A DNA stretch of 64,000 nucleotides from Rheinheimera sp. UJ63 (GTDB lineage: Bacteria > Pseudomonadota > Gammaproteobacteria > Enterobacterales > Alteromonadaceae). The notes below the pieces were generated by a model. The model searched no databases and was not told where the DNA came from. It worked only from the letters and a program-made list of their open reading frames with translations. Position 1 is the stretch's first letter; every line of letters begins with the position of its first letter. The stretch covers positions 372,001 through 436,000 of the forward strand of contig NZ_JAKGTQ010000001.1 in the NCBI RefSeq assembly GCF_021568285.1. Direction: 5' to 3'. Made by a program: the position numbers and the translations under genes. This document shows positions 1 through 64,000 of the stretch, piece by piece.

Positions 1-237
1 TTGATTAAACAAGCCGATGATTGGCTGCCCGGCTTGCCAAAAAGTACTGAGCTCTTCGCGAATAGCAGAGCGCAAACGGGCTTCATAATCCGTGTCAGCG
101 GCACGAAAAATTTCCATAAAAAGTGGGTCATCATGATAAGACTGATATAACACGGAAGCAGCCAGTTTTAAATCTTCGCCTCCCAACAAACTGGCCGTTA
201 ATTGAGAGGGTTCAAAATTAGTTACCTGAGCTAACAT
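1..237 (-). CDS. GNAT-like acetyltransferase, N-terminal part only
   Basis: A leftward reading frame of 79 codons begins at 237 and runs off the left edge, so only the N-terminus is visible. It starts MLAQVTNFEPSQ and contains DDPLFMEIFRAADTDYEARL, a pattern I associate with the first helices of Gcn5-related acetyltransferases (a run of small helical residues, then DPLF). The acetyl-CoA loop would lie outside the window, so substrate and catalysis cannot be judged. A weak Shine-Dalgarno (CAGGTG) precedes the ATG. It is divergent from the DUF2789 gene. The GNAT assignment is moderately likely; another alpha/beta family is possible. Confidence 0.5.
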   Translation of the reverse strand, partial: MLAQVTNFEPSQLTASLLGGEDLKLAASVLYQSYHDDPLFMEIFRAADTDYEARLRSAIREELSTFWQAGQPIIGLFNQ

Positions 238-363
238 GCGGCACCTGCTATTGTTGTTGTTTTTTTATTCACAATAGCAGTGTCATGCTAGGTTGCCAAG
301 TATGATTTTTACAGGCTATGTATCGCTAATCACGCTGAGTCACCGTGCAAAAACGGGAATAAA

Positions 364-394
364 TACTATACTTAACGCCAAACAGGAGTAAAGA
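364..394 (+). promoter_or_regulatory. Putative -10 box and RBS of the DUF2789 gene
   Basis: TATACT at 367-372 is a near-consensus -10 box about 23 bases before the ATG. AGGAG at 383-387 is a clear ribosome binding site seven bases before the ATG. No convincing -35 box is seen at the expected distance. Confidence 0.4.
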
Positions 395-637
395 ATGGAT
401 ACCACAGCAACCACGTTAGAAAATTTATTCGCGCAACTCGGTTTAGCCAACAGTGCTAAAGCGATTGAAGACTTTATTCAAACGCACCAATTAACCGAAG
501 ACACCGACATTGCCAAAGCCCCTTACTGGAATGAGGCGCAGGCGAGCTTTATTAATGAGGCACTGCGTAATGATGCAGAATGGTGCGAAGTGATTGATGA
601 ATTAAATGCGCAACTACATCAAGTTGCTGCGCAATAA
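395..637 (+). CDS. DUF2789 family protein
   Basis: This 80-residue acidic cytosolic protein matches the DUF2789 pattern: an N-terminal LFAQLGL segment, a central FIQTHQL, then APYWNEAQASFINEAL and DAEWCEVIDELNAQL at the C-terminus. The family is widespread in Gammaproteobacteria and has no established function. The gene stands alone, with its own RBS and a probable promoter, and converges on the DUF3192 lipoprotein gene with only 7 bases between their stops. No signal peptide or membrane segment is visible. I am confident of the family but cannot suggest a role. Confidence 0.85.
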   Translation: MDTTATTLENLFAQLGLANSAKAIEDFIQTHQLTEDTDIAKAPYWNEAQASFINEALRNDAEWCEVIDELNAQLHQVAAQ

Positions 638-644
638 CCGTTGC

Positions 645-1022
645 TTATAGATAATTGTAGGCTTTCTCACCCCAACCACTGAGTTGATCGCCATGAAATA
701 CAATAGGCGTACATTCATCTTTCGTGGTTTTATTATCTCGGCGATTAAGTTGTGTGCGATAAAACAGCACTTGAACTTGCTCGCCGTTTTTCTGAAAGGC
801 TTCGGTGAAATCAGGTGCACCGAGTAAAGTTTTTACTTCTGCTACGGAAAAGCCTAACTGTAACTGGTTAATTTTTTTCAAATTTTCTTGTTGTGCTTTA
901 TCTGAAGCCAATTGATTTTTTGGCTCTTCCGTATTGCCAATAGCCACCACACAACCACTTAACCCCAACACCAGAAACGCCACTACACCGGCTTTAATCA
1001 TTTTAGTGCCCATACCCGACAT
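645..1022 (-). CDS. DUF3192 lipoprotein
   Basis: A 125-residue protein with a lipoprotein signal (positive N-terminus, hydrophobic stretch, LGLSGC lipobox with Cys near residue 24), so probably anchored to a membrane facing the periplasm. The mature part contains LQLGFSVAEVKTLLGAPDFTEAF, typical of DUF3192 and reminiscent of the LG-x-P segment of SmpA/BamE-like folds, then FYRTQ and a conserved DECT(P/A) motif. RBS AAGGAG lies 7 bases before the ATG. A second DUF3192 protein is encoded at 7896-8300 and shares the LG-x-PD-x-TEAF, LFYRT and DECT segments. Function unknown. Confidence 0.85.
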   Translation of the reverse strand: MSGMGTKMIKAGVVAFLVLGLSGCVVAIGNTEEPKNQLASDKAQQENLKKINQLQLGFSVAEVKTLLGAPDFTEAFQKNGEQVQVLFYRTQLNRRDNKTTKDECTPIVFHGDQLSGWGEKAYNYL

Positions 1023-1205
1023 AAATCTTCTCCTTTTAAGTAATGCCAGTAATCAATAAAGTATGATACTTAACACGCCAAACAAAGCAAAATTGACACC
1101 AAATTTAAAATGTAAGTATTTTCATGAACTTAAAAACATAGGGCTTTTGCTAAGGCCAAGGGAGTGGTAAATTAAACTACTTTTTGGTGAACCAGACTAT
1201 CCGCT

Positions 1206-1508
1206 ATGACCACGGCCATCCGTTTATTACAACACGCTGCAGCCCAATTGCGTCAAGAAGGCAAAAAGCCCAGCTTGGCGCTGTTTAAAGCGAAACTGGC
1301 TGGGCAACTTAATGCACCAGAACTGTTTACAGCATACCAGCAATGGCGCCAGCAGCCGATCGCCGAAGAAGATCCTGCATGGGTCGCCGATCTGGCGTTA
1401 AGTCGGCCCATTAATGCCGAGCAAGATATGAGCAGCCAGCTTAACCGCATTGAACAAAAACTCGATTTATTAATCAGCCTGTTAGAAAACAATAATGTAT
1501 CTCGCTGA
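1206..1508 (+). CDS. Conserved hypothetical protein, possible small DNA-binding helix protein
   Basis: A 100-residue, mainly helical, cytosolic protein. The N-terminal half (LLQHAAAQLRQEGKKPSL, then a hydrophobic helix and YQQWRQQ) loosely recalls KfrA-type N-terminal helix-turn-helix segments, where a GK-x-P(S/T) motif precedes the second helix. The C-terminus (QLNRIEQKLDLLISLLEN) is a short predicted coiled coil that could dimerise. The last 14 bases overlap the start of the DUF2310 zinc-ribbon gene, so the two are very likely co-translated. The RBS is weak (GGTGA well upstream). I do not recognise the family with certainty. Confidence 0.55.
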   Translation: MTTAIRLLQHAAAQLRQEGKKPSLALFKAKLAGQLNAPELFTAYQQWRQQPIAEEDPAWVADLALSRPINAEQDMSSQLNRIEQKLDLLISLLENNNVSR

Positions 1509-2277
1509 GTTGCGGTTTCGGGTCATCGCTGATACCGATTTAACGCAGGCAGAACAAGCGATCCGTGCTTATATTGAAGCCTTAATATTTAATGGCCAAG
1601 TATTAGGCCGAGAATTTCCTACCGCATGGCAACAAGATGCGTTTAGCAGCCGGGTTGTACTGGCCAGCCAAGATGCCCTTGCCAGCAAATGGCACAGTAA
1701 GAGAGTGCGGTATGCTGAGCAACAATTAACCGTGGCGGGTCTCGGCTATGCCCAACTCACCTTACTGGGCGCTGATTTGATGTCACAGCAAACCTGCAAA
1801 GCCCTTCCCAAGAGCCTGATATTATTTACTAGCTTCGCCGATACCTGCTCACCCTTACGTTGTGCTGAAACCTTGCGACCCGTGCCACTCTTTTGGTTAT
1901 CCGCAGCAGAAGACGATTTTGAAGCATTGATCCGCTGGCAAATTCAATATCAGGCCTTAGATGAAATACAGTTACAAGAAGATCGGGTGCTACCGAAGAT
2001 CGCCGAAAACAGTCTGCAGCAATTACATAGCAAATTAAATCGACGCGGCCGCCAATTGGCACAGCAGATCAGTCGACTTAATCAGCTGCCGATCTGGTAT
2101 GCCCTGTACAGTGGCAGCAGTTCGGATTGTCAGCAAGACGCTAACAAATGTTGTCCCGGCTGTGGAGCTGATTGGCGTCTGGCGACGCCACGACTCGAGA
2201 TGTTTGATTTTCAATGCGATAACTGCCAATTGCTCAGTAATATCGCGTGGGAGTGTCAGTCAAAACAAGCGTCGTAA
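1495..2277 (+). CDS. DUF2310 zinc-ribbon protein, possibly nucleic-acid binding
   Basis: A 260-residue cytosolic protein matching the DUF2310 family, usually annotated as Zn-ribbon-containing and possibly nucleic-acid binding. The N-terminal two thirds has no motif I can assign. The C-terminus has two cysteine pairs, CCPGCG near residues 219-224 and CDNC near 241-244, spaced as in a rubredoxin-like zinc ribbon. The start overlaps the upstream hypothetical gene by 14 bases, and the 3' end overlaps the convergent syd gene by 22 bases. No direct evidence for the ligand. Confidence 0.75.
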   Translation: MYLAELRFRVIADTDLTQAEQAIRAYIEALIFNGQVLGREFPTAWQQDAFSSRVVLASQDALASKWHSKRVRYAEQQLTVAGLGYAQLTLLGADLMSQQTCKALPKSLILFTSFADTCSPLRCAETLRPVPLFWLSAAEDDFEALIRWQIQYQALDEIQLQEDRVLPKIAENSLQQLHSKLNRRGRQLAQQISRLNQLPIWYALYSGSSSDCQQDANKCCPGCGADWRLATPRLEMFDFQCDNCQLLSNIAWECQSKQAS

Positions 2278-2813
2278 GCTTGAGGGGTTAAACTGGCGAG
2301 AAACGACGGCAGGTCATCGGCAATTTTTTCCGAGACTTCTTTCCCAACATGCTCTAAGAATACCTCGCCGGTGCTATTTAACAGCGACAACATAATATTG
2401 GCGTCATCGGTTACGGCAAAAAATACCGTGGCTCGCTGTTTTAAGCGTTGCTTCATTAAAATATGACCAATGATGTTTTCTTGCAAACGGCTAATATCAT
2501 CTTGATTCCAAGGCAATAGTAAAGCTAACTTGCCACGTGGATGCGCTGCGGCCATATTCGCTGCATAAAAACAGCTGTAAAAAGCTTTAATAGAGGGATG
2601 CAGCGTTAACTCTAATGCTTGCTCAATATTGCTAAAATCCGCAGCGGGTTGCTGGGCAACAGGTAGCCAACTGACCTGATCCTCGGCTAACCATTGCTGT
2701 TGGCAAGGAGAAGGGCTAGCCGGATCGGCCCATGCCGTTAATGGCTGCGCCGTGGCCTGATGCCAAGTGACACTGTGTTCGATAAATTTTGCCAACGCTT
2801 GTTCAGTAGACAC
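2256..2813 (-). CDS. syd: SecY-interacting protein Syd
   Basis: A 185-residue protein matching Syd, a peripheral inner-membrane protein that binds SecY and may check assembly of the SecYEG translocon. Recognisable segments are the N-terminal A-x-x-x-F-x-x-x-S-V-x-W, then HPSIKAFYSCFYAA and the PWNQDDISRLQENIIGHILMK block, and a hydrophobic central region with C-terminal DDLPSFLASL. The start is GTG with RBS GAGGAG five bases away. It is divergent from queF, an arrangement common in related genera. It overlaps the 3' end of the DUF2310 gene on the other strand. Length agrees with the family (about 180). Confidence 0.9.
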   Translation of the reverse strand: MSTEQALAKFIEHSVTWHQATAQPLTAWADPASPSPCQQQWLAEDQVSWLPVAQQPAADFSNIEQALELTLHPSIKAFYSCFYAANMAAAHPRGKLALLLPWNQDDISRLQENIIGHILMKQRLKQRATVFFAVTDDANIMLSLLNSTGEVFLEHVGKEVSEKIADDLPSFLASLTPQAYDACFD

Positions 2814-2873
2814 CTCTACTCCTCGGGACAGTTATGATAATATGCGCGGTATTGTAGCTAAAAAGACAGAGAA

Positions 2874-3716
2874 ATGACAAAAAGCCATACCGACATTCTG
2901 GCCGACTTAAGTCTAGGCAAGATCACCGATTATGTTGATCACTACACTCCCTCGCTGTTACAAGCGGTTCCTCGTAGCTTAGGCCGCCAAACACTTGGCA
3001 TAAGCGATGCTGATCTGCCCTTTGTTGGTCAAGATATCTGGCACGGTTACGAACTATCTTGGTTAAACGCCAAAGGCAAACCCATGGTGGCGCTGGCGAC
3101 CTTTGTGGTACCGGTAGACTCTGCCAACTTAATTGAATCTAAATCCTTTAAATTATATTTAAACAGCTTTAATCAAAGCCGCTTTGCTGATTTAGGTCAG
3201 GTTTATCAAGCATTACAGCAAGACTTATCGGCCTGTGCTGGCAAGCCAGTGCAAGTTAGCCTACATAATGTAAGTGAAATCATGGCGTTTCAAGCAACCT
3301 GGATCCCGGGTATCTGTTTAGATGAATTAGATATTAGTGTTGACCAGTATCAGTACGATGCCAGCTTACTGGCATTAGATCCGAACCGAGATCGCGTTGA
3401 TGAAAAACTGCATTCGCATTTGTTAAAATCAAATTGCTTAATTACCTCGCAACCCGATTGGGCCAGTATTTATATTCATTATCGCGGCCCAGCACTGTCG
3501 CATGAAGCCTTATTAAAATATTTAATCAGCTTCCGCAGCCATAACGAATTTCATGAACAATGTGTAGAACGCATTTACACGGATTTATGGCGCTTTGCCA
3601 AGCCGGAATTTTTAGCGGTATATGCGCGCTATACACGTCGTGGTGGCTTAGACATTAATCCATTACGCAGCAGTGAGCCTTATCAGGCCCCCAATATTCG
3701 CTTAAGCCGCCAATAA
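2874..3716 (+). CDS. queF: NADPH-dependent 7-cyano-7-deazaguanine (preQ0) reductase
   Basis: A 280-residue long-type QueF, the cytosolic enzyme that reduces the nitrile of preQ0 to the amine of preQ1 in queuosine tRNA modification. The signature ESKSFKLYLNSFNQ is visible near residue 87. The catalytic Cys and Asp fall in the C-terminal half around SNCLITSQPDWASIYIHY near residue 190, and the HNEFHEQCVERI segment is conserved. Length equals the E. coli type (282). It is divergent from syd and is followed by a strong terminator, so it is probably monocistronic. Confidence 0.95.
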   Translation: MTKSHTDILADLSLGKITDYVDHYTPSLLQAVPRSLGRQTLGISDADLPFVGQDIWHGYELSWLNAKGKPMVALATFVVPVDSANLIESKSFKLYLNSFNQSRFADLGQVYQALQQDLSACAGKPVQVSLHNVSEIMAFQATWIPGICLDELDISVDQYQYDASLLALDPNRDRVDEKLHSHLLKSNCLITSQPDWASIYIHYRGPALSHEALLKYLISFRSHNEFHEQCVERIYTDLWRFAKPEFLAVYARYTRRGGLDINPLRSSEPYQAPNIRLSRQ

Positions 3717-3744
3717 TGTAACTCAAGTGGTAACTCAACACCCT

Positions 3745-3775
3745 AAAAGACAGCAATATGCTGTCTTTTTTCTTT
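3745..3775 (+). terminator. Intrinsic terminator after queF
   Basis: Arms AGACAGCA and TGCTGTCT with a 3-base loop, extended by A:T pairs and followed by a run of T. It starts 29 bases after the queF stop. Confidence 0.85.
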
Positions 3776-3879
3776 TAATCGGCCATAAAGCAGTAAAGTA
3801 GCCACAAAATCTGAAGCTAAACATGTAATATTACAGCCACACTTTCATTTTAAGGGTAATTCTGCTTTAATAGCGGCAC

Positions 3880-4035
3880 CTGTTGATGCTGACAACAGGC
3901 AATAGCAAAATGGAACCTGATAATGTTACATCTTACCCCTACAGAAGAAACCAGTTGGCTGCCTTACTACCTAACAAAGTAAGCCAAGCCAAAATAATAA
4001 AAAATATCGAAAAGCGAGCTTAAGCTCGCTTTTTC
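3880..4035 (+). ncRNA. Candidate small RNA or small-protein transcript ending in a terminator
   Basis: The 404-base gap between queF and the diguanylate cyclase holds its own structured block. There is a 7-bp hairpin (CCTGTTG/CAACAGG) near 3886-3910, and a longer imperfect stem from 3954 to 3993 (TTGGC/GCCAA with CTTACT/AGTAAG inside). A strong intrinsic terminator closes the block at 4010-4035. queF already has its own terminator, so this second one implies a separate short transcript. An open frame of 37 codons starts at ATG 3910 and stops inside the terminator stem; it may be accidental. No clear promoter or known RNA family is recognised. Confidence 0.35.
4010..4035 (+). terminator. Intrinsic terminator before the diguanylate cyclase gene
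   Basis: The perfect stem AAAGCGAGCTT/AAGCTCGCTTT is followed by further T residues. It lies 86 bases before the GGDEF start, so it ends a transcript from the intergenic region and not queF, or acts as an attenuator of the GGDEF gene. Confidence 0.8.
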
Positions 4036-4120
4036 CTTTAAGTTTTTTAGCTTTACGCTACCTTCTTAGCCCAGTCTGGGGATATACTTGGGTAATCAAG
4101 ACTCTTGGATCCCTTAGTAG

Positions 4121-5686
4121 GTGGCAGCATTGCAACAAGACCTGAAACAACAACTTAGCCAAGCCGTTTCTGCTCGAAAAACCTTAGAGCAAACTTACCA
4201 AAAGCAGTTTTCACTGCTTTCGCAGCTCGTATTACGCTTATCCTTACTGACAAAAGGCATTGATTTAGAACTGGATAATCGACTAGCTAAGTTACGCAGC
4301 GCGCTAAGTAAAAGTACAGATCTTGAAAATGTCTTACCCTTAATTAATGATATAAGCAGCAGCTTACAGACGCTAGAAAAGCAACAACAGCTTGAGATTG
4401 TGAAGATCCAACAAGAACTGACCCAAGCAGGCAAAATGCTGCAACAACAGCGAGGGTTACCTGATCAGTTACGCCGCGATTTACGCCAGTTATTAAGTAA
4501 AGTAGAGCAGCCCACCGCAACCTTACAAGCCTTTTTGCCGCAACTGACGCACCTAACGCAACTTTACCAAAGCGCATTAAAGGCGCATCAGGATGCCAAA
4601 AACAGCAACGTTTTAAGTGATGGCCATGCTGAGCAAGAGCGCTATGCACATATTTGTCGGCAACTGACCTTAGAATTGAGTAATTTACTGAGCGAGCTCA
4701 CCTTTACCGAAAAACACGCCCCAGCCGCTGAGCAAATCAAGGCCAGCTTACTCGGTTCGCTGAATGTTGAAGGCCTATTTGATGCCTGTTTAACCACCAT
4801 CAGTATTATCGCCAAAGGCTTGCAAGAAGAGCGGCAATCCTCTGAGAACTTCTTATTAAAGTTAAATGATGCGCTTGCCAGTGTGCAACAAGCCGTTGAA
4901 GCCACCTTACTAGACTCAGGGCATTTTCAACAAAAACTCGCCACACTAAATCAACAAATCGAAAATCAAATTGATGATTTAGGCAAGCAAACTAAAAAAG
5001 CACAATCTTTAGAACAACTTAAAATCTTGGTTATTGTGCGCATGAATGATTTAACCGAGTCATTAAATGAAAAAGAACGGCTAGAACAACAAGAACGACA
5101 AAAGCTGCTGGGCAGCTTGGTTGCGATGGAAGGTCGCGTCAAAGAATTAGAGCGTGATGCTAAAAGCTTTAAAGAACGTCTCGCCGAGCAAAGTGTTCGC
5201 AGTGCTCGTGATACTTTAACGGGGATCCCAAATCGTGCTGCATACGAAACCCGCCTGGATCTAGAATTTAAACGCTGGTTACGCCAAGGCACACCGCTGT
5301 GTATTATTTTAGGTGATGTAGACCTTTTCAAGAAAATTAACGACAGTTACGGCCACAGTGCCGGTGATAAAACCCTGCGGGTTATTGCCAAAACACTACA
5401 ACAATCGATTCGACAAACAGATTTTTTAGCCCGTTACGGTGGTGAAGAATTTGTGATCATCATGCCCGATACTAAACTGAGCCAAATCAGCGAACCTCTT
5501 AATTTAATTAGAGAAAAAATCAAAAAAATACCTTTTAAATTTAAAAATGAACATGTGCGTATTACCATTTCTTTCGGAGCCACTGAGTTTTTAGCCGGTG
5601 AACAACCGCGCCAAGCTTTCGACCGCGCCGATGAAGCCTTATACCTCGCCAAAAAAGGCGGACGGGACCAAATAGCATTAAAGTAA
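4121..5686 (+). CDS. Diguanylate cyclase with long N-terminal coiled coil
   Basis: About 521 residues, cytosolic, with no membrane segment. Residues 1-350 are helical and rich in Gln, Leu and Glu, with a clear coiled coil just before the catalytic domain. The C-terminal domain has [13 protein letters not shown], then [14 protein letters not shown] and GGEEF near residue 440, so it should make c-di-GMP from two GTP. RQTD five residues before GGEEF fits the inhibitory RxxD site, suggesting product feedback. The frame opens with GTG at 4121. TTG at 4130 has a better spaced RBS (AGGTGG, 5 bases), so the start may be three codons later. No sensory family is recognised in the N-terminus. Confidence 0.9.
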
Positions 5687-5718
5687 CAACGCTGTTGCCC
5701 GCAATCAGGAGATTGCCG

Positions 5719-7077
5719 ATGCAAGTACATCTTAACCCATTGGGTGCTATGGATTTATTATCCCAATTAGAAGTTGAACGCTTACAACAGAATACCGAAA
5801 ACGACACTTACCAACTGTTTCGCAACTGCGCCCTGGCGGTGCTGAATGTCGGTAGCCATACCGACAGTTCAGCGGAAATCTACGAACAATATCAAGATTT
5901 TTCCATTAAATTACTCAGCCGCGAGCGCGGCATCAAAATTGAATTAAACAATCCACCGCAAAGCGCCTTTGTCGATGGCAAAATTATCAAAGGGATCCAT
6001 GAACACTTGTTTGCGGTGTTACGCGATATTTTGTTTTATCACACCCGCCATAGCGGCGAAACTAACCCGTTAGATTTAAATAATGGCGTGCATCTGACAC
6101 ACAGTGTGTTTGATATTTTGCGCAATGCTCGTGTCATCGATGCCACCAGTGAACCTGATATGATTGTTTGCTGGGGGGGCCACTCCATTCGTGAAGCAGA
6201 ATATCACTACACGAAAGAGGTGGGTTATCAACTCGGTTTACGCGGTTTAAACATTTGTACCGGCTGTGGCCCGGGCGCGATGAAAGGCCCAATGAAAGGG
6301 GCAACCATTGGCCATAGCAAACAACGTATTCGCAGTGGTCGCTATTTAGGTTTAACCGAGCCAAGTATTATTGCTGCCGAGCCACCCAATCCGATTGTAA
6401 ATGAATTAGTGATCTTGCCGGATATCGAAAAACGCTTAGAAGCTTTTGTGCGCGTGGCTCACGGTATTATTATTTTCCCAGGGGGTGCCGGTACAGCGGA
6501 AGAGTTACTGTATCTGGTAGGGATCATGCTAGATAAACGTAACGCCGAGCAACGCTTACCGATCATTTTAACCGGCCCTGCCAGCAGTGCAGCTTACTTT
6601 AATGAAATTGCCGATTTTATTCAGCAAACGCTTGGCGCTGAAGCATTAGACTTGCTGGAAATCATTATTGATGATCCGGCGGCTGTGGCAAAACGCTTAA
6701 AACAAGGTTGTCAGGATGTGCGTGCCTATCGTAAATCCGTAGGTGATGCTTATCACTTTAATTGGACCTTGGATATCGCGCCTGATTTTCAACAACCTTT
6801 TATCCCAAATCATCAGAATATGGCCGCACTCGACTTGCACCTTGATCAGGACAAAGCGAAACTGGCGGCTAATTTACGCCGTGCATTTTCAGGTATCGTG
6901 GCCGGTAATGTTAAAGACGAGGGCATCAAAGCCATTCGTCAGCATGGCCCCTTTATTCTCAGTGGCGAGCCAGTATTAATGCGTTTGATGGATAAATTAT
7001 TGGCGGCTTTTGTTGAGCAAGGTCGCATGAAATTGCCTGGCAGCAAATACGAACCCTGTTATCGGATCTCTCAATAA
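5719..7077 (+). CDS. ppnN: Nucleotide 5'-monophosphate nucleosidase PpnN (YgdH, LOG family)
   Basis: A 452-residue cytosolic enzyme that splits purine and pyrimidine 5'-mononucleotides into base and ribose-5-phosphate; the E. coli form is activated by (p)ppGpp. The N-terminal block ([14 protein letters not shown]) and the central LOG domain are clear, with [15 protein letters not shown] near residue 182 and the signature [12 protein letters not shown] near 254. The ATG at 5719 is chosen over 5695 because CAGGAG lies seven bases before it and the protein then aligns with the E. coli N-terminus. xni follows two bases after the stop. Confidence 0.95.
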
Positions 7078-7079
7078 TT

Positions 7080-7889
7080 ATGGCTAGAGTAATACTATTA
7101 GATGCGCTGAATCTGATCCGTCGCTTGTATGCGGTACAAGAACGCCCCTATCTGCCGTTAGCGGAAGACGTTGCAGAGGGTACGCGTCAGCAAATTATTA
7201 GTAATACTCAACAAATGCTACTGCAAACGTTAAGTCGCCTGCGCCAAGAGCTGCAGGCCACCCATGCGTTAATGGTATTTGACGGTGACAATAGCAGCCA
7301 GTGGCGACAAAAATTATGCCCGCTGTATAAAGCCAATCGTAAGCCCATGCCCAGTATTTTAGCCGCAGCCCTGCCCGACTTATTAACCGCTACCGAGCTA
7401 AGCGGCGTGAAGTGCTTTCATCAGGCTGAATATGAAGCAGATGATGTGATTGCCACTATTGCCACCAAGATACGCCAGCACCAACAAGACGTGGTTATTG
7501 TCTCAACCGATAAAGGCTATTTACCGCTTCTGGGCCAAGGTGTTGAGATTTATGATCCTTTCGCCCGACACTATGTTAGCCGCGATCAGGTAAAAGAAAA
7601 GTTTGGTGTGCAGCCAGAGCAACTTGTCAGTTGGTGGAGCTTAGTGGGTGATAGTACCAATAATATTCCGGGGGTAAACGGTGTGGGCCCCAAAGGGGCT
7701 GAAGAATTTATGGCGCTAGGCCGCAGCTTAAATGATGCCTTGCAACACCCTGATTGCCCGAAAAAATTGAAACTAAAAATCACTGAGCAAAAACAAGATA
7801 TTATTCTTTATACTCAAATTCTGACATTGCAAACTCAATTAGCGCTGGGTTTAAACTTACAAGATATACGCTTAACGGAGTCATCGTAG
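7080..7889 (+). CDS. xni: Flap endonuclease-like protein Xni
   Basis: A 269-residue protein of the FEN/5'-3' exonuclease family (Xni, also ExoIX/YgdG), related to the DNA polymerase I 5' nuclease domain. Visible are LLDALNLIRRLYA at the N-terminus, YKANRKPMP, the acidic cluster YEADDVIATIA, VVIVSTDKGYLPLL, and the helix-hairpin-helix VVGxxxxN-like GDSTNNIPGVNGVGPKGA. It lies two bases after ppnN and six bases before the DUF3192 gene, so the three are probably one operon. It is slightly longer than the E. coli protein (251). Confidence 0.93.
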   Translation: MARVILLDALNLIRRLYAVQERPYLPLAEDVAEGTRQQIISNTQQMLLQTLSRLRQELQATHALMVFDGDNSSQWRQKLCPLYKANRKPMPSILAAALPDLLTATELSGVKCFHQAEYEADDVIATIATKIRQHQQDVVIVSTDKGYLPLLGQGVEIYDPFARHYVSRDQVKEKFGVQPEQLVSWWSLVGDSTNNIPGVNGVGPKGAEEFMALGRSLNDALQHPDCPKKLKLKITEQKQDIILYTQILTLQTQLALGLNLQDIRLTESS

Positions 7890-7895
7890 TCGCTT

Positions 7896-8300
7896 ATGAA
7901 ATTTAAAACCCTGCTATGGTTTGCTGCTGGTGTTGTACTCTATTTTGTGAGTACTTTTGCTATTTTGCGTTTTTATCCCGACGACCCGACTCAAATGAAT
8001 TGGCAAGACCGCGAATCTTTTAATGCTAAAGTCATCCAACGCCTTGATCTGAAGCAACCCCTCGCGCAGGATGCACTGATCAATCGTTTAGGCAGCCCCG
8101 ATATTACCGAAGCCTTTGTACACAATAATCAAGTTTATCAACTATTGTACTATCGTACTCATCGTAAAGCCGCAGACGGTATTACCACTGCAGACGAATG
8201 TACCGCCTTATTATTTATTAATCGCCAACTGACCGCCATAGGTGACGACGCCACGAAACACTATCTGGAGCAGCAACCGCATGCCGGATCAATCGATTAA
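7896..8300 (+). CDS. DUF3192 membrane-anchored protein
   Basis: A 134-residue protein with one N-terminal hydrophobic segment (residues 5-26, LLWFAAGVVLYFVSTFAIL) and no lipobox, so probably a signal anchor with the rest in the periplasm. The soluble part has INRLGSPDITEAF, LLYYRTHR and TADECTALLF, the same motifs as the DUF3192 lipoprotein at 645-1022. It sits in the ppnN-xni run and overlaps the start of the HDOD-like gene by 20 bases, suggesting coupling. No function is known. Confidence 0.8.
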   Translation: MKFKTLLWFAAGVVLYFVSTFAILRFYPDDPTQMNWQDRESFNAKVIQRLDLKQPLAQDALINRLGSPDITEAFVHNNQVYQLLYYRTHRKAADGITTADECTALLFINRQLTAIGDDATKHYLEQQPHAGSID

Positions 8301-9942
8301 TTGGCTACGTAGCTACCAACAACTGCCCTTGTTAAGCCAAGCGCTAGCGCAAGCCACTACGCCTGAAACCCTACAAAGCGCTATTCAACAAGCGCGAGAA
8401 CTGCATATCCAACTGCAACAAAGTAGTGAAATTAATTTAGCCGCAGCCATGGCGCAATTATCCTATATTCCCTCGGAAGAACCGGCTGCGGTAAATCGCA
8501 CCATGAAAAGCTGGGTGTTGTTGATGCTATGGACTCGGCTGAAACATTGGCCAAAAGCACGACGCGATCTAGTAGGGGTAGCCGTGTTATTGGCCGGTTG
8601 TACAACAGCACACAATAAGATCCCAGCGGCATTACTATTAGCCAAAAAACTGAAAGAACATAAATGCGGCGGCATCATTACCACGGTACTCGCTGGCACT
8701 TTTCATCGCTTACAAAAACGCCTGCCTTGGCAAGTGCATCACGATAGCCCGCTATTAACCTTAGCCATTGAGCTTGGTTATCAATTACAACCGGATAAGG
8801 GCAGCGCACCGGCCTTAGAAGTGCTGTTAGCGCGCTGGATTAACGGTTCTAATGATGAGTTAGTATTAACCGAAATTAGCCAGTTAATGCACTACGCACC
8901 TGCTTTGTATTTGTGTGGCCGCGTTGCCCGCGATGAGCAAGACAACTTTTGGCTACTTTGTCATGCTGATAATCACAGCGAGGCCTATCAGGCGTTGCAA
9001 TACTGGCCAGAACAACAACGTTTAGCCGAGCATCCGACTAAACGTAATGTGGATGAATTAAAAATTTTGCCACCGGCTAAGCTGATCCAGCAACACTGGT
9101 TAGCCAAAGTCAGTATGCCGAAGCGACCCGAAGTGACAATACTCACCCCAAATGGCTTGATGCAGCAGTCTATTTTAAGCAGTTTAAGTCACAGCGATTT
9201 AAACGCTCAGGTTAGCTTACTGGAAAAGCATCCGGCTATTGCTCAGTTGTTACTTGAGAATGCCAGTGCCAGTAATCGGCAGAAAGTTGCAGTAAACAAT
9301 TTACGTCATGCGCTTGCCAGTTTCGGTCAAGCGCAGTTGCCGCTTGCGGTAGCGCGTGCCGAAATGCAGTTTTACCTACAATGCCAGCGCAGTAATCAGC
9401 ATGCTTGGTTATGGCAATTACAACAGGCGCTGTATCATAGCTTATTCGTATTAGGCCAATACTTAGCACAACCCTTATCTCAGCAACAAGCAGGCTTGAT
9501 CGCCAGTTGTGCCAGTGCGCCACTGTGGCATCACCCTAGCCTGCAAGCCGTACCGGTCAGTCGTCTCGTCCAACAGCAACATTTACTGGGCCAACTGGTA
9601 CAAAAATACCTGCTGGAACCGGTTAAAAGTCAGCGTTTGACGGCGGCACTATTGCATCATTATCAGTTAGAAAATTGGGCTGATGGCGCCATGTGTCAAT
9701 ATACACAACATATTGAAGGGATGCCTTGGACCTTAGCCGAGCAACAAGGCTTGCTGTTACGGCTGGCCTGGCAGCTGACATTCAGCGTGTTTTGTTATCC
9801 GATGGCACAGCAAAGTACCCAACACCTGCTACAACAAGCCACGGCTACGCTCTCATTACCGCTTAAATCATTAAAAGAATGGCAACAACAACTGCTGCAG
9901 CACGACGGGCTGTATTATCCGCTAAATAGTGAATTTGCCTAA
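8281..9942 (+). CDS. Large conserved protein with a divergent HDOD-like domain
   Basis: A 553-residue Gln- and Leu-rich, helical, cytosolic protein. I place the start at ATG 8281, preceded by GGAG at ten bases; an upstream ATG at 8242 would overlap the previous gene further. Around residues 300-360 the run LSHSDLNAQVSLLEKHPAIA then LLLENASASNRQKVAVNNLR and HALASFGQAQLPLAVARAE has the rhythm of HDOD domains (lipid-like helix bundles in signalling proteins). The HD metal residues are not seen. A Cys/His-rich short segment lies near residue 100. Overall I do not recognise a named family, and the HDOD link is by pattern only. Confidence 0.6.
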   Translation: MPDQSINWLRSYQQLPLLSQALAQATTPETLQSAIQQARELHIQLQQSSEINLAAAMAQLSYIPSEEPAAVNRTMKSWVLLMLWTRLKHWPKARRDLVGVAVLLAGCTTAHNKIPAALLLAKKLKEHKCGGIITTVLAGTFHRLQKRLPWQVHHDSPLLTLAIELGYQLQPDKGSAPALEVLLARWINGSNDELVLTEISQLMHYAPALYLCGRVARDEQDNFWLLCHADNHSEAYQALQYWPEQQRLAEHPTKRNVDELKILPPAKLIQQHWLAKVSMPKRPEVTILTPNGLMQQSILSSLSHSDLNAQVSLLEKHPAIAQLLLENASASNRQKVAVNNLRHALASFGQAQLPLAVARAEMQFYLQCQRSNQHAWLWQLQQALYHSLFVLGQYLAQPLSQQQAGLIASCASAPLWHHPSLQAVPVSRLVQQQHLLGQLVQKYLLEPVKSQRLTAALLHHYQLENWADGAMCQYTQHIEGMPWTLAEQQGLLLRLAWQLTFSVFCYPMAQQSTQHLLQQATATLSLPLKSLKEWQQQLLQHDGLYYPLNSEFA

Positions 9943-10009
9943 CACAAGCTACATTCACCAAACTTATAGCACCTATCAAAGCTGTGACTAGCTATCCTAC
10001 GCGGTAAAC

Positions 10010-10064
10010 TGGCTTAAAACCCGCTGCAGCGCTATAATGAGAACGCTTTCAGGCAGACGCCTGA
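10010..10064 (+). promoter_or_regulatory. Putative promoter and leader hairpin of isocitrate dehydrogenase
   Basis: TATAAT at 10033-10038 is a perfect -10 box with a weak -35 (TGGCTT) 17 bases upstream. A small hairpin (TCAGGC/GCCTGA, loop AGAC) lies just inside the predicted transcript at 10049-10064. Confidence 0.5.
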
Positions 10065-10099
10065 CTATAAATATCAAAAATATACAGCTAAGGATTTCC

Positions 10100-11107
10100 A
10101 TGAGCAAGCAAACGATTACCGTGATTAAAGGCGATGGCATTGGCCCAAGTATTGTTGAAGCCGCGATTCAAGTACTGGAAAAAGCCGGTTGTGATTTTGA
10201 CTACGAATACGTGGATGCCGGTTTGACCGCGCTGGAAAAAACCGGTGAGTTGCTACCACAAGCCACCTTAGACGCTATTCTTAAAAACAAGATCACACTC
10301 AAAGGCCCTTTAACCACGCCAGTAGGTGAAGGCTTTACTTCAATTAACGTCACGTTACGTAAAAAGTTTAACCTGTACGCTAACGTTCGCCCAGTGATCT
10401 CGTTTAAAGGCACCAAAGCCCGTTACGAAAATATCGATATCATTACCATTCGTGAAAATACCGAAGGTATGTATTCAGGCCATGGCCAAACCGTGTCAGA
10501 AGATGGCCAAACTGCGCAAGCGTCGAGCATTGTCACTAAAGAAGGCGCGCGCCGTATTGCCGAGTTTGCTTTTGAAACCGCACGTCGCGAAAACCGCAAA
10601 AAAGTCACCATCGTGCACAAAGCCAATATCTTAAAATCGACTTCAGGTTTATTCCTGAAAACGGCGCGCGAGGTTGCTCAGTCGTATCCGGATATCGAAG
10701 TTCAAGAAATGATCGTTGATAACACTTGTATGCAACTGGTCATGAACCCACAGCAGTTTGACGTAATTGTGACCACTAACTTATTTGGTGATATTTTATC
10801 GGATCTGTGTGCAGGCCTTGTGGGTGGTTTAGGCATGGCGCCAGGTGCGAATATCGGTAAAGATTGTGCCATCTTTGAAGCGGTGCACGGTAGCGCGCCA
10901 GATATTGCGGGTAAAAACCTAGCAAACCCAAGTTCAGTGATCTTAGCGTCCATTCAGATGCTAGAATACTTAGGTATGAAAGATAAAGCCGATAAGATTT
11001 TAGCGGCATTAACTGACGTGATCGCCAGCGGTGATCGCACCACGCGTGATTTAGGGGGTAGCTTCGGCACAACCGACTTCACTGCAGCCCTGATCGAACG
11101 TTTATAA
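10100..11107 (+). CDS. icd: Isocitrate dehydrogenase, NAD-type by coenzyme residues
   Basis: A 335-residue cytosolic beta-decarboxylating dehydrogenase converting isocitrate to 2-oxoglutarate in the TCA cycle. Motifs include VIKGDGIGP at the N-terminus, IRENTEGMYSGHG, the metal-binding DILSDLCAGLVGG, and EAVHGSAPDIAGKNLANP near residue 260. The Asp-Ile after AP is the pair associated with NAD specificity; NADP enzymes such as E. coli Icd have Lys-Tyr there. It is shorter than E. coli Icd (416), as is usual for this class. Start ATG 10100 follows AAGGA at six bases; an upstream in-frame ATG at 10037 lies in the promoter and is rejected. Confidence 0.92.
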   Translation: MSKQTITVIKGDGIGPSIVEAAIQVLEKAGCDFDYEYVDAGLTALEKTGELLPQATLDAILKNKITLKGPLTTPVGEGFTSINVTLRKKFNLYANVRPVISFKGTKARYENIDIITIRENTEGMYSGHGQTVSEDGQTAQASSIVTKEGARRIAEFAFETARRENRKKVTIVHKANILKSTSGLFLKTAREVAQSYPDIEVQEMIVDNTCMQLVMNPQQFDVIVTTNLFGDILSDLCAGLVGGLGMAPGANIGKDCAIFEAVHGSAPDIAGKNLANPSSVILASIQMLEYLGMKDKADKILAALTDVIASGDRTTRDLGGSFGTTDFTAALIERL

Positions 11108-11121
11108 CATCTGATAGCCAG

Positions 11122-11145
11122 CGCCAGCAGCCATTGCCGCTGGCG
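11122..11145 (+). other. Hairpin between icd and the VF530 gene
   Basis: Arms CGCCAGC and GCTGGCG with a 10-base loop and no T run. It may stabilise the 3' end of icd mRNA or reduce readthrough into the downstream small gene. Confidence 0.4.
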
Positions 11146-11159
11146 TAATGGGAAGCCAC

Positions 11160-11387
11160 ATGACACAAACAAATAACCCCTTGCATGGCGTTACGCTAGA
11201 ACAAATTGTTACTGCGTTAGTGGTGCATTATGGTTGGCCCAAGCTGGCAGAGCAGATTGACATTAACTGCTTTAAAAAAGATCCGTCGGTAAAAAGTAGC
11301 CTAAAGTTTTTACGGCGTACCCCATGGGCACGCGAAAAAGTCGAAGCGCTCTTTATCAGCAATAAACTGTATAGCAAGGTTAATTGA
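11160..11387 (+). CDS. VF530 / DUF2132 family DNA-binding protein
   Basis: A 75-residue basic protein matching the VF530 (DUF2132) family, a small helical fold described as DNA binding in Vibrio. It has [17 protein letters not shown], the conserved [29 protein letters not shown] and [14 protein letters not shown] 11160 is chosen over 11148 because GGGAAG lies just before it. It follows icd after 52 bases and was probably transcribed through to the terminator now interrupted by the insertion at 11410-11563. The physiological role is unknown. Confidence 0.88.
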
Positions 11388-11390
11388 ATG

Positions 11391-11573
11391 GAAAAAGCCA
11401 GCTAACGCTTAATTAATGTCAGTTAAGCATGACCTGTTTGCACTAAATCAACCGTTGAAGGCCATGGATGGCCGGAATCGAGCCTCAGGGATGATTCATG
11501 GCGTGTTGATGTGAGCAAACCGCGTCATGCTAAACACTAAATGATCGGTATTATGCTAACGCTGGCTTTTTTA
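11391..11573 (+). terminator. Intrinsic terminator split by an inserted repeat
   Basis: The left arm AAAAAGCCAGC at 11392-11402 and the right arm GCTGGCTTTTTT at 11561-11572 are complementary. Without the intervening 154 bases they would form a perfect terminator stem with loop TAAC and a T run. The element D insertion now occupies the loop. Confidence 0.65.
11410..11563 (+). mobile_element. Structured repeat (element D) inserted with 9-bp direct repeats
   Basis: GCTAACGCT occurs at 11401-11409 and again at 11555-11563, flanking or bounding a 145-base insert that has no gene. The insert has imperfect inverted arms (TTAAGCATGACCTGTTTGC on the left, complementary to GCAAACCGCGTCATGCTAA on the right). 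Its two inner motifs carry CATGGATG and CAGGGATG. The order arm, hairpin, GAGC, hairpin, GGCGTG, arm matches the elements at 41652 and 62821, so it belongs to the same family. No transposase is present, so movement would need help in trans. Confidence 0.6.
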
Positions 11574-11592
11574 TTAATGCTATTGTGATAGC

Positions 11593-12159
11593 CTAACCAT
11601 TATAAATGGTGCCACCCTCTTGCAAATAATGCTGTAGCACTGCAGCTGCAGCATCACGCTCCACTAACCGCACCACTTCAATACCCACATCAGTTAGATA
11701 CTGATAACTTTGCTCGTATACAGGGCCTTCATCAAAACCAATTGCTCGCGCATCATCGGCGGTTGCCGCACAGACCAAACGCTTCACCCCACTCCACAAG
11801 GTGCCGCCTAAGCACATAGCGCAAGGCTCACAGGAAGTAAACAACTCGCGCTTAACACCATCTGCAGACAAGCTAAAGCTTTGCAGTGATTGCTCAGCCA
11901 GCATAATCGCCATCATCTCGCCATGGGCAGTGGAGTTACTTAACGGCATGACCCGGTTAACCCCTACACTGAGTAACTTTCCGCTTTCGATATCAAAAAT
12001 CGCACTACCAAAAGGGCCACCCGTGCCACGCAATACGTTTTGCCGGGATAACTCTATGGCTAGCGCCATTTTTTGCTGATCGTTTTGATACGTCTGCTGC
12101 CAATCAACCACCTCGTTGATCCAGTCAGGCAGCGTTAAAGTCAGTTGGGTTAGGCTCAT
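11593..12159 (-). CDS. guaD: Guanine deaminase-like nucleoside/base deaminase
   Basis: A 188-residue cytidine-deaminase-fold zinc enzyme. The metal motif is HGEMMAI (His plus catalytic Glu) with CEPCAMCLGG (two Cys). GGPFGSAIFD and the C-terminal IGFDEGP(V)YE region resemble GuaD-type guanine deaminases, which turn guanine into xanthine. Its start overlaps the gpt stop by four bases (ATGA), so it is translationally coupled to a xanthine-guanine phosphoribosyltransferase. That context supports a purine-base substrate. A related deaminase activity (for example on another base) cannot be excluded. Confidence 0.75.
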   Translation of the reverse strand: MSLTQLTLTLPDWINEVVDWQQTYQNDQQKMALAIELSRQNVLRGTGGPFGSAIFDIESGKLLSVGVNRVMPLSNSTAHGEMMAIMLAEQSLQSFSLSADGVKRELFTSCEPCAMCLGGTLWSGVKRLVCAATADDARAIGFDEGPVYEQSYQYLTDVGIEVVRLVERDAAAAVLQHYLQEGGTIYNG

Positions 12160-12629
12160 ACTTCCTCGGCCAGTGGCTTACTGTAGGCTAACTCCATATC
12201 CCAAGGTAACTGGATCCAAGTATCTTGCTCGATATCCGTGACGTAGTTATCCACTAACGGCTTACCCTGTGGTTTGGCATATACCGTGACAAAACGCGCC
12301 AGCGGAAAACGCTCGCGCAGTGCCTTTGCCGTTTCACCGGTATCGACCAAATCGTCGACCACCAACAGTTTGGCCGAATCGGCTAACTGCGCATCTTTTA
12401 AGATCGTTAAGCTACCTTGCTTATCATGATCGTAACTGGCCACACAGATACTATCGACGGTACGAATATTCAGCTCACGCGCCAAGATGGCTGCCGGTAC
12501 TAAACCGCCGCGGCTTACCGCGACGATGGCATCAAAGTCTTCGGCTAACAGCTGACGTGCCAGCTCTTTCGTGGCGCGATGAAACGCTTCCCAAGACACA
12601 TAAAACATTTTATTGGTAGTTAATGACAT
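12156..12629 (-). CDS. gpt: Xanthine-guanine phosphoribosyltransferase
   Basis: A 157-residue type I phosphoribosyltransferase that joins PRPP to xanthine or guanine in salvage. VSRGGLVPAAILAREL, SYDHDKQG, the PRPP loop VVDDLVDTGETAKALR and DTWIQLPWD align with E. coli Gpt. The frame opens at a TTG (12638), but ATG 12629 is better spaced from GAGGGA (nine bases) and is taken as the start. It lies between deoD and the deaminase gene, all read leftward with short gaps, as one salvage operon. Confidence 0.93.
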   Translation of the reverse strand: MSLTTNKMFYVSWEAFHRATKELARQLLAEDFDAIVAVSRGGLVPAAILARELNIRTVDSICVASYDHDKQGSLTILKDAQLADSAKLLVVDDLVDTGETAKALRERFPLARFVTVYAKPQGKPLVDNYVTDIEQDTWIQLPWDMELAYSKPLAEEV

Positions 12630-12649
12630 AATCAGCAATCCCTCGTTGT

Positions 12650-13351
12650 TTACAGACAGCCTAAGGCGACTTCAACCATTTCATTAAAACTGGTTTGACG
12701 TAGCTCGGCACTTAAGGCTTCACCGGTGCGGATATGATCACTCACGGTAAAAATGGCTAACGCATTAATGCCATACTCTGCTGCCACACCGTACAAACCG
12801 GCGGCTTCCATTTCCACGGCCAACACACCGTATTTTTCGAGGGTATCGAATAACGTTTCACTGGGGTTATAGAATAAATCTGAAGTGAACACGTTACCCA
12901 CTTTGACATCAATTGACTTAGCACGTGCTGCGGCAACGGCCTTTTCTAACAAACCAAAACTGGCCATTGCGGCAAAATCTAAACCGCCAACACGATTGCG
13001 GTTAACCATAGAATCGGTGCTCGCGCCCATACCAATCACCACATCACGCACTTTAACCGATAAGGGTAAAGCACCACATGAACCGATACGGATGATGTTT
13101 TTTACATCGTAAAATTTGACTAATTCAGTGGCATAAATAGACATAGACGGTACGCCCATACCTGAACCTAATACACTGACTTTTTTGCCTTTATAAGTGC
13201 CGGTATAACCAAACATATTGCGCACCGTGTTAACGCAAACGGCATCCTCTAAAAACGTTTCAGCAATATGTTTTGCCCGCAGTGGATCGCCAGGCATTAA
13301 CACAGTTTCAGCAAAAGCGCCCGCAGGGGCATTAATATGTGGAGTCGCCAT
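12650..13351 (-). CDS. deoD: Purine nucleoside phosphorylase
   Basis: A 233-residue hexameric-type PNP splitting purine (deoxy)nucleosides with phosphate to base and (deoxy)ribose-1-phosphate. Evidence: N-terminal [53 protein letters not shown], and the active-site [10 protein letters not shown]. Length agrees with E. coli DeoD (239). It is 14 bases downstream of deoB, which uses its sugar phosphate product, and 20 bases upstream of gpt, which uses its base product. Confidence 0.97.
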
Positions 13352-13364
13352 AATTTCTCTTTAA

Positions 13365-14576
13365 TTAATTCAAATCAGCTAAGAAAGATGCACCGTATGC
13401 CATGGCATCCAGCGCGAAATAGTCGGCCAAGGTTTGGCCCATATCAGCAAAACTCATGCGTTCGCCAAGATCAACACCGTTTAGCCCTTGTTTGTACACC
13501 AGCACTGGCACATATTCGCGTGTGTGCTCGGTACCCGGCCAAGTTGGATCGCAACCATGGTCAGCGGTAAGTAACAACAAGGTCTCTTCATCACAGGCGT
13601 TAATCAGCTCTGGCAAGCGGCTATCGAAATACTCTAATGCCTCGCCATAACCAATAGGATCGCGGCGATGGCCAAAGTTTTGGTCAAAATCGACCAAGTT
13701 GGTAAAAATTAAACTGTTATCCGGCTGTTTGGCCATTTGCGCTAAAGTGGTATCGACCAAATGCGCTAAACCATTGGCTTTTAATGATTGCGAAATACCC
13801 TGATGCGCGAAAATATCGGCAATTTTACCAATACTGATCACCTGACCACCTTGCTGCACCAACTTATCGAGTACAGTCGGCGCGGGTGGTAATACTGAAT
13901 AATCACGACGATTACCCGTTCTGGCATAGTTCTCTGGCGCAGTACCGGTAAAAGGCCGAGCAATGACGCGGCCAATATTATATTTGTCGAGCAGTTCGCG
14001 GGCCACTTCACAAAAGCGTAGTAAACGCTCTAAACCAAAATGCTCTTCATGTGCAGCCACTTGAAACACGCTATCAGCTGAGGTGTAACAAATCGGTTTA
14101 CCCGTTTTAATGTGCTCATCGCCCAGTTTTACCAAAATATCGGTGCCCGAGGCATGACAATTACCTAAGATACCGCTGATGCCTGTGCGCTGGCATAATT
14201 CTGAGATCAATTCTGGCGGGAAGCTGTCTGTTTTAGCGCTAAAATAACCCCAATCAAATAACACCGGAACACCGGCCATTTCCCAATGACCACTGGGCGT
14301 ATCTTTACCACTACTCAGCTCACGGGCATAGCCATAAGCGCCATGCAGCGAACTGGCATCGGCGACTGTCGGTGCTTTACCCTGACTGGCGGCGGTACAG
14401 GCTTTTACCAAGCCTAAACGCGCAAGGTGAGGTAATTGCAAGGCTCGTTGTTTCTGCTCGGTAAAGGTTCGGGCAATGCTGGCAAAGGTATTGGCGCCTT
14501 CGTCACTAAACTTTGCGGCATCCGGCGCACTGCCGATCCCAAAACTATCGAGGACTAAAATTACTGCTTTTGCCAT
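13365..14576 (-). CDS. deoB: Phosphopentomutase
   Basis: A 403-residue alkaline-phosphatase-superfamily enzyme interconverting (deoxy)ribose-1-phosphate and 5-phosphate. Metal-binding motifs are clear: [13 protein letters not shown] at the N-terminus, [15 protein letters not shown] with the phosphorylated Thr, [14 protein letters not shown] and [22 protein letters not shown] 14576 is preferred to the GTG one codon upstream because CAGGAG sits six bases before it. It is the first gene of the deoB-deoD-gpt-deaminase operon; deoC and deoA are not next to it, unlike the enteric deo operon. Confidence 0.97.
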
Positions 14577-14709
14577 CACTTACTCCTGTGCAGAACAGCC
14601 ATTGTTGGCGATGTTATTTTGCCAGATAGCGCTAAGCTAACAAAATAAAAAGGGCACGCAGCTTAATACGCCACGGCCGTTTTAGCAACACCTTGGCAAC
14701 TTATCGCTA

Positions 14710-14741
14710 CTGAAAACGAAAATGGCGTCCGAAGACGCCAT
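14710..14741 (-). terminator. Intrinsic terminator of the prolyl oligopeptidase gene
   Basis: On the minus strand the stem TGGCGTC/GACGCCA has a stable TTCG loop and is followed by TTTTCGTTTTC. It lies about 20 bases after the stop codon of the peptidase gene. Confidence 0.8.
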
Positions 14742-14761
14742 AACCCTTCGCCATGAAGCGC

Positions 14762-16921
14762 TTATTTCGGTAACTGACTATAACCCATATTAAACAGCGT
14801 AAAGCTGTAAATATCTGCGGCTTGATCAATCACCATCGCCACTGGCATACCCGCACCATGACCTGCATTAACATCAATGCGAATAAGCTGAGGAGTGGCT
14901 TTGCTGGCTTTGGCTTGCAGCTCTGCAGCAAATTTAAACGAATGCGCAGGCACCACGCGATCATCGTGATCGGCTGTCGTAATCATGGTGGCAGGATAAG
15001 TGGTGCCCGCTTTCACGTTGTGTACCGGCGAGTAACCTTGCAGATAGTTAAACATATCGGCTGATTGCTCTGATGTACCGTAATCATAGGCCCAACCCGC
15101 ACCGGCGGTAAAGGTATGATAACGTAACATATCAAGTACACCCACTTGCGGGATCGCCACTTTGAAGAGCTCTGGCCGCTGGGTCATGACTGCACCCACC
15201 AATAAACCACCATTTGAACCACCGCGAACGGCGGTTTTCTCTTTGGAAGTGTATTTTTCTGTTTGCAGATATTCAGCCGCAGCAATAAAGTCATCAAACA
15301 CATTTTGCTTTTGTAATTGTGTACCGGCGTTATGCCAGGCTTTACCGTACTCACCCCCACCACGAATATTGGCCACCGCATAAATACCGCCCATTTCCAT
15401 CCATACCGCGTTCGCCACGCTAAAAGATGGGGTTAGGCTGATATTAAAACCGCCATAACCGTACAAGATAGTGGGGTTGCTGCCATCGCGTTTTAAATCT
15501 TTACGATAGCTGATGATCATCGGCACCTTAGTACCGTCTTTAGAGGTATAAAACACCTGCTCAGACACGTAGTTGCTTGGGTCAAAATTCACTTTCGGCT
15601 GGTTATACAGCGAGGTTTCACCCGCTTTTGGCTCAAACGCATAAATAGAACCCGGTGTGATGTAGTTAGCAAAGCTAAAATACAGCGTATCTGCCTCTTT
15701 TTTACCGCCAAAGCCGCCCACGCTGCCTAAACCAGGTAATTCGATATCGCGCACCAGTTGGCCGTTCATATCATATTGTTTTACCTTGGCAATCGCATCG
15801 ACAATGTAATTAGCGAATAAAAAGCCTGCGCCGCTACTAATACGCAGCACATGTTCAGTTTCCGGGATCAGCACTTGCCAATTTTCTGGCTGCGGTGCTT
15901 TGGCCGACACCTTGACCACTTTACGATTAGGCGCATCACGGTTAGTCGCTAAGATGAGCATGTCACCGTCACTGTCCACTAGATCCACATCTGAATCGGT
16001 ATCGGTAACAATCGCAACAAACTCACTATTGGGTTGGGTGAGATCTTTCACGAAAAGCTTATTACCCGACGTCGACACCGCAGCGGACACCAGCAAATAA
16101 CGATTATCTTCGGTGACTTCAGCGCCTACATAACGATGTTTCTGACCATCTAGGGCACCGAATACGACCGGATCCGCTGATTGAGGCGTGCCAAGCTTGT
16201 GGTAGTACAACTTATGCTGATCCGTCATGGCAGAGAGTTCACTGCCATCGGGTTTGTCATAACTAGAATAGAAGAAACCGTCGTTCCCCTGCCAAGCAAT
16301 ACCACTAAACTTAATATCAATCAGCGTATCGCCAATTTGTTGCTTGGTCTCAGTGTCGATGACGATCACTTTACGCCAATCGCTGCCACCTTCTGAAATG
16401 GCATAAGCGGCCAGTTTTCCGTCTGCGGAGAATTGAATATCGGCCATGGACGTTGTGCCGTCAGCGCTAAAAGTATTGGGATCTAAAAACACTTCGGCAG
16501 CGCCATCGCCTTTTTGGCGATACAACACAAACTGATTTTGTAAACCGTCATTCTTGTAAAAATAGGTATAATCACCTTCTTTAAACGGTGCGCTAATCCG
16601 CTCATAGTTCCACGATTGTTGTAATTTATCGCGGATCTGATCCCGAAATGGGATCTGTTTTAAATATGCGAAAGTACTCTCGTTTTGCGCTTTTACCCAG
16701 CTTTCAGTCTCACTGCTACGATCGTCTTCTAACCAACGATACGGATCGGCGACTTGTGTACCAAAATAGTTATCAACCACATCACCTTGGCGGCTCTGGG
16801 GGTAGTTAATTGCGCTTTGTTGCTGAGTGACAGTCACATTTTGCTCCGGGACGACATCTTGCTTAGCACCGCCGCAAGCGGTTAAGACCGCGGCTGCCAG
16901 CAAAGTTAATGCATATTTCAT
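14762..16921 (-). CDS. Prolyl oligopeptidase (S9A) lipoprotein
   Basis: A 719-residue serine peptidase that cleaves short peptides after proline. A lipoprotein signal with lipobox LTAC (Cys near residue 16) predicts export and membrane anchoring. [15 protein letters not shown] and DPYRWLED are typical of the S9A N-terminus, followed by the propeller. The C-terminal alpha/beta hydrolase has [11 protein letters not shown] (catalytic Ser near 570), [13 protein letters not shown] (Asp near 655) and NAGHGAG (His near 686). Length is normal. The gene is alone, with its own terminator and a 500-base upstream region shared with nirB. Confidence 0.95.
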
Positions 16922-17154
16922 TTAACGTGGGCTCCATTACTCTTATTACTTAGCGCTGAAGATAGCCTCAGCATGTTTGTTTTATTCATGCAAACGGGGT
17001 AACTCTTAATATTTTTAAGCAATTGAGCTTAACAAAGTTGTCGTGATTTGCCTATTTTGCTCGCGACAGCCAACCTTTGTTTTAGGCAACTGGTCGAATT
17101 TGCGTTCAACGATAATATCCCCCCAACGGTGACCTATCATGTTGTGCGTTTTTT

Positions 17155-17192
17155 TGCTTCATGCTGGTGCCAGCCTGCACTAATTTGATGCA
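17155..17192 (+). promoter_or_regulatory. Two NtrC-like binding sites upstream of nirB
   Basis: The site at 17176-17192 is TGCACTAATTTGATGCA, matching 10 of 12 defined bases of the NtrC consensus TGCACC-N5-GGTGCA. A weaker dyad at 17155-17171 (TGCTTC, five bases, GGTGCC) is centred 21 bases upstream, two helical turns away. They lie about 65-100 bases before the -24 element, a normal enhancer distance. Confidence 0.6.
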
Positions 17193-17255
17193 AATTAGCA
17201 AGCTAAAGCGTGCTTAAAAAAATTAAAAATGTTTATTTTCATAGCACTAGGATTA

Positions 17256-17271
17256 TGGCAACAATCCTGCA
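17256..17271 (+). promoter_or_regulatory. Sigma-54 (-24/-12) promoter of nirBD-cobA
   Basis: TGGCAACAATCCTGCA places the invariant GG and GC with exactly the consensus spacing of TGGCACG-N4-TTGC. Transcription should start near 17282. Confidence 0.7.
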
Positions 17272-17281
17272 TAGTATAAAA

Positions 17282-17429
17282 AAGTAACATCTAAACAATT
17301 TGTAGTTGGCATCAGTAAAGCGATGCCATCACGGCAACGAAGCCCGCACACAGTGGAAACACTGTTTGCGGGCTTTTTTGTTTGGCACGCCTTTAAAGGT
17401 GCCAACTTTTATTGCACAAGGAGCTAACG
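17282..17429 (+). promoter_or_regulatory. nirB leader with attenuator, predicted NasR target
   Basis: After the predicted start the leader has a hairpin (GGCATC/GATGCC, 17308-17327) and a spacer containing CGGCAACGAAG. A strong intrinsic terminator follows at 17340-17379 (AAGCCCGC base, CAGTG-GAAA-CACTG top, six T), all before the nirB RBS. A hairpin followed by a terminator is the layout of ANTAR-protein controlled leaders such as nasF of Klebsiella and the nirBD leader of Pseudomonas. nasR is encoded nearby. The exact ANTAR-type loops were not resolved by eye. Confidence 0.7.
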
Positions 17430-19997
17430 ATGACAGCATCGCAACATATTTTGGTCGTGGGTAATGGTATGGTTGGACACCATTTTGTTGAACAATTGCG
17501 GGCAACAGCGCCTACAGCAACCATTACTGTACTGTGTGGTGAACCACAATTGGCTTATGACCGAGTTTATCTATCCAGTGTTTTTACCGGTAAGGATCGT
17601 GCCGAACTCGCGCTCACTTCTGAGCAGCATTATCGAGAACAAGGCATTAAATACCACTTAAATTGCTGGGTCAGCCGAATTGAACCGCAAAGTAAAACAG
17701 TATTCACTGCCAATGGCGAAAACTATCATTATGACAAGCTCGTACTGGCTACGGGTTCTTATCCGTTCGTGCCGCCGATCCCGGGACACCAACAAGAACA
17801 TTGTTTGGTGTATCGCAAATTGGACGATTTAACGGCTATCGCGCACAGTGCTCAAGACAGCCAAACCGGCGTGATTATTGGCGGCGGTTTATTGGGTTTA
17901 GAAGCGGCAAATGCGCTAAGACAACTCGGGCTAACCACCCATGTCGTTGAATTCGCCCCCCAATTGATGGCTGTGCAACTCGATGTAGCAGGTGGCCAGT
18001 TATTAACACAAAAGATCACCGCGTTGGGCTTAGGTGTGCACACGGGTAAAACCACACAAGCAATAGTTGCAGGTGACGAATGCCGCTACCGCTTAGAATT
18101 TAGCGATGGCAGCTTTTTAGAAACCGATTTGGTGGTGTTTTCAGCCGGGATCCGCCCTTATGACGCACTAGCAAAAGATGCTGGTCTGGCTATCGGAGCT
18201 AAAGGTGGCATTATCATCAATGATTACTGTCAAACATCACAGCAAGATATTTATGCCATTGGTGAGTGTGCCTTATGGCAAAACCAACTATTTGGATTAG
18301 TCGCGCCAGGTTATCAAATGGCCCGCGTAGCCGCCAGTCATCTGACCGGCCAAGCACTCCGGTTTCAGGGCGCCGATATGAGCACCCGTTTAAAACTTCT
18401 GGGTGTAGAAGTGGGGTCAATCGGAGATGCGCATGCACGCACACCAGGGGCACAATGCTTAACATATCAAGATCCCATTCGCCAAATTTATAAGAAGCTG
18501 GTTCTCAATGACAGCGGCGATAAATTGCTCGGCGCGGTGTTAGTGGGTGATACTGCTGAATATGACACTCTGCTGCAATATTTTTTAAATGCGCTGCCTC
18601 TGCCCGCAGCCCCGGAAAGCCTCATTTTACCGCAATTAAACGCCAACACGCCGACGCTCAGCGCTGATCTGCTGCCAGACCATGCCATGCTTTGCTCTTG
18701 TCACAACGTAACCAAGGGCGATATTGTTGCCAGCATCGAGCAAGGTCATGTTGAACTAGCCAGTATTAAGCGTTGCACAAAAGCCAGCACTGGCTGTGGT
18801 GGATGCGCAGCCTTACTAAAATCTGTAGTGGATACCGAATTAACCTTGCGTGGAGTCGCGGTCAACAACCATCTCTGTGAGCATTTTGCCTATTCACGCC
18901 AAGCATTATTGCACTTGGTGCAAGTTGAACAACTGACCACCTTTGAACAGTTACTGCAGCGTTATGGCCAAGGCCAAGGCTGTGATGTCTGTAAGCCTAC
19001 CGTTGCATCAATTTTAGCCTCGGTTTGGAATGAATACATTCTTGATAACAAACATGTCGCGTTACAGGATACCAACGATACGTTTTTAGCAAATATGCAA
19101 AAAGACGGCTCTTACTCCGTAGTGCCTCGCATCGCTGGTGGTGAAATCAGCTCAGCAAAATTGTTGGTTTTAGCGCAAGTGGCCGACGACTTTCAGTTGT
19201 ATTGCAAAATTACTGGTGGTCAACGCATTGATTTATTTGGCGCAAGGCTAGAACAACTGCCATTAATATGGCGACGTTTGGTCGATGCCGGTTTTGAAAC
19301 AGGTCATGCCTACGGTAAATCATTACGTACTGTTAAATCCTGTGTAGGCAGTACTTGGTGTCGTTACGGTGTTCAAGACAGTGTGGGCCAAGCTATTTCT
19401 ATAGAGAGCCGATATAAAGGCTTGCGCTCCCCGCATAAAATCAAAATGGCCGTGTCTGGTTGTACTCGCGAGTGTGCCGAAGCGCAAAGTAAAGATATCG
19501 GGGTCATTGCTACTGAAAATGGCTGGAATTTATATGTTTGTGGTAATGGTGGTATGCGTCCTCGCCATGCGGATCTGTTTGCAACTGACCTGGATACGCC
19601 AACACTCATCCGTTATATCGATCGCATTTTAATGTTTTATATCCGCACGGCCGATCGCTTACAACGCACATCGGTCTGGTTAGAAAAACTCGAGGGAGGA
19701 CTGGACTATTTACGCCAAGTGATTATCGATGACAGCCTTGGTTTAGCCGCTGAATTAGAAAAACAAATGGCCGGTTTGGTTAACAGCTATGCCTGTGAAT
19801 GGCAACGCACACTGGACGATCCAGAGGCCCTAAAACGATTCCGACATTTTGTGAATAGCCCCGAAGGTGATAGCAATATTTTGTTTGTGCAAGAGCGAGG
19901 GCAAATCCGCCCTGCAACGTTAGAAGAGAAGCAGCAACAACAGCGTATACCCGTAACAATGATTGAGTCTGAGGAGATCACCCATGACATGGTTTAA
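17430..19997 (+). CDS. nirB: Assimilatory-type nitrite reductase [NAD(P)H], large subunit
   Basis: An 855-residue cytosolic siroheme enzyme that reduces nitrite to ammonium. Order: FAD domain (VGNGMVGHHFVEQL, ATGSYPFVPPIPG), NAD domain (IGGGLLGLEAAN), two BFD-like iron-sulfur regions (CSCHNVTKGD with CTKASTGCGGC near 421-460, then CDVCKP), sulfite/nitrite reductase half-domain, and the siroheme-4Fe4S cysteines SCVGSTWC near 640 and SGCTRECAEAQ near 676. Length is like E. coli NirB (847). Start ATG 17430 follows AAGGAG; an upstream TTG is rejected. nirD overlaps its end by 14 bases. Confidence 0.97.
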   Translation: MTASQHILVVGNGMVGHHFVEQLRATAPTATITVLCGEPQLAYDRVYLSSVFTGKDRAELALTSEQHYREQGIKYHLNCWVSRIEPQSKTVFTANGENYHYDKLVLATGSYPFVPPIPGHQQEHCLVYRKLDDLTAIAHSAQDSQTGVIIGGGLLGLEAANALRQLGLTTHVVEFAPQLMAVQLDVAGGQLLTQKITALGLGVHTGKTTQAIVAGDECRYRLEFSDGSFLETDLVVFSAGIRPYDALAKDAGLAIGAKGGIIINDYCQTSQQDIYAIGECALWQNQLFGLVAPGYQMARVAASHLTGQALRFQGADMSTRLKLLGVEVGSIGDAHARTPGAQCLTYQDPIRQIYKKLVLNDSGDKLLGAVLVGDTAEYDTLLQYFLNALPLPAAPESLILPQLNANTPTLSADLLPDHAMLCSCHNVTKGDIVASIEQGHVELASIKRCTKASTGCGGCAALLKSVVDTELTLRGVAVNNHLCEHFAYSRQALLHLVQVEQLTTFEQLLQRYGQGQGCDVCKPTVASILASVWNEYILDNKHVALQDTNDTFLANMQKDGSYSVVPRIAGGEISSAKLLVLAQVADDFQLYCKITGGQRIDLFGARLEQLPLIWRRLVDAGFETGHAYGKSLRTVKSCVGSTWCRYGVQDSVGQAISIESRYKGLRSPHKIKMAVSGCTRECAEAQSKDIGVIATENGWNLYVCGNGGMRPRHADLFATDLDTPTLIRYIDRILMFYIRTADRLQRTSVWLEKLEGGLDYLRQVIIDDSLGLAAELEKQMAGLVNSYACEWQRTLDDPEALKRFRHFVNSPEGDSNILFVQERGQIRPATLEEKQQQQRIPVTMIESEEITHDMV

Positions 19998-20358
19998 CGT
20001 AGCAACCACGAGTGATCTGGTCGACAACAGTGGGGTTTGTGTTTTGGTCAACGGGCAACAAATTGCCCTGTTCAGCCTCACTATCACCGGGCAAAACCAG
20101 TTATTTGCCATCGACAACTTTGATCCGATTGGCCAAGCAAATGTGCTAGCGCGTGGCATCACGGGTTCAATTGGCGATAGGCTGGTTGTCGCCTCGCCGC
20201 TTTACAAGCAACATTTTGATTTACACAACGGCCAATGTATAGAAATGCCTGAGATCAGCGTGGGTGTTTACCCGGTACAACGGCAAGAACAGACTATTTG
20301 GATACAACTAAAGAGCTCGCAGCCCCGAGCAGAAACTAAGATGGAGGCGATGGTATGA
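19984..20358 (+). CDS. nirD: Nitrite reductase small subunit
   Basis: A 124-residue Rieske-like-fold partner of NirB. It has the NirD layout (GVCVLVNGQQIALF, QNQLFAIDNFDPIGQANVLARG, SPLYKQHFDLHNGQC) and, as in other NirD proteins, lacks the Cys-His pairs of true Rieske proteins. The start is ATG 19984 with GAGGAG at six bases. It overlaps nirB by 14 bases and cobA by 4 bases (ATGA), so all three should be co-translated. Confidence 0.95.
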   Translation: MTWFNVATTSDLVDNSGVCVLVNGQQIALFSLTITGQNQLFAIDNFDPIGQANVLARGITGSIGDRLVVASPLYKQHFDLHNGQCIEMPEISVGVYPVQRQEQTIWIQLKSSQPRAETKMEAMV

Positions 20359-21215
20359 GTTTTTTAACCTTGTTTCGTCGGCCCATGAGTCAATGGTTTG
20401 CCCCCTTTTTCCCGATAGCACGAACTTATGCACAACAGACTTTGCCAAAAACCGGTCAGGTTTTTTTAGTAGGTGCCGGCCCAGGCGATCCTGAATTGTT
20501 AACGCTAAAAGCCTGGCGTTTACTGCAACAAGCCGATGTGGTGCTATATGATGCTTTAATTTCACCCGCGTTACTGGCGCTGATCCCCAAAGCTTGCCAG
20601 CAATATTACGTTGGAAAACGCGCCGGCCAACATGCTTTGACTCAACCGGAGATCTGCCAAAAGCTGCAATATTTTGCGCAGCAAGGCCATACCGTAGTCA
20701 GGCTTAAAGGGGGCGATCCCGCCATTTTTGGTCGGGTAAACGAAGAAGCCGCGGCCTTACAGGCCGCAAATATTCCCTTTGCCATTGTACCAGGGATAAC
20801 CACCGCCTGTGCCGCTGCCGCATATACGGGTATTGCGTTAACTGCGCGCAATGTCGCACGTAGTGTCACCTTCCTCACGGCACAATTTGCCGATCCTAAG
20901 CAACAACCTAACTGGCAACAATGGCGCTATCAAACCGAGGGAGACAATCCAACACTGGTGGTATATATGGGGCTAAGCCGGTTGCCAATGCTCTGTCAGG
21001 GCTTGCGCGCCGTAGGTTGGCCTGCCTCTACCCCTATTGCGTTGATAGAACAGGTCAGCTGCCCTGAGCAGCGCTTACTTAGCGCAACCCTTGAGGATAT
21101 TAATGACAAAGTTCAGCAACAACCCTTTACTGGGCCCACTCTAATTATGATTGGCGACGTGATCCAACAACCGATGGCAGTCAATCAATCGCTTTTGCAA
21201 AGCGCTTGGGCATAA
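20355..21215 (+). CDS. cobA: Uroporphyrinogen-III C-methyltransferase
   Basis: A 286-residue SAM-dependent methyltransferase making precorrin-2, the first dedicated step to siroheme, the NirB cofactor. Motifs: VFLVGAGPGDPELLTLKA (SAM loop), DVVLYDALI, VRLKGGDPAIFGR, PGITTACAAAAYTGI, and VVYMG. An N-terminal extension of about 30 residues, basic and aromatic, precedes the domain. There is no fused CysG dehydrogenase/chelatase part, so precorrin-2 oxidation and iron insertion must come from elsewhere. It is the last gene of nirB-nirD-cobA, the same order as in the Pseudomonas nirBD operon. Confidence 0.95.
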   Translation: MSFLTLFRRPMSQWFAPFFPIARTYAQQTLPKTGQVFLVGAGPGDPELLTLKAWRLLQQADVVLYDALISPALLALIPKACQQYYVGKRAGQHALTQPEICQKLQYFAQQGHTVVRLKGGDPAIFGRVNEEAAALQAANIPFAIVPGITTACAAAAYTGIALTARNVARSVTFLTAQFADPKQQPNWQQWRYQTEGDNPTLVVYMGLSRLPMLCQGLRAVGWPASTPIALIEQVSCPEQRLLSATLEDINDKVQQQPFTGPTLIMIGDVIQQPMAVNQSLLQSAWA

Positions 21216-21224
21216 ATACAAGGT

Positions 21225-21258
21225 AACCTGATGACATCGAGCCCGACGTCATCAGGTT
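21225..21258. terminator. Shared inverted repeat between cobA and the phosphatase-kinase gene
   Basis: Perfect 11-bp arms AACCTGATGAC and GTCATCAGGTT lie between the two convergent genes and touch the stop codon of the leftward gene. No long T run follows on either strand, so it is at best a weak bidirectional terminator. Confidence 0.5.
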
Positions 21259-22994
21259 TAAAGCAAAAATTGATAGCAAAGTGTTAGGTTTAACAGCAAC
21301 AATATCAGTGACACCACTTGCCAAAAACGTAATGGATCACGCTGTAACAAGGGCCGAAATGGCTGCTGCAAATAGGCGGGATTAGGGTGCTGCAAATCGT
21401 ATAAAAAAGCCGATAACTGCTGATAACGCGCTGCCGGATCAGGCTGTAAGGCTTGCTGCAAGGTTAAATCAAACCATCTGGGGATGGCTGAAGCTTCTGA
21501 CGATAGGGGCTGATAACATAAGCGCTTTTGCTGCTGACGATTACGACATCGCGCTAACTGATTACCATAAGGAAAGCGACCACTTAATAGGTAGTAACAC
21601 AATACAGCTAATGAATACAAATCTGCGCTTTGGGTGGCTTCCTCCCCTAATAAACATTCTGGCGCAGAGTATAGCGCTGTGCCAAGCCCCCGCTCTACGG
21701 CAATATGATATTGTTCAACTAAGCCCGCTACCTGTGCAGACCCTAAATCAATAATTTTTACTAAACCCGTTTCAGTAATCATAATATTTTCAGGGCGTAA
21801 ATCTTGGTGCACCACTTCTGCCCGATGCAAAGCTTGCAGCCCTGTCCCGACTTGCAACACAATCTGTCTAACTTGCTCTAAAGAGGGGTGAGGATGATCT
21901 TGCCGCCACTGCTGCAAGGTTTGCCCCTGAATAAATTCAGCAAGGGTGTAAATATAACGACGTTCACGCCCTGTGCTGACCGAACGGATCACATGATCAT
22001 TACGCACTCGCCGGGCAATCCAATCTTCGAGTAATAAACGCGCTAAGTAGGCTTCATTGCTCATCTGCTCAGTTGCAGGGGTTTTTAGCACCAACAGTTG
22101 TTTGCTTATTTCATCTTGCACCAGATAAACATGGCTGCGATGGCTCTGATAAAGTGCACGTATCACGGTATAACCATCGAGCGTACTGCCCGCAGCTAAA
22201 TCCGTTACCACATGCAAGCGCTCATCTAATTTTGGTGGGGTCGCGGGCTCAGGCAGCTGTTTAATTTGCAACAAGGCTGCACTGAGATTATCTTCACTTT
22301 GCGCCGCTAAGGCTGCAGCGGTTAATGATGAAGCCAGCTCAGGCATACTCATCTTCGCCTCGGCTTTTGCTAACAAAGCGCTTAAGGCTGAAGGGGATAA
22401 ATTGGCATAAACGCCATCAGTCAAAAGTAGCAGTATGTCACCCTCTCGCAGTGCCACCTGAGTATAATCATACTTAAGTTGGGGCCCAGCGCCGAGCGCT
22501 CGACTTAAATAAGTGGTTTTAGCGCTATGGCCAGCCCCAGTTAAAACTGGGCTGCTGTGATCGGAACTGATTTGCGTTAAGAGCCCTTGCCGCCAAAGGT
22601 AAGCGCGGCTATCCCCAATATGGAACAGATGGGCAAAACGGCCCTTAACAACCCAACCGCTGAAGGTGCAAACATAACCTTTGTCAGGATCGTGCCCGAA
22701 CACTTGACGACTTTGCCCATACAACCACGCATGAATTGCCTGCAACACTTGACCGCCAGCCTGCTTGACGCTGGCGGTATCTGAAGTACAAAAATAATCA
22801 TCCAAAAAACTGGTTACCGCCGTTTCACTGGCAATCTGACTCACCGTGCTGCTACTGACACCATCGGCCAACGCCACGGCTGCCCCCTTAGTGCAAAGCA
22901 TTGACGTAGCAGGAATGACGCCAGCACAAAAATCTTGATTTAACGACTTTTCCCCAGCACAGCTGTGTAACCCTAAGGCTAATGTCAGTGTCAT
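21258..22994 (-). CDS. PP2C phosphatase - Ser/Thr kinase fusion, membrane-anchored
   Basis: About 578 residues. The N-terminal PP2C domain keeps its metal motifs (ALADGVSSS, HIGDSRAYL, LLTDGVY, SEDNLSA). The kinase domain (about 285-540) keeps the ATP Lys (LVLKTPA), catalytic loop HQDLRPENIM and metal Asp (IDLGSA), but the P-loop region has no glycines and the HRD Arg is Gln. A final hydrophobic segment (LILLLLNLTLCYQFLL) is a C-terminal anchor, so both domains face the cytosol. Start ATG 22994 follows AAGG and lies 13 bases after the FNT stop. Such fusions are found in nitrate/nitrite assimilation clusters; target unknown. Confidence 0.85.
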   Translation of the reverse strand: MTLTLALGLHSCAGEKSLNQDFCAGVIPATSMLCTKGAAVALADGVSSSTVSQIASETAVTSFLDDYFCTSDTASVKQAGGQVLQAIHAWLYGQSRQVFGHDPDKGYVCTFSGWVVKGRFAHLFHIGDSRAYLWRQGLLTQISSDHSSPVLTGAGHSAKTTYLSRALGAGPQLKYDYTQVALREGDILLLLTDGVYANLSPSALSALLAKAEAKMSMPELASSLTAAALAAQSEDNLSAALLQIKQLPEPATPPKLDERLHVVTDLAAGSTLDGYTVIRALYQSHRSHVYLVQDEISKQLLVLKTPATEQMSNEAYLARLLLEDWIARRVRNDHVIRSVSTGRERRYIYTLAEFIQGQTLQQWRQDHPHPSLEQVRQIVLQVGTGLQALHRAEVVHQDLRPENIMITETGLVKIIDLGSAQVAGLVEQYHIAVERGLGTALYSAPECLLGEEATQSADLYSLAVLCYYLLSGRFPYGNQLARCRNRQQQKRLCYQPLSSEASAIPRWFDLTLQQALQPDPAARYQQLSAFLYDLQHPNPAYLQQPFRPLLQRDPLRFWQVVSLILLLLNLTLCYQFLL

Positions 22995-23007
22995 CAGTGC
23001 AGCCTTA

Positions 23008-23868
23008 TCATTTAGCGGCTTGCTGTACAGCGGTCGCATTACTCACTGTGGACGTTGCAACGACATGACGTTTAGGCGCTGTTTTATAGTGTGTGGTATA
23101 TAAAGTTAGCCCGGTAAAAGCCAAACCACCCACTAAATTGCCCAGCACAGTTGGGATCTCGTTCCAAATCAGATAATCCATAATGGAGAAATCGCCGCCC
23201 ATTAACAGCCCATAAGGAAATAAAAACATGTTAACGACTGAATGCTCAAATCCCATAAAAAAGAACAGCATAATTGGCATCCACATTGCCAGCACTTTAC
23301 CACTGACATGAGTGGAGATCATTGCGCCAACCACCCCCATCGATACCATCCAATTACACAACATGCCCCGCAAAAAAATAGTTAACCAACCGGCAACCCC
23401 GTATTCAGCATAACCTAAGGTGCGCGCTTCACCGATGGTCGCAATTTTTTCACCGACCGAGCCGCCATCAGTGTTAAAACCCATGGTAAACACAAAGGCC
23501 ATCATTAGCGCCACCGTCAGCGCCCCGGCGAAATTACCACAAAACACCCAACCCCAATTGCGTAAGATACCGGCAACGGTGACGCCTGGGCGTTTATCTA
23601 ATAAAGCTAAAGGGGTTAGCACAAAGACCCCAGTTAACAAGTCAAAACCCATCAGGTATAACATACAAAACCCAACCGGAAATAACGCTGCGCCAAGCAA
23701 AAAACTGCCGGTTTGTACTGCAATGGTAATGGCAAACACTGCCGCAAGCGCTAAGATGGCACCCGCCATATAGGCGCGGATTAAGGTATCTCGAGTAGAC
23801 ATATATATTTTAGATTCGCCGGCATCGACCATCTTGGTGACAAACTCAGCGGGAATTAGATAAGCCAT
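23008..23868 (-). CDS. Formate/nitrite transporter (FNT) family channel, probable nitrite importer
   Basis: A 286-residue inner-membrane protein with about six hydrophobic segments. FNT hallmarks include GAALFPVGFCMLYLMGFDLLTG, NWGWVFCGNFAGAL, LRGMLCNWMVSMG and GFEHSVVNMFLFP, which form the constricted pore and its central His region. FNT proteins pass formate, nitrite or related anions. The location beside nirBD and nasR, with a NasR-type leader, points to nitrite (NirC-like). The hydrophilic tail (about 30 residues) is longer than in NirC. It is followed at 13 bases by the PP2C-kinase gene. Confidence 0.9.
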   Translation of the reverse strand: MAYLIPAEFVTKMVDAGESKIYMSTRDTLIRAYMAGAILALAAVFAITIAVQTGSFLLGAALFPVGFCMLYLMGFDLLTGVFVLTPLALLDKRPGVTVAGILRNWGWVFCGNFAGALTVALMMAFVFTMGFNTDGGSVGEKIATIGEARTLGYAEYGVAGWLTIFLRGMLCNWMVSMGVVGAMISTHVSGKVLAMWMPIMLFFFMGFEHSVVNMFLFPYGLLMGGDFSIMDYLIWNEIPTVLGNLVGGLAFTGLTLYTTHYKTAPKRHVVATSTVSNATAVQQAAK

Positions 23869-24051
23869 AGAATGTTCCTCTGTTTATAAAAATTAGTCAG
23901 TTGTGACGCTGTACTGCTCTTTTTTACGCAAAAAAAAACGCCCACCCGAACTGATCACAGTTCTAGGTGGACGTCGTTGTCCGATATACACGGCTTGTAT
24001 TCTGGTAAAAATCTGTGCGGCTATTGATGCTGAACACCTCATCGCCACACA
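23869..24051 (-). promoter_or_regulatory. FNT operon leader with attenuator, predicted NasR target
   Basis: From a predicted start near 24051 the minus-strand leader has a hairpin (ATACA/TGTAT, 23986-24000), a spacer containing GGACAACGACG, and a strong terminator at 23930-23974. The terminator stem is ACGTCCACC with GGTGGGCGT, an inner GAACTG/CAGTTC, then ten T. It ends 60 bases before the FNT start. The spacer matches the nirB leader (CAACGA(A/C)G next to the terminator base), so both should answer to one antiterminator. Confidence 0.7.
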
Positions 24052-24062
24052 AATTATTTAAA

Positions 24063-24077
24063 GCAACTAAAGTGCCA
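24063..24077 (-). promoter_or_regulatory. Sigma-54 promoter of the FNT operon
   Basis: Read on the minus strand, TGGCACTTTAGTTGCT matches TGGCACG-N4-TTGC(T/A) at all but one defined base, with exact spacing. Confidence 0.75.
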
Positions 24078-24149
24078 AAACTGAAAAAAAATTTTATTGA
24101 ATAAAATCATTACCCTAGAAAATGGTCACTGCAGCAAGCTGCCCACGAC

Positions 24150-24197
24150 TGTACCAGAAGGGTGCAATCCTTTCGATAATTGCACTAAAATACAGCA
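24150..24197 (-). promoter_or_regulatory. NtrC-like sites upstream of the FNT promoter
   Basis: TGTACCAGAAGGGTGCA at 24150-24166 matches 11 of 12 bases of the NtrC consensus, about 75 bases upstream of the -24 element. A weaker dyad (TGCACT, five bases, ACAGCA) lies at 24181-24197, centred 31 bases away. The sites also lie within 160 bases of the nasR start, so they could influence that gene. Confidence 0.6.
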
Positions 24198-24307
24198 AGA
24201 TCGCTGCCCCTCTTTGCCTGTAAAACAATAAATTAGCTGCTAACCCGGCTGATCAAATGCTTGTTTTTTATAAACTTAGTGCTAGTTAACCCCCTCTGGA
24301 ACATTCC

Positions 24308-25654
24308 TTGCAAAATGCTTTGGTACCCGCTTACCAGGTAGCCAAACCGCTATTGACCATGCAAGTTCATTACAGCCAGACCACAGAACAATTTCTATTA
24401 GCCGCCAAACAAGCTGAGCTAAGCACCTTGCAACAATTAAGCAGCAGCACTCAGGTGGTTACAGGGATCAGTGAACTGATCCATCAATTACAACGTGAAC
24501 GTGGCATTAGCAACATTTATCTTGCCTCGCATTCTGAACATTACAGTAAAGAACGAACTGTTCAGCTCAAGCAAACTTTAATCAGTGAACAACAGCTGCG
24601 CGTGATCCTTAGCGAGCATTATTTGCCGGTGACTTTGCGCAGCGGTGCAAGCAGATTGATGCATGGTATCAGTCTCAGTTTACAAGGATTAGATAATTTA
24701 GTGGCGCTGCGCAGCCTGATCACTGAACAAAAGTTGACGCCCCTGCAGTGTACCGAAGCTTACTGTCGGTTAATCTCCAGCCTGTTAAACTTAGTTGCCG
24801 ATGTAGCGGAAGGTGCTGGCGAGCCGCAGATGACCCGTTTATTAGTAGCATTATTTAATTTGATGCAAGCGAAAGAACATGCAGGGCAAGAACGGGCTTG
24901 GGGTGCCATGGGATTTGCTTCTGGCCAGTTTGACTCAAACATCTGTGAAAGATTACAGCAGCTTCAAACAACACAGGAGCAACAATTACACCTTGCGCAA
25001 TCGCTAGTAGATATCCATTTAGAAAATTTATTTCAAACCGAACATGTGCAAGGCAAAACAGAATTTGTGCAGTTGCGTAAATTGATCCAACAACTCAGTG
25101 ATGGCACCGCCGTCGCCCCTGTGTTGTGCGAAGTTTGGTTTGATATGGCCTCAGAACGCATAGACCAGCTTTACACGCTTGAACAACAGGTGTTAAAGCA
25201 TCTCAACAGCCAAGCCCAACAAAAACTAGCGGAAGGTGAACAGGCGATGCAGCAACATCGTCAACAATTACGGGCCTTAAGTCAGCGCACCAGCAAGCCT
25301 GAGCATCCTAGCAGCTTGTTGTTCGATCCGTCGCAGCCAGGCCTGTTCGGCTCGAAACTGCAGCCTGCAATGGCGGCATTTACAAAAGAGGGAACCGATT
25401 TACATCGAACCTTTTATGATTTACTGCAAGAGCAGGCACAACATATTCAACAAATGCAGCAACAGTTGCAAGATGCAAAACAAGCGCTTATCGCTCAAAA
25501 ACAGATTGATCGTGCCAAGCTACTGTTGATGCAGCAGTCGCAATTATCCGAGCAACAAGCTTATCGGCAGCTGCAGCAACTTGCCATGCATTCACAACAG
25601 TCGTTGGCCGTGGTCGCAGCCACGGTAATAGAAACGCATACTAGACATAAATAA
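24308..25654 (+). CDS. nasR: NasR: nitrate/nitrite-sensing ANTAR antiterminator
   Basis: A 448-residue soluble protein with an N-terminal NIT sensor (helical; ELIHQLQRERGISNIYLAS near residue 56 and KEHAGQERAWGAMGFASG near 195) and a C-terminal ANTAR RNA-binding domain. The ANTAR part is DRAKLLLMQQSQLSEQQAYR then LQQLAMHSQQSL, residues 400-440. In Klebsiella, NasR binds nitrate or nitrite and prevents termination in the nasF leader. Here two terminator-bearing leaders lie nearby. The start appears to be TTG 24308 (GGAA eight bases before); the next in-frame ATG at 24359 lacks an RBS. Between the ends lies a Gln-rich linker. Confidence 0.93.
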   Translation: MQNALVPAYQVAKPLLTMQVHYSQTTEQFLLAAKQAELSTLQQLSSSTQVVTGISELIHQLQRERGISNIYLASHSEHYSKERTVQLKQTLISEQQLRVILSEHYLPVTLRSGASRLMHGISLSLQGLDNLVALRSLITEQKLTPLQCTEAYCRLISSLLNLVADVAEGAGEPQMTRLLVALFNLMQAKEHAGQERAWGAMGFASGQFDSNICERLQQLQTTQEQQLHLAQSLVDIHLENLFQTEHVQGKTEFVQLRKLIQQLSDGTAVAPVLCEVWFDMASERIDQLYTLEQQVLKHLNSQAQQKLAEGEQAMQQHRQQLRALSQRTSKPEHPSSLLFDPSQPGLFGSKLQPAMAAFTKEGTDLHRTFYDLLQEQAQHIQQMQQQLQDAKQALIAQKQIDRAKLLLMQQSQLSEQQAYRQLQQLAMHSQQSLAVVAATVIETHTRHK

Positions 25655-25660
25655 ACACCC

Positions 25661-25742
25661 TCGTCAGGAACGATGTGGAACAGCTGTAAGCTGGCCCGCA
25701 AGGGCGAGGCGCAGGACGCGCCGAGTAATCGAAGATGACGCC
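25661..25742 (+). repeat. Repeat element E, copy 1
   Basis: An 82-base GC-rich element made of small hairpins: TCGT-CAGGA-ACGA, GCCC-GCAA-GGGC and GGCGC-AGGAC-GCGCC. It is nearly identical to 25814-25895. It starts 7 bases after the nasR stop, between convergent transcripts. Confidence 0.85.
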
Positions 25743-25750
25743 GGGGCGAT

Positions 25751-25783
25751 AAAAGCAAAACGCCAGCACTAGGCTGGCGTTTT
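25751..25783 (-). terminator. Terminator of the ancestral tRNA-Phe unit
   Basis: Arms AAAACGCCAGC and GCTGGCGTTTT with a 5-base loop, followed on the minus strand by GCTTTT. It lies just after the 3'-end fragment of tRNA-Phe. Confidence 0.75.
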
Positions 25784-25785
25784 AA

Positions 25786-25808
25786 CTATAATGGTGCCCA
25801 GAGGCGGA
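25786..25808 (-). pseudogene. 3'-end fragment of a tRNA-Phe gene
   Basis: These 23 bases are identical to 25938-25960, covering 17 bases of the tRNA-Phe 3' end including CCA plus 6 downstream bases. They then diverge into repeat E copy 2. It is the remnant of a duplicated tRNA tail and cannot make a tRNA. Confidence 0.8.
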
Positions 25809-25813
25809 CCACA

Positions 25814-25895
25814 TCGTCGGGAACGATGTGGAACAGCTGTAAGCTGGCCCGCAAGGGCGAGGCGCAGGATGCGCCGAGTAATCGAAGATGACGCC
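25814..25895 (+). repeat. Repeat element E, copy 2
   Basis: The same 82-base element as 25661-25742, differing at only a few positions (for example CGGGA for CAGGA in the first loop, GGATG for GGACG in the last). Confidence 0.85.
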
Positions 25896-25902
25896 TTGGG
25901 CT

Positions 25903-25935
25903 GAAAAAGAAAAAGCCTGTCGTATGACAGGCTTT
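25903..25935 (-). terminator. Terminator of the tRNA-Phe-Thr-Phe operon
   Basis: Perfect arms AAAGCCTGTC and GACAGGCTTT with a 4-base loop, then a T-rich run on the minus strand. It lies just after the last tRNA-Phe. Confidence 0.85.
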
Positions 25936-25943
25936 CGCTATAA

Positions 25944-26019
25944 TGGTGCCCAGAGGCGGAATCGAACCACCGACACGCGGATTTTCAATCCGCTGCTCTA
26001 CCGACTGAGCTATCTGGGC
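25944..26019 (-). tRNA. tRNA-Phe (GAA)
   Basis: A 76-base cloverleaf with encoded CCA. The anticodon loop reads TTGAAAA (GAA), the acceptor GCCCAGA pairs with TCTGGGC, and the T arm has GGTTCGATTCC. Identical in sequence to the copy at 26144-26219. Confidence 0.97.
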
Positions 26020-26026
26020 AAAATAA

Positions 26027-26102
<76 letters not shown>

Positions 26103-26143
26103 AGCGACACTGTAAGATGTTACAACAATGACACCAAAATTCA

Positions 26144-26219
26144 TGGTGCCCAGAGGCGGAATCGAACCACCGACACGCGGATTTTCAATCCGCTGCTCTA
26201 CCGACTGAGCTATCTGGGC
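26144..26219 (-). tRNA. tRNA-Phe (GAA), first gene of the operon
   Basis: Identical to the tRNA-Phe at 25944-26019. It is the promoter-proximal gene of the Phe-Thr-Phe operon. Confidence 0.97.
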
Positions 26220-26229
26220 AATGCGGCGT

Positions 26230-26258
26230 ATTAAACGGATTTTGCCGAGTTAAGTCAA
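26230..26258 (-). promoter_or_regulatory. Sigma-70 promoter of the tRNA operon
   Basis: Minus strand: -35 TTGACT, 17-base spacer, -10 TTTAAT, then a GC-rich discriminator (ACGCCGC) just before the first tRNA, as in stringently controlled stable-RNA promoters. Confidence 0.75.
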
Positions 26259-26444
26259 TAAATATTTTTGAAAAGCATACTGACAGCCTATAACTTGAAC
26301 AAAAAGACCGTTTTCGAGTAATAAACACACTACGATAAGCTAAAAACAAACTGCTAATATTACTGCTTTTATGGGCAAAAACTTGTTAAGCTAGAAAACT
26401 GTAATTCCGGTTAATTTTGTTTCATTTAACGCTATGGAAGGTCA

Positions 26445-29192
26445 ATGGAAAACACGCATTTTACTAAACAAATATTTTTTCGGTTGGCGATTGTTTTACT
26501 GATTTGCCTCGCCATTCAAACATGGTTGTTTGGCTGGTTTACCGCTTCTGCGCAGCGCAGCTCTGAACAACTGCAACGACTCACCGCTGAAAGTATGGTG
26601 CTGGCACAAAGCCTTAGTCTGGTGCCCACTGATGATAAGGTCTTACAACAGCAGTTATTTTTACAAGCACGCAATAATGATCCCAGCCGGGCGTTCTATT
26701 TGTACAGCGTGACAGCCAAAGGCATTGAGCTTGAATTAAATACGGAAAATTTACCTAATGTGGTGCCCTCACCCACCCTGTCAAATATGGCCATTCGCCA
26801 AGATGATTTATTAATTGTGCACCGCATTTTACCGGGGCAAACGAATAAAGTATTAGTGTCATTACAATTACTGCCGCCCCCCAATTATCAACCCGCTCTC
26901 TTTGCGTTATTTATCGGGTTAATCACGGGGTTATTGTTACTCGCTGGCATCAGTTATCACTTATCGCAATTTTTTCGCGAACGCCTGCTGCCTCTGGCAT
27001 TAGGCACACGCAACGCCTTAGAGAAAGATCAGTTTGTACCCGGTTTTGACAGCCATGAAAACGATGTCTTTGGGCTGTTAGCAGAGCAAATCAATACGGT
27101 GTTTTATCGGCTACAACAAAGCACACAAGCCTTAAAAGCCTCAGAAGATAACATCAGCCAATTGAAGCGAGAAGTTGAGCATCGCATTAAAGAACGTACC
27201 GATGCTTTAGAAACAGCAAAATTAACGGCTGAAAAAGCCAATGAAGCCAAGTCGACTTTCTTAGCCACCATGAGCCATGAAATTCGTACCCCCATGAACG
27301 GCATTATCGGCACGATCGACTTGTTACGTAAAACGGAATTAAGTAACCCGCAATATCGCATGACTGATACGATCCGAGAATCCTCGTTTTCGTTATTACG
27401 GATCCTCGATGATATTTTGGATTTCTCTAAAATCGAAGCCGGCAAACTTGAGCTTGAAAATATCCCCGTGTCGCTGGTCGATATCATTGAAGCAGTGGGC
27501 CGCATCTTAGTCTCTGTGGCCTATCAGCGACAAATTGATTTAAAAATTTATATCGATCCGCGCATTCCCGATGGCTTAATGGGCGATCCTGTCCGCTTAC
27601 GGCAAATTCTGTATAACTTGGCGGGTAACGCTATTAAATTTACAGAAACCACAACAGAGAAAACCGGAGTGGTGGTGGTCAGCGCTCGGTTATTAGAAGA
27701 GAACATGGATTTCAGCCAAATCCAATTGACGGTATCCGATAACGGCCGCGGCATGACACAGCGGCAAATTAGCTATGTTTTCCAGCCTTTTAACCAAGCA
27801 GAAGGTTCCATCACTCGGCGTTTTGGCGGTACAGGGTTAGGTTTATCTATTTGCCAATACCTCACCTCTTTGATGTATGGCGAAATAGATGCGAAGAGTG
27901 AACCGGGCAAAGGCTCTGAATTTCAAGTACGGCTGCCGATGCACCGCATTGAGAACGCTCGCTATCTGTCACAAAGCTTACTCAAAGATTTAGCTATTTG
28001 CCTGTTTAGCCAAGATAGCGACAATCAACATCACTTATCAGACTATCTGCTCTATTGCGGAGCCAACGTAGATATCGTGCTGAGCTTAGAGGCTCTGCAT
28101 CTTCGTGCCGAAAATCAACGAGAAGATGCGAAAACCCAGACGGTTTGGGTGCTAGATGCGACCTATGAACAAATCTCGGCAAGCGAAATAACATATTTAG
28201 TCACGCATCCCAAATTAACAAGCGTGAAGTTTGTGATTATCACTAACCAAACTGAATTAGCCGACTTGCTGTTTGATAATGTGATTTACGTGCATGGTAG
28301 CCCGATTTGCCGCACACAAATCTTGGAAGCCGTACAAATTATCTGCGGCCTAAAGGCGCGACCTAAACAACTTATCCAACCGACTAACCAAGCTTCATTG
28401 CAAGCTCCTAGTATTGAAACCGCGCGAAAAAATCGTGAGCTGGTATTGTTAGCTGAAGATAATCACATGAACCAACGCGTCATCGTAGAGCAGTTAAGTG
28501 CTTTGGGCTATGCCGTGGAAGTCGCTGATGATGGCGCTATCGCTCTTGAGAAATGGCGTGAACATCATTACGCGCTGGTATTAACCGATTTGCATATGCC
28601 TAATCTCAGTGGCTATGATCTGACGAAAGCCATTCGGTTAGAAGATTTACACCGACAAGACGATAGCCAATTTACCCGTATTATTGCCATTACCGCTAAT
28701 GCCATGAAAGGCGAAGAGCAAAAATGCCTGAGCGTGGGTATGGACGCTTATATCACCAAACCAATTGAATTGGTCACACTACAAAATGTCATGCAAAAAT
28801 GGTTACCGCTAAAACAGAGTGCTAAAGAACCAGCACAAGATACTGTTGAGCAAAATACTCTCTCGCCGATTTGTTTTACCACTTTAGCCAATTGCTTGGG
28901 TAATGATCCGGTTAAACATGAAGAATATTTAAATTATTTTATTAGTGAAGCGACCCCTGTCATTGGTAAATTAACGCAATTACACACGAGTCAGCAGCGT
29001 CAGGGCATTCGTAGTGAAGCTCATCAATTAAAAGCTATGGCAAAGAGTGTGGGTGCTTTACAAGTGGCCAACAAAGCGTTGAGTTTAGAGAAGATTGCGG
29101 AAACAGCAGATTTAAGTACGGTAGCGGAAACGATTGAACAATTAACCGATCAGTTTCATAACGTGATCCATTATGTGAAACAGCGCTATTGA
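26445..29192 (+). CDS. Hybrid sensor histidine kinase (HisKA-HATPase-REC-Hpt), BarA-like layout
   Basis: A 915-residue inner-membrane kinase. TM segments at about 10-32 and 150-172 enclose a periplasmic sensor; a HAMP-like linker and coiled coil (about 180-262) follow. The phosphorylated His is in [11 protein letters not shown] near 278, with ATPase motifs DNGRGM and [11 protein letters not shown]. Residues about 505-640 look like a REC domain without its Asp. A full REC follows ([11 protein letters not shown], phospho-Asp in LTDLHMP near 713, Lys in YITKP), then an Hpt with [14 protein letters not shown] (His near 859). The order resembles BarA/ArcB-type phosphorelays; I cannot name the partner. 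Stand-alone gene. Confidence 0.9.
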
Positions 29193-29233
29193 TGCTAACA
29201 GGCGTCAGCATCAATATTATTCGCTAACAACAC

Positions 29234-30097
<864 letters not shown>

Positions 30098-30105
30098 TTA
30101 ACTAA

Positions 30106-30483
30106 TTAAAATGGAAGAAATATCGGCTGCTTGCTCAGGGCAACCCGGATCATTAAACCAAGCCAGCCCAGTGCACCTAAAAACGATAACCAACGAATGG
30201 CGACAGTGCGCCCTTTTAAAGCAGAAAAACCCAAAGCGATGTAAGCAAACAGTGCGATAACTTTTTCGGTCAGCCACGGATTAACAAAGGGATACTGGGC
30301 AATGGTGATCATTAACGCCGCCGCCGATAACAATAAAAAGGTATCAACCACATGGGGCGCTATTTTAAAGAATTTACGCTGCAACAGCGGCGAGTCTTTT
30401 AAACGCAAAGCAAAGCGAATAAATAGCAGTGATACACTTAACGCCACCATTAACAAATGAATATGCTTAAACGCCATATACAT
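30106..30483 (-). CDS. sirB2: SirB2 family membrane protein (YchQ)
   Basis: A 125-residue inner-membrane protein with four hydrophobic segments, matching SirB2: FKHIHLLMVALSVSLLFIRF, the conserved HVVDTFLLLSA and the terminal ALGWLGLMIRVALSK. Family function is unclear. The reading frame extends upstream to a TTG at 30492, but ATG 30483 is nine bases from AGAGG and is taken as the start. In enterics sirB2 sits between prmC and kdsA with sirB1; here sirB1 is missing and an HD-GYP gene lies upstream. Confidence 0.88.
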   Translation of the reverse strand: MYMAFKHIHLLMVALSVSLLFIRFALRLKDSPLLQRKFFKIAPHVVDTFLLLSAAALMITIAQYPFVNPWLTEKVIALFAYIALGFSALKGRTVAIRWLSFLGALGWLGLMIRVALSKQPIFLPF

Positions 30484-30513
30484 AACAAACAACCTCTTGT
30501 GAATATCAATAAA

Positions 30514-32079
30514 TTAAAGTGGCGCTACGTTACCACTATCTGGATATTTTTGCAGTACGCCTTCAAGCTTCGATACAATCTGGTTAAAGGCTGCCACCAT
30601 TTTAGGTTCAAACTGCCGATTGACTTGCGCATTAATCTCAGCGGTGACTTGCTGTAAAGTCCAAGCTTCTTTGTAACAGCGACGATGCCTTAACGCATCA
30701 TAAACATCGGCCAATGCCGCAATACGCGCAAACACATGGATCTCTTCTGCCTTTTTACCATCAGGGTAGCCCGTACCATCCCAACGCTCATGATGTTCAC
30801 GTGCGATGATTGCGCCTGCCTGAATAATAGAACGCTTCGAATCTTTTAGTATGTTAAAACCGATGTTGGTGTGCTGTTTCATTACAGACCATTGCTCAGC
30901 GGTGAGTTTGTCCGGTTTATTTAAAATTTCATCAGGGATCCCCGCTTTACCAACATCATGCAGCGGCGCAGCATACATCAGTAATTCGGCATCCTCTTTG
31001 GCTAAACCATAGGCAATGGCTAACTCGTAACAAATAAAAGCAATGCGCCGTACGTGATTGCCGGTTTCCACCGAGCGCTGCTCAACCGCCTCACTTAACC
31101 GATAAACAATTTCACGCTGTGTATCTTCAACTTCGTGCTGTAATTGCACGTTTTCATAAGCAATTTGTACATTTTGTGCGAATAACTGCACCAACTTTTG
31201 TTGGTTTTCGCTCATCGGGCCGGGTAAACCAGATATATATAACAAAGACCCATGGGTAAATTTACTGCTGCAATACGCAACCAAATAATTATCACGATAC
31301 ACAATGGCTTTGGAACTTAACGCTTGCTCAAAGGCATCGAGTAAGGGTTTCTCAAGTACCTCTTGAATAGGTCGCCCTTCTTTTTGCTCAAATTCGCCTT
31401 GCCCAGCAAACACCACCAGCTCGCGTGGATCACTAGTGCGCACATTACCAGCAACTAAAGAAGAACTGACCAATAAAGCGTCTTGATCACAGCCAAGCAC
31501 CGAGGTCAGTTGTTGCAACACACCATCAATAAATTGTTCCATCGAATGTGAAGAAAACAAATCGACGGAGGCATCCATGATTTTCGCCAAGCCTTGTCGG
31601 CTCTGTTCGATGGAAATAATATCGCGGTAAGAGCGTAAGCTTGACATCATTACGGTAAATAACTTTTGCGCCGTCAACTCAGTTTTTGATTTGTAATCGT
31701 TGATATCATAATCCACTATTACCTGCCGCTCCGGCGCTTGCCCTGGCTGACCGGTACGTAAAATAATCCGCACAAATTGATTATTTAACTGCTCCCGAAT
31801 ATAACGCGCGACTTGTAAACCGGCATCATCGGTTTCCATCACGACATCGAGCAATACAATGGCAATATCGTGTTGTTCAGACATGATTTGCTGTGCTTCT
31901 GCGCCAGAATAGGCGCTGATAAATAATAATTTCTTTTGTTGAAAACTGAAGTCACTCAGTGCAAGACGTGTTACCACATGCACTTCAGACTCATCATCCA
32001 CGATCAATACTTTCCAAGTGCCATTGGATACTGTGACTTCTAACTGTGGTTCATCTGCAAACAAAAATTGCTCAGACAT
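30514..32079 (-). CDS. Response regulator REC-DUF3369-HD-GYP, probable c-di-GMP phosphodiesterase
   Basis: A 521-residue cytosolic protein in three parts. REC domain at about 20-145 (LIVDDESEVH, phospho-Asp in VLLDVVM, Lys in DYKSKTEL). DUF3369 at about 160-315, a GAF-like sensor typical of these proteins. HD-GYP at about 335-500 with APLHDVGKAGIPDEIL and HHERWDGTGYPDG, the full set expected for hydrolysing c-di-GMP. Start ATG 32079 with GGAGG/GGGAG upstream; a TTG at 32097 overlaps that RBS and is rejected. The cognate kinase is not adjacent. It is inserted in an otherwise conserved housekeeping gene order, 190 bases after prmC. Confidence 0.92.
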   Translation of the reverse strand: MSEQFLFADEPQLEVTVSNGTWKVLIVDDESEVHVVTRLALSDFSFQQKKLLFISAYSGAEAQQIMSEQHDIAIVLLDVVMETDDAGLQVARYIREQLNNQFVRIILRTGQPGQAPERQVIVDYDINDYKSKTELTAQKLFTVMMSSLRSYRDIISIEQSRQGLAKIMDASVDLFSSHSMEQFIDGVLQQLTSVLGCDQDALLVSSSLVAGNVRTSDPRELVVFAGQGEFEQKEGRPIQEVLEKPLLDAFEQALSSKAIVYRDNYLVAYCSSKFTHGSLLYISGLPGPMSENQQKLVQLFAQNVQIAYENVQLQHEVEDTQREIVYRLSEAVEQRSVETGNHVRRIAFICYELAIAYGLAKEDAELLMYAAPLHDVGKAGIPDEILNKPDKLTAEQWSVMKQHTNIGFNILKDSKRSIIQAGAIIAREHHERWDGTGYPDGKKAEEIHVFARIAALADVYDALRHRRCYKEAWTLQQVTAEINAQVNRQFEPKMVAAFNQIVSKLEGVLQKYPDSGNVAPL

Positions 32080-32286
32080 CTCGGTGGCTCCCTCCAAAAA
32101 ACTTATATGGTTATAAGCTGCTTTTCGTTACACGTCAAAAAATTTGTCACCATCCGCCTTGGGGGTTGTGCCTGATGATGGGGGCGTGCAAACAAAAAAG
32201 CTAAAGCACCTAATCGTGAAGAAAGCAGAGGGAGCTAATTAAGCTTTAAAGGATAGAAACAGCGCGAATGCTCTGCTAACCGGCAG

Positions 32287-33114
32287 CTAATTAAGTTGTC
32301 CGCCACTGATGCGCCAATGACCACCGTAGTCTTTCACCGAGCTCACTTGCTCAAAACCCGCCGCAACTAACATCTGTCTTACCAGCGGCGCTTGTTCAAA
32401 GCCATGCTCAAGCCACAACCAACCGCCTTGGGTCAGATGCTGGGGAGCATTAGTGATGATATGTTGCAAATCGGCATAGCCCTGCTCGGCAGCAACCAAA
32501 GCGCTTAAAGGCTCATAGCGTAAGGCACAAAGATGCGGATCTTCAGCTTCAATATAAGGGGGGTTACTGACGATTAACTGATATTGCTGTGCAGCAAGCT
32601 GACTAAACCAACGGCTTTGTTGCACTTGCACTTGAGGTAACTTTAAAGTAGCCGCATTACGCTGTGCTAAGGCGACGGCCTCTGGCTGAAGGTCAACCGC
32701 CGTGATCTGCCAAGTCGGGCGCTCACTCGCCAACGCTAAGGCAATAGCGCCAGTGCCAGTGCCTAAATCGAGTACTCTTGCATCAGCAGCTAAGGGCAGC
32801 GTTAAAACATGTTCTACCAACACTTCGGTATCAGGTCGAGGGATCAACGTACTGGGCGCTACAGCCAACTCTAAACCAAAAAAATGCCAGTAACCAAAAA
32901 TATAGGCTAAGGGCTCACCCGCTACACGCCGCTTTAACATGCGCTCGAGCTCTTGCAGTTCAGTGGCACTTAACAGACGTTCTGGATAAGTATATAAAAA
33001 ACTGCTGCTGCAGTTTAATACCCGACAGAGCAACAGCCGGGCTTCGTGTAGCGGGTTATCAGAACAGCTTTGCAGCAACGCGGCGCTATGCTGCAACCAA
33101 GGCTGCAGCTGCAT
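32287..33114 (-). CDS. prmC: Release factor glutamine methyltransferase
   Basis: A 275-residue SAM methyltransferase that methylates the Gln of the GGQ motif in release factors RF1/RF2. It has VLDLGTGTGAIALALA (SAM site), NPPY within VSNPPYIEAEDPHL, and IPRPDTEVLVE. Length equals E. coli PrmC (277). The start overlaps the prfA stop by one base (TAATG), so enzyme and substrate are translationally coupled. Confidence 0.97.
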   Translation of the reverse strand: MQLQPWLQHSAALLQSCSDNPLHEARLLLCRVLNCSSSFLYTYPERLLSATELQELERMLKRRVAGEPLAYIFGYWHFFGLELAVAPSTLIPRPDTEVLVEHVLTLPLAADARVLDLGTGTGAIALALASERPTWQITAVDLQPEAVALAQRNAATLKLPQVQVQQSRWFSQLAAQQYQLIVSNPPYIEAEDPHLCALRYEPLSALVAAEQGYADLQHIITNAPQHLTQGGWLWLEHGFEQAPLVRQMLVAAGFEQVSSVKDYGGHWRISGGQLN

Positions 33115-34205
33115 TAACGGTTTTCATCCGCTAACGCGGCTAATAAGTCAGCTTGATGCTCTTGCTTCAATGGCTCAATCACCAAGGCTAATTCACCTTC
33201 CATTACTTCGTTTAAGCGATAAATGGTTAAGTTAATTCGATGATCGGTTAAGCGGCCTTGTGGAAAGTTGTACGTGCGAATACGTTCTGAACGATCGCCA
33301 CTGCCCACTAATGAACGGCGAGTGTCTTGCTCTGCTAAACGGCGCTTTTCATCTTCGGCCGCTTGAATACGTGATTGCAGCACGCTCATCGCACGGGCAC
33401 GGTTTTTATGCTGCGAACGCTCATCCTGACACTCCACCACGATACCCGTTGGTAAGTGAGTGATCCGAATAGCGGAGTCAGTTCGGTTAACGTGCTGTCC
33501 ACCGGCGCCAGAAGCGCGGTAGGTATCCACCTTTAAATCAGCCGGATTGATTTCAATGGCTTCACTTTCTGGGATCTCCGGCATGATGGCCACAGTACAA
33601 GCGGAAGTATGCACCCGACCTTGCGATTCGGTTGCGGGTACGCGCTGCACACGATGGCCACCCGATTCAAATTTCAAGGTACCAAAGGCGCCCTCACCTT
33701 GAATATGTGCGATAACTTCTTTAAAACCACCGTGCTCACCATCACTGGCACTGACCACTTCTAAGCGCCAGCGTTGTTTTTCAGCAAAACGGCTGTACAT
33801 TCGAAACACATCACCGGCAAAAATGGCGGCTTCATCGCCACCGGCACCGGCGCGAATTTCTAAAAAGCAGCTATTGCTGTCGTTAGGATCTTTGGGCAGT
33901 AACAAAATTTGCAGTTCAGTATCAAGCGCTTCAATGCTGGCACGAGCAGATTTATACTCTTCTTGCGCCATTTCCCGCATGTCAGGATCGGGATCTTTTT
34001 GCATTTCTTCAGCCATTTGCAAATCGTCTTGCGCCTGACAATAGCTACGAAAGGCTTTGTTAAGATCTTCTAACTGACTAAATTCTTTTGATAACTCACG
34101 AAAACGTTTTTGATCGCTAATAACGCCTGCGTCACTTAGCAACGCTTGCACTTCTTCGTAGCGTTCTACTAAGGCTTCGAGCTTACGATATACCGACTCT
34201 TTCAT
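33114..34205 (-). CDS. prfA: Peptide chain release factor 1
   Basis: A 363-residue RF1, which reads UAA and UAG. The peptidyl-tRNA hydrolysis motif GGQ lies in [16 protein letters not shown], and the stop-codon region with [14 protein letters not shown] is typical. It is preceded by hemA at 18 bases and followed by prmC with a one-base overlap, the canonical gammaproteobacterial order. Confidence 0.97.
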
Positions 34206-34223
34206 TTTAACCTGTTAACCTGA

Positions 34224-35471
34224 TTATAAATCGACTAAGACCTTAACCAACTCGGACGCGTCCGGTTGCTCGGATTGTAATAATTGACGTATGGCTTGCG
34301 TTGGGCTGTGCATTAAACGATTACTCAGTTTATTGGCCATCTCTTGCAGCACTTTTTCGGGATCTTGCCCTGCGGCCAACTGGTTTTGTGCTCGGACAAG
34401 CAATTCTTGTTTCACTTGTTCGCAACGCTGCCGATAATCACGCAGCCAATCGGCTTTATCCTGTAAAAGTAACCATTGCTGAAACTCGTTAGCGCCCGTT
34501 TCGATCATCACCCCCGCTTGTGCAGCGGCATGTTGTCGATGGTTTAAATTTTGCGCCACAATGCTTTGTAAATCATCTACGGTGTAAAGGTAAGCATCTT
34601 CTAACTCAGACACCTGCTGCTCAATATCTCGCGGCACAGCTAAATCGACCAAGAACATCGGTTTATGCTTACGCTGCCGTAACGCCTGCTCAACCATCCC
34701 CTTGCCCACAATAGGTAAGGTACTGGCCGTTGAGGAAATCACAATATCGGCTTCAGCTAAACGAGATGGCACCTGCGCTAAGGTTAACACTTGGGCATTA
34801 AATTGCTTAGCCAGGTTTTCGGCTCGCTCATAGGTGCGGTTCGCCACGCTTAATTTAGTTGCGCCCTGCTCAGACAAATGCCGCGCAACCAGTTCAATGG
34901 TTTCACCTGCGCCAATCAAAAGTACCCGCACATTATCTAATTTGCCAAAAATCTGCTTTGCCAACGTAACGGCAGCAAAAGCAACCGATACCGCATTAGC
35001 GCCAATCTCTGTTTCGGTGCGCACGTCTTTAGCAACAGCAAAAGTCTTTTGAAAAAGCCGCTCGAATAATGGCTGGATCGTACCCGCTTGGCGCGATTGA
35101 TTATAAGACTGCTTCACCTGCCCAAAAATTTGCGGCTCACCCAACACCAAAGAATCTAACCCTGCCGCCACGCGCATTAAATGCTGCACCGCTTGCTGAT
35201 CTTGAAATAAGTAAAGGTGTGGTTGTAAATCCGGTAACGACAATTGATGAAACTGCGCTAACCACTGCACCACTTGCTCGGCTTGTTCAGCACCACCGCT
35301 AAAATACAGCTCGGTACGATTACAGGTAGACAAAATCACTGCATCGACCAACTGCAGTTTCGCTGCCAATTGTTGCAAGGCCTCAGGCACCTGTTCGGGT
35401 GCAAAAGCCAGCTTTTCGCGCAGCGCAACGGGAGCTGTTTTGTGATTTATGCCTAGTGCAAAAATAGCCAT
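34224..35471 (-). CDS. hemA: Glutamyl-tRNA reductase
   Basis: A 415-residue enzyme reducing Glu-tRNA to glutamate-1-semialdehyde, the first committed step of tetrapyrrole synthesis (heme, and the siroheme needed by NirB). Motifs: ALGINHKTAPVALREKLAF, the catalytic Cys in LSTCNRTELYF, LGEPQIFGQVK, LIGAGETIELVARHL (NADPH) and DLAVPRDIE. The frame extends to 35540, but residues before MAIFALGINH are not family-like. ATG 35471 gives the usual N-terminus; ATG 35483 is an alternative. It is divergent from lolB by 80 bases. Confidence 0.96.
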   Translation of the reverse strand: MAIFALGINHKTAPVALREKLAFAPEQVPEALQQLAAKLQLVDAVILSTCNRTELYFSGGAEQAEQVVQWLAQFHQLSLPDLQPHLYLFQDQQAVQHLMRVAAGLDSLVLGEPQIFGQVKQSYNQSRQAGTIQPLFERLFQKTFAVAKDVRTETEIGANAVSVAFAAVTLAKQIFGKLDNVRVLLIGAGETIELVARHLSEQGATKLSVANRTYERAENLAKQFNAQVLTLAQVPSRLAEADIVISSTASTLPIVGKGMVEQALRQRKHKPMFLVDLAVPRDIEQQVSELEDAYLYTVDDLQSIVAQNLNHRQHAAAQAGVMIETGANEFQQWLLLQDKADWLRDYRQRCEQVKQELLVRAQNQLAAGQDPEKVLQEMANKLSNRLMHSPTQAIRQLLQSEQPDASELVKVLVDL

Positions 35472-35551
35472 CACCTGTATCATGGTTTCTGTAGGGGGCG
35501 AATTGTACGAAAAAGCCCAGGTTAATAAAAGCAAAAGCAAAGGACTTTAGT

Positions 35552-36160
35552 GTGTCATTACCGAATAGCCGATGGAGTATGTTAGTTTTTGTGGCTTTAT
35601 TAAGCGCTTGTAGCCTAAAACCCAAGGTGCCACCCGTCGAGCCCGTGATGAACGCCGCGGCGCGACAACAACAATTAAACGCCATGCAAAGTTTTACCGT
35701 ACAAGCATCGATGGGCATTAAAGCGCCGAATGAATCGATCAGTGGTAATTTGCGTTGGCAGCAGATTAATGCCAACGATTTTCAAGCTCGGCTGGCTAAT
35801 ATGCTCGGTATCAGTTTATTTGAACTGACCCAGCAAACAGACTTTTCAGAATTACTGGTTAAAGGCGAACGTTATCAGGCGGCAGATGCCAGCAGTTTGT
35901 TGTGGCAATTAGCCGGTTGGTCTATTCCGCTGCATGATATGCCGTTATGGCTGCGCGGCTTACCTGGCGCCAGTGCCACCGAGTTGCAATATGACGCTGC
36001 TGGACGCTTAACCCGCTTTACGTTACAAGATAGCACCGGTATTCGCTGGCAATTAACGTATCGCAGCTTTTTTGCCGATGCGCTGTCGTTACCCAAGCAA
36101 CTAGAATTAAGCAGCGATGATACACACATTCGCTTAGTGATCCGGAGCTGGCAACCATGA
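35552..36160 (+). CDS. lolB: Outer-membrane lipoprotein receptor LolB
   Basis: A 202-residue lipoprotein that takes lipoproteins from LolA and places them in the outer membrane. Signal peptide with lipobox LLSAC (Cys near 20), then FTVQASMGIKAPNESISGNLRW, the barrel-like domain with a hydrophobic central loop (RLANMLGISLFELTQ). Start is GTG with AAAGGA five bases upstream. It is divergent from hemA and overlaps ispE by four bases, the conserved lolB-ispE-prs order. Confidence 0.93.
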   Translation: MSLPNSRWSMLVFVALLSACSLKPKVPPVEPVMNAAARQQQLNAMQSFTVQASMGIKAPNESISGNLRWQQINANDFQARLANMLGISLFELTQQTDFSELLVKGERYQAADASSLLWQLAGWSIPLHDMPLWLRGLPGASATELQYDAAGRLTRFTLQDSTGIRWQLTYRSFFADALSLPKQLELSSDDTHIRLVIRSWQP

Positions 36161-37008
36161 GTTTTTCGTTACCGGCAGTGGCCAAACTGAATTTATTTTT
36201 GCATATCACAGGCCGTCGCGCTGACGGTTACCATAATCTGCAAACGCTGTTTCAGATGCTTGATTATGGTGACCGCTTACATTTCAAAGCAGACAATAGC
36301 GGTGAAATAACGCTAAGTTGTAGCGATCCTTCACTTAACGGTAGCGATAACTTAATTTATCGTGCGGCTCAACTGCTGAAACCCTTTGCGCCCGCTGCAG
36401 CGGGCTGTCAGCTTTATTTAGAAAAAAACTTACCCATGGGTGGCGGCTTAGGCGGCGGCTCGTCTGATGCAGCAACGACCCTGCATGGTTTAAATAAGTT
36501 ATGGCAATTAGGTCTGTCTACCCAGCACCTTGCCGAACTGGGTTTACGCTTAGGCGCAGATGTCCCGGTTTTTGTGCATGGCACTACCGCCTTTGCTGAG
36601 GGGGTTGGCGAGCGCTTACAAGCTGTCGAATTACCCGAAAAAATTTATCTCGTGGTGACACCTCATTGTCATATTAGTACGGCGGCTATTTTCAGCCACC
36701 CGCAATTAAAACGTGATACGCCTACCATGGTTTTGGCTGATTTAATGCAACGCAATTGGCAAAATGATTGCCAGCCTTTGGTCGAACAGCTGTATCCGAT
36801 TGTTGCAATGACCTTACAGTGGTTGTTAGAATACGCCCCGTGTCGAATGACGGGTACTGGTGCAAGTGTGTTCGCCGAATTCCCGGACGCGGCCAGTGCT
36901 CAACATGCCCTAGCGAATTTGCCCGCATCATGCCAAGGCTTTATCGCAAGAGGGGTCAACCAGTCGCCATTATGGGCTGCGCTGACAGATACCGACTCTA
37001 ACAGCTGA
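36157..37008 (+). CDS. ispE: 4-diphosphocytidyl-2-C-methyl-D-erythritol kinase
   Basis: A 283-residue GHMP kinase in the MEP isoprenoid pathway. Evidence: PAVAKLNLFLHITGRRADGYH (substrate), ATP loop LPMGGGLGGGSSDAATTL near 90, and motif 3 MTGTGASVFAEF near 230. Length is the same as E. coli IspE (283). ATGA overlap with lolB. Confidence 0.97.
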   Translation: MSFSLPAVAKLNLFLHITGRRADGYHNLQTLFQMLDYGDRLHFKADNSGEITLSCSDPSLNGSDNLIYRAAQLLKPFAPAAAGCQLYLEKNLPMGGGLGGGSSDAATTLHGLNKLWQLGLSTQHLAELGLRLGADVPVFVHGTTAFAEGVGERLQAVELPEKIYLVVTPHCHISTAAIFSHPQLKRDTPTMVLADLMQRNWQNDCQPLVEQLYPIVAMTLQWLLEYAPCRMTGTGASVFAEFPDAASAQHALANLPASCQGFIARGVNQSPLWAALTDTDSNS

Positions 37009-37213
37009 TGTCACTAAACGTTAGGTATTACTGAATAAGTTGCTAACACGATCATTACGTTATACGTTGCAGGCAACGCAGCCTGATGACAGTGTGCATG
37101 GACGTTACACGCCAACGTAATAATATGTCGGTTTAACAACAAACTGGGTACGCTTAACCTTTGTGACGTTATAATGATTAAACCGGACTCACCACTGCCC
37201 TGAGGATCCTACC

Positions 37214-38158
37214 GTGCCCGACATGAAGGTTTTCGCTGGTAACGCCATACCAGATCTTGCCAACAAAATCGCCAGCCGTCTTTACATCAAACTGGGAGAC
37301 GCCTCTGTTGGTCGCTTCAGTGATGGCGAAGTCAGTGTGCAAATCAACGAAAATGTACGCGGTTCAGACGTCTTTATTATCCAATCTACTTGTGCACCCA
37401 CTAACGATAACTTGATGGAACTGATCGTGATGGTTGATGCATTACGTCGTGCCTCTGCCGGACGGATCACTGCCGTGATGCCTTACTTCGGTTATGCGCG
37501 TCAAGATCGCCGTGTACGTTCAGCTCGGGTTCCTATCACCGCTAAAGTGGTTGCTGATTTTCTGTCTAGCGTCGGTGTTGACCGTGTGCTGACGGTTGAC
37601 TTACACGCTGAGCAAATTCAAGGTTTCTTTGATGTGCCGGTGGATAACGTTTTTGCCAGTCCGGTTTTACTGGATGACATGCGCAAGAAAAATCTGCAAT
37701 CACCCATCGTGGTATCACCAGATATCGGTGGTGTAGTCAGAGCGCGTGCCGTGGCTAAACTGTTAAATGACGCTGATTTAGCGATTATCGACAAGCGCCG
37801 TCCGCGCGCTAACGTGTCGCAAGTGATGCATATTATTGGTGATGTACGTGATCGTGATTGTATTATCGTTGACGATATGATTGATACGGGCGGTACACTG
37901 TGTAAAGCAGCCGAAGCCTTAAAAGAGCAAGGTGCGAAACGTGTCTTTGCTTACGCTACGCATGCTGTCTTCTCGGGTAATGCGCCAGAAATCATCAGTA
38001 ATTCCGTTATTGATGAACTCATTATTACCGATACCGTGCCATTATCCGCTGCGATGAAAGCCATTCCAAAAGTACGTCAGCTAACCTTAAGTGATTTATT
38101 GGCCGAATGTATTCGTCGTATTAGCAACGAAGAGTCGATTTCTTCGATGTTCGATTAA
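37214..38158 (+). CDS. prs: Ribose-phosphate pyrophosphokinase (PRPP synthetase)
   Basis: A 314-residue enzyme making PRPP from ribose-5-phosphate and ATP, feeding nucleotide, His, Trp and NAD synthesis, and supplying Gpt. Motifs: [44 protein letters not shown], and the PRPP loop [22 protein letters not shown] start as in E. coli, with GAGGA seven bases before it. The 205-base upstream region holds a TATAAT at 37170-37175 as a possible -10 and a GGTTTAA/TTAAACC inverted repeat, so prs has its own promoter or a long leader. Confidence 0.97.
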
Positions 38159-38176
38159 GCAGACGATTTCGATCAT

Positions 38177-38208
38177 AAAGGCGCTTTAGGGCGCCTTTTG
38201 GTTTTTTT
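38177..38208 (+). terminator. Intrinsic terminator of prs
   Basis: Arms AAAGGCGC and GCGCCTTT with a 6-base loop and a following run of T (GGTTTTTTT). It starts 19 bases after the prs stop. Confidence 0.85.
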
Positions 38209-38318
38209 AAGCCTAATACGCCATGCTAAAAAGCCACTGAGCGTTTTATCCTTAGACGCTGAAAAATGATAAACAGCATATCAGATAGCGACACAGCCAC
38301 AATGCCGCCAATTTGCAT

Positions 38319-38347
38319 TTGCAGCTAACGGGGGCTGGTGGTAATAT
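38319..38347 (+). promoter_or_regulatory. Putative sigma-70 promoter of rplY
   Basis: -35 TTGCAG, 17-base spacer, -10 TAATAT. The predicted start (about 38354) coincides with the first base of the leader hairpin. Confidence 0.55.
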
Positions 38348-38352
38348 GTCGC

Positions 38353-38430
38353 GCCTTTTGTCACGCTACAAAAGGCAACAGGTTTCGGCTGGTCGCAAGC
38401 CGGGACAAATACTAATTATTGGAGTACATC
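38353..38430 (+). promoter_or_regulatory. Structured 5' leader of rplY, possible L25 autoregulatory element
   Basis: Two hairpins fill the leader: GCCTTTTGT/ACAAAAGGC (38353-38376) and CGGCT/AGCCG (38386-38402), followed by GGAG and the ATG. L25 binds 5S rRNA, and ribosomal-protein leaders that bind their own product are common, so this may be an L25 autoregulatory site. I cannot confirm a match to a described L25 leader by eye. Confidence 0.45.
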
Positions 38431-39036
38431 ATGTCTGATGCAATTTTTACATTAACCGCAGAAGTCCGTTCTGACCTGGGGAAAGGTGCGAGCCGCCGCC
38501 TACGTCACGAAGACAAAGTTCCAGCTATCATTTACGGTGGCAGCGTAGCCGCTCAATCAATCACTTTAGAGCACTCTAAACTGTTGAAAGCGCAAAGCGT
38601 TGAAGCCTTCTACTCTCACATCCTGACTATCAACGTCGCGGGTGAAGAAGTAAAAGCCATCGTTAAAGCCATGCAACGTCACCCGTTCAAGCCAAAAATC
38701 TTACACGTTGACTTCCAACGCGTAGAAGCTGGCCACGAGTTACACACTATTGTTCCTATCCACTTCATCAATGAAGAAGCCGGTGCGAAGAAAGGTGGTG
38801 TAGTTGTTCATGGTATGAACGAAGTTGAAATTGCCTGTTTACCACAGGATCTGCCAGAGTTCATCGAAGTAGATTTAAGCGATGTTGCAGTAGGCGTAAC
38901 CTTACACTTAACTGACATCAAAGCACCTAAAGGTGTTACTTTTGTTCAGTTAACTAAAGGCGAAGGTCATGACCTGCCTGTAGTATCTGTAAACAAACCA
39001 GCTGGTAAAGCTGAAGAAGAAACACCTGCTGAGTAA
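38431..39036 (+). CDS. rplY: 50S ribosomal protein L25 (TL5/CTC long form)
   Basis: A 201-residue L25 with an N-terminal 5S-rRNA-binding domain ([29 protein letters not shown]) and the extra C-terminal TL5/CTC domain ([34 protein letters not shown]). E. coli L25 has only the first domain (94 residues). ATG 38431 has GGAG at six bases; the TTG at 38419 is part of the RBS region. pth starts one base before its stop ends (TAATG). Confidence 0.96.
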
Positions 39037-39638
39037 TGTCTGACGCTGTTCAGCCAAAGCTTCAGCTAATCGTGGGCCTGGGTAATCCAGGCCCCGAATA
39101 TCAATATACCCGTCATAATGCGGGCGTGTGGTTCGTTGAGCAACTGGCTCGGACCTATCATGCGACCTTAAAACCCGAAGCTAAATTTTTCGGGCACACT
39201 GGCAAATTCATGCTTGCCGGCCAAGAATTCAAATTACTTATTCCATCGACCTATATGAACTTAAGCGGCAAAGCCGTTTTGGCCATGGCACAGTTTTATA
39301 AACTGTCACCAGAGCACATTCTGGTAGTACATGATGAGCTGGCGTTACCGCCCGGCACAGCCAAATTTAAGTTTGCCGGTGGACATGCGGGCCATAACGG
39401 TCTGCGCGATATCACAAGTAAGTTGGGTAATAACCCCAATTTTTATCGCTTGCGGCTTGGCATCGGCCATCCGGGGCACAAAGATCAGGTAACTGGTTTT
39501 GTTCTGGGTAAAGCGCCAAGCAGTGAACAATCACTGATTAATAGCTGCATCGATGAATCGGTTGCCTGTTTCGACCTGTTAGCTCGCGATGGCTTGGTAA
39601 AAGCTCAGCACCGATTACACAGCTTTCAGGCTAGCTAA
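39036..39638 (+). CDS. pth: Peptidyl-tRNA hydrolase
   Basis: A 200-residue enzyme releasing peptides from stalled peptidyl-tRNA. Evidence: [20 protein letters not shown] (catalytic His), FMLAGQ[17 protein letters not shown], [11 protein letters not shown], and [12 protein letters not shown]. Coupled to rplY by a one-base overlap, followed by ychF at 47 bases. Confidence 0.97.
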
Positions 39639-39685
39639 AATTTCGGAACACTCCCGTCGCTAATAGCACATTAAAGGATACACTC

Positions 39686-40777
39686 ATGGGTTTCAAATGT
39701 GGCATCGTCGGTTTACCTAATGTTGGTAAATCCACCTTATTTAATGCTTTAACCAAAGCAGGCATCGAAGCCGCCAACTTTCCGTTCTGTACTATCGAAC
39801 CGAATACCGGCGTGGTGCCAGTACCCGATTTACGCTTAGATAAACTGGCTGAAATCGTTAAACCGCAACGCGTATTACCCACGACCATGGAGTTTGTGGA
39901 TATCGCAGGTTTAGTCAAGGGCGCTTCCCGTGGTGAAGGTTTAGGTAATAAATTTTTAGCAAACATCCGCGAAACTGACGCTATTGGTCATGTTGTACGG
40001 TGTTTCGACGATGAAAACATTATTCACGTTGCCGGTAAAATTGATCCGGCCGATGACATTGAAACCATTAACATGGAATTAGTGCTATCTGATATGGACA
40101 GCGCTGATCGCGCCATTTTCCGTGTTCAAAAGAAAGCAAAAGGCGGCGATAAAGACGCTAAAGCAGAAATCCAGGTTTTAGAAAAAGTGAAGGCGCATTT
40201 AGAACAGGGCCATACCCTGCGCCAGCTTGAGTTAGAAAAAGAAGAAAAGGCGCTGATTGCCTACATGAACTTTTTAACGATCAAGCCTACCATGTATATT
40301 GCTAACGTGATGGAAGATGGTTTCGAGAATAACCCTTACTTAGATATCGTTACTGCGATCGCTGAGAAAGAAGGTGCCATCGTGGTACCGGTATGCGCCG
40401 CTATCGAATCGGAAATTGCGGAGTTAGACGAAGAAGAGCGCAATGAGTTTATGGCCGACATGGGCTTAGAAGAGCCAGGCTTAAACCGGGTGATCCGTGG
40501 TGGTTACTCTTTGCTTAGCTTACATACTTATTTTACTGCCGGCGTTAAAGAAGTACGGGCTTGGACTGTCGCAATTGGTGCCACTGCGCCACAAGCCGCT
40601 GGCGTGATCCACACTGACTTTGAAAAAGGCTTTATCCGCGCTGAAGTGGTCGCTTATGACGACTTCGTACAATACAACGGTGAAGCGGGCGCGAAAGAAG
40701 CCGGTAAATGGCGTCTTGAAGGTAAAGACTACATTGTAAAAGATGGCGATGTTATGCATTTCCGTTTTAACGTTTAA
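39686..40777 (+). CDS. ychF: Redox-regulated ATPase/GTPase YchF
   Basis: A 363-residue Obg-family P-loop protein that in E. coli prefers ATP and associates with ribosomes. G1 [10 protein letters not shown]3 [17 protein letters not shown], a central coiled coil, and a C-terminal TGS domain ([15 protein letters not shown]-like segment, [14 protein letters not shown]). Length identical to E. coli YchF. A terminator follows after 25 bases. Confidence 0.97.
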
Positions 40778-40802
40778 GCCTCGCGGTTAAACGCTCGATA
40801 CC

Positions 40803-40828
40803 AAGCCGGACCTCGTGTCCGGCTTTTT
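40803..40828 (+). terminator. Intrinsic terminator of the rplY-pth-ychF operon
   Basis: Arms AAGCCGGAC and GTCCGGCTT, loop CTCGT, followed by TTT. Confidence 0.85.
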
Positions 40829-40944
40829 GTTGTTGATAATTCTCGGGGACTATCCCATACTTAAATTTACTGTTTAGTTTTTGCTCGCTCTGAACATAAA
40901 TTCGGCAAATACACTGCAACTGGTATAATATCGAAAAAAAACGG

Positions 40945-40973
40945 TTGACGCTCATAAGTGAGATCAGCATAAT
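40945..40973 (+). promoter_or_regulatory. Sigma-70 promoter of the Met-Leu-Gln-Gln tRNA cluster
   Basis: -35 TTGACG, 17-base spacer, -10 CATAAT, then a GC-rich discriminator ACGCGCC, typical of stable-RNA promoters. Start near 40980, 24 bases before tRNA-Met. Confidence 0.75.
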
Positions 40974-41003
40974 ACGCGCCACTTGCTTAGGACAAGTTAT
41001 AGT

Positions 41004-41080
41004 GGCTACATAGCTCAGCTGGTTAGAGCACAGCACTCATAATGCTGGGGTCGCAGGTTCGATTCCCGCTGTAGCCACCA
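41004..41080 (+). tRNA. tRNA-Met (CAT), elongator type
   Basis: A 77-base cloverleaf with CCA. The anticodon loop CTCATAA gives CAT. The acceptor GGCTACA/TGTAGCC is fully paired at position 1-72, which argues for elongator rather than initiator Met. Confidence 0.95.
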
Positions 41081-41101
41081 CTTCCTACTCTACTGTTGTA
41101 T

Positions 41102-41186
41102 GCGGGAATGGCGGAATTGGTAGACGCACTGGATTTAGGTTCCAGCGCCGCGAGGCGTGAGAGTTCGAGTCTCTCTTTCCGCACCA
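41102..41186 (+). tRNA. tRNA-Leu (TAG)
   Basis: An 85-base class II tRNA with long variable arm (CGCCGCGAGGCG) and CCA. The anticodon loop is ATTTAGG (TAG). Confidence 0.96.
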
Positions 41187-41218
41187 TAATAGGGTGCAAG
41201 TAAGTAAAAAGTTGTTGT

Positions 41219-41293
41219 AGGGGCGTAGCCAAGCGGTAAGGCAGTGGGTTTTGATCCCGCCATGCGTTGGTTCGAATCCAGCCGCCCCTGCCA
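41219..41293 (+). tRNA. tRNA-Gln (TTG), copy 1
   Basis: A 75-base cloverleaf with CCA. The anticodon loop TTTTGAT gives TTG. One T at the anticodon stem makes a G:U pair not present in copy 2. Confidence 0.96.
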
Positions 41294-41314
41294 TTAACTC
41301 TTTATCATCCCAGT

Positions 41315-41389
41315 AGGGGCGTAGCCAAGCGGTAAGGCAGCGGGTTTTGATCCCGCCATGCGTTGGTTCGAATCCAGCCGCCCCTGCCA
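41315..41389 (+). tRNA. tRNA-Gln (TTG), copy 2
   Basis: Same as copy 1 except C for T in the anticodon stem (GCGGG against GTGGG). Last gene of the Met-Leu-Gln-Gln cluster, which parallels the E. coli metT-leuW-glnU-glnW order. Confidence 0.96.
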
Positions 41390-41397
41390 TTATTCAG

Positions 41398-41425
41398 AAA
41401 ACCCGACCTCGTGTCGGGTTTTCGG
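41398..41425 (+). terminator. Intrinsic terminator of the tRNA cluster
   Basis: Arms AAAACCCGAC and GTCGGGTTTT with loop CTCGT, nine bases after the last tRNA. From here to 41650 I see no gene; an open frame over 41358-41645 begins inside the tRNA and is not credible. Confidence 0.85.
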
Positions 41426-41651
41426 TTTTCTAATCGTCAATCAAATACAACGCTTTAGCTACAGCACGTCTCATCCAGCGGTTTACGCTGCGTCTTATAT
41501 CCTTTTAACTTCAAGCAAACTTGATCGCCAAGCGATACGACTAAAACCCGAAGATGCGGTAGCATTTTCGAAACAGCAGCACGGATACTGCTTGCTACCT
41601 GACTACATAAATTTACTAAAAATGCTCACTAATAAGCAGATGTAGGACGAA

Positions 41652-41768
41652 GTGGTAAACGCAGAGTACACTTTGAACGAGGGCGTGTTTTTCATGGATG
41701 AAAAACAGGAGCCCCCATGGATGGGTTTACGGCGTCCCTCGTTAAAGTTGTACGACGCGTTTAACCAC
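41652..41768 (+). repeat. Structured intergenic repeat (element C, same family as B and D)
   Basis: Outer arms GTGGTAAACGC/GCGTTTAACCAC and ACTTTGAACGAGGGCG with CGTCCCTCGTTAAAGTTG enclose two hairpins, TTTTTCAtggATGAAAAA and CCCATggATGGG, separated by CAGGAGC. The segment order and bases (AGTA-x-ACTTTG, GATGAAAAA, AGGAGC, TTTAC-x-GCGT, GCGTTTAAC) match the B copies at 62821-63722. It lies between tRNA-Gln and ubiF. The remaining bases to 41924 hold nothing I can assign. Confidence 0.8.
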
Positions 41769-41924
41769 TGGATGCATTAATATCAAACCTGCTCACACTC
41801 AATTCTAGATACAATCTAAAAAAGCAACATGCAGCAAATTGCTCGGCATACCAAGCCGCAGAATTACCAACCTCAAACCTATATAACAGAGTAACAGCAG
41901 AAGCAGACAAGACTTAAGGATTAA

Positions 41925-43094
41925 TCAAAACACCCCATTACCCACAGCGTACTTTGTTAGCAAGCGTTTAGCGGGCCCCGCGTTAGCGGCCAGCCGAAGC
42001 CCCTGCTGGCGAATAAAGCTCAGCGTATCCGAATCACGGCTGAAGGTTTGATAAATCGCATCCATCGCGCTCATCATCAAGGTATTTTGCAGCTTACGCT
42101 GCCGCTGATACTGCTTTAAACTGGCATTATCGGCCAGATCGCGACCGGCTTGTTGATTCTCAATTAACGTATCAGCCAATAACATCGCATCGGCAAAACC
42201 GAGGTTTACCCCCTGCCCCGCCAACGGATTAATAGTATGGGCCGCATCACCGGCTAACACGCAGCGCCCTTTAACGTAATGCTGCGCATGCATCCGTGCC
42301 AAAGGAAACCACGCTGAAGCTTTCAGCTTAACCGCGCCTAACTCTGCCGGAAAGGCGGTTATAAACGCTTGCTCTAGCGCCGCTGGCGTAAGCTGTGCTA
42401 GCTGTTTTACCTTGGCCGCTTCGTCATACCAAACCAAAGACGCGCGTGCACCAGGTAAAGGTAAAAATGCCCGTGGGCCACTGGGGTAAAACTGCTGCCA
42501 CGTTATATCCTGTTGCGGATAAGGCGTATCAACATAGGCCACTAAACACGCTTGTTGATATTGCCAACCCTGAGTACCAATGCCGGCAAATTGCCGCACC
42601 ACAGAATTTGCACCGTCGGCACCAATGAGTAATGCGCCCGATAGCTGCTGCCCATCTGCCAATGTGACCTGCACCGCTGTATCGTTTTCTTGTACCGCGC
42701 TGATCTGCGTATCGGTGATCACCGTCACGTGACGGTTAAATTGTTGCCATAACGCCAGCTGTACCAAGTTATTCTCAACAATATGCCCTAAATGGTCCTC
42801 TGCAATGTCTGCAGAAGCAAAACGCACCGAGGCTTTCGCTTCGCCTGCTTGTAAATACTGATAAGGACACAGCCGCATAGCGGCTAACGCTTGCCAAGCC
42901 CCTAATTGCTGCAACCAACGCTCTGAGCGTAAATTTAATGACGACACGCGTAAATCGATCTCGCTTTGTGCGTCGAATGGCGCTGGGGCATGCTTTTCAA
43001 TTAAACTGACCGTCAGCCCGGCCTGACTTAAAGCCAACGCCAGCGCGGCACCGACCATGCCACCACCACTGATAATGATATCTGTATTCTGCAT
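41925..43094 (-). CDS. ubiF: Ubiquinone hydroxylase UbiF (2-octaprenyl-3-methyl-6-methoxy-1,4-benzoquinol hydroxylase)
   Basis: A 389-residue FAD monooxygenase of ubiquinone synthesis. GxGxxG motif in IIISGGGMVGAALALAL, the DG motif GADGANSVVRQFAG, and GDAAHTINPLAGQGVNLG at the C-terminal FAD site. AMRLCPYQYL, WQQFYPSGPRAFLPLP and SLVWYD match E. coli UbiF more closely than UbiH or UbiI. It is divergent from aguB with 214 bases between starts. UbiH/UbiI-type activity is the only alternative. Confidence 0.9.
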   Translation of the reverse strand: MQNTDIIISGGGMVGAALALALSQAGLTVSLIEKHAPAPFDAQSEIDLRVSSLNLRSERWLQQLGAWQALAAMRLCPYQYLQAGEAKASVRFASADIAEDHLGHIVENNLVQLALWQQFNRHVTVITDTQISAVQENDTAVQVTLADGQQLSGALLIGADGANSVVRQFAGIGTQGWQYQQACLVAYVDTPYPQQDITWQQFYPSGPRAFLPLPGARASLVWYDEAAKVKQLAQLTPAALEQAFITAFPAELGAVKLKASAWFPLARMHAQHYVKGRCVLAGDAAHTINPLAGQGVNLGFADAMLLADTLIENQQAGRDLADNASLKQYQRQRKLQNTLMMSAMDAIYQTFSRDSDTLSFIRQQGLRLAANAGPAKRLLTKYAVGNGVF

Positions 43095-43308
43095 CTGTGT
43101 TGCCTTGTACCGCTGCCTAAAAACGGCAGGTAATTTAGTGCGAATTTTGCTAAGGTTAACAACAAATTTCCGGTAGGCAACCTGCGCTTAGAAAATAACC
43201 GGAAAAAACATTGACGAGTGCCGAAAAATGCGGCATTTTGCGCGCCCCTTTGTACGGTGGCTCGAACTTGTTGGCTTAGTTTGGTAACGATTGAATTGGA
43301 GATGGCGG

Positions 43309-44196
43309 ATGCGAAATGTAACTGTTGCTGCAACCCAAATGCAGGGTGGCTGGAATGTGGAAGAAAATATTGCTCGAGCAGATAAGCTGGTGCGTGAAGC
43401 GGCCGCCCAAGGCGCGCAAATAATCCTGATCCAAGAGCTGTTTGAACGTAACTACTTTTGCCAGAAGCAAAAGCCTGACTACTTAGCATTTGCAGTCCCC
43501 GTTGCTGAAAATGCCGCGGTAAAACACTTTGCCAAGGTGGCTAAAGAGCTGGCGGTCGTGTTACCGATCAGCATTTATGAACGTGCCGGTAACTGCTTAT
43601 ACAACACCGTGGTGATGTTAGACGCCGATGGCAGCAATATGGGCATTTATCGTAAAAGTCATATTCCTGATGGTCCAGGCTACAGCGAAAAGTACTATTT
43701 CACGCCAGGCGATACCGGTTTTAAAGTGTGGGATACCCAATATGCCAAAGTTGGCGTCGGTATTTGTTGGGATCAATGGTTCCCTGAATGCGCGCGTAGC
43801 ATGGCATTAATGGGCGCAGAACTGATTTTCTACCCCACCGCTATCGGTAGCGAACCGCATGATGCCACTATCAGCTCACGTGATCACTGGCAACGTACGC
43901 AACAAGGCCATGCCGCTGCTAACTTAACACCGGTTATCGTATCTAACCGTATCGGTACTGAAACCGAAGGCGATTTCTCTATTACGTTCTATGGCAGCTC
44001 TTTTATTGCTGACCATACCGGTGCCAAGGTGAAAGAAGCCAATGAAACCGAAGAAACGGTACTCGTGCATACCTTTGATTTAGACGAAGTGGCGGCAACG
44101 CGTCGCGCTTGGGGTGTTTTCCGTGATCGCCGCATTGATATCTACGATGCGTTACTGACCAAAGATGGCAAAATCAATCCGGAGAACAGCAAGTGA
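43309..44196 (+). CDS. aguB: N-carbamoylputrescine amidase
   Basis: A 295-residue nitrilase-superfamily enzyme converting N-carbamoylputrescine to putrescine, CO2 and ammonia. The Glu-Lys-Cys triad is visible: Glu in [11 protein letters not shown], Lys in [18 protein letters not shown], Cys in [13 protein letters not shown]. Start ATG 43309 with GGAG at eight bases; a TTG at 43291 overlaps the RBS. Its stop overlaps the GTG start of aguA by four bases. Confidence 0.96.
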
Positions 44197-45305
44197 GCCG
44201 GACCTTAACCAGTACACCACAGCAAGATGGCTTTGGTATGCCGCCTGAATGGGCACCGCATAAACAAACCTGGATGGTCTGGCCCGAGCGTACCGACAGC
44301 TGGCGTTTAGGCGCTAAACCGGCGCAGGCTGCTTTTGTTACTGTAATCAAAGCCATTGCCGGGTTTGAACCGGTCAGCGTTGGCGTGTCTGCTGCCCAAT
44401 ATGCCAATGCCTATGCGCAATTAAGCCAAGCAGAAACTAAATACCCGATCCGTGTGTTGGAAATTTCTAATAATGACGCTTGGTGTCGTGATACCGGCCC
44501 CACCTTTGTCACCAATGGCCAAGGTGAAGTGCGTGGCGTCGATTGGACCTTCAACGCTTGGGGTGGTTTAAATGGCGGTTTGTACTTCCCTTGGGATCGC
44601 GATGATCAAGTCGCCAGTAAGATTTTAGGTATCGAGCAACTGCCCCGCTATCGCACCGAAGGCTTTGTGTTAGAAGGCGGTGCAATCCATGTTGATGGTG
44701 AAGGCACGCTACTGACTACCGCAGAGTGCTTACTGAATGCTAACCGTAACGCACATTTAAGCCGTGAGCAGATTGAACAGCAATTAGCAGAACATCTGAA
44801 TATTAGTAAGGTGTTATGGCTTGAAGACGGCATCTTTAATGATGAAACCGATGGCCATGTGGATAATATGGCCTGTTTTGTTAAGCCGGGTGAAGTGCTG
44901 TTAGCTTGGACAGATGATCAGTCTGATCCACAGTATGCTCGTAGCAAAGCCGCACTAGACTATCTAGAAGCCAGTACCGATGCCAAAGGCCGCAAAATCA
45001 AGGTGCATAAACTGCCCGTGCCAGCGCCTATCATGGCCAAAGCCGAGGAATATGCGTCAGTTGATCAGTCGATGGCCGCCATTCCACGTGAAGCCAATGC
45101 CCGTTTAGCCGGCTCTTACATCAATTTTTATTTATGTAATGGCGGTTTGATCCTGCCAACCTTTGATGATCCCAATGATCAGGTTGCCGCAGCAATATTG
45201 CAGACACTTTTCCCTCTGCACAAAGTGGTGACGGTACCCGGCAGAGAAATTCTGCTCGGTGGCGGCAATATCCACTGTATTACTCAGCAGCAACCGGCCG
45301 GTTAA
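44193..45305 (+). CDS. aguA: Agmatine deiminase
   Basis: A 370-residue guanidine-modifying enzyme converting agmatine to N-carbamoylputrescine, the substrate of AguB. Evidence: [59 protein letters not shown], and the nucleophile Cys in [12 protein letters not shown] near residue 363. GTG start coupled to aguB. The pair makes putrescine from arginine-derived agmatine; no speA is seen here. Confidence 0.97.
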
Positions 45306-45345
45306 TGACCGCGTTGGCGAAAAGGTGTTGCCGTTAAGCCAAACA

Positions 45346-45369
45346 AAGGGGTGCTAATCATCACCCCTT
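45346..45369 (+). terminator. Possible weak terminator after aguA
   Basis: Arms AAGGGGTG and CACCCCTT with an 8-base loop, followed by AGCTTTT. The T run is short and displaced. Confidence 0.4.
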
Positions 45370-45436
45370 AGCTTTTACAGCAAAGCGCTGTACTTATTGC
45401 TAAACGCTTTACCTTACTCAGCAAGGAACCTCAGCC

Positions 45437-45715
45437 ATGGCCAAAGCCTGTGCCCTACATATTTTAGTGAAAACCCGCGAACAAGCCGAGAAGTTAAAAA
45501 GACAGCTGGATAAAGGTGCTGACTTTAGCAAACTGGCCAAGCAACATTCGTTATGCCCATCTGGTAAAAAAGGCGGCGACTTGGGTGAGTTTCGTAAAGG
45601 GCAAATGGTCAAACCCTTTAATGATGCGGTCTTTAAAGGGCCGGTATTAGCAATATTAGGCCCGGTCAAAACCCAATTTGGTTTTCATTTAATTAAAACC
45701 CTGTATCGCGATTAA
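45437..45715 (+). CDS. ppiC: Parvulin-type peptidyl-prolyl cis-trans isomerase
   Basis: A 92-residue, single-domain, cytosolic parvulin like E. coli PpiC (93 residues). Motifs: [43 protein letters not shown]-x-x-AVF and [11 protein letters not shown]. No signal peptide. RBS AAGGA precedes the ATG. A small acetyltransferase gene follows after 33 bases. Confidence 0.94.
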
Positions 45716-45748
45716 ACCCAAAGGCTCAGGCTTTGCCAAGGAGTAACC

Positions 45749-46225
45749 ATGCAATTAATACCGGCCACTCGCACACATCTGCCAGAGTTAATGAGCTGGT
45801 TTAATAGCGAAGCCGAATTAATCAACTGGGCGGGCCCGGGTTTTCGTTTTCCTTTTAATGCTGAGAGCTTTGCGCAAGATCTTAAGTTAGAAAGCCTGGC
45901 GTCTTGCCTGTTACAAGCTGACGATGGCCAAATATTGGGGTTCGGCCAATATTCCTTGCAACACGGTCATGCGCATCTGAGCCGGTTGGTGATTCACCCA
46001 CGGTTTCGTGGCTATGGTTTTATTCAGATTTTACTTGGGAAATTACAATGGCAAGCCGGCTTAACACTCAACACCGCGAGCGCGTCGCTGTTTGTATTTC
46101 GCAGCAACGCTGCTGCGATCCGAGCTTATCAACAGGCCGGTTTTGTAGAGCAGTTACATCCGCAAGGCGAGTTACATCCGCTTTGCAGCTATATGGTTCG
46201 CCCTGCTAACGCCGTAGCGTCTTAA
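45749..46225 (+). CDS. GNAT family N-acetyltransferase
   Basis: A 158-residue acetyltransferase with the GNAT fold: LGFGQYSLQHGHAHLSRLVI (beta4), then HPRFRGYGF in the acetyl-CoA pyrophosphate loop (R/Q-x-x-G-x-G/A in modified form, RFRGYGF) and VFRSNAAAIRAYQQAGF near the C-terminus. Clear RBS AAGGAG. The substrate cannot be inferred. Probably co-transcribed with ppiC. Confidence 0.85.
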   Translation: MQLIPATRTHLPELMSWFNSEAELINWAGPGFRFPFNAESFAQDLKLESLASCLLQADDGQILGFGQYSLQHGHAHLSRLVIHPRFRGYGFIQILLGKLQWQAGLTLNTASASLFVFRSNAAAIRAYQQAGFVEQLHPQGELHPLCSYMVRPANAVAS

Positions 46226-46245
46226 ACCCAGTTTAGTGGCTCAGT

Positions 46246-47514
46246 TTAAGCTTTACCCAACGCTTTGGCTCTTAATTTCGCTTTAACCTTACCCGCCGAT
46301 GGCCGTTTAGCGCCATCTTGCCGCCCTTGGCGCTGACCAGGCTTACCCGGTAAATGATCAGCCGGCGGCACAAAACTGGGGTCGTGTTCATAGCCTGGCA
46401 ACACTTTCGCTGGCAGCACTTGTTGTGTCAGTTTTTCAATTTCTTGCAAAGCCCCACGCTCTTCTGGGCCAATCAAGGTAATGGCTTCGCCACTTAAACC
46501 GGCGCGGCCAGTACGCCCGATGCGATGCACATAATCTTCCGCAATTTGTGGTAAATCATAATTCACCACATAAGGTAGCTCGTTAATATCTAAACCGCGC
46601 GCAGCAATATCGGTCGCTACCAGAACACGTACCTTACCTTGCTTAAAATCATCTAAGGCTCGCTGTCTGGCACCTTGCGCTTTATCACCGTGGATAGCCG
46701 CAGTGTTTAAACCGTCTTTTTGTAACTGCTTTGCCAGTCGATCTGCACCATGTTTCGTGCGCACAAAAATCAAAACTTGCTGCCAATTACGCGCACCAAT
46801 CAGGTGTGAAATCATTTCGCGCTTGCGATGCCGATCAACTAAATACACTTGTTGCGCCACCCGATCCGCGGTGGCATTCGCCGTAGCCACTTCAATTTGG
46901 ATGGGATTGTTTAACAGCTCATCTGCCAGCTGTTTAATGTCTTTAGAATAGGTTGCCGAAAATAGCAGGGTTTGTCGTTTAGCCGGTAGCTTAGCCATAA
47001 TGCGTTTGATGTCGACCACAAAGCCCATATCCAACATGCGATCAGCTTCGTCTAACACCAGCACTTCTAGCTCGCTCAGATCGACTGTTTCTTGATGTAA
47101 ATGATCAATCAAACGCCCTGGTGTTGCGACCAGAATATCCAGGCCACGTTCAGCTTCATCATATTGCGGCCGAATCGACACCCCGCCATAGAACACGGCA
47201 CTGCGACAGCTTAAATACCGGCTGTAGGTTTGCACACTTTCGAACACTTGCTGTGCCAATTCACGGGTGGGTGTTAATACCAACACGCGCACTTGCGCGG
47301 GGCGTAAGACCTTAGGTGCATTGAGAAGCTGTTGCAGCAGTGGTAAGGTAAATGCCGCTGTTTTCCCGGTGCCGGTTTGGGCGCCCGCGAGCACATCTTT
47401 ACCTTGTAAAATCGGTGGAATACTTTCTTGCTGTACCGGTGTTGGGCTAGCATAGCCCTGTTCAGCTAAAGCGCGTAAAATAGGCTCAGCCAGAGCCAGA
47501 GATTGAAACACCAT
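46246..47514 (-). CDS. rhlE: DEAD-box RNA helicase RhlE
   Basis: A 422-residue ATP-dependent RNA helicase. Core motifs in order: Q motif (GYASPTPVQ), [24 protein letters not shown] within [17 protein letters not shown], then [14 protein letters not shown] and [11 protein letters not shown] basic tail (residues 380-422, rich in Lys, Arg, Gly and Pro) is typical of RNA contacts. [21 protein letters not shown] is RhlE-like. Read convergently with the GNAT gene, with 20 bases between stops. Confidence 0.93.
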
Positions 47515-47569
47515 GTGTAATTCCAGAAATCAAAACAGCTAACATCTAAATGATGTGTGAGTATAGCAG

Positions 47570-47854
47570 ATGAGCGCTTTACAAGATATTGCCACACCCA
47601 GCCCAGCTTGGGTGTTGTATATGGTACGCACTGCGGCTGGACAGCTGTATACGGGTATCACCGTTGATCCGAAGCGACGCCTGCGTCAACACGCCGGTGA
47701 AATTAAAGGGGGCGCCAAAGCGCTGCGCGGTAAAGGCCCCTTAACACTGGTTTATCAACGTTGCTATCCGGATCGCGCCAGTGCCAGTCAGGCAGAATAC
47801 CAGTTAAAACAGCTGAGCAAAGCTGAAAAAGAGCAGTTAATTAGCGAGCAATAA
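47570..47854 (+). CDS. GIY-YIG nuclease domain protein (YhbQ family)
   Basis: A 94-residue single-domain GIY-YIG protein: WVLYMVRTAAGQLYTGITVD (GIY and YIG positions), a conserved Arg in DPKRRLRQH, GGAKALRGKGPLTLVYQ, and Glu in QAEYQLKQLSK. UPF0213/YhbQ proteins have this layout; a role in DNA repair or RNA processing is suspected but not settled. Its TAA overlaps the ATG of the AEC transporter by one base. Confidence 0.9.
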   Translation: MSALQDIATPSPAWVLYMVRTAAGQLYTGITVDPKRRLRQHAGEIKGGAKALRGKGPLTLVYQRCYPDRASASQAEYQLKQLSKAEKEQLISEQ

Positions 47855-48756
47855 TGGATAATTTTTATTTAGTTTTAGCCTATCTGGTCATCGGCTTTTT
47901 ATTACGGCGCCAACCCGCCATGCCGCAAAATAGCGGTATTGTACTGAATATTTACGTGCTGTACGTGGCGTTGCCGGCGTTGATCCTGAAAAATATAAAG
48001 TTATTAGAATTCTCGTTTTCACTGCTCATCCCAGCCATCACGCCCTGGTTGCTTTTACTTGTTGTGGTGGCACTGGTGCTACTGCTCAGTAAATTCTTTA
48101 ACTGGTCGCGTGAAGTGACAGGCGCGTTGTTAATCATTCTGCCGCTGGGTAATACTTCGTTCTTAGGCTTTCCGATGACCGAAGCCTTATTTGGCAGCGT
48201 CGCCATGCCCTATGCGGTGGTCTATGATCAAATTGGCTCTTTTATTGCGCTAGCAACCTATGTCACCATCGTTGCGGCCATCTACAGCCCAACGATGAAC
48301 AAGCCTAACGCGAAAGCCATCATCTGGAAAATCATTAGTTTTCCCTCGTTTATAGCTCTGATGGTAGGGTTACTGATCCGTGATATGACCCTGCCACCAC
48401 TGGCCATTACTTTAGTTGATAATTTGGCCGCGACGCTGGTGCCGGTAGTGATGATAGCGGTAGGTTTTCAGTTGAGTTTTCGTTTTAACAAAGATGAGAT
48501 CGTGCCGTTACTCAGTGCCTTAATGATTAAGTTAGCCGTGATGCCACTGAGCGCATGGTTAATTTGGCGGGCGCTGGGGCAAGAGGGGTTGGCGGTGACC
48601 ATCAGTATTTTTCAAGCGGCAATGCCGCCGATGATCTCGGCCGGTGCTATTGCCATTATGGCCGGTTTAGCGCCTAGGTTGGTAAGTGGCGTTATCGGTT
48701 TTGGTATTCTCTTTGGTCTGGTAAGCTTACCTATAGTCTTTTGGCTATTACAATAA
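47854..48756 (+). CDS. AEC family transporter
   Basis: A 300-residue inner-membrane protein with about ten hydrophobic segments, matching the auxin efflux carrier (AEC) family. Helix-breaking polar residues sit in the middle of segments (NTSFLGFPMTEALFG, AAMPPMISAGAIAIMAG), as in this fold. Bacterial members export or import small organic acids such as malate; the substrate here is unknown. Coupled to the GIY-YIG gene, and followed after 12 bases by an MscS-type channel gene. Confidence 0.88.
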   Translation: MDNFYLVLAYLVIGFLLRRQPAMPQNSGIVLNIYVLYVALPALILKNIKLLEFSFSLLIPAITPWLLLLVVVALVLLLSKFFNWSREVTGALLIILPLGNTSFLGFPMTEALFGSVAMPYAVVYDQIGSFIALATYVTIVAAIYSPTMNKPNAKAIIWKIISFPSFIALMVGLLIRDMTLPPLAITLVDNLAATLVPVVMIAVGFQLSFRFNKDEIVPLLSALMIKLAVMPLSAWLIWRALGQEGLAVTISIFQAAMPPMISAGAIAIMAGLAPRLVSGVIGFGILFGLVSLPIVFWLLQ

Positions 48757-48768
48757 TTCGAGGAAGAC

Positions 48769-50088
48769 ATGGACTGGGAAACGTTATACACACAGGTGCT
48801 GACCATCATTCAGCAAAAAGAAAATTGGTATCAACTCGTTGCACTGACCGTAGCGTTACTCATTGCCTCTTTCAGTAATCAACGCCTACAACGGGCGTTA
48901 GAAAAACATCAATTACAAGGTGCTACGTTTCGGCATCTGGCCATTCGCAGTTTACAGCGTTTACTGTGGCCGTTAATCGCCTTACTGGTGTTAATCCCCA
49001 TTAAAACCGCCTTTGTGCAACAAGAACTGCCGATGGAGTTGTTAGGGTTCGCTACGCCTATCTTGTTGGCCTTAGCCATGATCCGCTTTTGTATTTATCT
49101 GCTACGTAAAGCGTTTTCGGTAAGCCCTTTACTTAAGTCATCCGAAAGCGTGTTATCGGTGCTGATCTGGTTAGCCGTTGTATTACATTTAGTCGGTTGG
49201 TTACCGGCCGTTATCGTTATGCTGGATAGTTTCGCATTGACTGTCGGTGAAAGCCGTATCTCTGTGCTATCGGTAATGAAACTGCTGTTTATGATTGCCT
49301 TAGCCTTTACCTTAGCGCTTTGGCTCTCCACACTAATTACCAATAAACTGGAACGTACACATTCTATTAGCCCGAGTATGCGGGTTGGATTTGCTAAGTT
49401 CACCAAGTTTTTCTTAATTACGGTGGCGTTTTTAGTCGCGTTAAATGCCGTAGGCATTAACCTTAGCTCACTGGCAGTATTTGGTGGTGCTCTGGGTGTT
49501 GGTTTAGGTTTTGGTTTACAGCGGATCGCCTCTAACTTTATTAGCGGCTTTATTCTGGTACTCGACCGTTCTATTAAACCCGGCGATATTATCTCGGTGG
49601 GCGATAAGTTTGGTTGGGTTGAACAACTGAATGCACGCTACTTAGTGGTACGTAACCGTGAAGGGGTAGATACCTTAATCCCGAACGAAAATATGATCAC
49701 GAACGAGGTGATTAACTGGAGTTACGCCGATCCGTTCGTGCGCGTAGTGATTAAAGTGCAAATTAGCTACGACGACGACCCAGAGCAAGCCATGGCTCTT
49801 ATGCTCGAATGCGCCCAAGCCTCCGCTCGGGTATTAACGGAGCCCGCCCCTACTGTCCGTTTAATGGAGTTTGCCGACAGCGGCATTGAACTGCAATTAC
49901 GCGTGTGGATTGGTGATATGGAAAACGGCACCGCTGCGGTGAAATCGGATATTAACGTGGCTATTTGGCGCATCTTTAAAGCCAATAATATTACTATTCC
50001 GTATCCACAGCGTGATTTGCACATTAAAAGCTGGCCGAGTAAACCGCGCTCAGACCATTTGCCCAGTGATATTAGCGATGAGCTATAA
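48769..50088 (+). CDS. MscS-family mechanosensitive channel
   Basis: A 439-residue inner-membrane protein with about five TM helices. The last, pore-lining helix has the Gly/Ala pattern of MscS TM3 (SLAVFGGALGVGLGFGLQRI), followed by NFISGFILVLDRSIKPGD and the cytosolic beta domain (VRNREGVDTLIPNENMI). It is longer than E. coli MscS (286) because of extra N-terminal helices, nearer YbdG/YnaI types. RBS GAGGAAG. Its 3' end overlaps the convergent hydrolase gene by six bases. Confidence 0.92.
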   Translation: MDWETLYTQVLTIIQQKENWYQLVALTVALLIASFSNQRLQRALEKHQLQGATFRHLAIRSLQRLLWPLIALLVLIPIKTAFVQQELPMELLGFATPILLALAMIRFCIYLLRKAFSVSPLLKSSESVLSVLIWLAVVLHLVGWLPAVIVMLDSFALTVGESRISVLSVMKLLFMIALAFTLALWLSTLITNKLERTHSISPSMRVGFAKFTKFFLITVAFLVALNAVGINLSSLAVFGGALGVGLGFGLQRIASNFISGFILVLDRSIKPGDIISVGDKFGWVEQLNARYLVVRNREGVDTLIPNENMITNEVINWSYADPFVRVVIKVQISYDDDPEQAMALMLECAQASARVLTEPAPTVRLMEFADSGIELQLRVWIGDMENGTAAVKSDINVAIWRIFKANNITIPYPQRDLHIKSWPSKPRSDHLPSDISDEL

Positions 50089-51717
50089 CTGCAAGGCCTG
50101 ATAAATCATCGTCATAATACTGCCGTAGCGGCCGGTTTCAAACCGGTCGCCACTAAAGTAATACCCCTCACCGTCAGCCACTATCGGGCTGTGTTTTTTA
50201 TTGGTCAGTAGCACCACCAGCAGATTATGCGCTGGATCGATCACCGTTGCGGTTCCGGTCCAGCCGGTATGGCCGTAGGCATATTGACTGGCATAAGCGC
50301 CAAAATGCCATGCTAAATCGCCCTGAACTGCAGTACGCCAACCCAGCGCATATTGATGATCATAAGGAGAGGCTGCCACAAACTGCTGTATCGTCGCTTG
50401 ATCAAAGAAGCGTTGCCAACCATAGCCACCGCCCTGCAACGCCACTGACATCAACACCGATAAATCTGCCGCAGTGCTAAATAAGCCAGCATGCCCAGCG
50501 ACACCTTGAAAAGAATAAAACGCTTTTTCGTCATGCACTTCGCCCCGCAGCACCCCTTGGCGATTAGCAGGAAAACTGACACGGCCACCTCGGCTATTGC
50601 CTTGTAATTCGGTTGCGGCAATCCGTGTTACTGCCACACCGTGCTGCAACGGATTAAACAAAGTATCAGCCAAACCTAACGGCTGATAAAATTGCTGCCG
50701 AACAAACACATCTAAAGGCTGTGCGCTTATTTTCTCAATCAGCATACCAAGCAACATATAATCGACATCGCTGTACACCGACTGCGCGCCGCGCTCAGTC
50801 GCAAAGGGAACTTGCGTTAAAATTAAGTGCTCGGTGTGCGCTTTGTTTAGCGAATAAAACGCAGCGCCGTGTCGGTTGTCGGGGCGAAAAAAATGCACCT
50901 CAGGCGGATAACCGGCAATATGATACAGCAAATCGCTGACCAAACGCTGCTCACGCCCTTCGCCCTGATAATCGGGTAAATAATGCTGGATGGGTTTAGT
51001 CACATCTAACTTGCCTTGGCTTACCAACTGCATCAAGGCATAGTTAGTGGCATACATTTTAGTATTAGAGGCGATATCAAACAGCGTGTAGTGCTGCATG
51101 GGCTCGGGCTTTGAGACACCACGGCCATCATCGGCATAACGCTGGCTATAACCATAGGCACTGTGTTTAATCACCACGCCATCTTTAACCACCAACAAGA
51201 CGGCCCCCGGAAACCCCTCGGCAATCTCCGTCTCGATTAACTGATCTATCGGCTGAAACGCCAAGGCATATTGCTGTAAATCGGTGCGTAACGTAGGAAA
51301 TGGCAGGCTCAGTTTGACTTCAGCTGAAGCAGGAACGCTGCTGAGATAACGCAGACGGTTTTCACCATTGCGGGTATAACGTGATACATCAATCTTTACC
51401 GGTCGACCATCAGCCGGGCGTTGCACCCGAATAAGTTGTTGATTAACTTGCAACAGCAACTCTGTGGCTTGCTGCAAATCAATCAGTATTTCACCCTGCC
51501 CAGCATAAGCTAAAAAACTGCGGGTGTTATTAAGCTTACTGCGCTCACTGCGCTGCTCTGGCCAGGTAAGTTGTAACTGGCCATGCCCTTCGGCTAAGGC
51601 CAGTTGCTCCGCTGGGGTTAACGGCAGAGGTACGGCAAAACGTGACCAACCAAACAGACTGCATCCTGCCAGCAGGCACAAACTTAAACTTAACAGCAAG
51701 GTGCGCAGTGACAGCAT
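50083..51717 (-). CDS. Class C beta-lactamase-like serine hydrolase, YfeW (PBP4B)-like lipoprotein
   Basis: A 544-residue lipoprotein (lipobox LLAGC, Cys near 19) with a C-terminal serine beta-lactamase/DD-peptidase domain. SxxK is SNTK in FDIASNTKMYATNYALMQL, the YxN-like motif is YSDVDYMLLG, and the third motif is HTGWTG. LLYHIAGYPPEVHF closely resembles E. coli YfeW, a penicillin-binding protein of the D-alanyl-D-alanine carboxypeptidase type. An N-terminal domain of about 170 residues (beta-rich, unknown) precedes it. It starts 24 bases before the tyrS stop region and is read after tyrS. Confidence 0.85.
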   Translation of the reverse strand: MLSLRTLLLSLSLCLLAGCSLFGWSRFAVPLPLTPAEQLALAEGHGQLQLTWPEQRSERSKLNNTRSFLAYAGQGEILIDLQQATELLLQVNQQLIRVQRPADGRPVKIDVSRYTRNGENRLRYLSSVPASAEVKLSLPFPTLRTDLQQYALAFQPIDQLIETEIAEGFPGAVLLVVKDGVVIKHSAYGYSQRYADDGRGVSKPEPMQHYTLFDIASNTKMYATNYALMQLVSQGKLDVTKPIQHYLPDYQGEGREQRLVSDLLYHIAGYPPEVHFFRPDNRHGAAFYSLNKAHTEHLILTQVPFATERGAQSVYSDVDYMLLGMLIEKISAQPLDVFVRQQFYQPLGLADTLFNPLQHGVAVTRIAATELQGNSRGGRVSFPANRQGVLRGEVHDEKAFYSFQGVAGHAGLFSTAADLSVLMSVALQGGGYGWQRFFDQATIQQFVAASPYDHQYALGWRTAVQGDLAWHFGAYASQYAYGHTGWTGTATVIDPAHNLLVVLLTNKKHSPIVADGEGYYFSGDRFETGRYGSIMTMIYQALQL

Positions 51718-51740
51718 AGGTTCAGCCCTTTTCGTTTTAC

Positions 51741-52943
51741 TTACGCTAAGGTGACCTTAGCAAATTTACGTTTACCTACCTGATAAATTTGGCAAGTGCC
51801 TTTGGCAATATCTAACTTAGCATCAGTAACCTTGGTTTCGCCGTCTAACTTCACCGCGCCTTGTTTGATCATGCGCAGCGCTTCAGAGGTACTCTCCACC
51901 AAGCCAGCCGCCTTTAACAGGTTAGCAATGGGCATGCTGGGCTCATCACAGCTTAAGGTGATTTCGGCAATGTCATCTGGCAAGGCATTTTTACTAAAAC
52001 GCTGAATAAAGTCTTGATGGGCCGCTTCAGCCGCCGCAGCGTCGTGAAAACGACTGATTAATTCTTTAGCTAAAGCAATTTTCACATCGCGCGGATTCAA
52101 CCCTGCTGCCACATCGTGTTTCAACTGTGCAATCTCAGTTAGCGGGCGGAAACTCAATAAGTCGTAGTAACGCCACATTAACACGTCAGAGATAGACATG
52201 ACTTTACCAAACATCTCGTTCGGTGCATCGGTAATACCAATGTAATTACCTAAAGATTTAGACATTTTCTGCACACCGTCTAAACCTTCCAGTAAGGGCA
52301 CCATCATGACCGTTTGTGGCCGCATGCCTTCATCTTTTTGCAGCTCACGCCCCATCAACAAGTTAAAGCGTTGATCGGTGCCCCCCATTTCAACATCGGC
52401 TTCTAAGGCAACAGAATCCCAACCCTGTACTAACGGATACAGAAATTCGTGAATAGCGATGGACTGATTGTTAGCAAAACGCTTTTTAAAATCATCACGC
52501 TCTAGCATACGCGCGACGGTTTGGCGTGATCCTAGTTTGATCATGCCGGCAGCGCCTAATTTCTCCATCCACTCAGAATTAAAAGCGACCCGCGTTTTGG
52601 CCGGATCCAGAATTTTAAATACTTGTTCTTTATAGGTTTCAGCGTTAGCCAACACCTCTTCGCGGCTTAAAGGCTTACGCGTGACATTTTTACCACTCGG
52701 ATCGCCAATCATGCCGGTAAAGTCACCAATTAAGAAGATGACTTCATGGCCTAACTGTTGAAAAGTACGCAATTTATTAATCAGTACCGTATGGCCTAAA
52801 TGTAAATCAGGCGCCGTCGGATCGAAGCCCGCCTTGATCTTAAGAGGTTTGCCTTCCTTTAATTTGGCAATTAGCTCTTCTTCAAGCAGAATTTCCTCGC
52901 AACCGCGTTTTAGCTCTGCTAATGCCTGTGCCCAATCGGCCAT
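51741..52943 (-). CDS. tyrS: Tyrosyl-tRNA synthetase
   Basis: A 400-residue class I synthetase. HIGH motif as [16 protein letters not shown] within [14 protein letters not shown], and a C-terminal S4 RNA-binding domain ([25 protein letters not shown]). The N-terminal [11 protein letters not shown] marks the TyrZ-like type rather than E. coli TyrS. It is divergent from the M23 peptidase gene, sharing a 146-base intergenic region. Confidence 0.96.
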
Positions 52944-53089
52944 TTTTAACTCCTAAGAATAAATATTTTTGCTCAGATAACGGCCATTCTATCGCATGTG
53001 CCGCCGAGGTGAAACGCACAAAAGTCTGGTATCTTCGAAAAAAAACAGATATGCTCGCTTTTTGTGCATTCTGAGATATTGTGGTTATT

Positions 53090-54457
53090 ATGCAGCAATT
53101 AGTCGCTCAAATTCCTTCTCGTCATCGCCTGCTAATTCTGCTGGTTTCTGTTTTTATTGCTATTTTGCTACTTTTACCGTCCGAGCAAGCCTCTGCCTCT
53201 CGCGGTTCCGAACACAGCAGCTTAGCCATCAGCAACACCTACAGTGTTGAACTGAACCTCCCCGCTGAAACCCCCTTAGCGGCTTTACCTGAAGTAAGTG
53301 ATGAGGTGCCGGAATTACCCGAACTAGTTATCGAACAACGGGGTTTACAGTGGACCACGCTCGAAGTGCAAAGTGGCGATATCTTATCTAGCCTGTTTCG
53401 CAAAGCCAATGTTAGCCAGCAAACTATGCTGAGCATTTTAGATTTAGGCAAAACAACACGCACGTTAACTCGGCTTTATCCCGGTGAAAAACTGGAATTT
53501 GGTTTGGATGAGCAAGGCGAATTACAACAATTGCGTTATGCCATTGATCGCCTGACTACCTTACAAATCAACCGCGGCCTTGAGGGCAACTTCACGGTAG
53601 AAGAATTACGTAAGCCCGTAGAACAACGCCAACAATTCACCAGTGCCGAAATTCGCAGTAATTTTTGGAGTGCCGGTTTAGCCGCAGGCTTAACCGATGC
53701 GCAGATTATGCAACTTGCCGGCATTTTTGGCTGGGATATCGATTTTGCGTTAGACATTCGCGCGGGCGATTATTTCTCTGTGCTCTATAATGCCGACTAC
53801 GTTGAAGGTGAATTTCTGGGTAATGGCACCATTTTAGCGGCGCAATTCAGCAATCAGGGCCAGGTGTATCAGGCTATTCGCCATAGCGATGGTAACTACT
53901 ACAAACCCGATGGCATGAGTATGCGCCAGGCTTTTTTGCGCGCGCCGGTTAGCTTTCAATACGTTAGCTCTAACTTTAATCCACGCCGCTTACATCCGGT
54001 GTTAGGCACTGTCCGGGCACATAATGGTACTGATTATGTGGCGCCAGTCGGCACCCCCATTATGGCGGCAGGTGATGGCAAGGTCACAAAATCAGCCTAC
54101 AACAGCTTAAATGGCCACTATGTGTTTATTCAACACGCCAATAACATCGTTACCAAATATCTGCATTTATCGAAACGCTTAGTGAAAACCGGTGAACGTG
54201 TGCGCCAAGGTCAAAGCATTGGTAAATTAGGGGCAACTGGCCGTGTAACTGGCGCGCATTTACATTATGAATTTATGCTCGATGGCGTGCACCGTAATCC
54301 GCGTACTGTGAAATTACCAGAAGCACTGCCACTACAAGGTAAAGACAAGCAACAGTTTATGCTAACCGCCAGTACCGTATTGGCCGAGCTGCAACAACAA
54401 CATCAGCAATACCTAGCGAGCCAAGAGCAACCTGCAGCACCACTGGTCGCTAACTAA
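53090..54457 (+). CDS. mepM: M23 peptidoglycan endopeptidase, MepM-like
   Basis: A 455-residue envelope protein with one N-terminal TM/signal anchor (LLILLVSVFIAILLLL). It has an OapA/LysM-like domain (WTTLEVQSGDILSSLFRKANVS, LYPGEKLEF), a middle domain, and a C-terminal LytM/M23 zinc peptidase with HNGTDYVAPVGTPIMA and HLHYEFML metal ligands. E. coli MepM cuts cross-links during wall growth. The ATG at 53090 is used; a GTG three codons upstream is possible. The order tyrS / mepM back to back is conserved in Gammaproteobacteria (usually with anmK). Confidence 0.9.
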   Translation: MQQLVAQIPSRHRLLILLVSVFIAILLLLPSEQASASRGSEHSSLAISNTYSVELNLPAETPLAALPEVSDEVPELPELVIEQRGLQWTTLEVQSGDILSSLFRKANVSQQTMLSILDLGKTTRTLTRLYPGEKLEFGLDEQGELQQLRYAIDRLTTLQINRGLEGNFTVEELRKPVEQRQQFTSAEIRSNFWSAGLAAGLTDAQIMQLAGIFGWDIDFALDIRAGDYFSVLYNADYVEGEFLGNGTILAAQFSNQGQVYQAIRHSDGNYYKPDGMSMRQAFLRAPVSFQYVSSNFNPRRLHPVLGTVRAHNGTDYVAPVGTPIMAAGDGKVTKSAYNSLNGHYVFIQHANNIVTKYLHLSKRLVKTGERVRQGQSIGKLGATGRVTGAHLHYEFMLDGVHRNPRTVKLPEALPLQGKDKQQFMLTASTVLAELQQQHQQYLASQEQPAAPLVAN

Positions 54458-54467
54458 ACGCATTTAA

Positions 54468-54492
54468 GGTCTCGCTATGTCAAAGCGAGACC
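54468..54492 (+). terminator. Hairpin after the M23 peptidase gene
   Basis: Perfect 9-bp arms GGTCTCGCT and AGCGAGACC with a 7-base loop, eleven bases after the stop, but no clear T run. From here to 54730 I see no gene or other feature. Confidence 0.5.
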
Positions 54493-54734
54493 GCTTTACT
54501 TCTGCACCTGCTGTTTTTCTGCCTCAACACCAATGCGCATTTTAAACAACGTTATGCTGCCATAAACCTTGACGCATGAAATTGTAAATCAAGGCGGTGA
54601 CACACAGGCAGACCAAGCCAGTAATCCAACGTCTATCCGCCTTGAGGCTGCTATCCACTGCGTACTGTGCATAAGGCAGATTTAACAACACCTCTAGCAC
54701 TTTTAGCGAACTTCAGCGTTATCGTCGCCCATAA

Positions 54735-54760
54735 AAAAGCCCTGCAGCTGCAGGGCTTTT
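54735..54760 (-). terminator. Intrinsic terminator of the oadGAB operon
   Basis: Perfect palindrome with arms AAAAGCCCTGCAG and CTGCAGGGCTTTT, followed on the minus strand by further T. It lies 34 bases after the oadB stop. Confidence 0.8.
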
Positions 54761-54794
54761 GGTTATAACCACAAAAATCTTAACGGCGTAATCA

Positions 54795-55925
54795 TTAGCC
54801 GACTAAGGCTAGCAAGATACCGGCAGCCACAGCTGAGCCGATAACACCGGCTACGTTCGGTCCCATCGCATGCATTAACAAGAAGTTATGTGGATCAGCT
54901 TCTAAACCCACTTTGTTCGATACCCGTGCGGCCATCGGTACCGCGGATACCCCAGCAGAGCCAATCAACGGGTTGATACTTTGCTTTGATACCTTATTCA
55001 TTAACTTCGCCATCAACACACCGGCCGCGGTACCGATAGCAAACGCCACCATACCCAGCATCAGGATGCCCAAGGTTTGCGTCGTTAAGAATTTATCGGC
55101 ACTTAAACGTGAACCGACCGCTAGGCCTAAAAAGATGGTAACGATGTTAATTAACTCGTTTTGTGCGGTTTTACTTAAACGGTCGACCACACCACACTCT
55201 TTCATTAAGTTACCTAAACAAAACATACCAATTAACGGCGTGGCGGTAGGCAATAACAAAATAGTGAGCACTAACAACAGTAAAGGAAAGACGATCTTTT
55301 CGCGCTTAGACACCACACGCAGTTGTGTCATTTGGATCTTCCGCTCTGCTGGTGTGGTTAATGCTCGCATAATAGGAGGCTGGATCAGCGGCACCAGCGC
55401 CATATAAGAGTATGCGGCTACCGCAATAGCGCCAAGCAAATCAGGCGCTAAGCGCGATGCTAAAAAGATCGCCGTTGGACCATCAGCGCCACCAATAATG
55501 GCAATCGCTGAAGCCTCTTTCATGGTAAAACTTAAACCGGGTACCCAGTTCAGTGCGATAGCCCCAAGTAGCGTAGCAAAAATACCAAACTGCGCGGCGG
55601 CCCCTAAAAACAACATCCGCGGATTAGCAATTAAAGCGCTAAAGTCGGTTAAAGCACCCACCCCCAGGAAAATGAGCAACGGGAATAAACCCGAGGTAAT
55701 ACCCATATCATAAAACAGATAGAGTACCCCTCCAGGCTCACCCATACCGGCTAAGGGTACGTTAGTTAAGATTGCGCCAAAGCCAATCGGAACTAACAAC
55801 AAGGGCTCAAAACCTTTGGCGATAGCCAAAAACAGCAGCAGCACCCCAACCAACATCATAATGATTTGGCCAGGGCTAAAGTGCACTAACCCCGTTGAGT
55901 CAATCAGTGTTTGAATAGCTTCCAT
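54795..55925 (-). CDS. oadB: Oxaloacetate decarboxylase Na+ pump, beta subunit
   Basis: A 376-residue inner-membrane protein, the decarboxylase and Na+ channel of the biotin-dependent pump. It has about nine to eleven hydrophobic segments, the conserved [19 protein letters not shown] region with the essential Asp, [13 protein letters not shown], and [18 protein letters not shown] with key Ser/Asn. The C-terminal [18 protein letters not shown] is typical. It is the last gene of oadG-oadA-oadB; 28 bases after oadA. Confidence 0.97.
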
Positions 55926-55953
55926 CAGAAATCCTTGTTATCTCAACACTGCA

Positions 55954-57738
55954 TTAATCAAAACTGATTAGCACATCGCCGGTCGTGACAGAGTCACCGG
56001 CCGCAACATGAATTTTCGAGACAGTACCATTGGCCACCGCCCGCACTTCAGTTTCCATCTTCATCGCTTCCATAATGATCACCACATCACCCCGTTGCAC
56101 GCTGGCACCCGGCTTGGTCACGATTTTCCAGATATTACCGGCTAAGGGGGCATTTAACGTTGCACTACCGGTAACCGAGGCGCTACCAGGGATATTTTCA
56201 GATACCACCGGTTTAACGCTGCTTAATTCACCTGTTGGCGCAACATCAACCTCATACACTTTACCGTCTACCCGCACGCTATAGCTCGCTGGGCCGGTGT
56301 TAGCCTGTGGTTGACGCTCTGCCACTTTGGGTTTTGCTGAAGAAGAAGGCATAACCGGTGCAGGCTCAAACGCCGCCGGATTGTTACGATTTTTTAGGAA
56401 CTTCAAGCCCACTTGTGGGAATAAGGCGTAAGTTAATACGTCATCAACAGTATCAGTGGCTAAATCGATGTTTTCGGTTTTCGCGAGTTCGGTGAGTTCT
56501 GCGGTGAGTTTCTCTAACTCTGGCGTTAATACATCCGCAGGGCGGCAAGTAATGGCTTTGCCACCGGCCAAGACCTTTTCTTGTAATTCCGCATTAACCG
56601 GCGCCGGTGTGGCACCGTATTCGCCTTTTAACACACCCGCCGTTTCTTTGGTGATGGTTTTATAGCGCTCGCCCGTTAAGACGTTTAATACCGCCTGGGT
56701 ACCCACAATTTGCGATGTCGGTGTGACTAACGGTAAGAAACCCAGATCTTCGCGCACGCGAGGGATTTCTTTCAGTACGTCATCCAATTTCTCGATGGCG
56801 CCTTGTTCTTTTAACTGACTTTCCATATTGGTGAGCATGCCACCGGGCACTTGCGCTAACAAAATACGGGCGTCAACGCCTTTTAATGAGCCTTCAAACT
56901 GGGCATATTTCGTTCGAACATCACGGAAGTAAGCCGCAATTTCTGCCATCAGCTCCATATTCAAGCCGGTATCACGTTCTGTGCCTTCAGTGATTGCAAC
57001 CATTGTTTCCGTTGCAGTGTGACCATAGGTCATACTCATAGAAGAAATGGCGGTATCAAGCATATCAATACCCGCATCAATGGCTTTTTGATACGTAGCG
57101 GTGCTTAAACCGGTGGTGGCATGACATTGCATGGCAATGGGTATTTTTACTTCTTCTTTTAAACGGGTAATTAACTCTTCACAGGTATAAGGTTTAAGTA
57201 AACCGGCCATGTCTTTAATACAAATGGAGTCACAACCCATATCTTCTAACTGCCGCGCCATATTCAACCACATATCAATGGTATGCACTGGGCTGACGGT
57301 ATAAGAAATGGTGCCTTGGGCATGCGCGCCCACCTTGATGGCCGCTTGTACTGCGGTTTGCAAATTACGAATATCGTTCATGGCATCAAAGATGCGGAAT
57401 ACATCTACACCGTTGTCGTGAGCGCGTTCAACAAAGCGCGTGACAACATCATCGGCATAGTGGCGATAACCCAGTAAGTTTTGACCGCGTAACAACATTT
57501 GTTGCTTGGTGTTTGGCATGGCTTTTTTTAATTCGCGAATGCGATGCCAAGGATCTTCACCTAAATAACGTATACAAGAATCGAAGGTGGCCCCACCCCA
57601 AGACTCCATTGACCAGTAACCGACTTTATCTAACTTGCTGGCGATTGGCAGCATATCTTCTAAACGTAAGCGGGTAGCCAACAACGATTGGTGTGCATCG
57701 CGCAACACCAGCTCGGTTAATAACAAAGGCTTCGTCAT
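55954..57738 (-). CDS. oadA: Oxaloacetate decarboxylase Na+ pump, alpha subunit (carboxyltransferase-biotin)
   Basis: A 594-residue cytosolic subunit. The carboxyltransferase domain starts [19 protein letters not shown] (metal Asp) and includes [10 protein letters not shown] with metal His. A Pro/Ala-rich linker (about 455-520) leads to a C-terminal biotinyl domain with EAMKMETEV (biotin Lys near 558). It moves CO2 from oxaloacetate to biotin, and OadB then releases it with Na+ export. Length matches other OadA (about 590). Confidence 0.97.
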
Positions 57739-57759
57739 GCCAGTATCCTCTTGGTCTGT

Positions 57760-58002
57760 TTATTGTTTTTGACGGTACTGATGCACTGCAGCGCTAATAG
57801 CAGCAATGATAGTAGGGGAAACACCGCCGGCAGCCGTTGTGCTGACGTGAGATGATTTTTCGGTTTGTTTAACAGGGAAATAACGCTGGATCGTTTTGCT
57901 CATGAGTTGCAGTAACACCACCAGCAAAAAGAGAAAAGTAAACACCGAGACCATGCCTATCAGCATCAATCCCGCTGCTTCAAACAGTAAATCAGCAACC
58001 AT
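57760..58002 (-). CDS. oadG: Oxaloacetate decarboxylase Na+ pump, gamma subunit
   Basis: An 80-residue subunit with one TM helix (GLMLIGMVSVFTFLFLLVVLLQLM) and a short cytosolic tail ending IIAAISAAVHQYRQK, as in OadG, which holds alpha and beta together. The start is ATG 58002 with GAGGAA seven bases upstream; a frame extending to 58056 lacks an RBS there. First gene of the operon. Confidence 0.93.
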   Translation of the reverse strand: MVADLLFEAAGLMLIGMVSVFTFLFLLVVLLQLMSKTIQRYFPVKQTEKSSHVSTTAAGGVSPTIIAAISAAVHQYRQKQ

Positions 58003-58033
58003 CGTTAAATTCCTCAACGTGTTTACACAGTGG

Positions 58034-58059
58034 CGCTTGCTTAAAAACCTTAGCAAGCG
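58034..58059 (-). promoter_or_regulatory. Leader hairpin upstream of oadG
   Basis: Perfect 8-bp arms CGCTTGCT and AGCAAGCG around a 10-base loop, about 32 bases before the oadG start on the minus strand. It could affect mRNA stability or translation. The rest of the 58060-58221 gap shows no clear feature. Confidence 0.4.
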
Positions 58060-58221
58060 TTAGACAATAGTTAAAAGAGTATGGTCTAAACTGTTGTGAT
58101 AATAAAATAAATTAGCGTGATACTTACTATAGGTCTTTTTAGCCGATTGCCAGCTTAGCGTCAAGAGTTAGGCCGTTTAAATTTCTAGACATCCAAACAG
58201 CTAAATATAATCCCACTTACG

Positions 58222-58779
58222 TTAATGCTGCTGCACGGCTAAGGTGATGTCCTGTAATAACTGCTGCCAGCCTATACTCAAGGCGTTTACCATGGCAGGA
58301 TAACCGGCATCGGCCAACGGTACCTGATACAAAAAGGCTTGTGTTTGCACCCGTTGTTCGTCACTAATACTGTAACGGCCACTAACCACAGCCTGACCAG
58401 CTGCATCGGCATAAAAACGGTCAATATCTAAGCGTAATAGCGCAACTTGTGCCGTCGGTTGTGGCAATAACGCCAGCTTTGGCACACTGGTCAATAAATA
58501 TTCGGTAAGCTGACGTTGCAGCTGCTGCTCTAAAGAATCTGTCCACAGATGCTGTCGCGCGATACTAAACTCGACCGTTGATTGTTGCACCACTAAACCA
58601 CTGCCATTTAAATAACTCGCCACTCTCACTGGCGCAATGGCTAATGCGGCTATCGCTGCTGGCTCGACTGGCTTGGCACTTGGTGCTGCAACCTGATAAT
58701 AACGTGTACCATTAACAGTGTTGCTGCAGGCACTTAAGGTGATCAGCAAGGCCAATATGACAAGTAAATGTAGTTTCAT
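58222..58779 (-). CDS. pqiC: Lipoprotein PqiC
   Basis: A 185-residue lipoprotein (lipobox ITLSAC, Cys near 18) of the PqiC/YmbA family, an outer-membrane partner of PqiB. The family segments are YYQVAAPSAKP, LAIAPVRVASYLNGSGLVVQ, HLWTDSLEQQLQRQL and the basic region before GRYSISDE. Its start overlaps pqiB by four bases (ATGA). Last gene of pqiABC. Confidence 0.9.
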   Translation of the reverse strand: MKLHLLVILALLITLSACSNTVNGTRYYQVAAPSAKPVEPAAIAALAIAPVRVASYLNGSGLVVQQSTVEFSIARQHLWTDSLEQQLQRQLTEYLLTSVPKLALLPQPTAQVALLRLDIDRFYADAAGQAVVSGRYSISDEQRVQTQAFLYQVPLADAGYPAMVNALSIGWQQLLQDITLAVQQH

Positions 58780-60449
58780 TGTTGAGCTTTCCTTGGCTGC
58801 GGATCGGCATTATCACTGGCATTGATCAGTAAGGCATTGCTTTGCTGATTCAGCATTTTCAACACCGGTTGTAACTCTCTTAGTACCTGATCCATCATTT
58901 GCAAATTCATTCCCGCTCGTTCATAAGCGGTTGACCCCGGGCTTACTCCGGCTAACGCTTGGCGTAAGTCGGTTAAGCTTTGCTGCAATTCACTCGGTAA
59001 CTGTTGTAACTCAGGTTGGCTAACAAACTGCTGTAAGGTCGCTAATAACTGCTCACTGCTGGCTAGCATTTGCTCTGTTGCTGCCAAGGTTTGTTGGCCC
59101 TGCGTTAAGAATTCTTCTAATTGTAGATTATTGATTTTATCCAGTGCCATCAGCACTTTTTGCTCAATGTTACTAAAACCGCTGCGCGCTGAGGGTAAGC
59201 TGGGATAGCCCGCCTGGCGACTTAACAACAATTGCTCGTTATATAACGCTTGTTGCCGACTATCGGCTAAGAGCTCGCTGTTGATATCCAAATCGACATA
59301 GAGTGCTCCCGTTAATAAATTACCGGTTTTTAATACGGCATGAAGGCCACGACTTACCGCCTGGCTAAGTTCATTGCCCAATTGCGCTAAGGTGAGGTTT
59401 TCATAAAGCCGGCCGGCTTCAATTCTTAACAGAACGGGCACCCCTTGATTCAACGAGACTTCAAACGGTTTTTTCATCGCGAAAAAGAACGGTACACTGG
59501 TAACGGTACCTACTCGCACCCCTCGAAACTCAACCGGCGCACCGGCCTTTAAGCCGCGTACCGATTCATCAAAAAAGACCAGATACTCTACAAACTGATA
59601 ATACATACCATCTTGGATGCTTTGCTTATCCGGAAACAACTGAAACTCGGTACCATTTTCGGCCGCGGCACCAACAGGCCAACCATCTAGCACATCAAAA
59701 CTGACACCGCCGCTCAGTAAGGTCGCGGCAGAGCCCACATCCACTGACAGACCTTCTGCCGATAAGTCGATAGACAAACCACTGCTTAGCCAAAACCGCA
59801 CATTTTCAGTAACCAACACGTCAAAAGGTTGTTTGATATATAACTGATAATGCGTGCTGCGCGTGCTTAGTTCAAATTCGCTGCTTTCCACGGTGCCCAC
59901 TTCATAGCCTCGGTATAACACCGGATCACCAATGGTTAAGCCGCCCGCATCAGAGGTTTGTAATTTTACACGCACGCCAGGTGCATCAGCTGAAGCAACG
60001 GGTGGGGTATTTAATAACGGATGGGTGAGCACCACCCGAGTCGCATCACCGGGTTGTAATTCAATATAAGAGCCCGACATCAGGGTATTTAAGCCGGTTA
60101 CACCACCTCGACCAATTTGGGGTTTCACCACCCAAAACTGTGACGCTTCGTTTAACAATGGCGTCACATTCGGCTTCATACGCGCTTTGATCATCACTTG
60201 ACTAAGATCTTCACTCAATTCAACCGAGACCACCTGCCCAACATCGACATTACGATTCTTAATTTGGGTTTTACCGGCAACAATACCTTCCGCGTTTTCT
60301 GCCACGAGCAACAACATCGCGCCTTGTTGCTGAAAATGGTTATATAACATCCACAAACCAATGAGGATAGCGACGATAGGTACTACCCAAATCGGCGACC
60401 ACTGCTTGATCGGACTTACATCGGCCTGCACTAACTCTGCCTCTGTCAC
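58776..60449 (-). CDS. pqiB: MCE-domain lipid transport protein PqiB
   Basis: A 557-residue protein with one N-terminal TM helix (WSPIWVVPIVAILIGLWMLY) and three tandem MCE domains (about 45-135, 160-250 and 285-390). The MCE repeats have G-x-x-V-x-x-x-G-V-x-V-G-x-V segments such as APVEFRGVRVGTV. A long C-terminal helical, Gln-rich region follows, as in PqiB, whose hexamers make a tube across the periplasm to the outer membrane. Length is close to E. coli PqiB (546). Overlaps pqiA by four bases. Confidence 0.95.
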   Translation of the reverse strand: MTEAELVQADVSPIKQWSPIWVVPIVAILIGLWMLYNHFQQQGAMLLLVAENAEGIVAGKTQIKNRNVDVGQVVSVELSEDLSQVMIKARMKPNVTPLLNEASQFWVVKPQIGRGGVTGLNTLMSGSYIELQPGDATRVVLTHPLLNTPPVASADAPGVRVKLQTSDAGGLTIGDPVLYRGYEVGTVESSEFELSTRSTHYQLYIKQPFDVLVTENVRFWLSSGLSIDLSAEGLSVDVGSAATLLSGGVSFDVLDGWPVGAAAENGTEFQLFPDKQSIQDGMYYQFVEYLVFFDESVRGLKAGAPVEFRGVRVGTVTSVPFFFAMKKPFEVSLNQGVPVLLRIEAGRLYENLTLAQLGNELSQAVSRGLHAVLKTGNLLTGALYVDLDINSELLADSRQQALYNEQLLLSRQAGYPSLPSARSGFSNIEQKVLMALDKINNLQLEEFLTQGQQTLAATEQMLASSEQLLATLQQFVSQPELQQLPSELQQSLTDLRQALAGVSPGSTAYERAGMNLQMMDQVLRELQPVLKMLNQQSNALLINASDNADPQPRKAQQ

Positions 60450-61735
60450 ACATCTCTCCTTGTCTCAGCTTGCTGATCCCACAGCAAACGCGGATCAAAA
60501 CTTATTGCCGCCAACATGGTAATCACCACCACTGCAGCAAATACTAACGCCCCCACTCCGGGATAGACGCTCATCAGCAAACCGAACCGCACCAAAGCTG
60601 CCAAAATGGCCACCACTAACACATCGACCATGGACCAGCGTCCTACCCAATCCACCAATAAATAAATTTGCGTGCTCATCTTACCTTGTCTGGCTGTGGG
60701 GTACTTTGTCAAATAGCATAACCAGAACATCACGATGATTTTCACTATGGGCACCACCACACTGGCTAACAATATCACAATCGCCACCGGATATTCGCCG
60801 TCTTGCCACATTAACAATAAACCACTAATGATGGTTGAGTCGGTAATACTGCCAAAAGAGACCGTACGCATTATGGGTAACAAATTTGCCGGTATATACA
60901 AAATACAAGCCGCCAGCAAAAGTGCGAGTGTACGCTGCAAGCTCGCAGGATTACGGGCATACACCCGGCTATGACAGCGCGGACAATGCGTGCGCTGCTC
61001 ACGCATAATCGCGGTGCAACACTGGCATAATTTTAGCTGTTGGCTTAAACCACTTTGCCCGACTTTCGCCGCTACCGCCGGTTGCGGGCTCGGCGCAATC
61101 TTCGACCAGAGTTGATGGCGGTCGATCACCTGAAAAGTACGTAAATGAAATAAACAAAATAAACAAAAAGCCCAAAAGCTTGGACCCAGTGAAATATCGG
61201 CATCGGCAACCAACTTAACAAAGCTGATTAACAACCCCATCAAAAAGATGTCCACCATACTCCACGGCTTCAACATAAACAGCACGCGGGCCACCCAAAT
61301 ACGTGCTGGCAAACGGTAAACCATACCCAACTTTAAATAAATCACTGCCACCATGCAAAATGCCGGAACCGCTTGAATAAATAACCAAACTAAGATTGCT
61401 AAGCTTTGGTGGTACTCATTAAACAATACCGAGGACGCATCAAAAAAATGCATTTCGCTATGGTTACCGGCTAAGCCCATACTGACGAAAGGAAATAAAT
61501 TCGCCATTAACAACATAAACAGCGCCGAAGCCGCATAAGAGACTGGGCGTAAGATGGGCTGTGGCTGTCGTGCATCCAGCCGAGAATGACAACGGCGACA
61601 GTGCGCTTCTTGTCCGGCTTGTAAACTGGGTAATTGTTGTAATAAATCACAATGCCGGCACAGCACCAATTCGTCGTTTGGCGCTGAAGCAGCAGAAAAA
61701 GATGGTGGAAGCGTTTGACCGTTAGCGATGGACAC
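60446..61735 (-). CDS. pqiA: Inner-membrane protein PqiA
   Basis: A 429-residue polytopic protein with two similar halves. Each half has a zinc-ribbon-like CxxC pair set (LCRHCDLL with HCRRCHSRL, and LCQCCTAI with HCPRCHSR) followed by about four TM helices. It is the inner-membrane partner of PqiB. The start appears to be GTG 61735, with GAGGG rather far upstream (about 12 bases). The operon responds to membrane stress in E. coli; no SoxS-type site was recognised here. Confidence 0.92.
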   Translation of the reverse strand: MSIANGQTLPPSFSAASAPNDELVLCRHCDLLQQLPSLQAGQEAHCRRCHSRLDARQPQPILRPVSYAASALFMLLMANLFPFVSMGLAGNHSEMHFFDASSVLFNEYHQSLAILVWLFIQAVPAFCMVAVIYLKLGMVYRLPARIWVARVLFMLKPWSMVDIFLMGLLISFVKLVADADISLGPSFWAFCLFCLFHLRTFQVIDRHQLWSKIAPSPQPAVAAKVGQSGLSQQLKLCQCCTAIMREQRTHCPRCHSRVYARNPASLQRTLALLLAACILYIPANLLPIMRTVSFGSITDSTIISGLLLMWQDGEYPVAIVILLASVVVPIVKIIVMFWLCYLTKYPTARQGKMSTQIYLLVDWVGRWSMVDVLVVAILAALVRFGLLMSVYPGVGALVFAAVVVITMLAAISFDPRLLWDQQAETRRDV

Positions 61736-61926
61736 GAATGAATTTGCCCTCGAGGAACTATGTTGTTGTTATAGCATATTTTCGAAAATCAAACGACTAA
61801 ATATCATGGCCACGGGTAGCGGCATTATTGCAAAACTATGGCGTTTCGCTTTACGCCTTTATCTCTTAATATAAATGACTCAAAGTAACCGCAAATTTCA
61901 TTTGCATCAGACTGTAATTATTAACA
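61736..61926. other. Intergenic region upstream of pqiA, nothing recognised
   Basis: About 190 AT-rich bases should hold the pqiABC promoter. I could not pick convincing -35/-10 boxes, and no gene is visible. Confidence 0.4.
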
Positions 61927-62129
61927 TTTTCGCTGTGGGCGAGATACTTTCGTTTGCGTCGCCAAAAGAAAGTATCCAAAGAAAATGCGACCCCACTTCC
62001 GCTCGAAAGCCCGGCTGCTCATGCGTTGCCCAAGGCGAAAACGTAACTCGCGCTATGCTTCGTCGCCGCACTCAAACACCCGTTTTCTTAAAACCTTGGC
62101 CAACGATGATCAGTCGGCTCGCTCTAAGG
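61927..62129 (+). repeat. Repeat element A, copy 1
   Basis: First of five copies of a 203-206 base element. Core landmarks are a hairpin of GATACTTTC..TTTG with CAAAAGAAAGTATC around CGTCGC, then GCGACCCCACTTCCGCTCG, GGCGAAAACGTAACTCGCG and GATCAGTCGGCTCGCT. This copy has a mismatch (TTTCGTTTG) in the hairpin. Reading frames through it are spurious. Confidence 0.9.
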
Positions 62130-62179
62130 AGAAGTTACTTAAGCTTCTGGGTAAGAGACAAGCGTCTTGTTAAGTGCCG

Positions 62180-62518
62180 CTATCTTGGGTAAAAGTGAGC
62201 TAATGGGCTTACCAGTAAAGCGGTTAACAGTATAAGGCCAAACAATAATGTGAAAGCTGAAACCTTTGATAATAACAACGCGATCCTGTCATCTGATTTT
62301 TTGTAAATAGTCGCTAAAGCAACTAATAAACAAATTGATACCACATAAGTAATCAGCGCCATTGAGCTTCCAATTGAAATCCCTTCCCCGTTGCTTCCAT
62401 AAAACTTATAAAGGCTCCAAAGTGCACTGGTTACACGCTCTGCTACTGCATATAACTGGTAAAAGCCGATCAGTAAGATCAGCAGAGCTAAAGAACGAAA
62501 GAGTAATTTCATGGCCAT
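62180..62518 (-). CDS. Small predicted membrane protein
   Basis: A 112-residue protein with three hydrophobic segments (about 5-26, 50-72 and 85-106), short polar loops and a hydrophilic C-terminus. I do not recognise a family. The reading frame looks like a real membrane protein, unlike the repeat-derived frames around it. The RBS is poor (ATG at 62518, with a second ATG two codons on). It stands alone, bracketed by repeat A copies 1 and 2 in the same orientation, so it may be a passenger or a survivor of local rearrangement. Confidence 0.55.
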   Translation of the reverse strand: MAMKLLFRSLALLILLIGFYQLYAVAERVTSALWSLYKFYGSNGEGISIGSSMALITYVVSICLLVALATIYKKSDDRIALLLSKVSAFTLLFGLILLTALLVSPLAHFYPR

Positions 62519-62569
62519 ATGTACATTATTTTGCAGGAGAAACCTGTAATAAGATGATAGTAGTTAACT

Positions 62570-62775
62570 TTTTCGCCGTTGGCGAGATACTTTCTTTTGC
62601 GTCGCCAAAAGAAAGTATCCAAAGAAAATGCGACCCCACTTCCGCTCGAAAGCCCAACTGCTCATGCGCTGTCCAAGGCGAAAACGTAACTCGCGCGGCG
62701 CTACCGTCGCCGCACTCAAACACCCGTTTTCTTAAAACCTTGGCCAACGATGATCAGTCGGCTCGCTGCAAGGGG
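62570..62775 (+). repeat. Repeat element A, copy 2
   Basis: 206 bases with the perfect 14-bp hairpin (GATACTTTCTTTTG/CAAAAGAAAGTATC). It carries the variant CGCGGCGCTACCGTCGCC near its centre. Confidence 0.9.
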
Positions 62776-62820
62776 AGAATGATTATCCCAAAGCAAAAAT
62801 CTAGGTTCGGAGTAAAGCGA

Positions 62821-62933
62821 GTTAATAGCGAAGTAAACTTTGGCTGGAGACGTCTTTTTCAGGGATGAAAAAGAGGAGCGTACAGGGAGGTATTTACCGC
62901 GTGCTCCAGCCGAAGCTTTACGCAGCGTTTAAC
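62821..62933 (+). repeat. Structured repeat B, copy 1
   Basis: 113 bases. Outer arms GTTAATAGC...CTTTGGCTGGAG and CTCCAGCCGAAG...GCGTTTAAC enclose the hairpin CTTTTTCA-GGGA-TGAAAAAG, then GAGGAGC and GTACAGGGAGGTA. Same plan as elements C and D. Confidence 0.88.
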
Positions 62934-62934
62934 G

Positions 62935-63140
62935 TTTTCGCCGTTGGCGAGATACTTTCTTTTGCGTCGCCAAAAGAAAGTATCCAAAGAAAATGCGACC
63001 CCACTTCCGCTCGAAAGCCCGGCTGCTCATGCGTTGCCCAAGGCGAAAACGTAACTCGCGCTATGCTTCGTCGCCGCACTCAAACACCCGTTTTCTTAAA
63101 ACCTTGGTCAACGATGATCAGTCGGCTCGCTGCAAGGGGG
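62935..63140 (+). repeat. Repeat element A, copy 3
   Basis: 206 bases, directly abutting B copy 1. The central variant is CGCGCTATGCTTCGTCGCC, as in copy 1. Confidence 0.9.
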
Positions 63141-63184
63141 GAATGATTATCCCAAAGAAAAGATCTAGGTTCGGAGTAGAGCGA

Positions 63185-63297
63185 GTTAATAGCGAAGTAA
63201 ACTTTGGCTGGAGACGTCTTTTTCAGGGATGAAAAAGAGGAGCGTACAGGGAGGTATTTATCGCGTGCTCCAGCCGAAGCTTTACGGAGCGTTTAAC
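63185..63297 (+). repeat. Structured repeat B, copy 2
   Basis: 113 bases, 364 bases after B copy 1 and almost identical to it. The flanking bases before it (AATCTAGGTTCGGAGTA-like) are also repeated. Confidence 0.88.
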
Positions 63298-63298
63298 G

Positions 63299-63504
63299 TT
63301 TTCGCCCTTGGCGAGATACTTTCTTTTGCGTCGCCAAAAGAAAGTATCCAAAGAAAATGCGACCCAACTTCCGCTCGAAAGCCCGGCTGCTCATGCGCTG
63401 TCCAAGGCGAAAACGTAACTCGCGCGGCGCTACCGTCGCCGCACTCAAACACCCGTTTTCTTAAAACCTTGGCCAACGATGAACAGTCGGCTCGCTCTAA
63501 GGGG
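63299..63504 (+). repeat. Repeat element A, copy 4
   Basis: 206 bases abutting B copy 2, with point differences such as GACCCAACTT and GATGAACAG. Confidence 0.9.
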
Positions 63505-63609
63505 AGCTCATATTCTAAGCAGTATTCCCTTAGTTGAGCAGTTTGTATCAATTGCAACAGTGAGATTATCAGCATCATTTTTGCTGTAGTGGCAAATCAT
63601 GTTGAACGA

Positions 63610-63722
63610 GTTGACAGCGAAGTAAACTTTGGCTGGAGACGTCTTTTTCAGGGATGAAAAAGAGGAGCGTACAGGGAGGTATTTACCGCGTGCTCCAGCC
63701 GAAGCTTTACGCAGCGTTTAAC
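63610..63722 (+). repeat. Structured repeat B, copy 3
   Basis: 113 bases beginning GTTGACAGC. Separated from A copy 4 by about 105 bases, more than in the previous unit, so an extra insertion of about 61 bases is present. No gene is seen in that spacer. Confidence 0.88.
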
Positions 63723-63723
63723 G

Positions 63724-63929
63724 TTTTCGCCGTTGGCGAGATACTTTCTTTTGCGTCGCCAAAAGAAAGTATCCAAAGAAAATGCGACCCCACTTCCGCT
63801 CGAAAGCCCGGCTGCTCATGCGTTGCCCAAGGCGAAAACGTAACTCGCGCGGCGCTACCGTCGCCGCACTCAAACACCCGTTTTCTTAAAACCTTGGTCA
63901 ACGATGATCAGTCGGCTCGCTCTAAGGGG
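63724..63929 (+). repeat. Repeat element A, copy 5
   Basis: 206 bases abutting B copy 3. The last 71 bases of the window after it hold only a small GAAGCTT/AAGCTTC hairpin. Confidence 0.9.
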
Positions 63930-64000
63930 GACTAAAATCTGGAGGAAGCTTTTTTTCACAAGCTTCGGGGGCAGATACCAAGATTCTATTCTACAAGAAA

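Follow-up and report, generated by a model that had tools for sequence, protein, structure and literature searches.

In Rheinheimera sp. UJ63, the VF530 gene and a guanine-deaminase gene convergent with it are separated by an intrinsic terminator whose loop is interrupted by a 144-bp insertion that carries ends of the IS4 subgroup. The favored reading, at a probability of just under nine in ten, is that this insertion is an IS4-subgroup mini-element (MITE) placed in the terminator center by an IS4-type transposase, and that transposases of this subgroup select terminators. Comparison among genomes documents the insertion and its duplication, an empty site, ends present in multiple copies, an autonomous partner recognized by its ends, and a preference of site. 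Taken alone, the element found in the window (the whole 64,000-nucleotide stretch of DNA that was analyzed) is an ordinary MITE, and its interest lies in pointing to a general habit of IS4-subgroup transposons.

A mini-element inside a terminator loop

The joined flanks of the insertion read AAAAA-GCCAGC-TAAC-GCTGGC-TTTTTT, a perfect two-way terminator, which confirms the claim of the preliminary description that excision restores matched arms around a TAAC loop. The 9-bp repeat GCTAACGCT described there at 11401-11409 and 11555-11563 is present in the sequence. Its positions stand, while the duplication is probably 10 bp long with one mismatch instead of 9 bp, given that the element ends in TAAT...ATTA (Table 1). 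The right end of the element, TAATACCGATCATTTAG, matches the IS4-subgroup inverted repeat, and the left end is degenerate and matches it only partly. The element holds no gene and is too short to encode a transposase.

Table 1. Features of the interrupted terminator and its surroundings (window coordinates)
Feature	Position	Strand	Basis or remark
Upstream gene, VF530 (name from the preliminary description)	11160..11387	+	Open frame; adjoins the deaminase gene in 15 other genus-set genomes
Host terminator, 5' half	11392..11402		A-tract 11392-11396 and arm GCCAGC 11397-11402, from sequence; arm pairs with 11561-11566
Left target-duplication copy, AGCTAACGCT	11400..11409		9/10 identical to right copy
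Mini-element (MITE), 144 bp, TAAT...ATTA	11410..11553		Limits set by inverted repeats and duplication; BLAST copies
Left terminal inverted repeat, degenerate, TAATTAATGTCAGTTAAG (IS end: TAATGCCGATCAGTTAAG)	11410..11427	+	
Internal structured module	11443..11522		Common to many genus repeats without IS4-type ends
Right terminal inverted repeat, TAATACCGATCATTTAGTGT reading inward	11534..11553	-	
Right target-duplication copy, TGCTAACGCT	11554..11563		
Host terminator, 3' half	11561..11572		Arm GCTGGC 11561-11566 and T-tract 11567-11572
Convergent downstream gene, guanine deaminase (name from the preliminary description)	11593..12159	-	Relatives at ≤85% identity

The element is absent from the interval between the VF530 and deaminase genes in all 15 other genus-set genomes where the two lie no more than 144 bp apart (27 genus loci were fetched, and in 12 of these VF530 was not found within the fetched flank). 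One of the 15 (L078) carries a short uninterrupted terminator, the kind of strain that the preliminary description had proposed to look for. Its interval equals that of Alishewanella longhuensis (L108), which reads AAAAACCAGC-ATTTC-GCTGGTTTTTTT after VF530 and has A-T at the stem base where the window has G-C. The other 14 intervals measure 16 to 48 bp in 13 cases and 101 bp in one, and none has an evident terminator by eye; the long structure of the window was seen in none of the 15. A blastn search of 53 orthologous loci (27 plus 26, largely from the same genomes) returned no full copy of the element, nor was there any blastn match to it in R. maricola (L116), in which 2768 bp separate the two genes. 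Because the orthologous interval is empty and relatives hold no full copy, the simplest history would be that of a terminator in this branch that was later split by the element.

Partial matches to the internal module (element 29-121, 77 to 82% identity) occur in 8 of the 53 loci, which are four genomes seen twice, and none of them falls inside the interval; by their coordinates, two lie past VF530 and two on the far side of the deaminase gene. In these four relatives the module stands near icd-VF530-deaminase without IS4 ends (L093 2356-2448, L090 2379-2471, L086 2101-2185, and L080 1374-1458). Its presence elsewhere in this neighborhood suggests that the region received the module more than once.

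The element is multicopy, with 15 BLAST places that correspond to 13 loci in its own genome, the window copy included. Duplications of 9 to 10 bp, which had been named as a sign of insertion, flank other copies: CTGCATTGG (L011, 9 bp), AACTTAGGTT (L013, 10 bp), and AATAATACGG (L021, perfect 10 bp). At L010 the two repeats are identical in 9 of 10 bp, and a duplication was looked for and not found at L012, L014, L015, L016, and L020. Together with the empty orthologous site, these duplications bear out the earlier proposal of an insertion with target-site duplication. The IS4-type inverted repeats are better kept in L013, L021, and L336 than in the window copy.

Both flanks could be set for 11 copies in the own genome, namely, the 13 loci minus L016 and L018 (no left end) and L017 and L019 (module only), plus L335 and L336. 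The junctions of decayed copies (L012, L014, L015, L020, L335, and L336) were set by eye, with L020 lacking a right inverted repeat. Terminator arms are split by 7 of these 11 copies, compared with 19 of 110 mismatched pairs of left and right flanks, and 183 of 3000 random window points pass the same split-terminator test. The four copies without a split terminator are L010, L014, L015, and L021. L336 (C1:980980-981017) and L335 (C1:692135) are palindromes of 38 to 40 bp, formed by two IS4-type inverted repeats head to head and located in terminator loops; they are possibly MITEs stripped of their interior.

Matches to the element were found in 30 of the 60 genomes searched, own included, all 30 belonging to its genus, and many of them cover only the internal module; 29 genomes outside the genus gave no match. 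In L017, in L019, and in loci of relatives, the module is bounded by other, non-IS4 ends. L017 (C11:454202) and L019 (C1:185326) present the core, in whole or in part, between the ends TTTTTTCTG and CAGAAAAAA, and another hairpin unit of the CATGGATG type lies nearby. Since the structured core is flanked by these other ends, repeats of more than one type carry the module.

Two autonomous IS4-group copies exist in the own genome, where they are seen as 123-bp ends at contig ends; the IS interior, including the transposase of this partner, is absent from the assembly. In genome G005, a complete IS of 1431 bp matches the two ends at 91% and 93% identity. The 445-amino-acid open frame of this G005 element contains the domains Nterm_IS4 (1e-26) and DDE_Tnp_1 (6e-23), and the YREK motif Y(2)R(3)E(6)K, as defined in PMC2266710, can be read by eye in YSTRWEIELGFREIK of this product, which is that of a relative and not of the own-genome copy. 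The absence of an internal gene, the multiple copies, and the occurrence alongside them of an IS4-group element whose ends match, and of which just the ends are known, agree with the earlier view of a non-autonomous mobile element. A search of the own genome with Pfam PF01609 retrieved one transposase only, which has no IS4-type ends by eye. This DDE_Tnp_1 transposase (L186, C11:862457-863266) lies near inverted GCTAACGC/GCGTTAGC motifs, an arrangement reminiscent of an integron cassette array. Across the order, the 18-base IS end with at most one mismatch occurs in 65 of 295 genomes and 29 of 99 genera, as a pattern count that includes non-IS matches.

Target sites of autonomous copies and their relatives

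Thirty-three target sites of autonomous copies were reconstructed in five genomes of the genus (G005, 5; G016, 13; G027, 9; G004, 4; own genome, 2). The five sites of G005 have both flanks on one contig, and the other 28 were pieced together from contig ends that have a duplication of 9 bp or more in common. Intrinsic terminators make up 32 of the 33 sites, as the suggestion that terminator loops are favored targets would have it, and at 29 sites the hairpin center lies at most 0.5 bp from the center of the duplication. The sole failing site, in G004, has a 4-bp stem. The duplications measure 10 bp (17 sites), 11 bp (15 sites), or 12 bp (1 site).

The terminator test called for a stem with 5 or more pairs, 3 or more of them G-C, and no more than 1 mismatch, a loop of 3 to 8, and at least 5 A in the 8 positions before or at least 5 T in the 8 positions after. 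A first scorer let stems run on into the A/T tracts and overlooked genuine terminators, giving 30 of 33; the revised scorer, which takes any qualifying stem length, was devised after the sites were seen and was applied identically to the background. Under it, 340 of 63,880 window positions and 68 of 6,121 intergenic ones (1.1%) pass, these being positions and not independent sites, taken from the own window only, with genes delimited by a rough ORF call (63 called).

Of 60 loci fetched, 11 were dropped because they looked non-IS-like inside the end match by eye (L221, L222, L224, L225, and L227-L233). Among the 81 loci that went into pairing, L308 had no end and seven unclassified ends were set aside (L250, L252, L331, L332, L339, L340, and L341). 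Twelve ends found no partner (L239, L253, L309, L311, L273, L325, L323, L234, L274, L226, L223, and L220), and the 33 sites account for the other 66 ends. By eye, most of these 12 ends show an A-tract and an arm, with L220 and L273 not clearly doing so.

IS4 of Escherichia coli presents a similar pattern, in a sample made of 21 of the 60 records listed (2739 have a match) plus K-12, which is non-random and favors multi-copy and insG-unlabelled records. The 22 loci from 22 genomes were grouped by eye into 11 distinct sites, L304 and L305 being placed by their neighbors (adhE and bamD). Eight of the 11 sites are terminators, those of glgP, crr, bamD, csp, adhE (both orientations), glcA, metK, and fum; the remaining three are the K-12 site and two sites within genes.

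In four genomes of other genera, terminators are found at 17 of 24 IS copies (7/7 in G606, 3/3 in G638, 6/8 in G433, and 1/6 in G516). By these counts, the preference for terminators differs between members, being very strong in several of them but weak in one or more. Three of the six scored copies in G516 (L408, L410, and L411) have one target sequence in common. This shared context suggests either duplication of the locus that contains the IS there or transfer of the IS by recombination. The loci fetched were 13 of 39 matches in G636, 7 of 10 in G606, 9 of 9 in G433, 8 of 8 in G516, and 3 of 5 in G638, and nine ends without a duplication were left uncounted.

G636 harbors seven elements of 133 to 396 bp with IS4-type ends, five of which lie by eye at the center of a palindromic repeat, whereas two pass the terminator test; most of these MITEs occupy palindromes without T-tracts. 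The elements of about 134 bp at L377-L389 have a 14-bp duplication and are mostly centered in a dispersed CGCCATTTATGGCG-like palindrome. MITEs of G393 have a different interior, and by eye two of three lie in terminators, with none evident at L279. A further 29 single flanks, together with class-level flanks outside G393, were viewed unscored, and several have no evident terminator (e.g., L350, L353, L356, L359, L370, L275, and L280). As a whole, the sites suggest that IS4-group transposons, E. coli IS4 included, seek out terminators.

Basis of target choice and fate of the interrupted terminator

The chief alternative holds that the target is the bipartite A/T motif alone (AAA about 20 bp before TTT), terminators being used for containing this motif and the hairpin being irrelevant. 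This would account for the presence of AAAN18-22TTT at 30 of the 33 genus sites and at all three E. coli sites that are not terminators. However, only 21 of 95 intergenic AAAN18-22TTT positions pass the terminator test, against 32 of the 33 insertion sites, the motif as defined is missing at three of the eight E. coli terminator sites (glgP, csp, and glcA), and five of the seven G636 MITEs are centered by eye in palindromes without tracts, which makes the motif alone an unlikely target. Since the tracts alone fall short and tract-free palindromes are used in G636, we infer that the transposase reads the palindrome, or a hairpin extruded from it, in addition to the A/T tracts.

Under terminator selection as favored here, an IS4-type transposase would insert the MITE at the center of an intrinsic terminator, where a staggered cut of about 10 bp would duplicate the loop together with the upper part of the stem. 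The selected target would consist of two A/T tracts about 20 bp apart that flank a GC-rich palindrome, and the cut would be symmetric about the dyad axis, with 10 to 14 bp, or approximately one helix turn, between the strand transfers. Such a habit may be tolerated in two ways, as autonomous copies would supply inward terminators at both ends and the MITE would let the host arms pair again.

Inward-facing terminators were found at 14 of 14 IS ends checked (12 distinct sequences, both ends of E. coli IS4 included), compared with 28 of 400 random window stretches. At right ends, the hairpin with its T-tract is formed by the inverted repeat and its complement (within positions 2-30), and at left ends the hairpin lies at about 48-90 and the T-tract stops at the transposase start codon. 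An insertion that breaks the host terminator would thus bring replacements, and transcripts from either side are predicted to end within about 100 bp, given the inward hairpins with T-tracts at both ends. Because the hairpin at the right end comes close to being a head-to-head pair of inverted repeats, it could seed palindromes of 38 to 40 bp and MITEs. A broader proposal, offered tentatively and at somewhat less than even odds, is that IS4-subgroup elements are terminator-swapping transposons, in which the terminator would be recognized, perhaps as an extruded hairpin between A/T tracts, and cut with dyad symmetry, two inward terminators would replace the destroyed one, and the right-end hairpin would seed palindromes and MITEs.

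In the window MITE, no inward T-tract hairpin like those of the IS ends was seen. The predicted probability that the host stem re-forms across the insert is 0.91 to 0.99 in seven copies, and on such modeling an insertion in a terminator loop may be harmless. A need for the MITE's own fold to reunite the host arms was considered and rejected as unsupported at equilibrium, because medians for 100 shuffled inserts each lay within 0.01. The inserts fold better than their own shuffles. Re-formation of the host stem is predicted to be no worse when the insert is shuffled, so help from the fold of the element itself is not demonstrable.

This bears on the idea that the MITE was co-opted as a terminator or as a stabilizer of mRNA 3' ends and was retained for that role. 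The frequency of the internal module in the genus, also without IS4 ends, and the superior folding of the inserts are in line with it. It is nevertheless improbable, as copies vary in ends, length, and decay, the host stem is predicted to form just as well around shuffled sequence, and, among the compared genomes, only the own genome has the element between the VF530 and deaminase genes. Near-random insertion followed by survival only in terminators is less probable still. Insertions within genes are usually harmful and terminators are intergenic, as this account requires, yet 32 of 33 sites stand against a 1.1% intergenic background, the duplication is centered on the hairpin to within 0.5 bp at 29 of them, and E. 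coli copies persist within yicI (2 genomes) and an oxidoreductase gene.

The 211-nucleotide stretch 11380-11590 has a strong predicted fold (-68.1 kcal/mol against a shuffle mean of -49.5 kcal/mol; z, -4.55; 0 of 200 shuffles as good). That the stretch represents an extended terminator or RNA, whether ancestral or functional, with a 9-bp repeat arising by chance, is scarcely credible in spite of this fold, in view of the empty orthologous site, the copies with different duplications at unrelated loci, the transposon-type ends, and an Rfam search of window 11000-12000 (E up to 1) with no match at the element and a sole sub-threshold hit (E 0.086) outside it.

Relation to known mobile elements

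The target consensus of E. coli IS4 is AAAN20TTT, and a literature search for this consensus string found no paper. An IS4 insertion in the pheST attenuator was reportedly noted long ago. Within the open-access literature, with most subscription journals lying outside the search, no statement was found that IS4 targets are terminators. PMC2266710, in its available text, records a striking target-arm specificity of some IS4-subgroup members, and its main text contains the word "terminator" 0 times. Terminator recognition would lend structural meaning to a target preference previously described in terms of conserved target arms, and would do so for an insertion sequence that is among the oldest known. 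A transposon that both enters terminators and provides substitutes for them would clearly exemplify low-harm targeting, of relevance to tools for safe-site integration and to the way in which MITEs arrive at gene ends.

E. coli IS4 (K-12 insG) resembles the own-genome IS in its ends, TAATGCCGATCAGTTAAG and TAATGCCAGTCAGTTAAG, and in its duplications of about 10 bp, whereas the window element differs from it in having no transposase. Like the IS4 subgroup described in the available part of PMC2266710, the G005 relative has an IS4 N-terminal domain, a DDE domain, and the motif Y(2)R(3)E(6)K. IS1272/TnSha1 of staphylococci also targets hairpins, several of them confirmed terminators (PMC4923244, available text). 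It deletes or replaces the stem-loop without target duplication, according to the accessible portions of PMC4923244 and PMC5678879, whereas here both hairpin arms are kept and 10 to 12 bp are duplicated at the center, which sets these insertions apart from replacement of the IS1272 type.

ISRm22, which belongs to the IS4 family (IS4Sa), is likewise directed to palindromic extragenic DNA (PMC1525189, available text), but it belongs to another subgroup and its targets are REP elements instead of terminators; the same text reports that, in one Shigella genome, 3 of 11 IS4 copies adjoin REPs. Bacterial class C group II introns are also mobile and use intrinsic terminators as landmarks, but they are retroelements that insert downstream of the terminator (PMC3522654, available text). 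One distant match to the IS ends (L075, C18:22492) adjoins, by eye, an apparent group II intron with its reverse transcriptase gene.
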